Below, piece after piece: positions 1-64,000 of a stretch of 64,000 nucleotides of DNA; the first letter of the stretch is position 1, and every line of letters starts with the position of its first letter. A model generated the notes under the pieces. The model did not search any database, was not told where the DNA came from, and saw nothing but the letters and a program-made list of their open reading frames with translations. A program made the translations under genes and the position numbers. This stretch comes from Flavobacteriaceae bacterium (GTDB lineage Bacteria > Bacteroidota > Bacteroidia > Flavobacteriales > Flavobacteriaceae): positions 65,967-129,966 of the forward strand of contig NZFW01000026.1 in assembly GCA_002690805.1 (NCBI GenBank). The letters are read 5' to 3'.

Positions 1-426
1 AAAAATATGATTTTTTATACACATCAAACTTTAGTATTGGTGTAAATTTGTTTTTGAATTAAATAAATATTTATCTAGTCTTGTGAAAAATCATAATTTA
101 GTTGAGTTAAATAGTATGCATCATTCACGAAAGATTGATTCTCCTAGTGGAACTGCTATTTCTTTAGCTAATGATATTAGCTCAAAATCTAATTATGAAA
201 AATGGGCTAATCGAAACCTAAGTAATCAAGCAATTATCAAAATAAAATCTTTAAGAGAAAATAATCACATAGTCACTCAAAACGTTTTGTACAATTCAAT
301 ATTTGATAGTATTTCTATAAAACACAAAAGTTTCTTACGAGAAGCTTATGCCACAGGGGCAGTTATTGCCTCAGAATGGTTAATTGGAAAAATGGGTTGT
401 TCTCAATGTCTGATATGTTAAATTAA
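1..426 (+). pseudogene. dapB: 4-hydroxy-tetrahydrodipicolinate reductase, 3' part, interrupted by two -1 frameshifts
   Basis: HHSRKIDSPSGTA catalytic motif. Frame 3 reads KYDFLYTSNFSIGVNLF up to about position 53, frame 2 continues FELNKYLSSLVKNHNL..., and after about 396 frame 1 gives LFSMSDMLN* (stop 424-426). Joining them restores a typical DapB C-terminus. Confidence 0.85.
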
Positions 427-435
427 AATAGTTAT

Positions 436-2127
436 ATGGATTTTTTTTATTGGTTTATTATAATTACATGTGTTCAAATAATTTATTTTTTAGGAACCTG
501 GAAACTATACTTACTAGCGGGGAGAAAATCATGGAAATCAGCAATTCCAGTCTATAGTATTTTCGTTTTAATGAATATAATAAAAAGACCTAGATGGTGG
601 GTTTTTTTACTATTTATTCCGGTAGTAAATCTATTGATGATAATAATCTTATGGATTGAGACAATTAGAAGTTTCGGGAAAAACTCCATAAAAGATTCCC
701 TTTTAGTAATATTTTCATTTGGTTTTTATATTTTTTATTTAAATTATAATAAAAAAACACAATATGATAACAACAGAAATTTAGATTATTCTGCTTTTGG
801 TGAATGGATGAGTTCTATGATGTTTGCTATTATAGCTGCAACATTAGTACACACATATTTTATGCAGCCCTTCATAATACCTACTGGATCCCTAGAAAAA
901 TCATTACTTATAGGAGATTTTTTGTTTGTAAGTAAGTTTCATTACGGTGCCAGAGTACCAACGACTCCAATTGCTTTACCAATGGTTCATGATACAATAC
1001 CTTTAATTAAAACAAGATCCTATCTTAAAAAGCCACAACTACCATTTATGAGGCTACCTGGGTTTCAGAAAATAAAAAGAAATGAAATTGTGGTTTTTAA
1101 TTGGCCCGCAGATACTGTAAGGCAATTTTTTGTTAAAGAAAAAGGGGTAAGAAAGCCCATTGATAAGAAATCTAACTATGTAAAACGATGTGTCGGGATT
1201 CCCGGTGACACATTAGAAATACGAGATGGTATAGTTTTTATTAATAATAAAAAGAATAAGTTACCCGAATGGGCAAAAATTCAACACACCTATACCGTAT
1301 ATAATAATGAGGGTGTCTCATCAAAAAAACTTTTAAAATATGGGATAAATGATTTTGAAAGAATCTATCCTATTAAGAATATAACTCAAAATTCTTTTAA
1401 TGCTATTGTGCCATTTATAATATCTAGAAGAGGAAATACTGTAGAAGATTTCTCTGTAATTACTCCAGCGAAAGGACTTCCGCTTAAAATAGTTAAAAAA
1501 TATGGATTAGAAGTTTCGGAATTGTTATCTAAAAAAAAGATAATAAACACTACACTTGAAAAAGTATTAAGATTGAAAAAAAATGAAAAATTTGATAGTA
1601 TCGTAAGAAATATTTCAAAAATTAAAACTCCAAATGAATCATTTTTTCCGAATAGAATAACTTTTGACTGGAATGAAGATAATTTTGGGCCAATATTGAT
1701 TCCTAAAAAGGGAGCTCAAATAAAATTAAATAAATCAACATATCCTCTATACAAGAAAATAATCGAAGAATATGAGGGCAATAAAGTTATAAAATCCAAT
1801 GGTGAATTTTCAGTAAACAATAAACTAATCAAAATATATACTTTTAAACAAGATTATTATTGGATGATGGGAGATAATAGACATCGGTCAGAAGATAGTA
1901 GATTCTGGGGGTTTGTACCTGAGAATCATGTAATGGGCAAACCAGTTTTCATTTGGATGAGTATTGATGGATTTAATGATGGTTTTAGAAATTGGAAAAT
2001 TAGATGGGACAGATTGTTCTCAATAGTTGATGGAAAAGGTAAAAGAGTTTCATATTTCCCTCACTTTCTGGTAATTATAGTTACTTGGCAAATATTTATT
2101 TTTTTAAGAAAAAAAAGAATTAAATAA
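436..2127 (+). CDS. lepB: Signal peptidase I (long Bacteroidota form)
   Basis: MQPFIIPTGSLEKSLLIGDFLFVSKF Ser motif, NYVKRCVGIPGD Lys motif, MMGDNRHRSEDSRFWGFVP box; N-terminal TM segments. Confidence 0.95.
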   Translation: MDFFYWFIIITCVQIIYFLGTWKLYLLAGRKSWKSAIPVYSIFVLMNIIKRPRWWVFLLFIPVVNLLMIIILWIETIRSFGKNSIKDSLLVIFSFGFYIFYLNYNKKTQYDNNRNLDYSAFGEWMSSMMFAIIAATLVHTYFMQPFIIPTGSLEKSLLIGDFLFVSKFHYGARVPTTPIALPMVHDTIPLIKTRSYLKKPQLPFMRLPGFQKIKRNEIVVFNWPADTVRQFFVKEKGVRKPIDKKSNYVKRCVGIPGDTLEIRDGIVFINNKKNKLPEWAKIQHTYTVYNNEGVSSKKLLKYGINDFERIYPIKNITQNSFNAIVPFIISRRGNTVEDFSVITPAKGLPLKIVKKYGLEVSELLSKKKIINTTLEKVLRLKKNEKFDSIVRNISKIKTPNESFFPNRITFDWNEDNFGPILIPKKGAQIKLNKSTYPLYKKIIEEYEGNKVIKSNGEFSVNNKLIKIYTFKQDYYWMMGDNRHRSEDSRFWGFVPENHVMGKPVFIWMSIDGFNDGFRNWKIRWDRLFSIVDGKGKRVSYFPHFLVIIVTWQIFIFLRKKRIK

Positions 2128-2135
2128 TAACAACC

Positions 2136-2720
2136 ATGACTCTGGTTCCTGTTTATTTTCCACCAATAAGTTTTTTTAAGAGTATTGTTAATCAGAAAAG
2201 AATTTTAATTTGTGATAATACAAATTATCAAAAACAAACATATAGAAATAGATGTATTATTAATATGTCAGGTGGAAGGCAAAACTTAGTAGTACCAATT
2301 AAACGCTCTTCACTAAATAAAAGTTATGAAAACACTATTATTTACAATAAAGTAAACTGGCAAAAAAATCACTGGAGGTCAATTAAAACAGCATATAAAT
2401 CATCCCCGTTTTTTGAATACTATCAGGATGATTTAAGTTTTATTTTTTTTAAAAAGCAAAAATTTTTATTTAATTTAAACTATGAGATTTTGATCAAATT
2501 TCTTGATCTTCTTGAACTTTCTATAGAAATTCATAAAATAAATCATATCAATGATTTTCAAAAACTAAATGAGGTTTTAAATCCCAAAAAAAAAATAAAA
2601 AAATTTAAATCCTACACTCAAGTTTTCCAGGATAGAAATAAATTTCAAAGTGACCTTAGCATATTAGATTTATTGTTTAATCTCGGACCAGAATCGTCTG
2701 ACTATTTAAGATCATTATAA
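2136..2720 (+). CDS. WbqC-like family protein
   Basis: VYFPPISFF, NRCIINMSGGRQNLVVPIKR, WRSIKTAYKSSPFFEYY; follows lepB. Confidence 0.85.
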   Translation: MTLVPVYFPPISFFKSIVNQKRILICDNTNYQKQTYRNRCIINMSGGRQNLVVPIKRSSLNKSYENTIIYNKVNWQKNHWRSIKTAYKSSPFFEYYQDDLSFIFFKKQKFLFNLNYEILIKFLDLLELSIEIHKINHINDFQKLNEVLNPKKKIKKFKSYTQVFQDRNKFQSDLSILDLLFNLGPESSDYLRSL

Positions 2721-2727
2721 ATAGAAA

Positions 2728-3600
2728 TTATTTATTACTCTCCCTAAATAATATTTCTTTTTCTGATTTAGTAAGACTGTCATAGCCGGAATTAGAAATT
2801 TTATCTAAAATAGCATCAATTTGGTCTTGATTGTGTCTTTGTTTGTTTTTTTGTGATTTAGATTTATTGTCAGAACTGTAAACTTTTTTTATGCTTGAAG
2901 GATATAAAAATTTAAGAATTTTTTTCCAAGATTTTTCAAAAAATAAACCAATATCATTTCCTCGTGATAAGTTAATAGCATAAATATATCCTAAAAAAGC
3001 ACCACCTAAATGGGATATTCTTCCACCGGAATTTCCATAAGGAATCATAACTAAATCAATTAAAACGAGTAAAATTCCAATGTATTTCATTTTTAAATTA
3101 AAAAACAGTAATCTAATTTCTGTCTCTGGTGTATATGTGCATGTGAATATTAGAATGGCCATAACACCAGCAGATGATCCAATCATCGAGGGAAATGATC
3201 CTTGAAAAACAGGGAAAATTAGATAACTTATTACGAAAGAAAGTCCCCCAAAAATAACCCCTAAGAAATAGATATTAATAAAAGTATCTTTTCTAAATAG
3301 ATTTAAAAAAATTGAACCTGAATAATATAAAATCAACATATTCCAAAATAAATGAGAAAATCCACTATGAAAAAAAGAATATGTTAGCAATGTCCATGGC
3401 TTCAATAATAAAACTGAGATTTTAGGTGAAAGCTCAATCCACGAGCTCAAATTCCCCAATGAAAAATTAAAAAGAAAAAATAATGTATTTATTATAAAAG
3501 GAATAAAAAAACACAATACATTAATTATTATTAGTCTTTCTGAAATAGAAAACGATTTAAATTTATTTATTAAAATTTCGCGATCAATCATTAATCCCAT
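2728..3600 (-). CDS. Rhomboid family intramembrane serine protease
   Basis: SHLFWNMLILYYSGSIF, IGSSAGVMAI, SHLGGAFLGYIYA; multi-TM. Confidence 0.88.
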   Translation of the reverse strand: MGLMIDREILINKFKSFSISERLIIINVLCFFIPFIINTLFFLFNFSLGNLSSWIELSPKISVLLLKPWTLLTYSFFHSGFSHLFWNMLILYYSGSIFLNLFRKDTFINIYFLGVIFGGLSFVISYLIFPVFQGSFPSMIGSSAGVMAILIFTCTYTPETEIRLLFFNLKMKYIGILLVLIDLVMIPYGNSGGRISHLGGAFLGYIYAINLSRGNDIGLFFEKSWKKILKFLYPSSIKKVYSSDNKSKSQKNKQRHNQDQIDAILDKISNSGYDSLTKSEKEILFRESNK

Positions 3601-4328
3601 CTTTTATTGTTAAACTGATTTTTTTTCCAATATTGCATCATAATAAAGCCAGTTAATGCACCTCCGACATGAGCAAAATGTGCTATCGGCCCAATAGAAT
3701 AGGATGTGAAACCGAAAAAAACATCTGCAGTTATAAGTAAAGGAACCAAATATTTAGCTTTGATTGGAATTGGGGGAAATAATAACATTAATTGAGTATT
3801 AGGGAAAGACATTGCAAAGGCAACTAAAACTCCATAAAGAGCACCTGAGGCTCCTACTAAAACAGAATTATATGCTGAAAAGGCATTTTGAAATAAAGTG
3901 ACGTCTACTGAGTTTATTAAATCTGATGGAAGTCTTGATGAAGAGTAAAACTCAGATATTATAGAAAAATTAGCATTTAAATTCAAGAAAAGTTGATTTG
4001 CTTGAGCTACTTGGTAACTATACAATATCATTTGTAATGCAGCAGCTCCTAAACCAGTTGACAAATAGTAAAATATAAATTTATTTTTACCCCACATTTG
4101 TTCAATAGGACTTCCAAACATCCATAAACCAATCATATTAAATAAAATATGATAAAAATCACCATGCATAAACATGTGAGAAAAAACTTGCCAATATTCA
4201 AATTTGGGCGAATCATAATAATGTAAAGCAAATAAATCATAACTCAAGTCACCTAGCACTAAAGTGCCTAGAAAAAAAATAACATTTATAATTAGTAAAT
4301 GCTTAACTGTTTCAGATACTGCTCGCAT
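3591..4328 (-). CDS. Rhomboid family intramembrane serine protease
   Basis: HILFNMIGLWMFG, GASGALYGVLVAFA, AHFAHVGGALTGF. Confidence 0.9.
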   Translation of the reverse strand: MRAVSETVKHLLIINVIFFLGTLVLGDLSYDLFALHYYDSPKFEYWQVFSHMFMHGDFYHILFNMIGLWMFGSPIEQMWGKNKFIFYYLSTGLGAAALQMILYSYQVAQANQLFLNLNANFSIISEFYSSSRLPSDLINSVDVTLFQNAFSAYNSVLVGASGALYGVLVAFAMSFPNTQLMLLFPPIPIKAKYLVPLLITADVFFGFTSYSIGPIAHFAHVGGALTGFIMMQYWKKNQFNNKRWD

Positions 4329-6106
4329 TAATTAAATTTTTTATCAATTTCTGACACATCAAAATTAACTATAATTGGTCGATTAAATGGAGACAGATTC
4401 TTTTCTTTACACATAAAAAGCGAAGCTAAAAGTTCTTGCTGTTCTTCAATATTTAATTTTTTTCCATTTGGAATTGCAAAAGCTTTAGATAAATGTTTTG
4501 AAACAGCATCTGATTTGCTAAACGCTTCAAATTCTTGATCATTAGAAAACAAATTCTCAAATAAAACATCTATCTTTTTTTCATCAAATAAGCTGGGTAT
4601 TGATTTTATTTTGATCAATTTTGCGTTTTCATCTATTTCAAAATCAAATCCCATGGCTTGAAATATAGATATGTTTTCAAGTAAATACATTAACTCGGAT
4701 TGCTGTAGGGTTATTTCATATGGAAATAAAAGATTTTGACTGTTTGGAGATTTAACAGACAAACTGGATAATAGTTTTTCGTATATAACTCTTTGATGTG
4801 CTCTTTTTTGATTAATAACCATTAATCCAGATGGCAAAGCTGTTATTAAATATTTATTAAAAAACTGAAAAACTTTAATTTGCTTACTATTAAGTTCTGA
4901 TTCAAAGCCTTCAATAGTATTTTGAATATTTTCGGATTCAAATTCAATTTTAGCATTCTTGCTATTTGATTCAAAAGAATATGATTTTTTTTCAGATTTA
5001 AAAGGATTAAATGATGAGTCAACAGAAATAATAGGATTTGAAGGTGTTTTTTCTTTATATGCATATGGTGGGTCCATAGTTTGGTCTCGATCAAAATCTA
5101 TACTTGGCATAACTTGAAAAATTCCTAAACTATGCTTAATTGATGATCTAAGTATAGCATAAAGACTTTGTTCATCTTCAAACTTGATTTCAGTCTTAGT
5201 TGGATGAATATTAACATCCAGCTTTGCTGGATTTATTTTAAGTGAAATGAAATATCCAGGGTTATAATCTTTTGACAATAAGCCATCAAATGCTGAATTT
5301 ACTGAGTGATTTAAAAAAGGACTTTTGATATACCTATTGTTTACAAAAAAAAATTGATGACCTCTAGATTTTCGACATCCAGATGGCTTAACAATAAAAC
5401 CGCTTATTTTAACTAAAGGTGTTTCTTCTTTTACAGGAACTAAAAAATCAATAAGTTTTAGACCAAAAACTGAAGATATTCGTTTCTTCAAATTAGTTTT
5501 TTTTAAATCAAATATCTCTTTTTCATTTTGGTGAAAAGAAAAACTTATTTCTGGATGTGCTAGAGAAACTCTATTAAACTCCTCAATTATATGTTTTAGC
5601 TCTACAGAATCAGATTTAAGAAAATTTCTCCGAGCAGGAATATTAAAAAAAAGATTTTTAACTGAAAAAGATGTTCCCACAGATGAAACAACCGGATCTT
5701 CACTTTGTATTTTACTTCCAGCAATTTTTATTGATTTGCCAATTGGATCATTTAATGATTTTGATATTGTATGCACATGTGAGATAGCAGATATAGAAGC
5801 TAGTGCTTCACCTCTAAAACCTTTGGTGTGAAGACAAAATAAATCTTCTGCTTTATTTATTTTAGATGTTGCATGTCTTTGAAAAGCCAGAGAAAGATCA
5901 TTATTCGAAATCCCTCTACCATCGTCAATAACCTGAACAAGTGTTTTTCCAGAATCTTTTATAATTAAATCAATTTTAGTTGCGCCAGCATCAATTGAAT
6001 TCTCAATCAATTCTTTTACAATTGAAGAGGGTCGCTGAATAACTTCTCCTGCAGCAATTTGATTAGCGACATGATCTGGTAACAAGTTAATTACATCTTG
6101 CTGCAT
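4328..6106 (-). CDS. mutL: DNA mismatch repair protein MutL
   Basis: LPDHVANQIAAGEVIQRPSSIVKELIENSIDAGAT, DDGRGI, HATSKI, TKGFRGEALASI. Confidence 0.97.
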   Translation of the reverse strand: MQQDVINLLPDHVANQIAAGEVIQRPSSIVKELIENSIDAGATKIDLIIKDSGKTLVQVIDDGRGISNNDLSLAFQRHATSKINKAEDLFCLHTKGFRGEALASISAISHVHTISKSLNDPIGKSIKIAGSKIQSEDPVVSSVGTSFSVKNLFFNIPARRNFLKSDSVELKHIIEEFNRVSLAHPEISFSFHQNEKEIFDLKKTNLKKRISSVFGLKLIDFLVPVKEETPLVKISGFIVKPSGCRKSRGHQFFFVNNRYIKSPFLNHSVNSAFDGLLSKDYNPGYFISLKINPAKLDVNIHPTKTEIKFEDEQSLYAILRSSIKHSLGIFQVMPSIDFDRDQTMDPPYAYKEKTPSNPIISVDSSFNPFKSEKKSYSFESNSKNAKIEFESENIQNTIEGFESELNSKQIKVFQFFNKYLITALPSGLMVINQKRAHQRVIYEKLLSSLSVKSPNSQNLLFPYEITLQQSELMYLLENISIFQAMGFDFEIDENAKLIKIKSIPSLFDEKKIDVLFENLFSNDQEFEAFSKSDAVSKHLSKAFAIPNGKKLNIEEQQELLASLFMCKEKNLSPFNRPIIVNFDVSEIDKKFN

Positions 6107-6396
6107 TAAAACTTTTTAAAAATGGTTAAATCAAAATCTATTATATAAAGAAAAATAGAAATAAGAATAAGAATAATCACAAGTAATGTTAATGAAAATG
6201 ACCCATTAGATCTTGATCTCATTTTTTCTCTTGTATTATTCCAGGTGTTTCCAAAATCATTTTTATTATAAGTACTGGCATATCTTGATATATTTGAATC
6301 AAAATCATAGATATTTACTGAGTCTTTACCTTTATAATATCTCGGTGTATAATTATAACGTTTATTTTTTTTTAATTTGAAAGGATTTGATTTCAA
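6106..6396 (-). CDS. Small conserved hypothetical membrane protein between ribH and mutL
   Basis: Basic N-terminus (RYNYTPRYYKGKD), single C-terminal TM; TAATG overlap with mutL. Confidence 0.6.
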   Translation of the reverse strand: MKSNPFKLKKNKRYNYTPRYYKGKDSVNIYDFDSNISRYASTYNKNDFGNTWNNTREKMRSRSNGSFSLTLLVIILILISIFLYIIDFDLTIFKKF

Positions 6397-6445
6397 TTTT
6401 AATTTTATTTGACAACTTTAAATATAATATAAATGTAGATATAAA

Positions 6446-6922
6446 TTATATTAATCGTGCCATTTTAAGAGCGCTTACAGCAGCTTCGATACCCTTGTTT
6501 CCATATCTACCTCCACTCCTATCCCTAGCTTGTGAGATATTATCGTCAGTTAAAACACAAAAAATTATTGGACAATCTCCAATCGCATTTAAATGAGAAA
6601 TCCCACTTGCTACTGCCTGACAGATAAAATCAAAGTGTCTTGTTTCACCCTTAATAACACTTCCTATTGCAATCACTATATTGAAGTTTTTTTTTTGCAT
6701 AATTTTAGAAGAATAAACAAGTTCATAACTTCCTGGAACATTATACCTTTTAATATCTTTTTTAAGCACTCCATTTTCAATTAAGGTTTTAAATGCTCCC
6801 TCATATAGTTTTTCAGTTATTTCAGAATTCCATTCAGAGACAATCAAAGCAATTTTTAAACTAGAACCATTTGGAACATTTAAAGAGTTATAATTTGAAA
6901 GATTGTTGTCTGATGTTGACAT
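6446..6922 (-). CDS. ribH: 6,7-dimethyl-8-ribityllumazine synthase
   Basis: IALIVSEWNSEITEKLYEGA, VPGSYELVYSSK, AIGSVIKGETRHFDFICQAVASGI, GGRYGNKGIEAAVSALKM. Confidence 0.95.
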   Translation of the reverse strand: MSTSDNNLSNYNSLNVPNGSSLKIALIVSEWNSEITEKLYEGAFKTLIENGVLKKDIKRYNVPGSYELVYSSKIMQKKNFNIVIAIGSVIKGETRHFDFICQAVASGISHLNAIGDCPIIFCVLTDDNISQARDRSGGRYGNKGIEAAVSALKMARLI

Positions 6923-7686
6923 TATTTTAAGTTTTCAAGTCGCCCAATTTGAACATCAACAAGTTGAGCTTCAGAAACCTCTGGAAATTCATCTTTAATT
7001 CTTTTAAAATATTCAATAGCAGTTGAGTTCTTGCCAAGTTGAGAGCCTATCATACCTGCCTTGTATAAATATTTTGGTGTACTGTAACTATTATTACTAG
7101 ATTCAAAAGCCTCAACGTAATAATCATATGCATCTTGAATTTGACCCAATTGAGCAAATGCATCTCCAATAGCTCCCTTAGCCAATGCACTTAGCATGAT
7201 ATCATCAGAGTCAAATTGGTCCAAATACTTTATGGCATTTTTATAATCCTTAATATTTAAGTATGACATTCCAGCACTATATTTTGCTAATTTAGAAGCG
7301 GGTGTTCCATCATAGTTTTCAATTATATCTAAAAAACCATACCTTCCCTCTCCTCCATTTAATGCACGGTTATACAAAGAATCAGAGTTAGAGCTATTTA
7401 AAGCCATTTCAAAATAATATTGAGCTTGATTTAACTCACTAATGGCTTCAATTTCAAGCGGTTCATTAACAAACTTTTGGTAGCTTAAATAACCTAAACT
7501 TAAAAACACAATTGTTCCTACAATAATTAAAATATGATTTTGATATTTTGCAACAATGGATTCTGTTTTACTTGCAGTAGTATCCAAAGTTTCAAAAACT
7601 TCGGCAGTTGCACTTTCTTCATTCCTAAGATTATTAGACTGAGCTTTATTTGAGCGTTTTTGTCCTCGTTTTTGATAAGTTGCCAT
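6922..7686 (-). CDS. Tetratricopeptide repeat membrane protein (YfgM-like)
   Basis: Single N-terminal TM followed by TPR-like repeats. Confidence 0.8.
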   Translation of the reverse strand: MATYQKRGQKRSNKAQSNNLRNEESATAEVFETLDTTASKTESIVAKYQNHILIIVGTIVFLSLGYLSYQKFVNEPLEIEAISELNQAQYYFEMALNSSNSDSLYNRALNGGEGRYGFLDIIENYDGTPASKLAKYSAGMSYLNIKDYKNAIKYLDQFDSDDIMLSALAKGAIGDAFAQLGQIQDAYDYYVEAFESSNNSYSTPKYLYKAGMIGSQLGKNSTAIEYFKRIKDEFPEVSEAQLVDVQIGRLENLK

Positions 7687-7782
7687 TTAATAAAATTTGA
7701 TTTCAAAAATAGCTAATTTTTTTGGGTTTTAAAATCTATTTAACATTAGTTATAAAATACAAGATTTTATTAAATAGACTAT

Positions 7783-7790
7783 TATATTTG
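7783..7790 (+). promoter_or_regulatory. -7 element (TATATTTG) just upstream of recF
   Basis: TAnnTTTG motif 5 nt before the GTG start; no clear -33 TTTG. Confidence 0.45.
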
Positions 7791-7795
7791 CTAAC

Positions 7796-8878
7796 GTGGA
7801 GATTAAAGAACTTACATTAACAAATTATAAAAACATAGAATCAGAAACTTTCCGTTTCAAATCTTCAATAAATTGTTTTGTGGGAAATAATGGAGTAGGT
7901 AAATCTAATATACTAGACTCCATATATCATTTAGCCTTTGGAAAAAGTTTTTTTAACCCTACTTCAGTTCAGAACATTCAATTTAATAAGTTGTTTTTTG
8001 TTTTGGAAGGAAAATTTTTGATTAACTCAAGAAATGAAAAGATAAATTGTAGCTTCAAAAAAGGACAAAAGAAAATTTTAAAAAGAAATAATAAAGTATA
8101 TACAAAAATTTCTGATCATATTGGTTTAATTCCTTTAGTTATGATTTCTCCTGATGATATTGATTTAATTAACGAAGGAAGTCTTTATAGAAGAAAGTTT
8201 ATTGATAGTATTTTGGGACAAATCTATTCCGACTACTTAATAAATTTAATGCATTATAATAGAATTTTAAGTCAAAGAAACTCTCTACTAAAATACTTTG
8301 CACTAAATCATACATATGATCACAAAACAATTGATATTTATAATAAGCAGCTAGAAGATTTAGGCTTACCAATTTTTCAAAAAAGAAAAGAATTCATGAA
8401 AGATTTTTCTCCACTTTTTGAAAACAGATATGAAGCTATTAATAGTGGGACTGAAAAGATTAAAATAGAATATACAAGCGCACTTGAAAAATACACTATT
8501 GCTGAATTATTTGTCAAATCAATAAATAAAGATAGAGCATATCAATATACAACTGAGGGTATCCATAAAGATGACCTTAATTTCTTAATTCATAATAAAT
8601 CAATAAAAAAATTTGGGAGCCAGGGTCAAAAAAAAACATTCTTAATTGCTTTAAAAATTGCTCAATTCGATTACCTTAGGAAACAAAAAGGAGTGTCTCC
8701 AATTATTTTACTTGATGATATTTTTGATAAACTTGACCAAAAAAGAGTTACTAGTTTATTAAAACTTATGATTCAAGAAAATTTTGGACAAATATTTTTA
8801 TCCGATACTCATGAAAAGAGGACTTTAGAAGCTTTAAAAAAGGTTGAATCTGACTTTGATATTTTTAAAATTAAATAA
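7796..8878 (+). CDS. recF: DNA replication/repair protein RecF
   Basis: INCFVGNNGVGKSNILDSIYHLAFGKSFF Walker A; GSQGQKKTFLIALKIAQFDYL; PIILLDDIFDKLD. GTG start. Confidence 0.95.
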   Translation: MEIKELTLTNYKNIESETFRFKSSINCFVGNNGVGKSNILDSIYHLAFGKSFFNPTSVQNIQFNKLFFVLEGKFLINSRNEKINCSFKKGQKKILKRNNKVYTKISDHIGLIPLVMISPDDIDLINEGSLYRRKFIDSILGQIYSDYLINLMHYNRILSQRNSLLKYFALNHTYDHKTIDIYNKQLEDLGLPIFQKRKEFMKDFSPLFENRYEAINSGTEKIKIEYTSALEKYTIAELFVKSINKDRAYQYTTEGIHKDDLNFLIHNKSIKKFGSQGQKKTFLIALKIAQFDYLRKQKGVSPIILLDDIFDKLDQKRVTSLLKLMIQENFGQIFLSDTHEKRTLEALKKVESDFDIFKIK

Positions 8879-8881
8879 AAC

Positions 8882-9313
8882 TTGAAATACTTAAACTTAA
8901 TTAAACTTACATTTTTAAACTTGATGTTATTAAATTTAATTGGCTGCATAAACAATAACAAATCATATGATTTGGATTATTTAAATGGTTATTGGAGGAT
9001 TGATTACGTTACCCAAAATAATGAGATTTTTGATATTAAAGACGAGAATATTTTATTAGATTATTATTATTTAAATTCTAATAAGGGTTGGAAAAAAAAA
9101 GTGAGACCATTACTCAATAACCGATTTGAAACATCAGCAGATACTATTTTTCTAGATGTTAAGTATGATGAAAATGAAACTTCATTACATTTAAATTCTA
9201 AATGGGATAATTGGGTTGAAACTATTGTTTATTTAGACAGCGTTTCGCTAGTTTTAAAAATAAAAAATAGGAGTCATTATTATAATAAAATTAATCCTTT
9301 TTTAGATGAGTAA
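8882..9313 (+). CDS. Putative lipocalin-like lipoprotein
   Basis: Signal with LNLIGC lipobox; NGYWRIDYVTQNNE beta-rich fold; between recF and DUF721; TTG start. Confidence 0.55.
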   Translation: MKYLNLIKLTFLNLMLLNLIGCINNNKSYDLDYLNGYWRIDYVTQNNEIFDIKDENILLDYYYLNSNKGWKKKVRPLLNNRFETSADTIFLDVKYDENETSLHLNSKWDNWVETIVYLDSVSLVLKIKNRSHYYNKINPFLDE

Positions 9314-9602
9314 AAGAAAATTTGAAACGCAAACACTTTCCGAGGTATTATTGAATTTTTCAAGTCAAAAACAAATTGCGAAAGGATTAAAGGAAATAAA
9401 AATAAATGATTTATGGAAAAAAATAATGGGACCAAATATAGCTGCATACACACAAAATGTTAGACTTGACAAAGAAACTCTTTACATTAAGATTAAAAGC
9501 CCAACGCTCAAAGAAGAACTTAGATTTGGTCATGATAAAATCCTAAAACTTTTGAACAATACTTATAGGAAAGCAGAAATAAAAAAAATTATATTTCATT
9601 GA
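9306..9602 (+). CDS. DUF721 / DciA-like protein
   Basis: [47 protein letters not shown]. Confidence 0.8.
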
Positions 9603-10017
9603 AAATTTCACGTTTAGAAAAATGAAAACTGCATTCAATTTCTGAATTTTCATTTGAATCAGAACCATGAATTGCGTTCTCCCCTACAGATTTTGCAAAC
9701 AGTTTTCTTATGGTACCTTCTGCTGCGTCAATTGGATTAGTTGATCCAATTAGTGTTCTAAAGTCATCAACAGCATTGTCTTTTTCTAAAACCATGGCAA
9801 CAATTGGACCCCTTGTAATAAAAGAAATTAAATCATTAAAAAATGGTCTTTGACTATGAATAGAATAAAAAGACTTGGCATCATTTATAGTTAAATGAGT
9901 AAGTTTTAATGCTATAATTTTAAATCCAGCTTTATTTATCTTATCGAGAATTGCCCCAATATTTCTATTCTCAACTCCATCTGGCTTGATCATAGAAAAA
10001 GTTTTGTTATTAGTCAT
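9589..10017 (-). CDS. ndk: Nucleoside diphosphate kinase
   Basis: [39 protein letters not shown] (active-site His). Confidence 0.97.
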
Positions 10018-10031
10018 ATACTATTTTTTGG

Positions 10032-10060
10032 CAAAGTTAAACATTTGAGTTAATCACAAA
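10032..10060 (-). promoter_or_regulatory. Promoter for ndk
   Basis: Minus strand TTTG (10060-10057), 17-nt spacer, TAACTTTG (10039-10032). Confidence 0.65.
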
Positions 10061-10063
10061 AAT

Positions 10064-10093
10064 CTTGGCATTAAAAAAGTATAGTTATCTTTG
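10064..10093 (+). promoter_or_regulatory. Promoter for nrnA-like DHH phosphoesterase
   Basis: CTTG (10064-10067), 18-nt spacer, TATCTTTG (10086-10093). Confidence 0.6.
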
Positions 10094-10108
10094 AAGAACA
10101 TCATAAAT

Positions 10109-11110
10109 ATGAGAAATAAAAATTCTAAAATTAAAATTAAAGCATTGATTAATGAAGCAGCTAATTGTGTTATTATACCTCACAAAAATCCTGATGGAGA
10201 TGCTTTAGGTAGTAGTCTTGCTTTAAATCATTTTTTGTCATACAAAGGGCTGAATTCATTAGTCATTTCTCCAAGTGAATATCCTGATTTTTTAAAATGG
10301 ATGCCAGGAGAAAATCAAATTATGAATTATGATAAAGAAAAAGAAAGTTCAATTTTAAAAATAAAAAAAGCAGATTTAATTTTTACGCTTGATTTTAATG
10401 ATCTCTCAAGAGCAGGAGATATGGGCGAAAAAATCAAAGAATCCAAAGGGAAAATAGTAATGATTGATCATCACGAAAACCCCAAAAATTATGCACATGA
10501 AATGATATCTCAACCTGAAATAGGTTCTACATGTGAAATAATCTATGATTTAATCAAATTTATTGATGTAAAAGGAATTAACTCGATTGTAGCGTCTTGT
10601 CTTTATACAGGAATTATGACAGATTCAGGGTCTTTTAGGTACCCATCTACAACTGCCAAAACTCACAAAATAATTTCTGACTTGATTAATAGAGGGGCCA
10701 AAAATTTTGAAATTCATGAAAAAATTTATGATACTTTTTCACATAATAGATTAAAATTGCTCGGCATTGCTCTTAAAAACATTGAAAAAATTGAATATTT
10801 TCCATATGTAATAATTACTTTGAGTCAAAAAGAGTTAGATAGTTGCTCCTTTAAAAAAGGAGATACGGAAGGATTTGTAAATTATGGATTAAATATTAAA
10901 GGTATCTCACTATCAATCATATTAATTGAAAACAAAAAAGAAAATATTGTTAAACTGTCTTTTAGATCAAAAGGTAATTTTTTTACAAATATCTTTGCTG
11001 AAAAATATTTTGAAGGAGGTGGGCATCAAAATGCTTCAGGAGGAATCTCTTATGAATCTTTATTAAAAACAAAAAAAAGACTTGTAAAATTATTAAAATC
11101 ACATATTTGA
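10109..11110 (+). CDS. DHH/DHHA1 phosphoesterase (NrnA-type oligoribonuclease/pAp phosphatase)
   Basis: IIPHKNPDGDALGSSLAL, MIDHHENP, GIMTDSGSFRYPSTT, GGGHQNASGG. ORF start 10091 (TTG) overlaps a -7 element, so ATG 10109 is preferred. Confidence 0.9.
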   Translation: MRNKNSKIKIKALINEAANCVIIPHKNPDGDALGSSLALNHFLSYKGLNSLVISPSEYPDFLKWMPGENQIMNYDKEKESSILKIKKADLIFTLDFNDLSRAGDMGEKIKESKGKIVMIDHHENPKNYAHEMISQPEIGSTCEIIYDLIKFIDVKGINSIVASCLYTGIMTDSGSFRYPSTTAKTHKIISDLINRGAKNFEIHEKIYDTFSHNRLKLLGIALKNIEKIEYFPYVIITLSQKELDSCSFKKGDTEGFVNYGLNIKGISLSIILIENKKENIVKLSFRSKGNFFTNIFAEKYFEGGGHQNASGGISYESLLKTKKRLVKLLKSHI

Positions 11111-11640
11111 AAATCATACTAATACTTATTAACATACTTTTTATAACTGTTGTTGCGTGTCAAGATATTGAAGTAAGAAAACCTTTGAATGAAAAATCTT
11201 CTATTTTCTTAAAAAATTCAGCCTTAAGAAATAAAAAAAGAGTTGATTTAGAAAGTATTTTAATAAACGAAGCAAGAGATCTTGATAAACAAAATACTTA
11301 TAAAAGCTCAACTTTAGGTTTTTTATATTTTGTCAAAAATGAAAAAAAGGGTTCTCTTGCCAAAAAAGGAGATTTTGTTGAAGTTCAATATCAAATTGAG
11401 GATTTAAATAAAAACATATTATATAGTAAGGATGAATTACAAAATATCAGATTTATAATAGATAAAGAAGAGGTTCTCCCAGCTCTAAGAGAAGGTGTTA
11501 AGTTATTGTCCGAAGGTGAAACTGGAATATTTTTATTTCCTTCACATTTTTGCTATGGTTATCAAGGAGATATGGAAAAAATTAGTCCGAATCAACCTTT
11601 GAGATTTCTTATAAAATTAGTATCATTAACGAAAAATTAA
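11107..11640 (+). CDS. gldI: Gliding motility-associated FKBP-type peptidyl-prolyl isomerase GldI
   Basis: VVAC lipobox, FKBP-like domain (GDFVEVQYQIEDL, EGVKLLSEGETGIFLFPSHFCYGYQGD); downstream of nrnA-like gene; TTG start. Confidence 0.8.
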   Translation: MKIILILINILFITVVACQDIEVRKPLNEKSSIFLKNSALRNKKRVDLESILINEARDLDKQNTYKSSTLGFLYFVKNEKKGSLAKKGDFVEVQYQIEDLNKNILYSKDELQNIRFIIDKEEVLPALREGVKLLSEGETGIFLFPSHFCYGYQGDMEKISPNQPLRFLIKLVSLTKN

Positions 11641-11650
11641 ATAATTAAAT

Positions 11651-12739
11651 ATGAACAATACTTTTCTTACGTTTTTAATTTCATTTCTTTTATTAAATAT
11701 TTCATGTGATAGTCATCCTGACTTAGATGATGGACTCTATGCTAATCTTGAAACTAACAAAGGTGAAATTTTACTTTTTCTAGAATTTGAAAAAACACCA
11801 CTTACTGTATCGAATTTTGTTGCTTTGGCAGAAGGAAATCATCCAAGTGAAGACTTATCTGAAGAGTTTAAAGGAAAAAAATATTATGATGGAATAGTTT
11901 TTCATAGGGTTATTGAAGATTTTATGATACAAGGAGGAGACCCAACTGCTACAGGTCAAGGTGGGCCAGGTTTCAAATTTGCAGATGAAATTACAGACCT
12001 TAAACATTCTGAACCAGGAATACTGTCTATGGCAAATGCTGGCCCGGGTACTAATGGAAGTCAGTTTTTTATAACACACAAAGCCACACCCTGGTTAGAT
12101 GGCAGACACACAGTTTTTGGAAATGTAATTAAAGGACAGAAAGTAGTCGATAGTATTATTCAAAATGACACCATTCAAAAATTAACAATTATTAGAAAAG
12201 GATCAAATGCTAAAAATTTTGATGCACCCACTATCTTCAAAAATTTTCAAGCTAAGATGAAAAAAGACAAAGAATTAGTAGACGCTAAAAAAGATAATCA
12301 AAAAAAATTCAATTTGGAAAAATTCAATTCCCAGAAAACTAAATCTAAATTGACTTCCTCAGGTCTTGAATATACCATCACTTTAAAAGGAAAAGGGCCA
12401 AAAGTAAATAGTACAAATTCTGCTTTAACTCACTATGCAGTCTATTTATCTGATGGGACTATTATCGAAACCAGTATGATAAATACAGCCAAAGAAAATG
12501 GAATTCACGATTTTAGAAAAGAACAAAATGGAGGATATGAACCCGTTCCATTTAAAGTTGGAAAAGATGCACAACTTATTGCTGGTTTTAAAGAAGGTAT
12601 TAGATTGCTTAATGTTGGTGACAAAGCAACTCTTTTTCTGCCCTACAATATTGCATATGGCGATACTGGAAATAGAGTAATTCCTCCAAAATCTAATATA
12701 ATTTTTGAAGTAGAAATTATTGGATTAGCTGGTGAATAG
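11651..12739 (+). CDS. Dual-domain peptidyl-prolyl isomerase (cyclophilin + FKBP), lipoprotein
   Basis: LNISC lipobox; cyclophilin [24 protein letters not shown]...[58 protein letters not shown]. Confidence 0.93.
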
Positions 12740-13781
12740 TTTAAAAAAGCGTTATAAAAATCAGACTCTTAAATGGCTTTTAATAATTTCTTTTCCTTTT
12801 CAATTTCTTGTAACTCGTAGTGAAGAATTTAAAAACTCAAGCTTCATTGAGTTTTACAACGATAATTATTTGTCTATCTCAAACTTAAGAAACAGGTTTT
12901 TTTCATTTTTTACAATTTCTATAGGAGACATACTTTACTTTTTATTTACAATTTTATTATTAAATTATATATACAAAAACAGATCTTACTATTTTAATTT
13001 TAAAACACACTTTTTTCTCGACATTATAGCATTAGTAAGCTTTATAAATATTTTTTTTCAGATTTCTTGGGGTCTTAACTACCTATCTAAACCACTTGAA
13101 ACAAAACTTAATATTAATAAGTCATATAGTGTAGAGGATTTAGAAAAAACAATTTCATATTTAATAAATAAAACAAATTACTTGCATCAAAAACTTTCAA
13201 AAAGTGATACGTCAGCTATTAATTTCCCATTTAATAAAAAAGAAGCAGTTCTAATGTTAGAAGAGGAGAAAATCGGAATTGCAAAAAACTCTCTTTGGAG
13301 TAACGCTTTATGCTATTTAGGATATTCAGGCTACATTAATCCCTTTACTAATGAAGCTCAAGTAAATAAAAGAATTCCAATGATTAATTACTTAACAACT
13401 ATTGCTCATGAACAGTCTCACCAAACAGGTATTGCAAGAGAAGATGAATCAAATTTCATGGCTTTTATCAAAACAACGAGTAATTCAAATGAATATATTC
13501 AATATGCTGGTTATTGTTTTGCATTGAGATATTGCTTAAGTGATTTATTTAAAAAAAAACCAAATAATGCTAAAATTTTTTTAAAAGATATTTCTCAAGG
13601 TGTAATTAAAAATTTTAATGAATCAGATCAATTTTGGTCAAAATATCAAAATCCTATTGAACCTTTTTTTAAAAAAATTTATGATAGATTTTTAAAAATT
13701 AATAACCAAAAATCAGGAATAAAAAGTTACAGTGAAATGGTATCTTTATTAGTTTTTGATCTAAAAAAACACATTGATTAA
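12732..13781 (+). CDS. DUF3810-like membrane protein with HExxH-like motif
   Basis: N-terminal TM segments, [30 protein letters not shown]. Confidence 0.8.
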
Positions 13782-13823
13782 TCAAAAAAAATAATTAAAT
13801 TTCATCTTTATAAGAATTATATT

Positions 13824-16817
13824 ATGACTAAAAAATATTTATTGCTTTTTATTTTTCAATTATCTTATGTTTCAGCACAAGTTTATTTCCCTGATAATTC
13901 TGGTGTAAAATCTACTAGTAGTGTATACCAGGCATTTACAAATGCAACTATTCATGTATCTCCAGGGAATATTATTACTAATGCTACATTGTTAGAAAAA
14001 AATGGAGTTATTGTTAAAGTTGGTGAAAACATTTCATTACCAAAAAACACTCAAGTTATTGATAAATCAGGTAAACACATCTATCCTTCTTTTATCGAAT
14101 TATATTCAGAATTTGGAATTAAAAAAGCTAAGAAAAATATAGCGGGAAGAAGAACTTCACAGTTTAAAGCTTCAAGAGAAGGTTATTACTGGAATGATCA
14201 CATTCTAAGTGAATATAATGCAATTAATGATTATAAATATGATAAAAAAACAGCTTCAAATCTCAGAAATATGGGATTTGGTGTGGTGAATTCTCAAAGG
14301 GCAAATGGAGTGCATAGAGGCACAGGAATTCTTTTGACTCTTAATGACTTTGATAACGATAGCAAAAGAATCTTATCAAAAAGATCTACTGAGAATTATT
14401 CATTCAAAAAAAGTAGTACATCTAACCAAAGCTATCCAAGTTCTATAATGGGTTCTATTGCTTTATTAAGACAGTTAAATCATGACGCCAATTGGTATAA
14501 AAGAAATTCTTCTACTTTAGACTTATCAATTGAAGCATTTTTAGAAAATAAAAAATTACCTAAAATTTTTGATGCCGGTGGTGATAAATTAAATACTATT
14601 CGTGCTTTAAAACTAATAAAAGAAATTGGAGGAAAATTTGCTGTTCTTGGAAGCGGAAAAGAATATGAAAATTTAAATGAGCTTGTACAAGAGGGAGTGA
14701 CACTAATATTACCCTTAAACTTTCCAAAAGCATTAAATATCACTGACCCATTATTGACAAATCAAATACCATTGAGCACGATGCGATATTGGAGTCAAGC
14801 TCCATCAAATCCAGAAAAAGTATCAACATTTAACATACCTTTTGTTTTCACAGCCAATAAACTAAAATCATCAAAAGATTTCTTTGATAATATAAAAAAA
14901 GCTATCGACTATGGTTTAAGTTCTGAAATTGCTCTGAAAGCACTTACCACAATACCTGCAGAAGTTTTAGGATTAAAAAATAAAATAGGGGTACTTAAAA
15001 CTAATAGCCTAGCTAATTTTATTGTTACTAGTGGAGAAATTTTTGAAGATAAAACAGTTATTTCTGAAAATTGGATTCAAGGTAAACCTCATATAATTTC
15101 AAATGACCATATTGTAGATATTGATGGAGATTATGAGATTTTGATTAACAAGAAACTTTTCAAGTTGAATATTAAAAAAAGCACTAAAAGAATTGTTGCA
15201 GAAATAAATCGAGACTCAATTAAATATTTAGTTAAATCAAATTACAATAATGGATGGTTAGATATTACTCTTATTGATAAAAATCAAAATGTATTTGCGC
15301 AGCTTAATAGTAAGGTTATTAAAAAGAATAGTTTTAGTGGAAATGGATTAGATTTTGATGGGAATTCATTTAAATGGGAAGCAAAATTAACTCATAATGA
15401 TCATAAATTAATAGAAAAAACTAAAAAGGAAAAAAAGAAGCATTTCTATGAACCCGTAGCAATTACATATCCGAATAATGGATACGGAAATGTTTTATTG
15501 CCTAAGCAAAGAAATATTTTATTTAAGAATGCAACCGTATGGACTAATGAGGTTGAAGGAATTATCAATAATACAGATGTACTCATTATTGATGGTAAAA
15601 TAAATATGATAGGTAAAAATATTCCTAGCGCAGATAATATAGAGATAGTTAATGCAACAGGAAAACATTTAACCTCAGGTATTATTGACGAACATTCTCA
15701 TATTGGTGCTTCAAGCATTAACGAGGGTGGCCATAATTCATCTGCAGAAGTCAGTATTAAGGATGTTATAGATCCTGATGATATTAATATTTATAGAAAC
15801 CTTGCAGGTGGAGTTACAACAATTCAAATTCTTCACGGATCAGCAAATCCAATTGGCGGTCAATCAGCAATAATTAATCTAAAGTGGGGAGAATCATCAG
15901 AAAATATGCTATATGAAAATGCAGATCCTTTTATAAAATTTGCACTTGGAGAAAATGTAAAGCAATCAAACTGGGGCCCTAAATCACGATTTCCCCAAAC
16001 AAGAATGGGAGTTGAACAAGTTTTTATTGATTATTTTCAAAGAGCTAAAGAATATGGGGAAACATGGACTAATTATAATAATCTTTCGAAAAAATTAAAA
16101 TCTCAAACAAATGTTCCTAGGTACGATATTGAAATGGAAGTTTTGTGGGAAATATTAAGAGGAGAAAGATATATATCCTGTCACTCTTATGTTCAAAGTG
16201 AAATAAATATGCTTATGAAGGTGGCTGAAAAATATAATTTTAATATTAACACATTCACACATATACTTGAGGGGTATAAAGTCTCTGATAAAATGAAAAA
16301 ACATGGAGTTGGAGCTTCAACATTTTCAGATTGGTGGGCATACAAGTATGAAGTAAATGATGCTATTCCATATAACGGTTCTATTATGCACAACGCAGGG
16401 GTATTAGTCGCCTATAACTCCGACAGTGCTGAAATGTCACGAAGGCTTAATCAAGAAGCAGCAAAAGCTGTCAAGTACGGAGGAGTTTCTGAAGAAGATG
16501 CTTGGAAATTTGTTACTTTAAATCCAGCTAAAATGTTACATATAGATGATAATGTAGGTAGTATAAAAATAGGAAAAAACGCTGATTTGGTTTTATGGTC
16601 TGATCACCCAATGTCAATATATGCGAAGGCTGAAAGAACAATTATACAAGGTAAAACCTATTATTCTTCTAAAAGAATCTTAGAAAAAATTAAATCTATT
16701 AAAAAAGAAAGAAATTTATTAATCGGTCAAATGTTAGATGCCGCAAATAAAGGAGCTCCTACCGAATATCCAAAAAAAATTATAAAAAGAGAATTTCATT
16801 GTGAAACTTTAGATTAA
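13824..16817 (+). CDS. Secreted two-domain amidohydrolase family protein
   Basis: Signal peptide; C-terminal domain LTSGIIDEHSHIGASS...THILEGYK...YNSDSAEM...GKNADLVLWSDHP; N-terminal domain related but without HxH. Confidence 0.88.
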   Translation: MTKKYLLLFIFQLSYVSAQVYFPDNSGVKSTSSVYQAFTNATIHVSPGNIITNATLLEKNGVIVKVGENISLPKNTQVIDKSGKHIYPSFIELYSEFGIKKAKKNIAGRRTSQFKASREGYYWNDHILSEYNAINDYKYDKKTASNLRNMGFGVVNSQRANGVHRGTGILLTLNDFDNDSKRILSKRSTENYSFKKSSTSNQSYPSSIMGSIALLRQLNHDANWYKRNSSTLDLSIEAFLENKKLPKIFDAGGDKLNTIRALKLIKEIGGKFAVLGSGKEYENLNELVQEGVTLILPLNFPKALNITDPLLTNQIPLSTMRYWSQAPSNPEKVSTFNIPFVFTANKLKSSKDFFDNIKKAIDYGLSSEIALKALTTIPAEVLGLKNKIGVLKTNSLANFIVTSGEIFEDKTVISENWIQGKPHIISNDHIVDIDGDYEILINKKLFKLNIKKSTKRIVAEINRDSIKYLVKSNYNNGWLDITLIDKNQNVFAQLNSKVIKKNSFSGNGLDFDGNSFKWEAKLTHNDHKLIEKTKKEKKKHFYEPVAITYPNNGYGNVLLPKQRNILFKNATVWTNEVEGIINNTDVLIIDGKINMIGKNIPSADNIEIVNATGKHLTSGIIDEHSHIGASSINEGGHNSSAEVSIKDVIDPDDINIYRNLAGGVTTIQILHGSANPIGGQSAIINLKWGESSENMLYENADPFIKFALGENVKQSNWGPKSRFPQTRMGVEQVFIDYFQRAKEYGETWTNYNNLSKKLKSQTNVPRYDIEMEVLWEILRGERYISCHSYVQSEINMLMKVAEKYNFNINTFTHILEGYKVSDKMKKHGVGASTFSDWWAYKYEVNDAIPYNGSIMHNAGVLVAYNSDSAEMSRRLNQEAAKAVKYGGVSEEDAWKFVTLNPAKMLHIDDNVGSIKIGKNADLVLWSDHPMSIYAKAERTIIQGKTYYSSKRILEKIKSIKKERNLLIGQMLDAANKGAPTEYPKKIIKREFHCETLD

Positions 16818-16822
16818 ATATT

Positions 16823-18136
16823 ATGAAAAAAATAATTATTTTACTATCCTTTATATCTTTCAATTTTATTTTTGCACAACAAACTCCAGCAAAAAACCAA
16901 ACTCAAGATATATTAATCCATAATGCTTTTATACATATTGGAAATGGAACTTTAATAGAAAATGGTACTCTAGTCTTTTCTGAAGGTCAAATTAAATATG
17001 TTGGAAATAATATTTCAAAAGAAGATGTTTTTCCATTACTTTTGTCGGAAAAAAAAATTAAAACTATTGATGCTAATGGGAGACATATATACCCAGGTTT
17101 TATTGCAATAAATTCAACATTAGGGTTAGTTGAAATTGATGCAGTAAGAGCTTCAGATGATGAAGATGAAATAGGTGAATTTTTGCCCCATATAAGAAGT
17201 GCAATTGCATATAATGCTGAATCAAAAGTTGTAGAAAGTGTTAGACCCAACGGAGTTTTAATTGCTCAAATTACTCCAAGAGGAGGTACTATTTCAGGAA
17301 GCTCATCTGTAATGCAGCTTGATGCCTGGAATTGGGAAGATGCATTAATTAAAACAGATGAAGGAATACATATGAATTGGCCTTCCCCATATTCAAGGGG
17401 AAGATGGTGGCTTGGCGAGGATCCTTCATTAAAAGAAAATAAAGATTATTTAAAATCAATTTATTCAATTGAAAGTTTTTTTAATCAAGCAAAAGTTTAT
17501 TCAGATCAAAAACCTAAACACCTTCCTTACTCATCAATGAAAGGAGTTTTTGATGGATCTAAAACCCTGTATTTGCATGCAAGTTATCAAAAACAGATAG
17601 TTGATGGAATTGATTTTTTAAAAGAGCAAGGAGTTAAAAAAATCGTTCTAGTTAATGCAGAAGAGTCGATCAATTTAATTGATTATCTGAAAAATAATAA
17701 TATTTCGGTAATAATTTCAAGACCACACAGACTTCCTGATAACGAAGATCAAGATCCAAAATTCACATTTAAAACAGCCAGTAAGTTAATAAAAGGAGGG
17801 CTTATAGTTAGTATAGATCCGAGTGGACAAATGGAAAGAATGAACACAAGAAATCTTCCGTTTTATGCTGGTAGTTTTGCAGCATATGGGTTAGAAAAAG
17901 AAGTGGCATTAAAAATGATAACGCTATATCCAGCAAAAATATTAGGATTAGATCATAAATTAGGTACTTTAGAGGTGGGTAAAGACGCTACACTTTTTAT
18001 TTCTGAGGGAGATGCATTAGATATGAGAACAAATATACTATCACATGCTTTTATAAATGGAAGGGAAATAAGTCTTGAAACCCATCAAACTAAATTATGG
18101 AAAAGATACTCAAAAAAATTTACTGATATTAAATAA
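16823..18136 (+). CDS. Secreted amidohydrolase-like protein
   Basis: Signal peptide; YPGFIAINSTLG, YPAKILGLDHKLGTLEVGKDATLFI. Confidence 0.83.
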   Translation: MKKIIILLSFISFNFIFAQQTPAKNQTQDILIHNAFIHIGNGTLIENGTLVFSEGQIKYVGNNISKEDVFPLLLSEKKIKTIDANGRHIYPGFIAINSTLGLVEIDAVRASDDEDEIGEFLPHIRSAIAYNAESKVVESVRPNGVLIAQITPRGGTISGSSSVMQLDAWNWEDALIKTDEGIHMNWPSPYSRGRWWLGEDPSLKENKDYLKSIYSIESFFNQAKVYSDQKPKHLPYSSMKGVFDGSKTLYLHASYQKQIVDGIDFLKEQGVKKIVLVNAEESINLIDYLKNNNISVIISRPHRLPDNEDQDPKFTFKTASKLIKGGLIVSIDPSGQMERMNTRNLPFYAGSFAAYGLEKEVALKMITLYPAKILGLDHKLGTLEVGKDATLFISEGDALDMRTNILSHAFINGREISLETHQTKLWKRYSKKFTDIK

Positions 18137-18156
18137 GGTTTTATTAAAAACTAAAT

Positions 18157-18933
18157 GTGAAAATAATTTCTAGTGCCCAAAATCCAATTATTAAAAATCT
18201 TCTGATTTTGCATAAAAAATCAAAAGAAAGAAAAAAACAAAATCTTTTTGTTGTAGAAGGAAAAAAAGAAATTGAAAGAGCTTTATTGGGAAGCTATTTC
18301 TTTAAAATAATTTTAGTTCGCGAGGGCTCTCAAAAGCCCTTTGAAAATTTTAATAAAAAAATAAAAGATTTTATTTTTGTTAAAAAAAATTTATTTGATA
18401 AAGTTTCAGTAAGATCTGGAAGTGAAAAATATATGGGAATTGGAATATCAAAAAAACATAGTTTTAAAGATTTTAAACCAAAAAATAATGAGGTTTTTTT
18501 AGTTGCAAATTCCATAGAAAAACCAGGTAATATTGGTGCTTTGCTAAGAACATGCTCGGCTTTAGGTGTTTCTGGTTTTATTTTATCTGATAAAAAAGCT
18601 GACTTATACAATCCCAGCGTAATTAGATCAAGCTTAGGAGGGGTTTTTAATATTCCAATATTAATTTCAGATTCAAAAAAGATAATAAACTATTTAAAAA
18701 TAAATAATATTAAGATTATTTCTGGATCTATTACAGAAAAATCAGTTCCATTAAACAAAACATATATTCCAAAACCCTGTGCAATAATAGTTGGAAGTGA
18801 ATCCAAAGGTTTGGATATTGAATGGACTAAAAACTCCAATGAAATTATTCAAATTCCGATGAAAAATAATATTGATTCATTAAATGTTTCTGTTGCTGCA
18901 GCAATACTAATTCATTATGCTATAGGCAACTAA
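18157..18933 (+). CDS. TrmH/SpoU family RNA methyltransferase
   Basis: EKPGNIGALLRTCSALGVSGFIL, IRSSLGGVFNIPI, IVGSESKGLD, IPMKNNIDSLNVSVAAAILIH. Confidence 0.93.
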   Translation: MKIISSAQNPIIKNLLILHKKSKERKKQNLFVVEGKKEIERALLGSYFFKIILVREGSQKPFENFNKKIKDFIFVKKNLFDKVSVRSGSEKYMGIGISKKHSFKDFKPKNNEVFLVANSIEKPGNIGALLRTCSALGVSGFILSDKKADLYNPSVIRSSLGGVFNIPILISDSKKIINYLKINNIKIISGSITEKSVPLNKTYIPKPCAIIVGSESKGLDIEWTKNSNEIIQIPMKNNIDSLNVSVAAAILIHYAIGN

Positions 18934-18976
18934 AATCTTTGGACTTAACAAAAGAAAAAGTTAACTTCATGTAATT

Positions 18977-21172
18977 ATGATAGTAGACGAAGTTTCAGAA
19001 AATAAAGAAATAGCTCAACAGTATAAGGAATTACTCAGAATTAGTTATCAAAGACTATCAAATAATGATAAGAAATTAATTCGTTTAGCTTTTGACACAT
19101 CAGTTAATGCCCACAAAAATCAAAGAAGGAAGTCAGGGGAGGCATATATATTTCATCCAATTGGAGTTGCTAAAATTGTAGCTGATGAAATTGGGCTTGA
19201 TGCAACTTCAATTGCAGCTGCACTGCTTCACGATGTGCTTGAAGATACAGAATATGGAATAACTGAAATTGAAGAACTATTTGGAAGTACTGTTACAAAA
19301 ATTGTAATTGGCTTAACTAAGATTTCTAACTTAAAAAAAGATAAATACGATTCTCTTCAAGCAGAAAATTTCAGGAAAATGTTATTAACACTTAATGATG
19401 ACATAAGAGTGATAATAATTAAAATAGCTGATAGACTGCACAATATGAAAACTCTTAATAGCTTACCCAAGCACAAAAGAGAAAAAATAGCTTCAGAAAC
19501 ACTTTTTATATACGCTCCACTTGCACATAGAATTGGGTTATATAATATTAAGTCAGAACTCGAGGATCTTGGGCTCAAACACACAGATCTAAGAAAATAT
19601 AATCAGATCAAGAACAAGATTGAAAAGAGTCAAGAAAAACAGGGCGCTTACATAAAAAAGTTTTCTTCTATGATTCGAAAAACACTCGATAAAGAAAAAT
19701 TTAAATATTCCATAAATGGAAGAAGTAAATCAATTTATTCGATTTTTAATAAAATGGAAAATCAATCGATTTCTTTTGAGGATGTATACGACAAGTTTGC
19801 AATAAGAATAGTGTATAGCTCCAATAGAGAAAATGAGAAATTTATTGCTTGGAAAATATATTCAATCATAACAGATCATTTTATTCCAAATCCAACCAGA
19901 CTCAGAGATTGGATAACAGCTCCTAAATCTACTGGATATGAAGCTCTTCATATAACGGTTAGCGGTCCTGAAAATCAATGGGTTGAAGTGCAAATTAGAT
20001 CTGAGAGAATGCACGAAATAGCAGAAAAAGGTTATGCTGCTCATCATAAATACAAAATTAAAAACAAAAATGACATTGGAATTGAAGATTGGTTAGATCG
20101 ATTAAAAGAACTTTTGAAGGATAATAGTGTCAATGCAGTTGATTTTGTTAATGATTTTAAATTAAGCTTATACTCTGAAGAAATATATGTTTTCACTCCT
20201 AACGGAGATTTACTTTCAATTCCAAAAGGATCAACTGCATTAGATTTTGCATTTAACATTCATACAGAAATTGGAATTAAAACTAGAGGAGTTCGAATAA
20301 ATCAAAAGCTGGTACCTTTAAGTAAAGTTTTAGAAAGTGGAGATCAAGTCGAAATAATTACATCTGAAGCAGCCAAACCGAATGCAAATTGGCTTGACTA
20401 TGTTATAACATCAAGAGCAAGATCAAAAATTAAATCATGTCTTAATGAGGAAAAGAAAAAAATAGGTGAAGAAGGAAAGGAAATCTTAAGAAGAAAACTA
20501 AAACATTTAAAAATTAAATTAAATGAAAAAATTATTGATTTAATGATAAAGTTTTTTAAAACAAATACAAGTTTAGAACTTTATTATCAAGTTGGTGTTG
20601 GAACTATTGATAGCAAAAAAATTAGAGATTTCTCATCTAATTACAACAGTAGAATTATTAGTTTCTTTAAAAAAAGACTCAAATATGACTCATCATATAG
20701 GACAAAAGAAATTAAAGAAAATAATTACGATAAATTAGTTTTTGGAAAAGATCAACAATCATTGGGTTATAAAATTGCATCTTGTTGTAATCCAATTGCA
20801 GGTGATTCAGTATTCGGATTTATTACAATTAATGAAGGTATTAAAGTGCATAAAAAAGAATGTGCTAATGCTATTTCAATGCAGTCAAAGTTTGCTTATC
20901 GAATTATAAATGCTCGGTGGATCAATACAACTAATGATATTTTTACTGCTTCACTTAAAATTACAGGTATTGATAATATTGGATTGGTTAATGAATTAAC
21001 TAAAGTAATTTCTAATAATATGAATGTGAATATTTTTAAAATTAATTTTGATGCTGAGGATGGAGTTTTTAAGGGAACTGTTGGTGTTAGGGTTCGAAAT
21101 AAGACAATTTTAAATAAAATTGTAAATAACCTAAAGAAAATGAAAGGAATAGAAAAAGTTACTCGTGAGTAA
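18977..21172 (+). CDS. RelA/SpoT family (p)ppGpp synthetase/hydrolase
   Basis: AALLHDVLEDTEYG HD motif, RLRDWITAPKSTGYEALHITV synthetase, TGS domain, C-terminal ACT. Confidence 0.95.
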   Translation: MIVDEVSENKEIAQQYKELLRISYQRLSNNDKKLIRLAFDTSVNAHKNQRRKSGEAYIFHPIGVAKIVADEIGLDATSIAAALLHDVLEDTEYGITEIEELFGSTVTKIVIGLTKISNLKKDKYDSLQAENFRKMLLTLNDDIRVIIIKIADRLHNMKTLNSLPKHKREKIASETLFIYAPLAHRIGLYNIKSELEDLGLKHTDLRKYNQIKNKIEKSQEKQGAYIKKFSSMIRKTLDKEKFKYSINGRSKSIYSIFNKMENQSISFEDVYDKFAIRIVYSSNRENEKFIAWKIYSIITDHFIPNPTRLRDWITAPKSTGYEALHITVSGPENQWVEVQIRSERMHEIAEKGYAAHHKYKIKNKNDIGIEDWLDRLKELLKDNSVNAVDFVNDFKLSLYSEEIYVFTPNGDLLSIPKGSTALDFAFNIHTEIGIKTRGVRINQKLVPLSKVLESGDQVEIITSEAAKPNANWLDYVITSRARSKIKSCLNEEKKKIGEEGKEILRRKLKHLKIKLNEKIIDLMIKFFKTNTSLELYYQVGVGTIDSKKIRDFSSNYNSRIISFFKKRLKYDSSYRTKEIKENNYDKLVFGKDQQSLGYKIASCCNPIAGDSVFGFITINEGIKVHKKECANAISMQSKFAYRIINARWINTTNDIFTASLKITGIDNIGLVNELTKVISNNMNVNIFKINFDAEDGVFKGTVGVRVRNKTILNKIVNNLKKMKGIEKVTRE

Positions 21173-21185
21173 TTGAATAAAGTTA

Positions 21186-21193
21186 TATATTTG
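21186..21193 (+). promoter_or_regulatory. -7 element (TATATTTG) at fur
   Basis: TAnnTTTG 3 nt upstream of ATG 21197. Confidence 0.4.
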
Positions 21194-21196
21194 TGT

Positions 21197-21661
21197 ATGG
21201 TTCAAGATTTAGATTCAAAAAAAGAAACAAAGTCACAGCAAGATATTGTTAAAGAGGTTTTTGTAAACTTTTTAAATCGAAATTCCCATAGGAAAACTCC
21301 TGAGAGATTTGCTATATTATTTGAAATATACGCTAATCAAGAACATTTTGATGTTGAGTCTTTATACATTAAAATGAAAAATAAAAACTACAGGGTTAGC
21401 AGAGCCACCTTATACAATACAATAGAACTTCTTTTAGAATGTGGATTAGTAAGAAAGCATCAGTTTGGAAATGCACATGCTCAGTATGAAAAATCATATT
21501 TTGACAGACAGCATGATCATGTAATTTTTACTGACTCGGGAGATGTGAAAGAGTTTTGTGATCCCAGAATTCATCAAATCAAACAAACTATAGAGGAAAT
21601 TTTTGACATAAATATCCACAGTCATTCCTTATATTTTTACGGTACCAAAAAAAACATCTAA
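21197..21661 (+). CDS. Fur family transcriptional regulator
   Basis: [58 protein letters not shown] 21197 preferred over ORF TTG 21173. Confidence 0.9.
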
Positions 21662-21675
21662 GAACTCTGATAACT

Positions 21676-22953
21676 ATGGCTGTAGATTTATTACTTGGAC
21701 TCCAATGGGGAGACGAGGGAAAAGGAAAAATTGTAGATGTTTTAACAAAATCATACGATATTATTGCGCGTTTTCAAGGAGGACCAAATGCTGGTCATAC
21801 ACTTGAATTTGATGGGATAAAACATGTCCTCCATACTATTCCTTCTGGAATTTTTCACCCAACCGCAATCAATTTAATAGGTAATGGCGTTGTTATTGAT
21901 CCAGTTATTTTTCAAAATGAAATCAATGGATTAATACCATACAAAATTAATTTTTATGAAAAATTATTGATTTCCAAAAAGGCTCATCTTATTCTTCCAA
22001 CTCATAGACTATTGGATGCAGCATCTGAAGCTTCTAAGGGTAAAGCTAAAATTGGTTCGACCCTTAAAGGTATTGGTCCTACATATATGGATAAAACTGG
22101 AAGAAATGGTATTAGAGTTGGTGATATACTGCTCCCAGAATGGAGAAAAAAATATTTAGCACTTTCAAAAAAACATTTAAAAATGCTAAATTTTTTTGAT
22201 AGTGAAATTAAATTTAACCTCGAATCATTAGAATCAGATTTCTTTGATTCATTAGAAACCCTAAAATCTTGTCAAATAGTTGATAGTGAAGAATATTTAA
22301 GAAAAGCTCAAAAATCGAATAAAAAAATTCTTGCCGAAGGAGCTCAAGGCTCTTTACTTGATGTTGACTTTGGGACATATCCTTATGTTACATCGTCAAA
22401 TACAACAGCTGCAGGAGCATGCACAGGTTTAGGAATTGCACCCAATAAAATAAAAGATGTTTTTGGTGTCTTCAAAGCATATACTACAAGGGTTGGAAGT
22501 GGACCTTTTCCTACAGAATTATTTGATGAATACGGGGAAACTATGGCAAAGGTTGGTAATGAATTTGGTTCTACAACAGGTAGAGCACGACGATGCGGTT
22601 GGATTGATTTAGTTGCACTCAAGTATTCAATTGAAATCAATGGAGTGACAAAACTTATGATGATGAAAAGTGATGTTTTGTCTGGCTTTAAAATTATTAA
22701 AGTTTGCACTTCATATAAAATTAAAAATGAAGAGGTTATTACATTTTTTCCATATGACTCAGCAAATAAAAACTTAAAACCAGTTTATAAAGAAATGGAA
22801 GGGTGGTCCGAAGACATAACAAAAATTACTGATGAAAACAAATTTCCTAAATCATTTAAAAATTATATAAATTTTTTAGAAAAGGAATTAAATACACCAA
22901 TCAAAATTGTTTCAGTTGGACCAGATAGAAAACAAACTATTTTTATAAATTGA
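21676..22953 (+). CDS. purA: Adenylosuccinate synthase
   Basis: LLLGLQWGDEGKGKIVDVL, GGPNAGHT, GIGPTYMDKTGRNGIRVGD, EGAQGSLLDVDFGTYPYVTSSN. Confidence 0.98.
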   Translation: MAVDLLLGLQWGDEGKGKIVDVLTKSYDIIARFQGGPNAGHTLEFDGIKHVLHTIPSGIFHPTAINLIGNGVVIDPVIFQNEINGLIPYKINFYEKLLISKKAHLILPTHRLLDAASEASKGKAKIGSTLKGIGPTYMDKTGRNGIRVGDILLPEWRKKYLALSKKHLKMLNFFDSEIKFNLESLESDFFDSLETLKSCQIVDSEEYLRKAQKSNKKILAEGAQGSLLDVDFGTYPYVTSSNTTAAGACTGLGIAPNKIKDVFGVFKAYTTRVGSGPFPTELFDEYGETMAKVGNEFGSTTGRARRCGWIDLVALKYSIEINGVTKLMMMKSDVLSGFKIIKVCTSYKIKNEEVITFFPYDSANKNLKPVYKEMEGWSEDITKITDENKFPKSFKNYINFLEKELNTPIKIVSVGPDRKQTIFIN

Positions 22954-22970
22954 TTCTTTAAAACAATCTT

Positions 22971-24632
22971 TTGAATCGTTCAGTATTTATTACAATCATT
23001 TATCTTCTATTGGGGGTGGGTCTTATAGGTCAGAATAAATCTAAAATAATTGAAATAAGAAAAGCTGGTAGTTCTAGTCAAAATGAATCATTATTCCCTG
23101 GAGCAAATATTTTATTGAAAGACAAGGATACAAGAGTGAATTTGTTTCATGAAGGGGCACTAATTATTTCTGATAAGGCATTTTTTTACAGTAAATCAAA
23201 TTTTTTCAGAGCTGAGGGTAATATAGTTTTTACTCAAGGAGATAGTTTAAAAATGACATGTTTTAATCTTGAATATGATGGAAGCTTAAAAAAGGCGAAA
23301 GCCTGGGGAAATGTAATTTTAAAAAGACCTGACATGTCATTAAATACTGACACTCTATATTTGGATAGAATAAATCAAATTGGATATTATAATACTTTTG
23401 GAAAAATAATTGATAGTGTAACAACATTAACTAGTAATAAAGGTGCACTGTTTATGAATGAGAACAAGTATCGATTTACGTCAAACGTTAAAATAAATTC
23501 CTCCAAATACACCGTAAAATCTGATAGACTTGACTACTTCACAGAAGTTGATAATGCCTACCTGTATGGACCAACTAACATAGTTGGAGATGATTACCGT
23601 ATATATTGTGAAAGGGGATTTTATGATATGAACAATGAAAAAGGAAATTTTCAAAAGAATGGAAAAATAAATTATGATGGAAAAATAATTTACGGAGATA
23701 GCTTATATTTTGAAAAGAGTAAGGAATATGCCTCGGCAACAAATAGAGTAAAAATAAAAGACACTTTAAATAATTCAATTATTTACGGTCATTATGGAGA
23801 AGTTTTTAAAGCAAAAGATTCTGCCATTATTACCAAAAGAGCTGTTGCTCTCAATATCATTGAAAATGATTCTCTTTTTATTCATGCTGATACATTAATT
23901 GCAACAGGCCCCCAGGAAAAAAGAATATTGAGAGGTTTTTATGATGTAAGGTTTTTAAAATCAGATCTTAAAGGTAAATCTGATTCCCTTTTTTTAGATC
24001 AACAAACCGGAAATATTGAACTTATAAAAAGACCTCTAACAAAAAAGGAAATTCAGTTGTTCACGGAAGAAGATAAGAATAAACGCAACCCCATTCTGTG
24101 GTTTGGGGATAGTCAAATGACAGGGGATCAAATATTTCTTCTTTCAGAATTAAGAACAAAAAAACTAGATTCACTTAAAATTATTGGAGATGCTTTCATT
24201 GTAGAGAAAGATAGCATCAGTAATGATGGATATAATCAGATAAAAGGTGGCCTTTTAAATGGAGATTTTATAGATGGTAAGTTAAATAATATAGAGGTAA
24301 TTAAAAATACACAGGTTATCTATTATTTATATTCAGATGAAGACAATAAGTTGATTGGAATTAATAAAACTATTTGTAGTTCAATTGATATGCTAATGAG
24401 AAACAATGAGATTTCTGATATTACATTTAATATTGATCCAAATGGAGAAGTTTTACCAGAAAAAGAGATTGATGTAAATGAAAGAATATTAAAAGGATTT
24501 GTTTGGAGATTAAATGAAAAACCTAATAAAATGGAAGATCTATTTAGTAAAAAAGATATAAAGCTAATTCTTCCAAGAATATATGGAATAGAAATTCCAA
24601 TTAATTTTAATGATGAATTTCAAATTCAATAA
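22971..24632 (+). CDS. OstA/LptA-like LPS transport periplasmic protein
   Basis: Signal peptide; repeated OstA beta-jellyroll pattern (GALIISDKAFFYSKSNFFRAEGNIVFTQGD...); TTG start. Confidence 0.82.
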   Translation: MNRSVFITIIYLLLGVGLIGQNKSKIIEIRKAGSSSQNESLFPGANILLKDKDTRVNLFHEGALIISDKAFFYSKSNFFRAEGNIVFTQGDSLKMTCFNLEYDGSLKKAKAWGNVILKRPDMSLNTDTLYLDRINQIGYYNTFGKIIDSVTTLTSNKGALFMNENKYRFTSNVKINSSKYTVKSDRLDYFTEVDNAYLYGPTNIVGDDYRIYCERGFYDMNNEKGNFQKNGKINYDGKIIYGDSLYFEKSKEYASATNRVKIKDTLNNSIIYGHYGEVFKAKDSAIITKRAVALNIIENDSLFIHADTLIATGPQEKRILRGFYDVRFLKSDLKGKSDSLFLDQQTGNIELIKRPLTKKEIQLFTEEDKNKRNPILWFGDSQMTGDQIFLLSELRTKKLDSLKIIGDAFIVEKDSISNDGYNQIKGGLLNGDFIDGKLNNIEVIKNTQVIYYLYSDEDNKLIGINKTICSSIDMLMRNNEISDITFNIDPNGEVLPEKEIDVNERILKGFVWRLNEKPNKMEDLFSKKDIKLILPRIYGIEIPINFNDEFQIQ

Positions 24633-25816
24633 TGAAAGAAAGATTTCTTAAATACCAAGCTAAAACAACACCAAATCCATTATGCATAGAGATTAAAAAG
24701 GCTAAGGGATCTTATATATGGGATAGGTATGGAAAAAAATATCTAGATTTTGTTGCTGGAGTATCAGCTACCACTCTTGGTCACAGACACCCAATAATCA
24801 TTAAAGAAATTAAAAAACAGCTCAATAAATACATGCATGTAATGGTATATGGAGAGTTCATCCAAAAACCTGCTGTTCAATTATCTGAAAGTATTATAAA
24901 TAAATTACCTCAAAAACTAGAAGTAATATATTTAACAAATTCAGGAACAGAAGCCATAGAAGGAGCTATGAAGTTGGCAAAAAAATCAACTGGAAGATCA
25001 GAGTTTATTGCTGCAAAAAATTCATACCATGGAAGTACTCATGGTGCTTTAAGCTTATTAGGAGTAACTACACAAAAAGAAGGATACGGGCCATTACTTC
25101 CAAATGTAAAATTTATTAGATTTAACAACTTTGATGATTTAAATAAAATAACTAACAAAACAGCAGCTGTTGTTTTAGAGACAATTCAAGGAGGGGCAGG
25201 TTTTATTTTACCTAAAAAAGATTATTTGTTTTTAGTTAAAAAGAAATGTGAAAGTGTTGGATCACTTCTTATTCTTGATGAAATTCAACCTGGTTTTGGA
25301 AGGACTGGAAAACTATTTGGATTCGAACACTTTAATGTGACTCCAGATATTTTAGTTATGGGAAAAGGAATGGGAGGAGGTCTGCCAATTGGTGCTTTTT
25401 GCTCATCAAGGAAATTAATGAAGGTAATTCAGGAAAAACCTAAACTAGGCCACATAACTACATTCGGAGGTAATCCAATTGTAGCATCATCAGCACTTGC
25501 AACCCTCAAAGTTCTTTATAAGAAAAATATAATGAGTGAAATAAGTGAAAAAGAACTTCTTTTTAGACAAAGACTAAAACACCCACACATAAAAAAAATA
25601 AATGGAATTGGGCTTATGCTCGCAATAGTTTTAAAAAATAGATCTATTGCCAATAAACTTGTTGAAGAAGTAATGAAGGATGGGTTAATTTTATTTTGGC
25701 TTCTATGGGAAAAAAAAGCAGTAAGAATATCTCCACCATTAAATATTACTTTAAAAGAAATTAATAAAGGATGTGATATAATTATTAAAAATCTAAGTAG
25801 AATTAATGATAATTGA
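24632..25816 (+). CDS. Class III (acetylornithine/ornithine-like) aminotransferase
   Basis: YLDFVAGVSATTLGHRHP, NSGTEAIEGAMKLAKKSTGR, LILDEIQPGFGRTGKLFGFEHFNVTPDILVMGKGMGGGLPIGA. Confidence 0.93.
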   Translation: MKERFLKYQAKTTPNPLCIEIKKAKGSYIWDRYGKKYLDFVAGVSATTLGHRHPIIIKEIKKQLNKYMHVMVYGEFIQKPAVQLSESIINKLPQKLEVIYLTNSGTEAIEGAMKLAKKSTGRSEFIAAKNSYHGSTHGALSLLGVTTQKEGYGPLLPNVKFIRFNNFDDLNKITNKTAAVVLETIQGGAGFILPKKDYLFLVKKKCESVGSLLILDEIQPGFGRTGKLFGFEHFNVTPDILVMGKGMGGGLPIGAFCSSRKLMKVIQEKPKLGHITTFGGNPIVASSALATLKVLYKKNIMSEISEKELLFRQRLKHPHIKKINGIGLMLAIVLKNRSIANKLVEEVMKDGLILFWLLWEKKAVRISPPLNITLKEINKGCDIIIKNLSRINDN

Positions 25817-25902
25817 TGTTAACTATTTTGTTAAAAACAAAATCAACGCTAGCATTAATACTTAACTAAGGTTTTCTAACTTGAAAAATATCATTAATGT
25901 AG

Positions 25903-27264
25903 ATGTTAAATTTTAATCAAGACGATTTTACACCCCCAATTTCTAAATTTGAGGCTATGCTAAAAACAAATCAAGTTTTGTTTTTTGATGCACAAGAGTT
26001 TGAGGGTATTGTTCAATATTATATTGATTATGGTAAGCTAAATTTGGCTGACAGAGCACTTGAAATTGGAATAAATCAACACCCAACAAACGGAGAACTT
26101 CTGTTACTAAAAAGTGAAATTTTAATTTTTGAAGGAGAATTCAAAAAATCATTAGAAGTTATTAAAATTGCGGAAAAATTTATACCCCAACACGAAGAGA
26201 TATTTTTACAAAAAGCTACAATTGCATCCAAATCAAAACAACATTATCAAGCCATAGAGTTCCTTAATAAAGCGTTGGACTTTTCTGAGGATCAAAATGA
26301 AATATGGGCACTCTTAGGAATGGAGTATTTAATTTTAGAAGACTTTCAATCAGCAAAATATTATTTTCAGTTATGTCTTAAAGATGATATTCTTGATTAT
26401 CAGTCATTATATAACCTTTTATATGCTTACGATCAATTAAATGATTCTAATGGAGCAATTAATACACTCAATTCAATACTTGAAAAAGATCCATACTCTG
26501 AGGTAGCTTGGCATCAACTAGGAAAAATATACTTTTCACAAAATAAATTTAAAGAAGCTATAACAGCATTCGAGTTTGCAATAATTAGTGACGATAAATT
26601 TTCAGGAGCTTATATTGAAATAGGGAAAATCCAGGAAAAATTACGTAAGTATAATTTAGCAATAGAAAATTATCATATAGCTTTACAAATAAATGATCCA
26701 AGTGCTTTCGTATACTATAAAATAGCTAAATGTCATAAACTTTTGTCTAACCATACTTTATTTATTGATTTTATTAATAAAGCTGTAAAGGTAGATCCAA
26801 CTTTTGAAAAAGGTTGGATATCAATTATTAAATTTTTTATTTTAAAAAAAGATTATAAAAATGCTCTTAAATATGGACTTAAGGCAATCGAGTCTAATGG
26901 AGATAGTTCATTTATTTTATCCTTAATTGGTGACATTCTTTTTTTAACAAAAAAATATTCTGATGCAGTCATATATTTTGAAAATATTATAGAGATTAAT
27001 AAAAATTATACTGACAAAAAAGTTTGGATTAATCTCATTGATTGCCTAATTATTCTTTATAAATTAAATAGAGCAAGAGTTATAATTGACATGGCTTTAA
27101 AATACCTTAAAAGTAGTACAGAAATTTTATTTCGTCTGGCAATAATAGAATTAAAATTAGGCAACAATAAGTTAGCTGAAAAACATCTTAAATTAATTGA
27201 TAAGTCAACAATCAATAATTTATTAAAAAATGATCTATATTATACTTATAGAAATATAGTTTAG
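25903..27264 (+). CDS. Tetratricopeptide repeat protein
   Basis: Many TPR-type repeats (e.g. AWHQLGKIYFSQNKFKEAITAFEFAI). Confidence 0.9.
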   Translation: MLNFNQDDFTPPISKFEAMLKTNQVLFFDAQEFEGIVQYYIDYGKLNLADRALEIGINQHPTNGELLLLKSEILIFEGEFKKSLEVIKIAEKFIPQHEEIFLQKATIASKSKQHYQAIEFLNKALDFSEDQNEIWALLGMEYLILEDFQSAKYYFQLCLKDDILDYQSLYNLLYAYDQLNDSNGAINTLNSILEKDPYSEVAWHQLGKIYFSQNKFKEAITAFEFAIISDDKFSGAYIEIGKIQEKLRKYNLAIENYHIALQINDPSAFVYYKIAKCHKLLSNHTLFIDFINKAVKVDPTFEKGWISIIKFFILKKDYKNALKYGLKAIESNGDSSFILSLIGDILFLTKKYSDAVIYFENIIEINKNYTDKKVWINLIDCLIILYKLNRARVIIDMALKYLKSSTEILFRLAIIELKLGNNKLAEKHLKLIDKSTINNLLKNDLYYTYRNIV

Positions 27265-27320
27265 CTTTATACTAATTTTTTTATAGATTATAATTTACTT
27301 GGAACCACTAAAATTAATTC

Positions 27321-28253
27321 ATGAAGTCGATATCTCTGATTCTTAAGGGGGTTTTTATGGGTATTGCTGACCTAGTTCCTGGAGTTTCTGGAGGCACAAT
27401 AGCTTTTGTTCTGGGTATATATGAAGACTTTATTCTTAATTTATCAAAAATTTCAATATCATCTTTAAAGATTTTAAACAATAAGGGAATTATAAGTTTT
27501 TGGAATGAAATTAATGGAAGTTTTTTGTTAAAAATATTTACTGGAATTTTTATAGGGATTTCCTTATTTACATTTATTATGGATTGGCTAATTGAAAATT
27601 ACAAAATCCCTTTATGGTCTTTTTTTCTTGGAGTCCTGTTATCTAGTTCAGTTTTTATTTACAATAAAATAAAATCCTTTAGACCTAATCTTTTTTTATA
27701 TCTTTTGTTTGGTTTTTTAATTTCATTTTCAATAACTCAACTAAATTCAAATTCTGAGTCCCAAATGATAAGTGAAATAACTTTATTCTTTACATCGCTT
27801 CTAGCAATTAGCGCGATGATGCTTCCTGGTATATCAGGCGCCTATATTTTAATATTATTTGGAACATATGCGGAAGTTATTTCAATAGTTAAAGGGCTAT
27901 TAAACATGTTATTTCTTCAAGACTTTTCTAATGCAAATATCATCTTATACAAAGCTTTTTTTGTAATTGCAGGAATATTATCCGGAATTTTAATTTTTTC
28001 AAAATTTATTAAGTGGGTTTTATCAAAGTACTACGATAGAGCTCTAATCTTTCTTATTGGATTAATGATAGGAGGGTTAAGTAAAATATGGCCATGGCAA
28101 GAGGATGATAGCTTAATTAGTCCATTTAACTATTCAGGCGAAAATCATCTTTACTTGGCTTTGATTTTTTTTATTATTGGAATACTATTTATCACAGGTA
28201 TTCAACTTTTGGAAAAAAAAACATCTAATGCTAAAACAAAGATCAATATTTAA
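27321..28253 (+). CDS. DUF368 membrane protein (polyprenyl-phosphate translocase family)
   Basis: GVFMGIADLVPGVSGGTIAFVLGIYE, AISAMMLPGISGAYILILFGTYAEV; multi-TM. Confidence 0.88.
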   Translation: MKSISLILKGVFMGIADLVPGVSGGTIAFVLGIYEDFILNLSKISISSLKILNNKGIISFWNEINGSFLLKIFTGIFIGISLFTFIMDWLIENYKIPLWSFFLGVLLSSSVFIYNKIKSFRPNLFLYLLFGFLISFSITQLNSNSESQMISEITLFFTSLLAISAMMLPGISGAYILILFGTYAEVISIVKGLLNMLFLQDFSNANIILYKAFFVIAGILSGILIFSKFIKWVLSKYYDRALIFLIGLMIGGLSKIWPWQEDDSLISPFNYSGENHLYLALIFFIIGILFITGIQLLEKKTSNAKTKINI

Positions 28254-29187
28254 TAAGTTTTTATTGATATTAAAAGGATTTGCTATGGGCGCTGTAAATA
28301 AAGTGCCAGGAGTCTCAGGAGGAATAGTTGCTTTGGTATCAGGTTTTTATGTTGAATTAATATATTCAATTCAAAAAATAAATTTAAAATCATTAAAACT
28401 TCTTTTTTTAGGAAAATGGAGAGTGTTTTTCAACTACATCAATGGGGAATTTTTATTATATCTTTTCGGTGGAAGTATTATAAGTTTTTTTAGTATTTCA
28501 TTGATTTTAGATTATTTAATTACAAACTACCCTAATTATTTATGGTCAAGTTTTTTTGGAATGGTTATTTCCTCTATGTATTTTATTAAAATATTAGTTA
28601 AAAAGTGGGGAATTAAAACATATTTTTTTTTCTTAGTTGGCCTCGTAATTGGAGTTAGTATTAGCTTATCTGATCCAGTAAAAGGAAGTGAAAGTTTGCC
28701 ATTTATTTTTTTTTGTGGAGTAATAAGTGTTTCAGGAATGGTACTTCCAGGCCTATCTGGATCATTTTTATTGCTACTACTAGGAAGTTATGAGCTACTA
28801 TTAGTTGACTCTGTAAATGCTCTTTTCTATTCAATTAAAGATTTACTACTCGGAAATTTAGATTTTATAAAAGATCCAAATAGGATGAAACTGTTAAAAA
28901 TAATATTAGTATTTGTTTTTGGTTCGATTACAGGGTTAGTATTGTTTGTAAATATTTTAAGTTTTGTTTTAAAAAGATTTTATTCATTTACGATTGCGAT
29001 GATTTTAGGTTTTGTATCAGGATCTTTAATATGTTTATGGCCATGGAGATACATTTATCTTGAAAAAGAAATATATTATTTCCCCAGTGAAATAAGCAAA
29101 GAGTTAATTTTGATGATTATATGTATTAAATTAGGAGCTGGATTTGTATATGCTTTAGAAAAATATGGACGGCAAATTAAAGGTTAA
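28228..29187 (+). CDS. DUF368 membrane protein, tandem paralog
   Basis: GFAMGAVNKVPGVSGGIVALVSGFYVE, SGMVLPGLSGSFLLLLLGSYE. Start reset from 28177 to ATG 28228. Confidence 0.88.
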   Translation: MLKQRSIFNKFLLILKGFAMGAVNKVPGVSGGIVALVSGFYVELIYSIQKINLKSLKLLFLGKWRVFFNYINGEFLLYLFGGSIISFFSISLILDYLITNYPNYLWSSFFGMVISSMYFIKILVKKWGIKTYFFFLVGLVIGVSISLSDPVKGSESLPFIFFCGVISVSGMVLPGLSGSFLLLLLGSYELLLVDSVNALFYSIKDLLLGNLDFIKDPNRMKLLKIILVFVFGSITGLVLFVNILSFVLKRFYSFTIAMILGFVSGSLICLWPWRYIYLEKEIYYFPSEISKELILMIICIKLGAGFVYALEKYGRQIKG

Positions 29188-29911
29188 AAAATTCGGGCTA
29201 ATTGGAAAAGATATTGGTTATTCATTTTCAAGAAACTACTTTAGAAATAAATTTTCTGCTAAAGACGAATTTTCGTACTTAACATACGAAAACTTTGATA
29301 TTGATTCAATTTCAGAAATTAAAGAAATTTTTAAAATTGATAATTTAGGAGGACTAAATGTTACCATACCATATAAAAAACAAGTAATTCCATATCTTGA
29401 CGAATTATCGGATACAGCAAAAATAATTGGAGCAGTTAACACAATTTGTTTTAAAAATGATATTAAAATAGGTCATAATACTGATGTAATTGGTTTCAAA
29501 AAAGCCCTAAAAAATATTTTAAGTAAAAAACCAAAAAGGGCAATAATATTAGGCACAGGAGGTGCATCAAGGGCCATTGAATACGTTTTAAAATCACAAG
29601 GTATTGATATAATTTTTGTGTCAAGAAAACCTATTAATAATGAAATTCACTATAAAGATTTAAATAAAAAAATAATGGAAGAATGTGAGTTAATAATTAA
29701 TTGTACCCCACTAGGTACATTTCCAAGAATTAATGATGCTCCAAATATTCCATATGAGTATTTAAGCTCAAATAATTGTTTATTTGATTTAATTTATAAT
29801 CCAGAGAAAACAAAATTTATGAAAAATGGAATGAAAATGGGAGCAAAAGTCACTAATGGTTATAATATGCTAATTCAACAAGCAGAAGCATCTTGGAAAC
29901 TTTGGAAATAA
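29165..29911 (+). CDS. aroE: Shikimate dehydrogenase
   Basis: FGLIGKDIGYSFSRNYF, GGLNVTIPYKKQVIPYLDELSDTAKIIGAVNTI, GTGGASRAIEYVLK, INCTPLGTFP. Confidence 0.95.
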   Translation: MDGKLKVKKFGLIGKDIGYSFSRNYFRNKFSAKDEFSYLTYENFDIDSISEIKEIFKIDNLGGLNVTIPYKKQVIPYLDELSDTAKIIGAVNTICFKNDIKIGHNTDVIGFKKALKNILSKKPKRAIILGTGGASRAIEYVLKSQGIDIIFVSRKPINNEIHYKDLNKKIMEECELIINCTPLGTFPRINDAPNIPYEYLSSNNCLFDLIYNPEKTKFMKNGMKMGAKVTNGYNMLIQQAEASWKLWK

Positions 29912-29956
29912 TAAATAATTTGATATTTTTTTTGTAAATTTTAAACAAACAAAGTC

Positions 29957-31921
29957 ATGGTCAAAAAACTAGATAATATGAAGACTGGAATAATTAAAGA
30001 TTTAGACTTTTCCAAAATGACAGTAATAGAATTAAAAGCTGTTGCAAAAAAAAATGATATATCAGGAATTTCGAAATTAAAGAAAGTTGATATAATCAAA
30101 TTTTTAAAAAAATCTCTTAAAAATAATTTAAAAAAAGGTATTCTTCCAGGTATTAAAGAGGAAAAAATCAAAAAACCAACTAAAAAAAATGAACTAGACA
30201 AAAAAGATTTAATTAATCTACTACAGATAAAAATAAATGATCAAAACTGGAATAAAAATAAAAATGAAATAGAAAAAATTATAGATCAATTAGAAACTAT
30301 TTTTCATAATGAATTAATTGAAGAAAAAAATATATTTATTTCTAAAGGTGGTGAAGAAATTGACTTTCGTTTTAAATCCCTCGAAAAAGAAAATTTTGAA
30401 AATTTGTTATACGCTTACAGAAAAACAAAGCGACTTTATTTCAAAGAGATTGAAAAACAAAAGAAAAACAATAGTGAATTAAAAAAAGAAATAATTGAGC
30501 AGATAAAAGCTTTGATAGGCTCAGATAATCCGGTAAATACCATATATAAAAAATTTAAGTTGCTACAAGAAAATTGGCATAAAACAGGTCCAGCATTGAG
30601 ATCAGAAAATAATAATCTATGGGAAACATATAAGCATCATGTAGAAAGATTTTATGATTTTCTTCATATTAACAGAAAATTAAGAGACATTGACTATAAA
30701 CATAATTATGATGAGAAGATCAAAATAATTGAACAAGCAGAGGCCTTAGTTAAAGTTTCGGATATATTAAAAGCAGGGAGAGATTTAAATACTTTACACA
30801 GATTATGGAAAAATGATTTGGGACCTGTTGCTCCAGAAAATAGAGAGATTTTATGGAAAAGATTTCAAGATGCATCTAAAATAATTCATTCAAAAAGACA
30901 AGATTTTCAAAAAAACTTAGAAAAAAATCATAAAATAAATTTAGATAGAAAAAATACTATCCTTTCCAAAATTAAAAAATTAGTCGATCCGTTACCAAAA
31001 AATCACAAAGAATGGCAATCCTCAATTAAAAAATTTAATGAATTAAGAAATGAGTTTAAAAGTGTAGGTCCTATTTCAAAAAAAGAAAGTAAAAACAATT
31101 GGAGTAATTTTAGAGAATCTGGAAGAGATTTTAATTTAAGAAAAAACAAATTTTATAAGAATCAAAAACATAATCAAAAAGAGATAGTTGAACAATATGA
31201 AAACCTTATAAAAGAAGTAAAGGAGATAAATAAAAAAGAGGATTGGAAAAACTTTATAAATAGAATGAAAACTATACAAGTTGATTTTAATAACCTAGGG
31301 TTTATTCCGAGAAATCTGTCAAAAAAATTTAGATCTGAATTTCGAGTAGAAACAAACCAATATTTTAAAAGACTTAAATCTGGATATGAAAAAATTAACG
31401 CTGAGGAAAAAATTATTTTTAATAACAAAGTTGACATGGTTAATGGACTAAAAAAGATAAAATATTCAGAAAAAAACATAATTGATCTCTTCAATGAACA
31501 ATGGGATAAAATCATTAAAATAGGTACATTAAGTAAATCACTTGAAAGCAAAATATCAGAATTATTTCTTAAAGCTGCTAATGGTTTGATTAAGGCTGAT
31601 AATACTTTGAAAGAAAATAAATCCAAAATTTTATTTGAAATTGAATTGCATTGCTTGAGGAATAAACCAAAAGAGTTACAAGAAAAAATTAATTTTTACG
31701 TGAAAGATATTGATTCTCTTCAAAATGAAATTAATCAATTAGAAAACAATTTTGATTTTTTTAGTCAATCAAGTGCTAATAGTCCATTGCTCAAAGATGT
31801 ATCTGAAAAACTAAACAGGCTAACTTCCAAATTATTTGTTTTTAAAGAAAGAGTAAACAAAATTAAAAATAGCAAAAAAAATATTGATTTAACTGATAAA
31901 AACAATCAAGAAGTTTCTTAA
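29957..31921 (+). CDS. DUF349 coiled-coil protein with Rho_N/SAP-like N-terminal motif
   Basis: Repeated DUF349 blocks (KLLQENWHKTGPALR, LWKNDLGPVAPENREILWKRFQDASK, FRNEFKSVGPIS-like); N-terminal MTVIELKAVAKKNDISGISKLKKVDIIKFLKK. Confidence 0.85.
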   Translation: MVKKLDNMKTGIIKDLDFSKMTVIELKAVAKKNDISGISKLKKVDIIKFLKKSLKNNLKKGILPGIKEEKIKKPTKKNELDKKDLINLLQIKINDQNWNKNKNEIEKIIDQLETIFHNELIEEKNIFISKGGEEIDFRFKSLEKENFENLLYAYRKTKRLYFKEIEKQKKNNSELKKEIIEQIKALIGSDNPVNTIYKKFKLLQENWHKTGPALRSENNNLWETYKHHVERFYDFLHINRKLRDIDYKHNYDEKIKIIEQAEALVKVSDILKAGRDLNTLHRLWKNDLGPVAPENREILWKRFQDASKIIHSKRQDFQKNLEKNHKINLDRKNTILSKIKKLVDPLPKNHKEWQSSIKKFNELRNEFKSVGPISKKESKNNWSNFRESGRDFNLRKNKFYKNQKHNQKEIVEQYENLIKEVKEINKKEDWKNFINRMKTIQVDFNNLGFIPRNLSKKFRSEFRVETNQYFKRLKSGYEKINAEEKIIFNNKVDMVNGLKKIKYSEKNIIDLFNEQWDKIIKIGTLSKSLESKISELFLKAANGLIKADNTLKENKSKILFEIELHCLRNKPKELQEKINFYVKDIDSLQNEINQLENNFDFFSQSSANSPLLKDVSEKLNRLTSKLFVFKERVNKIKNSKKNIDLTDKNNQEVS

Positions 31922-32694
31922 ACTTTATTTTTTGCTTCTTTCCATAAGATGTTAAAATCATTTAAACTCATATTGTAAATTGATTCGTTTTGTGACTTTA
32001 TTTTTTTTTCAATATATTTAAATCGATTGATAAATTTTTTATTTGCCTTTTTCAAAGCCAATTCAGGATCAATTTTAATAAATCTCGAATAATTTATCAA
32101 GGAAAAAAATAAATCTCCAAATTCCTCCTCAATAGATATTTTATTTTTAAGGTTAATTGCATTAATAAGCTCTTTTTCTTCCTCTTTAACTTTGTCCCAT
32201 ACATGTTCTGTTTTTTTCCATTCAAAACCAACTCCAGAAGCTTTATCTTGAATTCTTTGAGATTTAATTATTTCTGGTAAACTATTTGGAATGCCAGAAA
32301 AAATACTGTCATTACCCTCTTTAAGCTTAAGAGCCTCCCAATTTTGTTTTACATCTTTCTCGCTAGAAACTTTTGTGTTCTTATAAATATGTGGGTGACG
32401 ATTAATGAGCTTCTCTGAAATTGCTTTGGAAACATCACCAATATCAAACTGTTGGTTTTCTGAAGCTATCTTCGAGTAAAATACAACATGTAATAATAAA
32501 TCACCTAATTCTGATTTTATAGCTTTTGAATCTTTATCTATTATAGCCTCAGAAAGTTCATGAGTTTCTTCAATAGTTAATACTCTTAAAGATTCAAAAG
32601 TCTGCTTTTTATCCCATGGACATTTCAATCTAAGTTCATCCATAATATTTAATAGATTATCTATTAACTCAAGTTGAGTTTTTCTAGAGTTCAT
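31918..32694 (-). CDS. mazG: Nucleoside triphosphate pyrophosphohydrolase
   Basis: LRLKCPWDKKQTFESLRVLTIEETHELSEAI, ELGDLLLHVVFYSKIA, EEEFGDLFFSLINYSRF. Confidence 0.95.
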   Translation of the reverse strand: MNSRKTQLELIDNLLNIMDELRLKCPWDKKQTFESLRVLTIEETHELSEAIIDKDSKAIKSELGDLLLHVVFYSKIASENQQFDIGDVSKAISEKLINRHPHIYKNTKVSSEKDVKQNWEALKLKEGNDSIFSGIPNSLPEIIKSQRIQDKASGVGFEWKKTEHVWDKVKEEEKELINAINLKNKISIEEEFGDLFFSLINYSRFIKIDPELALKKANKKFINRFKYIEKKIKSQNESIYNMSLNDFNILWKEAKNKV

Positions 32695-32716
32695 ATGTGT
32701 TAGGATTTAATTTAAT

Positions 32717-33307
32717 TTATCTGTTTTTTAGAGGCTTAATGAACTTCATCTCATAATCAGTTTCAATTTTACCGGCACTAATATTTTTTAGTTTACCTTT
32801 TAAAAGTTTTCTTTTTAAAGGGGATAATTTATCCGTAAATAATATCCCTTCAATATGATCATACTCATGTTGTATAACTCGAGCAATAATTCCTTCATAT
32901 GATTCTTCAAATAAATTAAAATATTCATCATAGTATTTGATTATAATTTTTTCAGACCTTCTAATATCAGCTCTTAAATCAGGTATACTTAAACATCCTT
33001 CATTAAAATCCCAATCTTTCCCAGATTCTTGAATTATAATTGGATTAATCATAACTTTTTTAAAAGAATTTATCATCTCAATTTCATCATCATCCATTGT
33101 TTCATCATCAGAAAAAGGACTAGTATCAACAATAAACAAACGGATTGAAAAACCCACTTGAGGTGCAGCAAGCCCTACCCCTTTTGCATTATACATGGTT
33201 TCCCACATGTCTTTAATCAAGTTATTTAAATTTGGATATTTATCAGAAATTTTTTCTGCTTTTCTTTTCAGTACTGGGTTTCCATAACCAATAATAGGTA
33301 AAATCAT
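32717..33307 (-). CDS. def: Peptide deformylase
   Basis: GVGLAAPQVG, EGCLSIPD, VIQHEYDHIEGILF. Confidence 0.97.
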   Translation of the reverse strand: MILPIIGYGNPVLKRKAEKISDKYPNLNNLIKDMWETMYNAKGVGLAAPQVGFSIRLFIVDTSPFSDDETMDDDEIEMINSFKKVMINPIIIQESGKDWDFNEGCLSIPDLRADIRRSEKIIIKYYDEYFNLFEESYEGIIARVIQHEYDHIEGILFTDKLSPLKRKLLKGKLKNISAGKIETDYEMKFIKPLKNR

Positions 33308-33726
33308 TTTTGATAGCTTTTTAATTCTAAGTAGGATTGTAAAATAATAGTTGCGCTAATCTTATCAATAATTGATTTATTTCTTCTTCTTCTTTTTTTT
33401 AAGCCGGAATCCATGATAACTTGACTTGCAAGTTTAGATGTAAATCTTTCATCATGCCTAATAATCCTTACATTGGGTAACTTTTTTTTAAGGGTAGAGA
33501 TAAATTTGAGAATTTGTTTTTCAATGCTTGAAAAAGTTCCATCCTTTTGTCTTGGTTGACCAATAATTATAGCCTCAACATCATTATGTAATAAGTATTG
33601 CTGTAAAAATTCTATGGATTCTATAGAAGGCAAAGTAGTTAAACCGCTTGCTATTAACTGTAATGAGTCAGTATGTGCAATTCCAGTTCTCTTTTCTCCA
33701 TAATCTATGGCAACCAAACATCCCAT
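33304..33726 (-). CDS. ruvX: Holliday junction resolvase RuvX/YqgF
   Basis: VAIDYGEKRTGIAHTD, IIGQPRQKDGT, RHDERFTSKLA, DKISATIILQSYLE. Confidence 0.93.
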   Translation of the reverse strand: MGCLVAIDYGEKRTGIAHTDSLQLIASGLTTLPSIESIEFLQQYLLHNDVEAIIIGQPRQKDGTFSSIEKQILKFISTLKKKLPNVRIIRHDERFTSKLASQVIMDSGLKKRRRRNKSIIDKISATIILQSYLELKSYQK

Positions 33727-33813
33727 TTTTAAATTTTAACAAATATACATGTTTGACATTATAATTTAATTAGCTAAAACTTTGTTTTATTATTTTTATT
33801 TAAATTTTTAGAT

Positions 33814-34620
33814 ATGAAATATTTAATTGAAGCCGCATGGGAAAATCGGTATTTGTTAGAAAAAAAAGAAACCAAAAGTGCTATAATCGAGGTAATAAAT
33901 ATGCTCGACAATGGGTTTCTTAGGGTAGCTGAAAAAACTAAAAATGGCTGGAAGATAAATGAATGGATAAAAAAGGCTGTTATTTTATATTTTCCGATTC
34001 AAAAAATGAGCTCTATGGAGGTTGGACCTTTTGAATTTCACGACAAAATTCCCTTAAAAAAAGGGTTTGAAAAAAAAAATATACGTGTGGTGCCCCATGC
34101 GATAATAAGACATGGGGCATATGTGGCAGGAGACACGATTTTAATGCCAAGTTATACTAATATTGGTGCCTATATAGACAAAGGAACAATGATTGACACA
34201 TGGGCAACTGTTGGTAGTTGTGCTCAAATTGGAAAAAATGTACACCTAAGCGGAGGTGTAGGGGTTGGAGGGGTTCTTGAACCAATTCAAGCTTCACCAG
34301 TAATTATTGAAGATGATGCCTTTATTGGATCTAGATCAATAATTGTTGAAGGTGTTAAAATTGAAAAAGAGGCTGTCCTTGGAGCTAATGTAGTTTTAAC
34401 TGCATCTACTAAGATTATTGATGTTACAGGTTCAAAACCAATTGAATTAAAAGCCGTGGTACCATCTCGGTCAGTTGTTATTCCTGGTAGTTATGAAAAA
34501 ATTTTTAATGCTGGAAAATATCAAGTACCCTGTGCACTAATTATAGGTAAAAGAAAAGAAAGTACTGATAAAAAAACATCTCTTAACGATGCTTTAAGAG
34601 AAAATAATATTTCTGTTTAA
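33814..34620 (+). CDS. dapD: 2,3,4,5-tetrahydropyridine-2,6-dicarboxylate N-succinyltransferase
   Basis: VVPHAIIRHGAYVAGDTILMPSYTNIGAYIDKGTMIDTWATVGSCAQIGKNVHLSGGVGVGGVLEP. Confidence 0.97.
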   Translation: MKYLIEAAWENRYLLEKKETKSAIIEVINMLDNGFLRVAEKTKNGWKINEWIKKAVILYFPIQKMSSMEVGPFEFHDKIPLKKGFEKKNIRVVPHAIIRHGAYVAGDTILMPSYTNIGAYIDKGTMIDTWATVGSCAQIGKNVHLSGGVGVGGVLEPIQASPVIIEDDAFIGSRSIIVEGVKIEKEAVLGANVVLTASTKIIDVTGSKPIELKAVVPSRSVVIPGSYEKIFNAGKYQVPCALIIGKRKESTDKKTSLNDALRENNISV

Positions 34621-35525
34621 TTAATCTTCGTTAAAATCATTGAAAACCAATACCGGGTAATTGTTATAAATATTCCTCTTTTAACTTTTGAAAAAGGAGA
34701 TAAAATAATAAGCTCAATTAATGATTGAATTATTATCAATATATGAGCAATGAGTTTACCTAAACCTCTAAAATGCTTTTGAACATATTTATGCGATGAA
34801 ATTATAACTTCCGATTTTGTTTTAATTTTAATTTCAGAATTTTTTCTGGATGCGCCTCCATGAATATGAATACACTTCCATCTATTTAATAGAACTACTT
34901 TCATGTTATTTTCGTAGGCTCTTTTACATAAATCTACATCTTCAAAATACATCCAAAAATACTCATCCCAACCACCAATCTTTTTAAAATCTGCGATTCT
35001 TAACAAGACAAAAGATCCTGAAATCCAATCAGGAAAAGAAATTTCCTTTTGAGAAATTATTTTTTTTAATTGTGATCTATTAAATATCCTTTCCAAACTT
35101 CGAAAGACAGAAAACATGTTTAAGGTATTAGGAAATATACCAAACGGATAAGATAACTTTCCTTTATCACTTATCTGTTTGATACTGATTAATCTATAAT
35201 CAGGGTTTTTATCACAATATGGAATTAATGTTTCCAGACAAGATTTAGGAATTTCAGTGTCAGGATTAAGAAATAAAACCCATTTTGTTTTAGCTAGTTT
35301 AGCCCCAACATTACATCCATATGAGAAACCCCCATTAAACTTTTCTTTAACAAATTCTACCCAAGAAAATTTTTTAATAAAAGATTTTATATTGTCATCA
35401 TTGGAAAAATTATCAACAACAATAACTTTTTTAATTTTTGCTGACTGATTTTCTAGGCTTTTAAGACAAATAAAGAGCTTATCCCAACACCTATAATTTA
35501 CAATTACTATTGTTAAATCTAACAT
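34617..35525 (-). CDS. Glycosyltransferase family 2 (rhamnosyltransferase-like)
   Basis: LTIVIVNYRCWDKLFICLKSLENQ, WVLFLNPDTEIPKSCL, WMYFEDVDLCKRAYENN. Confidence 0.92.
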   Translation of the reverse strand: MLDLTIVIVNYRCWDKLFICLKSLENQSAKIKKVIVVDNFSNDDNIKSFIKKFSWVEFVKEKFNGGFSYGCNVGAKLAKTKWVLFLNPDTEIPKSCLETLIPYCDKNPDYRLISIKQISDKGKLSYPFGIFPNTLNMFSVFRSLERIFNRSQLKKIISQKEISFPDWISGSFVLLRIADFKKIGGWDEYFWMYFEDVDLCKRAYENNMKVVLLNRWKCIHIHGGASRKNSEIKIKTKSEVIISSHKYVQKHFRGLGKLIAHILIIIQSLIELIILSPFSKVKRGIFITITRYWFSMILTKIN

Positions 35526-35602
35526 CAGATCAAATATAGTTTCTTTTTGACTTATGGGTTATTTTAAATAAAAGTACTTTTGTTTATTAATAATTCATTT
35601 AA

Positions 35603-36640
35603 ATGAAAGTATTAGTAATACAACAAAAAATGATTGGGGATGTTTTAATTAGCAGCATACTATGTGAAAATATTAAAAAATGGAATTCATCTTCAAGAAT
35701 TGATTTTATAGCAAACAGAAAAACATTACCTATACTTCAAAACAATCCAAATATTAATAAAGTTGTAGTTTTCGAAGATTACTTCAAAAAAGATAAAATA
35801 TCTCTTTTTAAATTCTTAATAAATCAACAAAATAAAAAATATGATATTATTATTGATGCATATGGTAAAACTGAGAGTATTTTAACTTGTTTTTTTACTC
35901 CTGCTAAGATTAAAATTGGATTTAAGAAGTGGTATTCAAAGTGGTTTTATACAAAATCTATTTCAAGAATAAAGACAAGAACTAAAAATGATTTACAATT
36001 AACAATAATAAATAGAATAGAATTATTAAAGCCAATTATTGGAGAAAAATTTGACTATATAATTAAACCTAAAATTTATATAGGTAAAAAAGAGAAAAAG
36101 CTTTCAAGTGAAAAATTTATGAATATAAAATTACCTATTGTTATGATAAGTTTAATTGGAAGCTCCAAGCTTAAAACTTATCCTTTAAATGAGATGAGTG
36201 AACTTTTGAATTATATAACTAAAAACTACCAGTTTAAATTAATTTTAAATTATATGAAAGAGCAAGAAAATGAAGCAAAATCATTAATAAATTTAATTAA
36301 TTCTCAAACTAAAAACTCAATTTTAGATATAACACCCAATAATCTTCGAGATTATATTTGCATTGTTTCCCAATGTAATGCTATAATTGGCAACGAAGGA
36401 GGAGCCATAAATATCGCTAAAGCACTAAACTTACCTAGTTTTTCAATTTTTTCTCCACAAATAGATCCAAGCGGTTGGATTAATCCATCATCAAATGAGG
36501 TCGGAGTTCACATAATGAATTATGAAAAAAGTTTTAGAAACTTTAAACTTAGTAAAAGGGAAATTTTAAAATGGTATAAAAGATTGAAATTTGAATATTT
36601 TAAAGATGAATTAACTAGTTTTTTGAATCAATTGGAGTAA
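35603..36640 (+). CDS. Glycosyltransferase family 9 (heptosyltransferase-like)
   Basis: VLVIQQKMIGDVLISSILCENIKK, NPNINKVV, AIIGNEGGAINIAKALNLPSFSIFSP. Confidence 0.88.
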   Translation: MKVLVIQQKMIGDVLISSILCENIKKWNSSSRIDFIANRKTLPILQNNPNINKVVVFEDYFKKDKISLFKFLINQQNKKYDIIIDAYGKTESILTCFFTPAKIKIGFKKWYSKWFYTKSISRIKTRTKNDLQLTIINRIELLKPIIGEKFDYIIKPKIYIGKKEKKLSSEKFMNIKLPIVMISLIGSSKLKTYPLNEMSELLNYITKNYQFKLILNYMKEQENEAKSLINLINSQTKNSILDITPNNLRDYICIVSQCNAIIGNEGGAINIAKALNLPSFSIFSPQIDPSGWINPSSNEVGVHIMNYEKSFRNFKLSKREILKWYKRLKFEYFKDELTSFLNQLE

Positions 36641-37423
36641 TCCATTGTCTGATTTGATTTTTTTATTTAAAATAGATGATTTTTGAATTAAATCATTTTC
36701 TGAAAAGTGTGATTCATCTTTTTGGTCATGATCAAGATGATAAACTATAGCACAAAATTTAACTCTTTTCCCTTTAATATTGTTATTATGGAGTCTAATC
36801 ATTAAGTCTGAATCTTCTCTTCCCCATCCTATGAAATCATTATTATATCCATTTACAGAAATAAAGTCTTTTCTCCAAAAAGATGTGTTACAACCTCTAA
36901 ACTTATGTGATATTGTATTATTTTGTTTGTAAAAATATTTAAAAAAAGGAATCCTAATTATTCTAAATCTTTTCTTAATATATGGACTAAAAAGAGAGAA
37001 AGTTAATATCTTATTATTGTTTTGATAACAATACAAGAATTTTGAAACGTATGTTTTTTTTATGTGAACTCTGGTTCCAAATAAATAACATCCTTTTTTT
37101 GCATTAATAATATGATCGTATATAAAATATTTATTAGGAATACAATCTCCATCAATTTGTATTATGTAATCCGATTTTGAAATATTTACGGCTTTGTTGA
37201 GAATCAAAGCTTTTCTAAAACCAAAATCTTCTTGATTAACATGAATGAGTTTTGATGAAATCTTATTTTTCCATGAATCTATAACCTTATGTGTATTAAT
37301 TTCATTTCCATCTTCTGCAATAATTATCTCATTTGGTAATTTAACTTGTTTAGAAACTGCATCAATAATAACGTTCAGGACTTCTGAAGAATTATAAGTT
37401 GAAATTATTAATGAAACTGTCAT
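36611..37423 (-). CDS. Glycosyltransferase family 2
   Basis: VSLIISTYNSSEVLNVIIDAVSKQ, YIIQIDGDCIPN, FIGWGREDSDLMIRLHNN. Start reset from TTG 37435 to ATG 37423. Confidence 0.9.
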   Translation of the reverse strand: MTVSLIISTYNSSEVLNVIIDAVSKQVKLPNEIIIAEDGNEINTHKVIDSWKNKISSKLIHVNQEDFGFRKALILNKAVNISKSDYIIQIDGDCIPNKYFIYDHIINAKKGCYLFGTRVHIKKTYVSKFLYCYQNNNKILTFSLFSPYIKKRFRIIRIPFFKYFYKQNNTISHKFRGCNTSFWRKDFISVNGYNNDFIGWGREDSDLMIRLHNNNIKGKRVKFCAIVYHLDHDQKDESHFSENDLIQKSSILNKKIKSDNGLLQLIQKTS

Positions 37424-37503
37424 AATGAAATACAAATATAAATAGAAATCAATGTTTTATAACTTAGAGAATATTAAACTGTATTTTTGATAAAATTTTT
37501 TCA

Positions 37504-38061
37504 ATGATTAGTGAAATTAAAAAGACTATTAAAGTATTAAAAAGGGGAGGCTTAATATTATATCCTACAGATACTGTTTGGGGAATAGGGTGTGATGCAA
37601 CAAATACTGATGCAGTTAAAAATATTTATAAAATTAAAAATCGTCCATCAGAAAAAGCCCTTATATGTTTAGTTGAAGACATTAAAATGCTTAAAAAATA
37701 CATTTCCAATATTCCCAAAGAAATAAATCATTTAATTAATGATCCAACCCCTACTACTATAATATACAATGATCCTAAAAACATTGCTAAAAATCTTGTT
37801 GGAAGTGATAATACATTAGCAATTAGAATACCTAGACATTTGTTTAGTCAACGTTTAATAGCTGAATATGGAAAACCGATAGTTTCAACTTCTGCAAATA
37901 TTAACAAAAATAAAACGCCTAAAGTTTTTTCAGAAATCTCAAGTTCAATTTTGGAAGGTGTTGATCATGTTGTAAATTTGGAAAAAGAAAAAATAGGGAT
38001 AATGCCATCTAGAATTTTTAAAATCGGTGATAATGGAAAAATTTTAACTATTCGTAAATAG
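37504..38061 (+). CDS. L-threonylcarbamoyladenylate synthase (Sua5/YciO/YrdC family)
   Basis: LKRGGLILYPTDTVWGIGCDATN, YKIKNRPSEKALICLVE, LAIRIPRH, PIVSTSANINKNKTP. Confidence 0.93.
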   Translation: MISEIKKTIKVLKRGGLILYPTDTVWGIGCDATNTDAVKNIYKIKNRPSEKALICLVEDIKMLKKYISNIPKEINHLINDPTPTTIIYNDPKNIAKNLVGSDNTLAIRIPRHLFSQRLIAEYGKPIVSTSANINKNKTPKVFSEISSSILEGVDHVVNLEKEKIGIMPSRIFKIGDNGKILTIRK

Positions 38062-39489
38062 ATGGAGTTATCAATTACAGAAAATTTAATTAATTCAAGC
38101 ATTATTCAAAAATTAAAAAAGGTGGTTGAGGAATCGAAAATAGAATCATACATAATTGGTGGATTTGTAAGAGACTATTTATTGGATAATAAAAAATCTA
38201 AAGATATTGACATTGTATGTATTGGAAGTGGAATTGATGTCGCAAAGGCTTTAAAAAAAAATCTTCCAAATTCAAGTAAAATTCAAATTTTTAAAAATTA
38301 TGGAACCGCAATGTTTACATGGAATGATATGGTTCTTGAATTTGTTGGTGCAAGAAAAGAATCTTATACAAGTGAAAGTAGAAATCCTAATATTAAAATT
38401 GGCTCTTTAAAAGATGATCAAAAAAGACGAGATTTTACAATCAACGCGATGGCAATAAGCCTAAATAAATCAAATTTTGGGACAATTATCGATCCTTTTG
38501 ATGGTATTAATGATTTAAAAAATAATTTGCTAAAAACACCTCTGGATCCTGATAAAACATTTAGCGATGACCCTTTAAGAATGTTGAGATGTATTCGGTT
38601 TGCTACTCAGTTAAATTTTACAATTGAAAAAAATTCATTAAAATCTATTGGTCTTAATAGAAATAGAATTGAGATAGTTTCTAAAGAAAGAATTGTAGAT
38701 GAATTAAATAAGATTATTTCTTCACAAAAACCATCTATTGGATTTATGGTTTTAGATCAAACCGGTTTATTAGATCAAATACTTCCTGAAATTAAAAATC
38801 TAAAAGGAATTGAAGAAATTGAAGGTTTCAAACATAAAGATAACTTTTACCATACTCTGGAAGTTCTAGATAATATATGTGAATCAACAAATAAACTTTG
38901 GCTAAGATGGGCTGCACTTCTTCATGATATTGGAAAAGCACCTACAAAAAAGTTATCAAATGATATTGGATGGACTTTTCATGGTCATGAATTTGTTGGC
39001 TCAAAAATGGTTTATAAATTGTTTAAAAGGCTTAAAATGCCTTTAAATGATAAAATGAAATATGTTCAAAAACTTGTTTTAATGAGCTCTCGTCCGATAG
39101 TTATTGCTCAAGATTTAGTTACAGATGCTGCAGTTAGGAGATTAGTTTTTGATGCAGGTGATAATATAGATGATTTAATATGTTTGTGTAAGGCAGATAT
39201 AACAACTAAGAATAAAAAGAAGTTTTCTGAATACCATAGAAATTTTGAAATAGTAACAAATAAAATAATTGAAGTTGAAAAAAGAGATAGAATTAGAAAT
39301 TTTCAACCACCAGTTAATGGAGAATCGATTATGAAATATTTTAATTTGAAGCCTTGTAAAGAAGTTGGAAAAATTAAAGAAATAATTAAGGAAGCTATTT
39401 TAGAGGGGAAAATTCCAAACAATAAAAATGATGCGCTTAAATTAATGAAGTTAACAGGTAAAGAATTGGGATTAAAAACTAATGAATAA
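38062..39489 (+). CDS. CCA tRNA nucleotidyltransferase with HD domain
   Basis: SYIIGGFVRDYLLDNKKSKDIDIVCIG, RRDFTINAMAISL, DDPLRMLRCIRFATQL, LLHDIGKAPTK. Confidence 0.95.
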   Translation: MELSITENLINSSIIQKLKKVVEESKIESYIIGGFVRDYLLDNKKSKDIDIVCIGSGIDVAKALKKNLPNSSKIQIFKNYGTAMFTWNDMVLEFVGARKESYTSESRNPNIKIGSLKDDQKRRDFTINAMAISLNKSNFGTIIDPFDGINDLKNNLLKTPLDPDKTFSDDPLRMLRCIRFATQLNFTIEKNSLKSIGLNRNRIEIVSKERIVDELNKIISSQKPSIGFMVLDQTGLLDQILPEIKNLKGIEEIEGFKHKDNFYHTLEVLDNICESTNKLWLRWAALLHDIGKAPTKKLSNDIGWTFHGHEFVGSKMVYKLFKRLKMPLNDKMKYVQKLVLMSSRPIVIAQDLVTDAAVRRLVFDAGDNIDDLICLCKADITTKNKKKFSEYHRNFEIVTNKIIEVEKRDRIRNFQPPVNGESIMKYFNLKPCKEVGKIKEIIKEAILEGKIPNNKNDALKLMKLTGKELGLKTNE

Positions 39490-40504
39490 TAAATTTATTT
39501 TTTCTTTAAAAGCTTCAATAATTTTAATTTTTCTTGTTATTGCAGCTGGAGCAACTGTCAGAATGACTGGAAGTGGAATGGGGTGTCCTGATTGGCCAAA
39601 ATGTTTTGGCTATTTGATTCCACCCACAGAAAGAGTTCAATTAGAGTGGAAGTCAAGTTTTTCATATAACAAAAATGAAATAATAATTGTAAATGAATCA
39701 CTTCGAATAGCTAAAAATGACTTTATATCAGGAGATGTTTTTAATGAATATAACTGGGCTCCATATTTAAAACATGATTATGCTATTTTTAATGCATACC
39801 ATACATGGATTGAATTTATAAATAGATTAATTGGAGTAATTGCTGGAATTGCTACACTTTCAATGTTATTTTTCTCAATTTCATATTGGAAAAAAAATAA
39901 AGTAATAGTTTTAGTCTCTCTATTAGTGGTCATTGGTATGGGGTTCCAAGCATGGCTTGGAAAAGAAGTAGTTGACTCCAACCTTCTTCCACTTAAAATA
40001 ACTATTCATATGATAATGGCATTAGCTATTCTTGCATTACTTATTTTAGCTCTACATCTGACTAAAAATAAAAAGATTAATTTAAAAAATAATACAAAAA
40101 TAATTTACATAACTTCAATTGGTTTTATACTCACCTTAATTCAAATTTTTTCTGGAACACAAGTAAGACAATTTATAGATCTTCAAATGAATCAATATCC
40201 CTTTGATCATCAGTTATGGCTTAAGTTTGCACCTATAAAATTTTATTTTCATAGAAGTTTCTCAACAATTATAATAGTAACTCATTTATATCTCTTTTTT
40301 GAGTTCTACAAAAAAAATATTATTCCCAATGCACTAAAGATATTACTCATTTTTATAGGTCTTGAAATTATTACAGGAGTTTTGATGTATTACTTGGATT
40401 TTCCAATAACAACTCAACCGATTCATTTATTCTTAGCAACTGTAATTTTTAGTGCTCAATTATACTTATTGTTTCAATTAAAACTAACGAATTTAAATCA
40501 ATGA
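39482..40504 (+). CDS. ctaA: Heme A synthase (CtaA/COX15)
   Basis: AAGATVRMTGSGMGCPDWPKCFG, YHTWIEFINRLIG, FQAWLGKEVVDSNLLP; multi-TM. Confidence 0.93.
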   Translation: MNNKFIFSLKASIILIFLVIAAGATVRMTGSGMGCPDWPKCFGYLIPPTERVQLEWKSSFSYNKNEIIIVNESLRIAKNDFISGDVFNEYNWAPYLKHDYAIFNAYHTWIEFINRLIGVIAGIATLSMLFFSISYWKKNKVIVLVSLLVVIGMGFQAWLGKEVVDSNLLPLKITIHMIMALAILALLILALHLTKNKKINLKNNTKIIYITSIGFILTLIQIFSGTQVRQFIDLQMNQYPFDHQLWLKFAPIKFYFHRSFSTIIIVTHLYLFFEFYKKNIIPNALKILLIFIGLEIITGVLMYYLDFPITTQPIHLFLATVIFSAQLYLLFQLKLTNLNQ

Positions 40505-40980
40505 TATTAAGAATAAGAACAATTCTAGATGTTGAAGAAGATGTTCTTCGGGACATTGAAATAGATGAAAAATTTCTACTTAAAGATCTTCATGATTTAA
40601 TAATTAAATCATACGGGTTTGAAGGAAAAGAAATGGCATCTTTTTATAAAACTAATGAAGGTTGGGAGCAAGGAGATGAAATGAGCTTATTTGATTTAGG
40701 AATTGGAAAAGATTATTCTAATGATAGTTTAAATACAATTTTTAACTCTGAAAACAATCGACTAATTTATGTCTATGATTTTTTAGAATTATGGACTTTT
40801 TTTATAGAAGTAATGGAGATTTCTGAAATTAATAAAAATACTACATACCCCAATTTAGTTTTTTCTAAAGGAAAGGTGCCAGAAAAGTCCCCATCAAAAA
40901 TATTCCAAGAATCAAATTCTAAAACTGATATTGAAAAAAATGAGGATAATCCTAGTTTAGATTATGATGATTTTTATTGA
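40501..40980 (+). CDS. pRiA4b ORF-3 / IS1096 passenger-like family protein
   Basis: LRDIEIDEKFLLKDLHDLIIKSYGFEGKEMASFYKTNEGWEQG, RLIYVYDFLELWTFFIEV. Confidence 0.75.
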   Translation: MILRIRTILDVEEDVLRDIEIDEKFLLKDLHDLIIKSYGFEGKEMASFYKTNEGWEQGDEMSLFDLGIGKDYSNDSLNTIFNSENNRLIYVYDFLELWTFFIEVMEISEINKNTTYPNLVFSKGKVPEKSPSKIFQESNSKTDIEKNEDNPSLDYDDFY

Positions 40981-41030
40981 TATCTCTTTAACACAAATTT
41001 AGAGCTCTATTTCATTAGCTCATGTTATAT

Positions 41031-42095
41031 TTAATTTCTCAAAAAAGAAATCGGTTTAATGTTTTTGTAATTCCTTTTTAAGAAAGCTAATGAAGCTTCC
41101 ATTATATCTCCCATTGATTTACTTTCTTTAAAAGCTTTATCATTTGTAAATTTATAAATTTCAATTTTCAGTTTATTTAAATTTTCATCAATTGTGATTG
41201 AACTTTCTTTCATTGAAGCTAATAATTGATCAATTTTTTCCTCATTGCTTATTATTCTTTTTGCAACAATCGATCTTTCTTCAATTTTATATTGATCTAT
41301 TGAATCATGTGTAAGTTTTTTTTGGATCATTTTAATTAAAGGTTGATTTTCTTTAAAAAATTGAGGACGATAAACTGAAAATCTTCCCTCAAAGCTTTGT
41401 TGATCAAAATCAATGGCTCGAATTCTGTAAATAACTTGATCAAAGTCGTGAATAGGAACTATTACATAATTATAGGCTCTCATGTCGCCCAATAGACGAA
41501 CCATACACCTTTCATTAAACTTTACATATTCTTTTGCAATTTGAGATTGTTCTGATTCTGAACATTTAGGAAGCATCTCTTTTATAAACACATCTCCAGG
41601 TATTCCAGCAACATGTTCTTCAATTAAGGTTGAATCATTCACTAAAAAGTTTAAATTATAAGGTGAAAGCATATGTTCAAACTCCAAGCCAAATACCCTT
41701 GAAGAATCAGTTTTTTTTATATAAAAATAGGTGAAATTATCATTCAAAATATTTCTTACTTTGACTCTAAAAGGTTTTGAATTTCCAAAAGTACAGTAAT
41801 CTATTGCATCAATATTAAGATAACTTAATGTTGACTCATTTCCATCAGAGTGAAGAATAGTGTAAAGTTGTTTTAAACTATAATCAATTTCTTTTAAATC
41901 ACTATCAGAGTAATAAACCCTTGACCACAAGGTGTCATTATCCTTTTCATCATAGACAACTACACTTCCTTGGAACCTTAATAAATCATCGTATGAAATC
42001 GGAATTTCCATCCACCTATTAAATTCAATCAAATATTGCTTTAAAATATTTGATATTGGATAAAAAGGTTTTTTTTTGGAGATAAGTTTTTTCAT
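41031..42095 (-). CDS. Conserved hypothetical protein, possible divergent protein-kinase-like fold
   Basis: 354-aa ORF; FYIKK...LEFEHML, LIEEHVAGIPGD, RLLGDMRAYNYV, RIRAIDFDQQS arranged in kinase order. Confidence 0.8.
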   Translation of the reverse strand: MKKLISKKKPFYPISNILKQYLIEFNRWMEIPISYDDLLRFQGSVVVYDEKDNDTLWSRVYYSDSDLKEIDYSLKQLYTILHSDGNESTLSYLNIDAIDYCTFGNSKPFRVKVRNILNDNFTYFYIKKTDSSRVFGLEFEHMLSPYNLNFLVNDSTLIEEHVAGIPGDVFIKEMLPKCSESEQSQIAKEYVKFNERCMVRLLGDMRAYNYVIVPIHDFDQVIYRIRAIDFDQQSFEGRFSVYRPQFFKENQPLIKMIQKKLTHDSIDQYKIEERSIVAKRIISNEEKIDQLLASMKESSITIDENLNKLKIEIYKFTNDKAFKESKSMGDIMEASLAFLKRNYKNIKPISFLRN

Positions 42096-42146
42096 TTTAT
42101 TACATATAAATACTAAATTACCATGTTTAACAACATAAACAACAAA

Positions 42147-42169
42147 TTTTAAAATTAGTAATTTTAAAA
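42147..42169. repeat. AT-rich inverted repeat (11-bp arms) upstream of uvrB
   Basis: TTTTAAAATTA-G-TAATTTTAAAA, perfect arms, in divergent intergenic region. Confidence 0.6.
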
Positions 42170-42194
42170 GTCTCTTTTAATATTAATAAACATA

Positions 42195-42202
42195 TACATT
42201 TG
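42195..42202 (+). promoter_or_regulatory. -7 element (TACATTTG) for uvrB
   Basis: TAnnTTTG 16 nt upstream of uvrB ATG. Confidence 0.45.
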
Positions 42203-42218
42203 TTTTCAAAATTAATTA

Positions 42219-44216
42219 ATGAAGTTTAAGATTGTTTCTGAATTTTTACCAACTGGCGATCAACCTGAAGCTATAAGAGAAGTTTTGTCTGGTTTCAAAA
42301 ACAATGATAAACATATCGTACTTCAAGGAGTCACAGGGTCAGGAAAAACATTCACCGTGGCTAATGTCATAAAAAATCTTTCCAAACCAACACTAGTTTT
42401 AGCACATAATAAGACTTTGGCAGCACAATTATATTCTGAATTTAAACAGTTTTTTCCTGAAAATGCTGTAGAATATTTTGTTTCTTATTATGATTATTAT
42501 CAACCTGAAGCTTACATGCCCGTTAGCGGAACCTATATTGAAAAAGATCTTTCAATTAATGAAGAAATTGAAAAATTGAGATTAAGTACTACCTCCTCAC
42601 TTCTTTCTGGTAGAAGAGATATCATTGTAGTAGCATCCGTTTCATGTTTATATGGAATAGGAAACCCTGTTGAATTTCAAAAAAATGTGATTGATCTTGA
42701 AATAAACCAAAAAATATCAAGGACTAATCTTCTTAAAAAATTAGTTCAAAGTTTATATTCAAGAAATATTAATAATTTTGAGAGAGGAAACTTTAGAGTT
42801 CAGGGTGATATAATAGATATATATCCAGGATATACTGATACTGCATTTAAAATTCATTTTTTTGGTGATGAAATTGATGAAATTGAATCATTTGATCCTA
42901 TTAATAATAAAATTCTAAATTCTCAAGAACAAGTCACCCTCTACCCTGCAAATATGTTCGTAACATCACCTGATATAATACAAAATGCAATTCATCAAAT
43001 TCAGTTTGATCTAGTAAAACAAGTTGATTATTTTAAGGAAATTGGAAAACATTTAGAAGCCAAACGATTAAAAGAAAGAACTGAATTTGATTTGGAAATG
43101 ATTCGTGAGCTTGGTTATTGTTCAGGTATCGAAAACTATTCAAGATACTTAGACGGAAGAAATCCAGGAACTCGACCTTTTTGTTTGTTAGATTATTTTC
43201 CGAAGGACTACTTAATGGTTATTGACGAAAGTCATGTTACAATATCTCAGGTTCACGCCATGTATGGTGGAGATAGATCTCGAAAAGAAAACCTTGTTAA
43301 TTATGGGTTTCGTTTACCTGCAGCAATGGATAATAGACCATTAAAATTTGAGGAGTTTGAAAGTTTACAAAATCAGATTATGTATGTTAGTGCCACTCCT
43401 GCAGATTATGAACTTGAAAAAACTGAAGGTCATATAATAGAGCAAATTATTAGGCCTACAGGTCTTTTGGATCCAAAAATTGAAGTAAGACCTAGTTTAA
43501 ATCAAATTGATGATTTAATTGATGAAATTCAAAAGCGAATTGAAAATGATGAACGAACTCTAGTCACAACATTAACAAAAAGAATGGCTGAAGAATTAAC
43601 TACATATTTATCTAGAGTCAATATACGGTGCAGGTATATTCATAGTGATGTAGATACATTGGAAAGAGTTGAGATAATGCAAGACCTGAGACTTGGTAGA
43701 TTTGATGTTTTAGTTGGGGTTAACCTATTGAGGGAAGGCTTGGATCTACCAGAGGTTTCTTTAGTAGCAATTCTGGATGCCGATAAAGAAGGTTTTTTAA
43801 GAAGTAGCAGGTCTTTAACTCAGACTGTTGGAAGAGCTGCAAGAAATTTGAATGGAAAATCAATAATGTATGCAGATAAAATAACAAATAGTATGAATAA
43901 GACAATAAATGAAACAAATTACAGAAGAACCAAACAAAAAGAATACAATACTAAGCACAATAAAAAGCCTAAAGCTTTAAACAAGTCATTAAATAATGTA
44001 TTGGCTAAAAACTCCATCTCATCATACTCAAAAGAAATAGAAAAGCATAAAATTTCAAGTTCTAAATATAAATTAAAAAGTAAAGAAGATTTTGATAAAG
44101 AAATACGAAAAACAAGAAAGAGTATGGAAAAAGCTGCTAAAGAATTAGATTTTATCGAAGCAGCATCACTTCGTGATAAAATTAAAGTTCTTCAATTAGA
44201 AAAATCAAAATTGTAA
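42219..44216 (+). CDS. uvrB: Excinuclease ABC subunit B
   Basis: GVTGSGKTFTVANVI, YFVSYYDYYQPEAYMP, IDESHVTISQVHAMYGGDRSRK, GVNLLREGLDLPEVSLVAILDADKEGFLRS; C-terminal UVR motif. Confidence 0.98.
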   Translation: MKFKIVSEFLPTGDQPEAIREVLSGFKNNDKHIVLQGVTGSGKTFTVANVIKNLSKPTLVLAHNKTLAAQLYSEFKQFFPENAVEYFVSYYDYYQPEAYMPVSGTYIEKDLSINEEIEKLRLSTTSSLLSGRRDIIVVASVSCLYGIGNPVEFQKNVIDLEINQKISRTNLLKKLVQSLYSRNINNFERGNFRVQGDIIDIYPGYTDTAFKIHFFGDEIDEIESFDPINNKILNSQEQVTLYPANMFVTSPDIIQNAIHQIQFDLVKQVDYFKEIGKHLEAKRLKERTEFDLEMIRELGYCSGIENYSRYLDGRNPGTRPFCLLDYFPKDYLMVIDESHVTISQVHAMYGGDRSRKENLVNYGFRLPAAMDNRPLKFEEFESLQNQIMYVSATPADYELEKTEGHIIEQIIRPTGLLDPKIEVRPSLNQIDDLIDEIQKRIENDERTLVTTLTKRMAEELTTYLSRVNIRCRYIHSDVDTLERVEIMQDLRLGRFDVLVGVNLLREGLDLPEVSLVAILDADKEGFLRSSRSLTQTVGRAARNLNGKSIMYADKITNSMNKTINETNYRRTKQKEYNTKHNKKPKALNKSLNNVLAKNSISSYSKEIEKHKISSSKYKLKSKEDFDKEIRKTRKSMEKAAKELDFIEAASLRDKIKVLQLEKSKL

Positions 44217-45413
44217 CTATTCCAACAAAACCTCTTGAACTTTTATAGCGGCCTCTTCAAAGGCTGTAGCTGCAATAACATCAAGATTTGATTCTTGAAT
44301 TAATAATTTTGCTTGTTTTGCGTTAGTTCCTTGTAATCTCACTATTATGGGAACATTTATTGCATCACCCATGTTTTTGTATGCATCAATAATTCCTTGA
44401 GCTACTCTATCACACCTAACAATTCCACCAAAAATATTTACAAGAATAGCTTGAACTTTTGGATCTTTAAGAATTAGTCGAAATGCAAATTCAACTCTTT
44501 CCGCATCTGCTGTCCCACCAACATCTAAAAAGTTTGCAGGGGAGCCTCTTGATTGTTTAATTAAATCCATTGTTGCCATTGCAAGACCAGCTCCATTAAC
44601 CATGCATCCAACGTTACCATCCAAATCAACATAATTTAAACCAGCTTCGCCTGCTTCAACCTCTGTTGGGTTTTCTTCCTCTAAATCCCTTAAAACTTTA
44701 TAATCAGGATGTCTAAATAACGAATTATCATCAAGACTAACCTTTGAATCAACAGCAATAATTCTATCATCAGATGTTTTAAGAACAGGATTTATTTCAA
44801 ATAATGAAGCATCAGAACCAACATAAGCTTTATAAAGATTTGTAATAAATTTTGTCATTGATTTAAATGAATTTCCCTTTAAACCAAGATTAAAAGCAAC
44901 TTTTCTTGCTTGGAAGGGAAGAAGACCCAGGGCTGAATCAATTTCTTCATAAAAAATTAAATGAGGTGTTTCTTCAGCCACTTTTTCTATATCCATCCCC
45001 CCTTCTGTTGAATACATAACCATATTTTTTCCCGAAGATCTGTTTAAAAGAATAGAAATATAAAACTCTTTAGGTTTAGAATTTCCAGGATAATAAACAT
45101 CTTCAGTTATTAAAACTTTATTTACCTTTTTACCTTCTGGAGGGGTTTGAGGAGTTATTAATTTCATTCCTATTATAGATTCTGAAATATTTTTAACTTC
45201 ATCTAAGGACTTCGCTAACTTTACTCCTCCTCCTTTTCCACGTCCACCTGCATGTATTTGAGCTTTAACTACATACCATTTAGTTTTGGTAAGCTCTGTA
45301 AGTTTTTTTGCGGCTTTAACAGCATCTTTAGAATTTTCTGCAACAATACCATTTTGTATTGCAACTCCATAACTTTGTAAAATACTTTTCCCCTGATATT
45401 CGTGTAGATTCAT
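44217..45413 (-). CDS. sucC: ADP-forming succinate-CoA ligase subunit beta
   Basis: MNLHEYQGKSILQSYGV, KAQIHAGGRGKGGGVKLAKS, GCMVNGAGLAMATMDLIK, NFLDVGGTADAERV, IFGGIVRCDRVAQGII. Confidence 0.97.
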   Translation of the reverse strand: MNLHEYQGKSILQSYGVAIQNGIVAENSKDAVKAAKKLTELTKTKWYVVKAQIHAGGRGKGGGVKLAKSLDEVKNISESIIGMKLITPQTPPEGKKVNKVLITEDVYYPGNSKPKEFYISILLNRSSGKNMVMYSTEGGMDIEKVAEETPHLIFYEEIDSALGLLPFQARKVAFNLGLKGNSFKSMTKFITNLYKAYVGSDASLFEINPVLKTSDDRIIAVDSKVSLDDNSLFRHPDYKVLRDLEEENPTEVEAGEAGLNYVDLDGNVGCMVNGAGLAMATMDLIKQSRGSPANFLDVGGTADAERVEFAFRLILKDPKVQAILVNIFGGIVRCDRVAQGIIDAYKNMGDAINVPIIVRLQGTNAKQAKLLIQESNLDVIAATAFEEAAIKVQEVLLE

Positions 45414-45435
45414 AATTTAAATAAATAACATTAAA

Positions 45436-45443
45436 CAAAAATA
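45436..45443 (-). promoter_or_regulatory. -7 element (TATTTTTG) for sucC
   Basis: TAnnTTTG in the divergent sucC/lysA intergenic region; a TTTG lies 22 nt upstream (longer spacing than consensus). Confidence 0.4.
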
Positions 45444-45588
45444 TAAATCAATATGTTAATCATACCAAATATTTTAATTTTCTTAAAATAAATGATTTAA
45501 AATAATTTGATAACAAAGTGATATATTTAATCTTTTAAACATAATATTATGTTCATATTTTAAATTTGAGAAATTTAATACCATTCTT

Positions 45589-46794
45589 GTGAAAATTCAG
45601 AATTTAATATCAATAAATAAACAATTTGGAAGTCCAGTATATGTATACGATGCAAATAAGATTGAAAATCAATATAATAGACTCGTAACAGCATTCTCAA
45701 AAGTAAAAAGCCTTAGAATTCATTATGCTGCCAAAGCTCTATCGAACATTTCAATTTTAAAATTCATGAAAAAGCTTGGCTCCAGGCTTGATACTGTTTC
45801 AATTGAAGAAGTAAAGATTGGTTTATTAGCAGGGTTTAAACCTAACAATATAATTTTTACTCCAAATGGAGTTTCAATAGATGAAATTGAGAAAGTTTCA
45901 AAACTAGGGGTTCAAATCAATATTGATAATTTATCAATATTAGAACAATTTGGTAGAAGAAATCCTATTACTCCGGTATGCATAAGGATTAACCCTCATG
46001 TAAATGCTGGGGGTAACTCTAATATTTCTGTGGGTCATATAGATTCAAAATTTGGAATTTCAATACATCAAATACCTCTTTTATTAAGAATAATAAAAAA
46101 CACACAAATGAATGTCAATGGTATTCACATGCATACTGGAAGTGATATTCTTGATATTGAAGTTTTTTTATATGCTTCAGAAATATTATTTGAAAATGCT
46201 TTGAATTTTAAAAATCTTGAGTTTATAGATTTTGGAAGTGGATTTAAAGTTCCATATAAGTATGGAGATATTGAAACAAATATTGAAGAATTAGGAAAAA
46301 AACTAAGTGCTAGGTTTAATGAGTTTTGTAAAAAATATGGTAAAAATTTAGATTTAGCTTTTGAACCTGGAAAGTTTCTAGTTAGTGAGGCTGGATTTTT
46401 CATTACAACTGTGAATTCGGTAAAACAGACAACTTCAACTGTTTTTGCACAAATCAACAGTGGTTTTAATCACTTTATAAGACCGATGTTTTATAATTCA
46501 TATCATGAAATAAAGAATATTTCAAATCCTGAAGGAAAAAAAAGATTTTATTCTGTTGTTGGATATATTTGTGAAACTGACACTTTTGCTAACAACAGAG
46601 AAATAGAAGAAATTTCTGAAGGTGATCTTCTTGTTTTTAAAAATGCAGGAGCATATTGTTTTACTATGTCCAATAACTATAATTCACGGCTTAAACCCCC
46701 AGAAGTTTTATGGTATAATAATAAGGCATTACTTATTAGAGAAAAAGAAAAATTTGAAGATATTCTAAATAAGCAGATAGAATTAAATTTTTAA
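45589..46794 (+). CDS. lysA: Diaminopimelate decarboxylase
   Basis: FGSPVYVYDANKIENQY, HYAAKALSNISILKFM, LDTVSIEEVKIGLLAGF, HMHTGSDI, YICETDTFANNREIEEISEGDLLVFKNAGAYCFTMSNNYNSRLKPPEVL. Confidence 0.94.
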   Translation: MKIQNLISINKQFGSPVYVYDANKIENQYNRLVTAFSKVKSLRIHYAAKALSNISILKFMKKLGSRLDTVSIEEVKIGLLAGFKPNNIIFTPNGVSIDEIEKVSKLGVQINIDNLSILEQFGRRNPITPVCIRINPHVNAGGNSNISVGHIDSKFGISIHQIPLLLRIIKNTQMNVNGIHMHTGSDILDIEVFLYASEILFENALNFKNLEFIDFGSGFKVPYKYGDIETNIEELGKKLSARFNEFCKKYGKNLDLAFEPGKFLVSEAGFFITTVNSVKQTTSTVFAQINSGFNHFIRPMFYNSYHEIKNISNPEGKKRFYSVVGYICETDTFANNREIEEISEGDLLVFKNAGAYCFTMSNNYNSRLKPPEVLWYNNKALLIREKEKFEDILNKQIELNF

Positions 46795-46795
46795 T

Positions 46796-47740
46796 TTAAA
46801 TTTTTTGCTTTGAAAGAATATCCAAAACTCTATTATACTCTTTAACTATATCAGATATAATTTCTTTAGCATATTTAATTTTTTTTATTTGTGATGAAAC
46901 TTGTCCAATTTCTAATTCACCTTGTTCTAAATCACCTTCAAACATTCCTTTTTTAGCTCTACCTTTACCTAAATAATCCGAAATTTCTTGAGATGAGGCG
47001 CCGACTAAATAAAGTTTTTTTATTTCTTCATAAAATTTATTCTTCACTAATCTAACAGGTGTCAAATCTTTAAGTGTTAAAATTGTACTGCCTTCTTCAG
47101 CAGATGTAACAATGTTTTTAAAATTAATATGCGAAGAGGCTTCATGAGAAGCAACAAACCTTGAGCCAATTTGAACTCCATCAGCACCTAAACTCATAGC
47201 AGCTAACATTGAAGCTCCAGATGCAATACCTCCAGCAGCTATTAGTGGTAAACTTATAACCTCGCTAATCAGAGGAACTAAAACCATCGTGGTTGTTTCT
47301 TCTCTGCCATTATGACCACCAGCCTCAAAACCTTCTGCAATAATTGCATCAACACCAGCTTTTTCTGCTTTTATTGCGAATTTAACAGAACTAACAACAT
47401 GCACCACAATACTTCCAGAGTCTTTCAGTTTATTTGTCCAAGTTGAAGGATTTCCAGCAGATGTAATAACAATAGGGATTTTTTGATCAATTAATATTTT
47501 GATAATTTTATCCATTTGAGGATATAAGAGTGGCACATTAACTCCAAAAGGCTTAGATGTAGCTTTTTTACATTTTAAAATATGTTCTGTCAAAACATCA
47601 GGATGCATAGATCCAGCTCCAATTATACCTAGTCCTCCAGAGTTACTAACTGCTGATGCTAGTTTCCAACCACTAACCCATACCATTCCTCCTTGTATAA
47701 TAGGATATTTAATTTTAAATAAATCTATAATTTTGTTCAT
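46796..47740 (-). CDS. Nitronate monooxygenase / 2-nitropropane dioxygenase-like flavoprotein
   Basis: YPIIQGGMVWVSGWKLASAVSNSGGLGIIGAGSM, IIAEGFEAGGHNG, IAAGGIASGASMLAAMSLGADGVQIGSRF. Confidence 0.92.
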   Translation of the reverse strand: MNKIIDLFKIKYPIIQGGMVWVSGWKLASAVSNSGGLGIIGAGSMHPDVLTEHILKCKKATSKPFGVNVPLLYPQMDKIIKILIDQKIPIVITSAGNPSTWTNKLKDSGSIVVHVVSSVKFAIKAEKAGVDAIIAEGFEAGGHNGREETTTMVLVPLISEVISLPLIAAGGIASGASMLAAMSLGADGVQIGSRFVASHEASSHINFKNIVTSAEEGSTILTLKDLTPVRLVKNKFYEEIKKLYLVGASSQEISDYLGKGRAKKGMFEGDLEQGELEIGQVSSQIKKIKYAKEIISDIVKEYNRVLDILSKQKI

Positions 47741-48936
47741 TATTCTAAAATTATTCCAGATCCAACAAGCTCATTCCCAAGATACCATGCAACAAACTGA
47801 CCTGGAGTGACTGCTGATTGAGGTTCTTTAAAAAAAAGATATAGGTGGTTTTCTTTTTGAAATAATGTTGCTTTGAAAAGTGGCTGTCTGTATCTAATCC
47901 TTGCAGATACATTTAATGTTTGACCTAGTGTTAACTTTAAATCTTCTCTAATCCAATGAACTTGAGTTGATAAAACTCTCAAAGCTTCTCTATAAAGACC
48001 AGGATGAGAGTTGCCCTCTCCAACATAAATAATATTTTGTTCAATATTAGTTTTAATTATAAAAAGAGGTTCCTTTGTTCCTCCAATTCCCAATCCTTTT
48101 CTTTGACCAATTGTATAATAGTGAGCACCCTCATGAGTTCCAACTTTATTTCCGTCATTTATTTCATAATTATAAGGAGAGGATAAACTAAAATCATAAT
48201 TAGCACTCAAAGATTTTTCCATACTATTCATTTTATACATTTTTAAAGAATTTGGAATTTGAACTACGTCTCCTTGAATAGGATTTAATTTTTGTTTTAA
48301 AAAGTCTGGAAGTCTAACTTTTCCAATAAAACATAATCCTTGTGAGTCTTTTTTTTCTGCAGTAATAAGACCTTCTGATTTGGCTATTTTACGAACTTCA
48401 GATTTGTTCAAATGTCCTATTGGAAAAAGAGTCTTATTTAATTGATATTGATTCAACTGACATAAAAAATAAGATTGATCTTTATTGTTATCCTTACCCA
48501 TTAAAAGTTTGAAAACTTTTGTGTTATTAATCACTTCTTCTCTTTTTTGACAATAATGTCCAGTGGCAATGAAATCAGCTCCGAGAGATAAAGCAATTTC
48601 TAAGAATAAATCAAATTTAATTTCTCTATTACATAAAATATCAGGATTTGGGGTTCTACCATTTGAATATTCTTCAAACATATAGTCTACAATTCTTTTC
48701 TTGTATTCTCTACTTAAGTCAATTGTTTGAAAGGGAATATTTAATTTTTGAGAAACTAATACGGCATCATAGCTATCCTCTAACCATGGACATTCATTAG
48801 ATATTGTTACATCCTCATTATGCCAGTTTTTCATAAAAAGTCCGATCACTTCATATCCTTTCTTTTTTAGCAAGTGTGCGGCAACACTTGAATCTACCCC
48901 CCCTGATAATCCAACTATCACCCTTTTATTTTTCAT
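47740..48936 (-). CDS. mnmA: tRNA-specific 2-thiouridylase MnmA
   Basis: [72 protein letters not shown]. Confidence 0.97.
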
Positions 48937-48984
48937 AAACTAAAGGTACAATTAAGCTTTAAAAGTTTGAAATTTGTATTTCAA

Positions 48985-50847
48985 CTATTTCCTTCTTTTC
49001 TGATTTAATTTCTTTTGAGCTTCAGCTGCTTCCATAGCTTTCTGAAGTCTTTGAGAAAAACCACCAGCTTTTTGTGGTTTTTTCTTGTTTTCAGCTATTT
49101 GAGCTCTGATTTTATCTTCCTTAATTATAAAGTTTTTTATAACTAGCATTAATAAAATTGTTAGTGTATTAGATATAAAATAGTATAAACTTAAACCACT
49201 AGCATAATTATTAAAAAACAACAACATCATTAAGGGCATCATATAGATAATAAATTTCATATTTGGCATTCCTTCTTGCTGAGGCATTGTCTGCTGTCCT
49301 GTGGTCATTAATGTATAAACAAATATTGCAGCTGAGGCTAAAATTGGAAAAAGACTTATGTGATCACCATAAAAGGGAATAGAAAAAGGCAGTTCAAAAA
49401 TTGAATCATAAGAAGAAAGGCCTTCAGCCCAGAGAAAACTTTTCTGACGAAGTTCAAAAGCTACGGGGAAAAATGAAAATAATGCATAGAAAATGGGAAG
49501 TTGTATTAATGCTGGAATACAACCAGACATTGGATTCACACCAGCCTTACTATATAAGCTCATAGTTTCTTGTTGCTTTTTAACAGCGTCATTCTTAAAC
49601 TTTTTTGTAAGTTCTTCAATCTCTGGTTTTAAAGTTTTCATTTTTATTTGAGAAACATAAGACTTATAAACAACTGGAGACATGACTAATCTAACGATTA
49701 TAGTCAAAACTATAATTGCAATCCCATAAGGTAAAAAAGTAGCTAACCATCCAAAAAGTGGAAGAAAGATAAATCTATTTATCCATCCAAAGATTCCCCA
49801 TCCCAGGGGAACTGAAGTTTCAAGTGAGTCTCCATAAGATTTTAAAATTTGATAATCTGTTGGGCCAAAATAAAAACTCATTTTAGATAGAATATTTCCA
49901 TTTTGTCTGCCTAAATTAAAAGCACTATAAAGTTTTTTGGTAAATCTACTATCTAATGTATCATCTATGGTTAAATCATTTGATTTAAATGAAACTTCAT
50001 CAATTATCTTCTCAGGTATCAAAATAGAACTAAAGAAATGCTGTCTGTACGATATCCATCTAATGTCTTTTTCAATATCATCGTCTTCTCCAGACAGAGA
50101 CAAATTATCTACTTTATCTTCTTCGTAAGCATATGTAAGCTGAGTATATCTACTTTCATAATCAATACTTTTTGAGTTTCGAAATAAATCTGTTTCCCAT
50201 TTAAAAATAATATTATCAGAAGACAAAATATCTTCTAAACCCTCTGATCTAATTTCAAAATCAAATTTATAACCCTCATTCGGTAGTGTATATTTAAACT
50301 CTAAAAATTGATTTTTAGAAATATTTGCCCTCAAGATTAGTGATTGACTTTTATCATTATTTTCTGTTTTGGATGAATTAAAATAAATATTTTTGGTTTC
50401 TATTAATAAGCCAAGTCTAGTTTTAATCACCGTATTAATTAAATGATTGTTTTCTGAAATAAGATTTAGTGGTTGATCAATATGATTAGAAAATTGTTTC
50501 AGATTTACAAGACTAAGATTGGCACCTTTAGAGGAGACAATAATTTTTAAATTTTTGTTTTCTAAGTTTAATTTCTCTACTTCTTTAACTTCTAACCAAG
50601 AAGAAAAAGCACCATAAGTTTCGCTTACATTGTTCTTCTGGTAAGTAGCTGAACCACTATATTTTGGTCTTTGAGAATCTTTGTCATTAGAAGTAAATTC
50701 TGTTTCTAAAGATTTATTTGTATTAGATTCAACAGATTGAATATTTTGAGTGCTTACACTTTCATTTCGAAAAAGCATCCAAGTTAAAATCATTGCTATC
50801 AATATAACGCCTATAAATTTATATGGATCAAATTTTTCTTCTTCCAT
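48985..50847 (-). CDS. yidC: Membrane protein insertase YidC
   Basis: WLATFLPYGIAIIVLTIIVRLVMSPVVYKSYVSQIKMKTLKPEIEEL, MSLYSKAGVNPMSGCIPALIQLPIFYALF. Confidence 0.96.
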   Translation of the reverse strand: MEEEKFDPYKFIGVILIAMILTWMLFRNESVSTQNIQSVESNTNKSLETEFTSNDKDSQRPKYSGSATYQKNNVSETYGAFSSWLEVKEVEKLNLENKNLKIIVSSKGANLSLVNLKQFSNHIDQPLNLISENNHLINTVIKTRLGLLIETKNIYFNSSKTENNDKSQSLILRANISKNQFLEFKYTLPNEGYKFDFEIRSEGLEDILSSDNIIFKWETDLFRNSKSIDYESRYTQLTYAYEEDKVDNLSLSGEDDDIEKDIRWISYRQHFFSSILIPEKIIDEVSFKSNDLTIDDTLDSRFTKKLYSAFNLGRQNGNILSKMSFYFGPTDYQILKSYGDSLETSVPLGWGIFGWINRFIFLPLFGWLATFLPYGIAIIVLTIIVRLVMSPVVYKSYVSQIKMKTLKPEIEELTKKFKNDAVKKQQETMSLYSKAGVNPMSGCIPALIQLPIFYALFSFFPVAFELRQKSFLWAEGLSSYDSIFELPFSIPFYGDHISLFPILASAAIFVYTLMTTGQQTMPQQEGMPNMKFIIYMMPLMMLLFFNNYASGLSLYYFISNTLTILLMLVIKNFIIKEDKIRAQIAENKKKPQKAGGFSQRLQKAMEAAEAQKKLNQKRRK

Positions 50848-50851
50848 TTTA

Positions 50852-52510
<1,659 letters not shown>

Positions 52511-52536
52511 TCAATGAGCTTGTAAATTAAATCTTA

Positions 52537-54270
52537 TTATTTATTTATTTCAATAACATCATAAATATGATGTTTTAGTAGAAAATATGCATTATTTATA
52601 TATGCATCTTGATTGACTGGCACATAATTAAACTTATAATTTAGATACTCAGTTTCCCCAATTTTTATGCTAGAAAATAAATCTCCCTGAGTTGATATTC
52701 TTAAAATCAAATCATAAATAAGGTCAAAACCTTTGAAAGCTGTCTTATTAGGTGGCATTCCAAAACGATTAATAAATTTATCTATAAAGTCAGGATAATC
52801 TGAATTTCTGGGGAAATAATCAGACATATATGTAAAATCTAAATCGCTAAATAATGAATTTGACAGATTTATATCTTCATAAGATGAACCATGATACGTA
52901 GTATATAATTTTATTTTTTTTTCATCACTAAGTTGTGAACGTATTTGTGAGCTAGCACTAGAAATCAAAGAAAATTTGTCTGTTTCTAAAATAATTTTAT
53001 TTGGGAGAGTGTCAACAATTAAAGAATCTACTAGTTCAGGTATAAGAAAATCTCCAAATTCAGGTCTGAGTTTAATTGAATTTGGAAATAAAGATAATAG
53101 GTCTTTTTCGGTTTTTCTGTTTATTGAATCTGAGACAATAATTATATTATCATTTTCATTAATTGATTTTTTTAAATAATTTTTCATTTTGTCTTGTATA
53201 AATGATTTTGGAGTTATACTCTGAAATACTCCTTTTCTCATTTTAACTGGGTTTGATGATAATGGGTTAACCTTTGGAACATTCTCAAATTTTTTAATTG
53301 AAGTAAGGTAGTTAAAGTTTTTTGGTAACATTGGTCCAACAATAACATCAATATCGTCATTATTTAGATTATTAATTTGATTTTGTATTTCATTAGTTTT
53401 ATTTTGAGTATCAAATACTTTTACATCAATTTTAATTCCAAGATCTTTTGCTTTTTCCATTGCTAAAATTGAACCTGAATAAAAATCTAAAGCAATTGAA
53501 GTGAGGGTTCTTCTTTTTAAATAGCGTTCGGTTTTGTTAAGTGAATCAAATTCAATTGATGAAGATTTAAAAGGAAGAAAATAAACAATTTTAATTTGAT
53601 TTTTTTTTAAAATTGAATCTTCAAGATTTATTTTTTCTGTTAAAAGACCATCATCTAAATTAAGCTGTTGAGATATAAGCATTGGAAGTTTTAGGACCAT
53701 TCCAGCACGAAGCCCACCTTCTATTACTGATGGGTTTAGTGAATCTATTATTGTTTTATTAATTCCGGTCTTAACTTTTATTCTATAGTAACCTTCTTTT
53801 GGTTTTATCTTGTAATAGTAAAAATCCGAATCAATTTTATTTTTTTGTTTGTCATTTTGATTTGGTAAAATAATCTCCTGATTATATCTCAACTCGTTCT
53901 TTATTGATGGATTTAATTTTTCTAATTCATCCACAGAGATTCCGTGAGTATAAGCTATTCTCCATTTTGTATCTTTTTGTTTTACCAAATAAATAATAGT
54001 ATTATCAAAATCTTTATTTTTTTCTTTGACTAGGGAGTAAACAGGAATTCTTAACTGCATTCTCTTTTTTAGACCTCTTTTTATAAGTTGTGGATTGTAA
54101 TTTTGGATTTGATCGATACTTATTTCATATATTTTTGAGAGCATATATAAGTTTTCACCCTTTTGAACTTTGTGAATGATAAATTTTTCAGGAATTATAT
54201 CATCTTGAGCAACACTAAAAAAGGTTGAAAAAATTACGATTACCAGGCTAAATTTTTGTTTGAAATTCAT
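52537..54270 (-). CDS. LysM domain protein with periplasmic-binding-protein-like C-terminal region
   Basis: Signal peptide (MNFKQKFSLVIVIFSTFFSVAQ), LysM HKVQKGENLYMLSKIYEISIDQIQNYNPQL, IDVIVGPMLPKNFNYL. Start reset from 54324. Confidence 0.87.
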   Translation of the reverse strand: MNFKQKFSLVIVIFSTFFSVAQDDIIPEKFIIHKVQKGENLYMLSKIYEISIDQIQNYNPQLIKRGLKKRMQLRIPVYSLVKEKNKDFDNTIIYLVKQKDTKWRIAYTHGISVDELEKLNPSIKNELRYNQEIILPNQNDKQKNKIDSDFYYYKIKPKEGYYRIKVKTGINKTIIDSLNPSVIEGGLRAGMVLKLPMLISQQLNLDDGLLTEKINLEDSILKKNQIKIVYFLPFKSSSIEFDSLNKTERYLKRRTLTSIALDFYSGSILAMEKAKDLGIKIDVKVFDTQNKTNEIQNQINNLNNDDIDVIVGPMLPKNFNYLTSIKKFENVPKVNPLSSNPVKMRKGVFQSITPKSFIQDKMKNYLKKSINENDNIIIVSDSINRKTEKDLLSLFPNSIKLRPEFGDFLIPELVDSLIVDTLPNKIILETDKFSLISSASSQIRSQLSDEKKIKLYTTYHGSSYEDINLSNSLFSDLDFTYMSDYFPRNSDYPDFIDKFINRFGMPPNKTAFKGFDLIYDLILRISTQGDLFSSIKIGETEYLNYKFNYVPVNQDAYINNAYFLLKHHIYDVIEINK

Positions 54271-54280
54271 AATTAAAATA

Positions 54281-55810
54281 TTATTCCCATTCAATTGTTG
54301 CTGGAGGCTTGGAGCTAATATCATAAACCACCCTGTTTATACCTGGAACCTTATTTATTATTTCATTTGAAACCTTTTGCAAAAACTCATAAGGTAAGTC
54401 AACCCAGTCAGCTGTCATTCCATCTGTGGACTTCACCGCTCTTAATGCAACACATTTCTCATATGTTCTCTCATCTCCCATTACTCCGACACTATTAACT
54501 GGAAGAAGAATTGCCCCAGCTTGCCAAATATTATCATATAAATTCCATTCTTTTAATCCATCTATGTAAATTGAATCAACTTCTTGAAGAAGACTAACAT
54601 TTTCTTGTGTGATTTCACCCAAAATCCTGATAGCCAATCCAGGTCCTGGAAAAGGGTGTCTTCCAAGTATTGAAGGTGCAATATTTAAACTATATCCTAC
54701 CCTTCTAACCTCATCTTTAAAAAGCATTCTAAGGGGTTCAATAATTTTTAATTTCATAAAATCGGGCAAACCACCAACATTATGATGAGACTTTATTGTT
54801 GCTGAAGGACCTTTGACAGAAACTGATTCAATTACATCAGGATAAATTGTTCCCTGAGCAAGCCATTTAGCACCCTTAATTTTTTTTGCTTCCAAATCAA
54901 AAACATCAATAAAAGTATTACCAATAATTTTACGCTTGCTTTCAGGATCTGATTCTCCTCTTAAGTTTTTTAAAAATAAATTTGAAGAATTAACTCCTTT
55001 CACATTTAATCCCATACCCTTATACTGATTTAATACAGAATCAAACTCATTTTTTCTTAAAAGACCATTATTTACAAAAACACATGTTAATTGATCTCCT
55101 ATTGCTTTATCCAATAAAACTGCAGCCACAGAAGAGTCTACGCCACCTGACAAGCCAAGAATAACTTTTTCTTTACCTATTTGATCTTTAATTTTTTTAA
55201 TTGTTATGTCAACAAAGGAATCAGGAGTCCAATCTTGATCAATTTTTGAAATTTTAACAAGGAAATTCTCTAATATTTTTGATCCATCATTAGAGTGATA
55301 AACTTCTGGATGAAACTGAATACCATATGTGTTTTCATCTTCAATTTCAAAAGCAGCATTTTGAACATCAGATGTGCTTGCAATAAGTTTTGCTTTTTTA
55401 GGAAGAAATTTAATTGTATCACTATGACTCATCCATACCTGACTATATTGAGGGATATCTTTCAGGAAAAGAGATTTTTTGTTTTTAGAAATTAAGTCGG
55501 CTCTTCCATATTCTCTAATATTTGAAGGACTAACCTCACCTCCGTAAAAATGGGCTAAATATTGAGCACCATAACATATTCCTAATAGAGGTATTTTACC
55601 TTTTATGAGTGAAAGATCAATATGAGGTGGATTATTAACTCTAACCGAGAATGGAGAACCTGACAAGATTACTGCCTTATATGGGCTAAAATGCTTAGGT
55701 AAATTATTGTATGGAAATATTTCACAATATATGAATAGCTCCCTAACTCTTCTCGCTATTAATTGAGTATATTGTGAGCCAAAATCGACTATTAATACTT
55801 TATTTTGCAT
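54281..55810 (-). CDS. guaA: GMP synthase (glutamine-hydrolysing)
   Basis: [79 protein letters not shown]. Start reset from 55816. Confidence 0.98.
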
Positions 55811-55813
55811 AGA

Positions 55814-55821
55814 CAAAAATA
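55814..55821 (-). promoter_or_regulatory. -7 element (TATTTTTG) at guaA
   Basis: TAnnTTTG on minus strand, 3 nt upstream of ATG 55810. Confidence 0.45.
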
Positions 55822-55870
55822 CAATTAATTATCAGGCCGTAAATTTAAAATTATAGTATTTTTTTACTTA

Positions 55871-57475
55871 TTAGAATTTAAAAACAGTAAACTCTTTATT
55901 TAGTGGATTAAAATTTTTAATTAAATCTGGAATAAAATTATAACCAAATTTCATATACAAATCAAAATAATTTTTTTTTCGTTCTTGAAGTATATTTTCA
56001 GGAAATAAGTTATCATAAATTAATTCCATTTGTTCGAGGTGTCCAATATATTTTCTCTTTTGAGCTTTTAAAAGTCTTTTTTCAAGTTTATCTATGCCTT
56101 TAAATTGTTTAGATTTTTGAGCTTTTACGGCTCCCTCAAAAGTAGAATCAGTTTTCTTGGCAATTTTTTCTAAATATTTAAATTGTGATTCAAGCTTATC
56201 CTTCAAAAATTGTAAATCAATATTAATATTTGATATTTCACTTATTTTATTTTTTATAAAAGAATTTTTATCATTGAACAAATCAATATGATTAATATTG
56301 TATTTATTCATTTTCTTAGAAATCTTAGAAGAAATCAAAAGTGCAGAATTTCTCACAATTAATGCAGGAAAAGTGATATTTTGACTTTCAAAGAAACCTT
56401 TTAGTTGAAGCCAATATGAAATTTCTCCTGCTCCACCAATATAAGCTATGTTAGGTAGGATTACTTCTTGATAAAGTGGACGCATTAAAACATTTGGAGA
56501 AAATCGATCAGGATATTTACGTAATTCTTTTAGAATTGAGTCTTTTGTAAATGTCTTATCAGAATCACTCAATTCATATCCTTTTTTAGATTTTAGTATT
56601 CTACTTCTATTTCCATTTGAAATGTAAAAAAGATTTATTTCTCGAGGATTTACTTGAGGTTTAAATTTCTTTCCATATATACCCTTTAAGTTTTCTGTCT
56701 GTAAATCAACCTGTTTTTTACATTCATGATTTTGCAATTCCTTTTCAAAAAAAGGAATCATAGATTTCTTTAATTTTATTGAATTAGCATCTAAAACTAA
56801 AAGACCATATTCCGAAAAAAGAATATTTACAAGATGAAAAGTAGCATCCGAAAGATTTTTTTTTGATAGATATGTTTCTTCAATTGTATGTTTTATAAAA
56901 TTGGAAGTTTTAGAAACTCCTAATTCATCTTCAATAAATAATTTTAAACATTCAAGATTCTCTAAACTAATTTCCCCAACAGCTCCACTTTTGGGTTGAT
57001 CCCAAATTATATTTTTATCATTGAAATGAAAACTTTTTATTTCTTCAAAATCATGATCTTCAGTAGCCATCCAAAATACTGGAACATGATTCTTATTTTT
57101 ATTTTTTTTGTTGAGTAAAGCTGATAGTTTAATAACACTTACAATCTTATAGATAAAATAAAGTGGGCCAGTCATCAGACTTAACTGGTGTCCTGTGGTT
57201 ATTGTTACAGTATTATTTTCTGATAATAATTCAATATTTTTTTTGACATTCTTTGATATATTTATATCAAAATATTGCTCTTTAAAATGCTTTATTAAAT
57301 TATCTCTATTCTTTTGAGAAAATTGATTAGACTTTGGGTTTGATAAGTTTATTAATGATTGGAAGTTTGGAAAAGATGAAATAGATGAAACTAGATCTTT
57401 ACTTTCATTTAAATAATCTGTAATTAATTCAGAATAAATGTTTGTTTTGTCAAATGGAATTTGGTGAACTTTCAT
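55871..57475 (-). CDS. bshC: Bacillithiol biosynthesis cysteine-adding enzyme BshC
   Basis: TVTITTGHQLSLMTGPLYFIYKIVSVIKL, PVFWMATEDHDFEEI, YIGGAGEISYWLQLKGFFE. Confidence 0.94.
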   Translation of the reverse strand: MKVHQIPFDKTNIYSELITDYLNESKDLVSSISSFPNFQSLINLSNPKSNQFSQKNRDNLIKHFKEQYFDINISKNVKKNIELLSENNTVTITTGHQLSLMTGPLYFIYKIVSVIKLSALLNKKNKNKNHVPVFWMATEDHDFEEIKSFHFNDKNIIWDQPKSGAVGEISLENLECLKLFIEDELGVSKTSNFIKHTIEETYLSKKNLSDATFHLVNILFSEYGLLVLDANSIKLKKSMIPFFEKELQNHECKKQVDLQTENLKGIYGKKFKPQVNPREINLFYISNGNRSRILKSKKGYELSDSDKTFTKDSILKELRKYPDRFSPNVLMRPLYQEVILPNIAYIGGAGEISYWLQLKGFFESQNITFPALIVRNSALLISSKISKKMNKYNINHIDLFNDKNSFIKNKISEISNINIDLQFLKDKLESQFKYLEKIAKKTDSTFEGAVKAQKSKQFKGIDKLEKRLLKAQKRKYIGHLEQMELIYDNLFPENILQERKKNYFDLYMKFGYNFIPDLIKNFNPLNKEFTVFKF

Positions 57476-57545
57476 TCTAAATAATTTTTACAAAGATATT
57501 TTTTTCAATCTTATTAGACTTAATTGGTTTAAAAAGAAATTTAAT

Positions 57546-58904
57546 CTATTTGAAAAATGAATCTACAAAAGATTTTGGATTAAATAAATTTAAATCTTCA
57601 ATTCCCTCACCAATACCTATATACTTAACTGGTATTTTAAATTGGTCTGAAATTCCTAAGACAACTCCACCTTTAGCAGTTCCATCTAATTTGGTCACGG
57701 CTAGAGAAGTAACTATTGTAGCTGATGAAAACTGCTTGGCTTGTTCGAAAGCATTTTGCCCTGTAGATCCATCTATTACAAGTATAACTTCATGAGGTGA
57801 GGATGAAATGACTTTATCCATTACTCTTTTTATCTTAGAAAGCTCGTTCATTAAATTTACTTTATTGTGTAATCTTCCTGCCGTATCTATGATGACAACA
57901 TCATAGTTTTGAGCTTTAGCTGATTTTAAAGTGTCAAATGCTACTGATGCTGGGTCACTACCCATATTTTGTTTAACTAAATTTACTTCTGCTCTTTTTG
58001 CCCAAACTTCTAGTTGATCAATTGCTCCAGCTCTAAATGTGTCAGAGGCTCCAAGCATAACTTTTTTACCTATAGACTTATATTTATGAGCAAGTTTTCC
58101 AATTGTTGTTGTTTTTCCTACCCCATTAACCCCTACAACCATAATTACATGTGGTTTGTGATCAGATAATATATTAAAATTAGAATCAGAATGTTGTTTC
58201 AAAAGGATTCCTTCTATTTCTTCTTTCAGGATTTTATTTAGTTCGTTTGTTCCCAAAAACTTATCTCTGGAAACTCTTTTTTCAATATTTTGAATTATTT
58301 TTAATGTGGTTTCTACACCAACGTCAGATGTTATGAGCACCTCCTCTAGATCATCCAATACTTCAACATCTACCGTGCTTTTACCGACTATAGCCTTTTT
58401 TAATTTTGAGAAAAATGATTGTTTAGTTTTTTCTAAACCTTTGTCAAGACTTTTAGATTGATTTAAATTATCAAATTGATCTTTACCTTTAATTGAAGTT
58501 AATTCCGGCTCTTCTTCAGGTTTCGTATTATACTCAGAGTCTAGTTGAACTTCAATGTCATGAATTTGACCAATTTCAGGCTCTTGTTTAAGGTCTGGTT
58601 TTTTTTCAAAACCTTCAGATATAGATTCTGGTTCTTGACTAGACTTTTTGTCGTGCTTTAATTTTTTTTGAGACTCAATATCAATTATCTGCTTAAGATT
58701 AGATTCTAGTTTAAGATTATGCTTTTGTTGAGGATTAAGCTTTTTATCAGATGGAACTATTTTCTCTGAATCAGCAATATCATCAGAATTTTTTGATGAT
58801 TTTATTAATTCATCATCAGAATCATTATCTGGCGATTTATCTAAAATAGATTTTTTTTTATTTTTATCTTTAAATAAACCGGTGATTGATTTGAAAATAT
58901 TCAT
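57546..58904 (-). CDS. ftsY: Signal recognition particle receptor FtsY with long charged N-terminus
   Basis: VIMVVGVNGVGKTTTIGKLAHKYK, LGASDTFRAGAIDQLEVWAKRA, VVIIDTAGRLHNKVNLMNEL, VTKLDGTAKGGV, KYIGIGEGIEDL. Confidence 0.97.
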   Translation of the reverse strand: MNIFKSITGLFKDKNKKKSILDKSPDNDSDDELIKSSKNSDDIADSEKIVPSDKKLNPQQKHNLKLESNLKQIIDIESQKKLKHDKKSSQEPESISEGFEKKPDLKQEPEIGQIHDIEVQLDSEYNTKPEEEPELTSIKGKDQFDNLNQSKSLDKGLEKTKQSFFSKLKKAIVGKSTVDVEVLDDLEEVLITSDVGVETTLKIIQNIEKRVSRDKFLGTNELNKILKEEIEGILLKQHSDSNFNILSDHKPHVIMVVGVNGVGKTTTIGKLAHKYKSIGKKVMLGASDTFRAGAIDQLEVWAKRAEVNLVKQNMGSDPASVAFDTLKSAKAQNYDVVIIDTAGRLHNKVNLMNELSKIKRVMDKVISSSPHEVILVIDGSTGQNAFEQAKQFSSATIVTSLAVTKLDGTAKGGVVLGISDQFKIPVKYIGIGEGIEDLNLFNPKSFVDSFFK

Positions 58905-58916
58905 TATGGTATAAAT

Positions 58917-58945
58917 AAAAAAGCTACTATAAAAGTAGCTTTTTT
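58917..58945. terminator. Intrinsic (bidirectional-type) terminator hairpin between DUF4295 and ftsY
   Basis: aaaaaagctact-ataaa-agtagctttttt: A-tract, 7-bp core stem agctact/agtagct, T-tract on both strands. Confidence 0.75.
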
Positions 58946-58971
58946 AAAAGATTTTCAAAGGAGTAAATTGA

Positions 58972-59265
58972 TTAATTTTTATCATCTACATTTCCATCAA
59001 TTTGTTTTTCAGTTACTTTTTTTTCTTGAGATGTTGATGATTCTTCAGCCTGAGATAAACTATTTAATGGTTCAGAATTAGTAGATTTTACAGGAATGAC
59101 TTCTTGTTGAATAGGCTTATCTGCAATCCAATCCTTAACATATTTAGGATCAATAATTGTTTCAACAAAACTGTAAGAATTTGATCCTTCTTTCTTAACC
59201 ATTTTAATAGCTTTAGTAAGTCTTTTGGATCCTGTTTGTAGAGTTGCAACTGATTTTTTTGCCAT
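58972..59265 (-). CDS. DUF4295 protein (Bacteroidota bL38-type ribosomal protein) with extended C-terminus
   Basis: MAKKSVATLQTGSKRLTKAIKMVKKEGSNSYSFVETIIDPKYVKDWI; directly downstream of rpmB-rpmG. Confidence 0.88.
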   Translation of the reverse strand: MAKKSVATLQTGSKRLTKAIKMVKKEGSNSYSFVETIIDPKYVKDWIADKPIQQEVIPVKSTNSEPLNSLSQAEESSTSQEKKVTEKQIDGNVDDKN

Positions 59266-59267
59266 GG

Positions 59268-59450
59268 CTATTTAATTTCTTTGTGAACTGTCATTTTTTT
59301 CAAAATTGGATTGAATTTTTTAATTTCAAGACGGTCAGGTGAATTTTTTTTATTTTTTGTAGTTATATAGCGAGATGTTCCCGGTTTTCCAGAAGATTTG
59401 TGCTCGGTACATTCAAGAATAACCTGTACTCTATTACCTTTTTTTGCCAT
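59268..59450 (-). CDS. rpmG: 50S ribosomal protein L33
   Basis: [52 protein letters not shown]. Confidence 0.97.
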
Positions 59451-59456
59451 TTTACT

Positions 59457-59693
59457 TTATTTTAAAAAACCTTTTTCTTTAGCTTCTTTTAAAACAGAAG
59501 AAATACCTTTTTTATTGATAGTTTTTAGGACAGATGCCTTTACTTTTAAAGTAACCCATTTATCTTCCTCAGGAATAAAAAACCTTTTTTTTACTAGATT
59601 AATTTCAAAACGCCTTCTAGTTTTATTCATGGCTTTAGAGCGATTATTCCCAAACATGACTCTTTTTCCAGTAACTTCACAAACTCTTGCCAT
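59457..59693 (-). CDS. rpmB: 50S ribosomal protein L28
   Basis: MARVCEVTGKRVMFGNNRSKAMNKTRRRFEINLVKKRFFIPEEDKWVTLKVKAS. Confidence 0.97.
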   Translation of the reverse strand: MARVCEVTGKRVMFGNNRSKAMNKTRRRFEINLVKKRFFIPEEDKWVTLKVKASVLKTINKKGISSVLKEAKEKGFLK

Positions 59694-59734
59694 AACAATA
59701 TACTTTTAAAACGTTTAGTAATATTTTTAGGATG

Positions 59735-59764
59735 CAAATTTACATTTTTTTATGTAGTTACAAA
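59735..59764 (-). promoter_or_regulatory. Bacteroidota housekeeping promoter for rpmB-rpmG-DUF4295
   Basis: Minus strand TTTG (59764-59761), 18-nt spacer, TAAATTTG (59742-59735); matches TTTG / TAnnTTTG consensus. Confidence 0.7.
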
Positions 59765-59782
59765 ACTATTTTAAATTTATAA

Positions 59783-61030
59783 TTAATCACTACTAATTAA
59801 CCTAAAGAACATCTCAAACGCTTTATTAATAGACTTATTGATTACTCTGTCTCTATGATTTCCCATCATATATTCTTTACTAAAAACTCCATTTGGTCCC
59901 GATATTGCAATAAACACTTGACCAATTTTTGATTTTTTGTCTCCAAGAGTAGGTCCTGCATTACCCGTAGTTGAAATACCATAATCAGATTTAAAATGTT
60001 TAGCGACTCCTATTGCCATGGCTTCAGCAACACTTGAACTAACAACACCCTTTTCTTGAATTAATTTATTTGAAACATTTAGCAATGAAACTTTTGAATC
60101 ATTTACATAAGTTACTAAACCACCCTTATAATAATTTGATGCTCCCGGATTAGCAGTAATAATTGAGGAAATTTTACCTCCTGTGCAACTTTCAGCAATT
60201 GACAAAGTTTTATTTTTACGCTCAAGTATTTTTCCAATTAAAAGTTCTATTGGTCCATCTTCCTCATCTCCAACATAAATATCACTAATCAGAAGTTTTA
60301 ACACTAATAATTGATCATCAACTTCTTTTTTAACATCCTTTTCAATACATCCAATTGATGAAAGTCTTAATCTAACTTTTCCTAAACTAGGTAGGTATGC
60401 TAATTTAATAGAGTTGGGAAGTTTACTTTCCCAACCTGAAATCCTTGAAGCAATTGCACTTTCACCTAATCCATAGGTCACAAGAGTTTTGTTATAAATA
60501 TAGGGTCTATCAAATATATTTTTTAACTCAGGTATAATTGATTTTTCCATCAAAGATTTCATTTCATATGGTACACCCGGTAAAGCAATAACCTCAATAT
60601 TTTTACCTGAAAACCACATTCCCGAAGCGGTACCATAGTGATTTTTAAAAATTTTTGCTGATGAGGGAAGTAAAGCTTGTTCTCTATTCATATCGCTAAT
60701 TGGAGTAGAAATATTCTCTGCAAATAATTTTTCGATGTGTTTTTTAATTTCTGGATACCAAACAAGCTTATCATTAAAATATGAGCAAAGAGTATGCTTA
60801 GTAATATCGTCACTTGTTGGCCCCAAGCCTCCAGTTAAAATAATAAGATCACAATTTTCTCTTGATCTGTCAATTGTATTTATAATATCTGAAGATTTAT
60901 CAGATATTGATGTAATTTGTGAGACAGATATACCAATAGAGCTTAACGATTTTGATAAAAAAACAGAATTTGTATCTACAATTTGACCTATTAAAATTTC
61001 ATCTCCTATAGTTACTAATTCAGCTAACAT
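59783..61030 (-). CDS. cinA: CinA family competence/damage-inducible protein
   Basis: AELVTIGDEILIGQIVDTNSVFLSKSLSSIGI, LTGGLGPTSDDITKHTL, SIAESCTGGKISSIITANPGASNYYKGGLVTYVN, GISTTGNAGP. Confidence 0.95.
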   Translation of the reverse strand: MLAELVTIGDEILIGQIVDTNSVFLSKSLSSIGISVSQITSISDKSSDIINTIDRSRENCDLIILTGGLGPTSDDITKHTLCSYFNDKLVWYPEIKKHIEKLFAENISTPISDMNREQALLPSSAKIFKNHYGTASGMWFSGKNIEVIALPGVPYEMKSLMEKSIIPELKNIFDRPYIYNKTLVTYGLGESAIASRISGWESKLPNSIKLAYLPSLGKVRLRLSSIGCIEKDVKKEVDDQLLVLKLLISDIYVGDEEDGPIELLIGKILERKNKTLSIAESCTGGKISSIITANPGASNYYKGGLVTYVNDSKVSLLNVSNKLIQEKGVVSSSVAEAMAIGVAKHFKSDYGISTTGNAGPTLGDKKSKIGQVFIAISGPNGVFSKEYMMGNHRDRVINKSINKAFEMFFRLISSD

Positions 61031-61031
61031 T

Positions 61032-61640
61032 TTATTTGATTTTTATAACAAAACAATTTGTTGACTCAACAAATCCATTTAATATATCCCCTTCAATAAC
61101 ATCTCCCACACCAGAAGGAGTTCCAGTAAATATTAAATCTCCTATTTTGAGAGTGAAAAATTTAGAAACATATGAAATTAATTCATCTATTTTCCATAAC
61201 ATAAGCTTTGAATTTCCTTTTTGAACTAATCTACTATTTTTTTTTAAAGAAAAATTTAAATTATCAAGGTTGAAATCTTTTTTGTTTAACCAATTTCCTA
61301 TTAAAGCAGAACCGTCAAATGCTTTAGACTTTTCCCATGGCAATCTTTTGTTTTTTAGTTCATCTTGAATATCTCTCGCAGTAAAATCTATACCAACAGT
61401 GAAATTTTCATAGTATTTATGAGCAAATTTCTTGTCTATGAATTTACCAACTCTATTAATTTTTATAACCAACTCTAATTCATGATGAATTTTTTCTGAA
61501 AAAGCAGGTTTAAAAAAAGGTTGATTTTTTTGAATTAATGAAGTGTCTGGTTTTAAAAAAATAACTGGATCTTTTGGTTTTTGATTATCCAATTCTTTTA
61601 TATGGTCAGTATAATTTCTTCCGATGCAAATTATTTTCAA
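61032..61640 (-). CDS. Fumarylacetoacetate hydrolase family protein
   Basis: KIICIGRNYTDHIKEL, PVIFLKPDTSLI, HHELELVIKI, GIDFTARDIQDELKNKRLPWEKSKAFDGSA, GDLIFTGTPSGVG. Confidence 0.94.
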   Translation of the reverse strand: MKIICIGRNYTDHIKELDNQKPKDPVIFLKPDTSLIQKNQPFFKPAFSEKIHHELELVIKINRVGKFIDKKFAHKYYENFTVGIDFTARDIQDELKNKRLPWEKSKAFDGSALIGNWLNKKDFNLDNLNFSLKKNSRLVQKGNSKLMLWKIDELISYVSKFFTLKIGDLIFTGTPSGVGDVIEGDILNGFVESTNCFVIKIK

Positions 61641-61649
61641 AATGAATTT

Positions 61650-62417
61650 TTAAAGTTTACTTTTTTGCATTCTAATTTGGGTTAATACTTTTTTTGTGTA
61701 TAGGGGAAAGTCTGCATTTAATAGCCAACCAAAATATCCTGGTTCTTTTTCTAAAACATTATTAACAGTCTTACCTTTATGCTTTCCAAATGAGAAACAT
61801 TCCTCACCATCTTTATTAAAAATAATATATCCTGCAAAGTCAGCAGTTTTTCTTCGGGCTGAGAAACTGCTTAAAAAAGATGTAGATGGTTCTAGGTCTT
61901 CATATCTTTCAATTTGAGACATTAATACATCATGAGTAGCTTGAGTGTCTCCCATTGCTGAATGTGCATTTTCTAAATTCTTATCACAATAAAATTTTAG
62001 AGCAGCAGTCAAATTTCTTGGTTCCTTTTTATGAAAAATAGTTTGCACATCAATTGTTTTTAAATTTTTTGTTTCAAAGTCTATATCAGCTCTCAAAAAC
62101 TCTTCCATTAAAAGAGGAATATCAAATCTATCAGAATTATAGCCAGCTAAATCTGAATTTTTTATAAAATTATATATAGTCTTAGAAATCATTTTAAAAG
62201 TTGGGGAATCAGCTACCTTATCATCAGTAATTCCGTGAATTTCCGAAGCTTCAACAGGTATTGACATCTCAGGATTAACTAACCAAACCTTTTTTTCTAT
62301 TTTTTCGCTCGGATAAAGTTTTATTACTGCAATTTCAACTATGCGATCTTTTGTGATATTAATTCCAGTTGTTTCAAGATCAAAAAAACAAAGTGGTCTA
62401 TTTATTTTTAATTTCAT
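61650..62417 (-). CDS. DnaQ-like 3'-5' exonuclease
   Basis: RPLCFFDLETTGINITKDRIVEIAVIKLYP, SEIHGITDDKV, AGYNSDRFDIPLLMEEF, HSAMGDTQATHDVL. Start reset from 62474. Confidence 0.92.
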   Translation of the reverse strand: MKLKINRPLCFFDLETTGINITKDRIVEIAVIKLYPSEKIEKKVWLVNPEMSIPVEASEIHGITDDKVADSPTFKMISKTIYNFIKNSDLAGYNSDRFDIPLLMEEFLRADIDFETKNLKTIDVQTIFHKKEPRNLTAALKFYCDKNLENAHSAMGDTQATHDVLMSQIERYEDLEPSTSFLSSFSARRKTADFAGYIIFNKDGEECFSFGKHKGKTVNNVLEKEPGYFGWLLNADFPLYTKKVLTQIRMQKSKL

Positions 62418-62418
62418 T

Positions 62419-63747
62419 TTAAAAAGAAAAGTTTGCATCCCACTGCTCCAAATAATTTGCAATATTTTTTGCAAACTGTCCCCCTATTGCTCCATTAATA
62501 ATTCTATGGTCATAACTATGCGATAAAATTAGTTTTTTTCTAATACCAATATAATCCCCTTTCGATGTTTCAATCACAGATGCCATTTTTCTTATCACAC
62601 CAATTGCTAGAATTCCAACTTGAGGCTGATTTATAATTGGAGTACCCATTATAGAACCAAAATTACCCACATTAGTCACAGTATAAGTTCCACCTTGAAT
62701 ATCTTCAGGTGAAAGCTGATTGTTTCGCGCCCTGTAAGATAAATCATTTACTGCTTTAGTGAGTCCAATTAAATTTAAATGATCTGCATTTTTAATGACC
62801 GGTACAATCAAATTTCCATCTGATAAAGAAGTAGCCATACCAAGATTTATATCTTTTTTCTGTAATATAGATTCTCCCTTCAAGGAACTATTTAAAATTG
62901 GGAAATCTCTTAAAGCCTTAATAACTGCTAACATGAATAGAGGAGTGAAAGTCAGTTTTTCATTATTTTGTTTATAAAACGAATCTTTTATCTTTTCTCT
63001 CCAATCCCACAAATTAGTAACATCTACCTCCACAAATGATTGAACATGAGCAGAAGTTTTTTTGCTTTCAATCATATGGTTTGCAGTTAATTTGCCCATA
63101 CGTGACATCTCAATTAGTTGATCTTTTGATCCTAAGTCAATATTTGAAATAGTATTTGAATCATCATTATTCAAGATATTTGAATTAAAAGAATTTGAAT
63201 TTCTAGTTTTAATATACTCAAGAATATCTTTTTTGGTAACTCTGTCATTCATTCCTGATCCAATAATCGTAGAAAGTTCAGTTTCAGAAATATTTTCTTT
63301 TTTTGCAATATTTTTAACTAATGGTGAGTAGAATCGATTTACCTCATTTTCATCTGAGCTAATTAGCTTTTTAGCAGTTTCAATTAATTTTGATGCCTCA
63401 TGAACTTCCTGTGATTCAATATTTGAAGCAAGATTAGGATCATCATTTACACTTGAAGAAGATTCTGTTATTTCATCTAATTCACTAATATCATTATCTA
63501 AAACATCATTGCTTTCTATTACAGCTATAACCTCCCCTACCTTTATAATATCATCAACATTGAATCGTTTTTCAATTAATTTTCCTGAAAACTCAGATGG
63601 AACATCGGAATCTACCTTGTCAGTCGCAATTTCTACAATTGACTCGTCTGCACTAACACTATCACCAACATCCTTTAGCCAACTTATTAATGTAGCTTCG
63701 GCAACACTTTCACCCATTTTTGGGAGTTTTAATAAATACTTTCCCAT
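62419..63747 (-). CDS. 2-oxo acid dehydrogenase E2 acyltransferase
   Basis: Lipoyl domain (IVEIATDKVDSDVPSEFSG), PSBD (YSPLVKNIAKKENI), catalytic domain (YTVTNVGNFGSIMGTPIINQPQVGILAIGVI, SHSYDHRIINGAIGG). Confidence 0.94.
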   Translation of the reverse strand: MGKYLLKLPKMGESVAEATLISWLKDVGDSVSADESIVEIATDKVDSDVPSEFSGKLIEKRFNVDDIIKVGEVIAVIESNDVLDNDISELDEITESSSSVNDDPNLASNIESQEVHEASKLIETAKKLISSDENEVNRFYSPLVKNIAKKENISETELSTIIGSGMNDRVTKKDILEYIKTRNSNSFNSNILNNDDSNTISNIDLGSKDQLIEMSRMGKLTANHMIESKKTSAHVQSFVEVDVTNLWDWREKIKDSFYKQNNEKLTFTPLFMLAVIKALRDFPILNSSLKGESILQKKDINLGMATSLSDGNLIVPVIKNADHLNLIGLTKAVNDLSYRARNNQLSPEDIQGGTYTVTNVGNFGSIMGTPIINQPQVGILAIGVIRKMASVIETSKGDYIGIRKKLILSHSYDHRIINGAIGGQFAKNIANYLEQWDANFSF

Positions 63748-63794
63748 ATATTATAATTAAAAACAAAAGTACCAAAATTATGACTAATTCGACT

Positions 63795-63995
63795 CTATTG
63801 AGATATCGAACTTTCATATGGTACTCTCTTTAAAATACTTCTACCCAAAGTTATCTCATCTGCATATTCTAACTCATCACCTACAGATATTCCTCTTGCG
63901 ATAGTTGTTATCTTAATTTCATATTCTGAAAGGTTTTTATAAATATAAAAGTTAGTAGTATCAGCCTCTAAAGTACTACTTAGAGCCAAAATCAA
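63795..63995 (-). CDS. recR: Recombination protein RecR, C-terminal part (cut by window end)
   Basis: [22 protein letters not shown]...[29 protein letters not shown]; runs off window end. Confidence 0.9.
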
Positions 63996-64000
63996 TTCAT

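Follow-up and report, generated by a model that had tools for sequence, protein, structure and literature searches.

What does the 354-aa open reading frame beside uvrB encode in the window, the whole stretch of 64,000 nucleotides from a Flavobacteriaceae bacterium analysed here? An earlier note, made from the sequence, had described an orphan protein that displays the motif order of a kinase, matches no recognised family and could be either a kinase or a pseudokinase. Here, the reading frame, its homologues, its predicted structure and its genomic context were analysed, and the protein, denoted P0001, is probably a soluble single-chain ATP-dependent phosphotransferase of the protein-kinase-like (PKL) superfamily, from an unnamed, mostly vertically inherited family of the Bacteroidota.

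Gene and neighbourhood

The reading frame was found at exactly the coordinates of the earlier note, 41031-42095, with an ATG start. The strand, which that note did not give, is minus, so that the gene runs from its start at 42095 to its stop at 41031, and the start codon is backed by the alignment of homologues. On the plus strand, uvrB begins at 42219, across a gap of 123 bp; the two genes are therefore divergent, and both promoters are presumably located in the intergenic region at 42096..42218. On the opposite flank, a PRiA4_ORF3-like gene (PF07929, E 6e-16; 40501-40980, plus strand) is convergent with the P0001 gene at a distance of 50 bp, and such a gene adjoins the family gene in many Flavobacteriaceae. 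The P0001 gene thus stands alone beside uvrB, as had been described, and since its neighbours are divergent on one side and convergent on the other, it is probably transcribed on its own here. The neighbours in the lineage of the window are unrelated housekeeping genes, and outside that lineage the context of the family gene is variable.

Conserved residues and motif order

All five motifs reported earlier are present in P0001, in the order described (coordinates below are on the minus strand). FYIKK (residues 124-128; 41712..41726) lies at the end of predicted beta3, where K127 (41715-41717) is the invariant lysine and K128 is not invariant. LEFEHML (residues 137-143) belongs to predicted helix alphaC (residues 131-143; 41667..41705), in which both E138 (41682-41684) and E140 (41676-41678) are invariant. 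The hinge-like motif LIEEHVAGIPGD (residues 157-168) includes EEHVAGIPGD (residues 159-168; 41592..41621) between predicted beta5 and alphaD, with E159, H161, G164, and P166 invariant. The catalytic-loop motif GDMRAYN (residues 203-209; 41469..41489), part of LLGDMRAYNYV (residues 201-211), contains the invariant D204 and N209, and in distant members it reads GDMHAGN or GDMHSGN, including GDMHAGNFV. The putative metal-binding motif DFD (residues 229-231; 41403..41411), invariant at all three positions, follows predicted beta8 within RIRAIDFDQQ (residues 224-233); the distance from D204 to D229 is 25 residues, close to the spacing of about 24 first estimated. The position of the Gly-rich loop, which corresponds to G52 of PKA, is occupied by a G-N-S-K-P-F-R turn that links predicted beta1 to beta2 (residues 104-110; 41766..41786), with N105, P108, and R110 invariant and G104 retained in 82/86 homologues. 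This conserved GNxxPFR turn contains no GxGxxG.

K127, E138, E140, D204, N209, D229, F230, and D231 are invariant in 86/86 non-redundant homologues, and the K, E, D, N, and D residues on which the earlier reading depended are among them, so that conservation does not refute it. All of the core five (K127, E138, D204, N209, D229) fall on columns of alignment A2 that are invariant, of which there are 46; for five blindly picked positions of the 354 residues the chance of this would be about (46/354)^5, roughly 4e-5. Ten key PKL residues were defined by Kannan et al., including K72, E91, D166, N171, and D184 of PKA (PMC1821047), and the equivalents of these five are present in P0001 as K127, E138/E140, D204, N209, and D229. 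At position 202, where the HxD motif has its His (H164), P0001 carries a Leu that is invariant in alignment A2.

Predicted fold and structural matches

The AlphaFold2 model built with 34 homologues displayed a pLDDT of 84.7 and a pTM of 0.82; the model from the single sequence (pLDDT 33) was useless. Beyond residue 92, the predicted elements follow the order of a kinase, beta1-beta2-beta3-alphaC-beta4-beta5-alphaD-alphaE-catalytic loop-beta7-beta8-metal Asp-C-lobe helices, with beta1 at residues 93-101, beta2 at 109-115, beta3 at 120-128, alphaC at 131-143, beta4-beta5 at 150-160, alphaD-alphaE at 167-202, and beta7-beta8 at 209-228. In the Foldseek search against the PDB, all of the best 50 matches listed were kinases or pseudokinases (probability 0.47-1.00), the best E being 1.9e-3 and none reaching 1e-3. 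Against viral models, four matches fell under E 1e-3, all annotated as protein kinases. The check by AlphaFold and Foldseek that had been proposed therefore returned a kinase topology with kinase-fold entries as the best matches, and gave no refutation.

The best PDB match (E 1.9e-3, probability 0.96) was the kinase domain of the class III lanthipeptide synthetase ThurKC (PDB 8sam, 8sap). Unlike P0001, ThurKC is a multi-domain enzyme of 842-859 residues, and the two share a TM of 0.25 and 14% identity. Global TM-scores among the PDB matches listed were 0.18-0.29, and such low values imply either that the geometry is unlike known kinases overall or that the placement of the lobes was mis-modelled. 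We read the model as a kinase-like fold with a lobe arrangement that is unusual or mis-modelled.

Comparison with known families

The earlier statement that the protein belongs to no named family holds, with Pfam, NCBIfam, PHROGs, and PADLOC yielding no match to P0001 above chance. For the homologues, Pfam and NCBIfam likewise gave nothing above chance; Pfam scans of 34 and 27 of them returned only scattered chance matches, and a search of PDB sequences with P0001 and two profiles found nothing credible. The APH model (PF01636) was matched by none of the homologues scanned, and the family was not filed as a member; neither P0001 nor the homologues scanned matched HipA (PF07804) or eukaryotic-type protein kinase (PF00069) in Pfam. 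The analysis as a whole supports the earlier reading, with an uncharacterised, conserved, kinase-like family of the Bacteroidota that has no name, which may be an addition to the PKL catalogue provided that KINtaro does not already hold it.

Profile-profile comparison with hhalign was carried out against six kinase families, with 32 unrelated neighbour families as controls. APH ranked first, with a score of 28.6 against 24.8 for the best unrelated control and a probability of 9.6%, a ranking that we take weakly, as a lead and not as membership. The beta3 Lys, alphaC Glu, hinge, D-x4-N loop, and metal Asp occur in the same order in both families, and the catalytic loops are aligned in register. 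P0001 differs from APH in the absence of a Pfam match, in the identity of only 11% over the aligned columns, in the Leu that replaces the HxD His, in an extra N-terminal region of approximately 90 residues, and in a longer beta7-beta8 hairpin. For fructosamine kinase (PF03881), the catalytic loop LLHGDLWSGNFMV is in register with RLLGDMRSYNYVI, but the score of 19.3 is within the range of the unrelated controls and there is no Pfam match. DUF2252, which we considered on account of kinase-like motifs, was set aside: only two sequences were recovered for it, and it is not one of the 25 best hhalign comparisons.

Distribution, inheritance, and selection

The term "orphan" applies to P0001 insofar as no family has been named; in the sense of a protein that lacks relatives it does not, as hundreds of homologues form a widespread conserved family. 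At least 406 stretches coding for relatives were found in GTDB genomes, and the 80 that were kept carry Bacteroidota-type titles. In the phylum sample, a match was present in 100/396 Bacteroidota genomes (about a quarter), among them 38/42 sampled genomes of the window's own family. Of 60 relatives sampled, 33 genomes have the gene, including 5/6 other genomes of the same genus, with one copy each. It is thus a single-copy gene in most sampled Flavobacteriaceae-type genomes, small marine ones included. Plasmids and phages were searched for the family gene with no match. The lone match from IMG/VR (L295, 1-145) was rejected since it looks like an assembly chimera, in which approximately 33 codons resembling a flavobacterial family gene pass abruptly into unrelated phage-like sequence.

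In a tree of 86 non-redundant proteins, the members group for the most part by taxonomic family, although some families of the same class are split. This is the pattern that vertical descent would give, and the family appears to have been inherited largely in that way. Strong purifying selection acts on the gene, with a dN/dS of about 0.05-0.07 among members of the genus. With its complete kinase active site, this selection and no family model, the family is a concrete target in the search for a phosphorylation step that has so far gone unrecognised in abundant marine bacteria.

Two exceptional genomes were encountered. One (G149) contains, besides its ordinary copy (L146), a second and strongly diverged copy (L147:9219-10322) that has approximately 37% identity to P0001 and retains the catalytic residues. 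In another (G306), a family-gene remnant of 41 codons with an internal stop was found (C1:3158288-3158410); the gene is intact in G246 and G428, which belong to the same taxonomic family, and the remnant is a recent loss.

Proposed activity and alternative readings

The reading frame, its conservation, the selection on it, the predicted fold, and the residue placement were obtained by computation; the binding of ATP and metal, the catalysis, and the type of substrate in the favoured reading, an ATP-dependent phosphotransferase, are what we infer from them. Judged from the placement of residues and from other PKL enzymes, Lys127, held by Glu138 or Glu140 of alphaC, would orient the phosphates of ATP. 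Mg2+ would be bound by Asn209 and Asp229, perhaps also by Asp231, and the acceptor hydroxyl would be positioned by Asp204. The acceptor may be a small molecule or another non-protein compound, in an APH-like use of the fold, and a non-protein acceptor is somewhat likelier than a protein. Against the favoured reading stand the absence of the HxD His, the absence of a classical GxGxxG loop, and the lack of any match to a kinase model at the level of sequence, as well as PDB matches that all fall short of E 1e-3, the low global TM-scores, and an APH profile score barely higher than that of the best control.

The possibility that P0001 is not kinase-like at all, with a coincidental order of motifs and a wrong model, draws on the absence of secure sequence homology to kinases, on the low global TM-scores, and on the failure of the single-sequence model. 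It would have to account for a confident model based on the multiple alignment, for invariant residues at kinase-typical places, and for kinase entries throughout the best 50 structural matches listed, and we regard it as highly improbable. PKL proteins with activities other than phosphotransfer are on record (KINtaro paper, PMC10870513), and P0001 could accordingly be an enzyme of the PKL fold that catalyses a non-kinase reaction, such as the AMPylation of SelO or the glutamylation of SidJ, or else a pseudokinase scaffold. Its divergent loop and the DFD in place of DFG would suit such a protein, but the K/E/D/N/D set is fully invariant, a pattern that fits phosphotransfer but would not be expected of a scaffold, and this reading is distinctly unlikely. 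As for the two options of the earlier note, the kinase-like one was strengthened and the pseudokinase one was made less likely: every catalytic residue is retained, and with the set complete, the conserved residues make an active ATP-dependent phosphotransferase likelier than a pseudokinase.

It is unlikely, though this reading deserves more weight, that P0001 is a protein Ser/Thr kinase with a housekeeping protein as its target, like HipA or other atypical protein kinases of bacteria. The family is conserved and single-copy, and most single Foldseek matches are protein kinases, although protein kinases dominate the PDB. HipA kinases (PF07804) have the PKL fold, which is predicted for the P0001 family too, and share with that family a loop of the D-x4-N type. 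In the hhalign comparison, however, the scores of Pkinase (PF00069; 15.4) and HipA (17.4) both fell within those of the unrelated controls. Neither the HRD His nor a Gly-rich loop of the ePK type is present, and at the loci examined no toxin-antitoxin arrangement and no antitoxin-like partner was seen adjoining the family gene. It should be noted that the likelihoods assigned to these explanations are not exclusive with regard to the pathway discussed below, because a role in bacillithiol metabolism is compatible with the kinase readings.

Genomic context and a possible link to bacillithiol

The sole co-directional link repeated across families was with bshA, which immediately precedes the family gene in the same orientation in 11/14 loci of one distant clade, spread over six families. 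In ten of these loci bshA was assigned to position -1 by clustering (L148 (7731-8876), L151, L153, L154, L156-L159, L188, and L189); in the remaining one (L149) it was recognised by reading the ORFs, the BshA ORF there overlapping a family ORF whose start had been set too far upstream. The gap between bshA and the family gene is only 2-6 bp in several loci of this clade, and five of the 11 BshA proteins were confirmed with TIGR03999 (537-577 bits, cut-off 273.7). Bacillithiol derivatives have been reported from Bacteroidetes (PMC6282198), which, together with this adjacency, favours the proposal that the family acts in bacillithiol metabolism, as an enzyme or as a regulator. Nevertheless, all loci adjacent to bshA are from the single clade, in which other neighbours are conserved too, so that shared gene order may explain the adjacency, and the context is different in Flavobacteriaceae and in other families of the class. 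Moreover, BshC was found in 385/396 genomes, far more than the 100/396 with the kinase-like family, which implies that the family is not needed for the pathway; as BshC is nearly universal, its co-occurrence with the family is uninformative about the link. We therefore regard the proposed role as very unlikely. Equally slight is the chance of its more specific form, in which the family would be a PKL enzyme with catalytic activity that serves low-molecular-weight thiol (bacillithiol) metabolism, as a new phosphorylation step or a thiol-linked regulator; its gene adjoins bshA in one clade and stands alone in the lineage of the window.

In L195, what looked like a neighbouring bshA is an ordinary GT4, merged in by the clustering, and cysteine synthase/CBS-like genes near some loci of the same class are too scattered to be of use. 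In three related genomes (L191 (8176-10522), L198, and L200), the family gene is immediately preceded, on its own strand, by a different gene of approximately 413-423 aa (MSSFNITCPKC...), which we take to encode perhaps a DUF2130 protein. The two genes share 8 bp in L191 and L198, an overlap suggestive of translational coupling.
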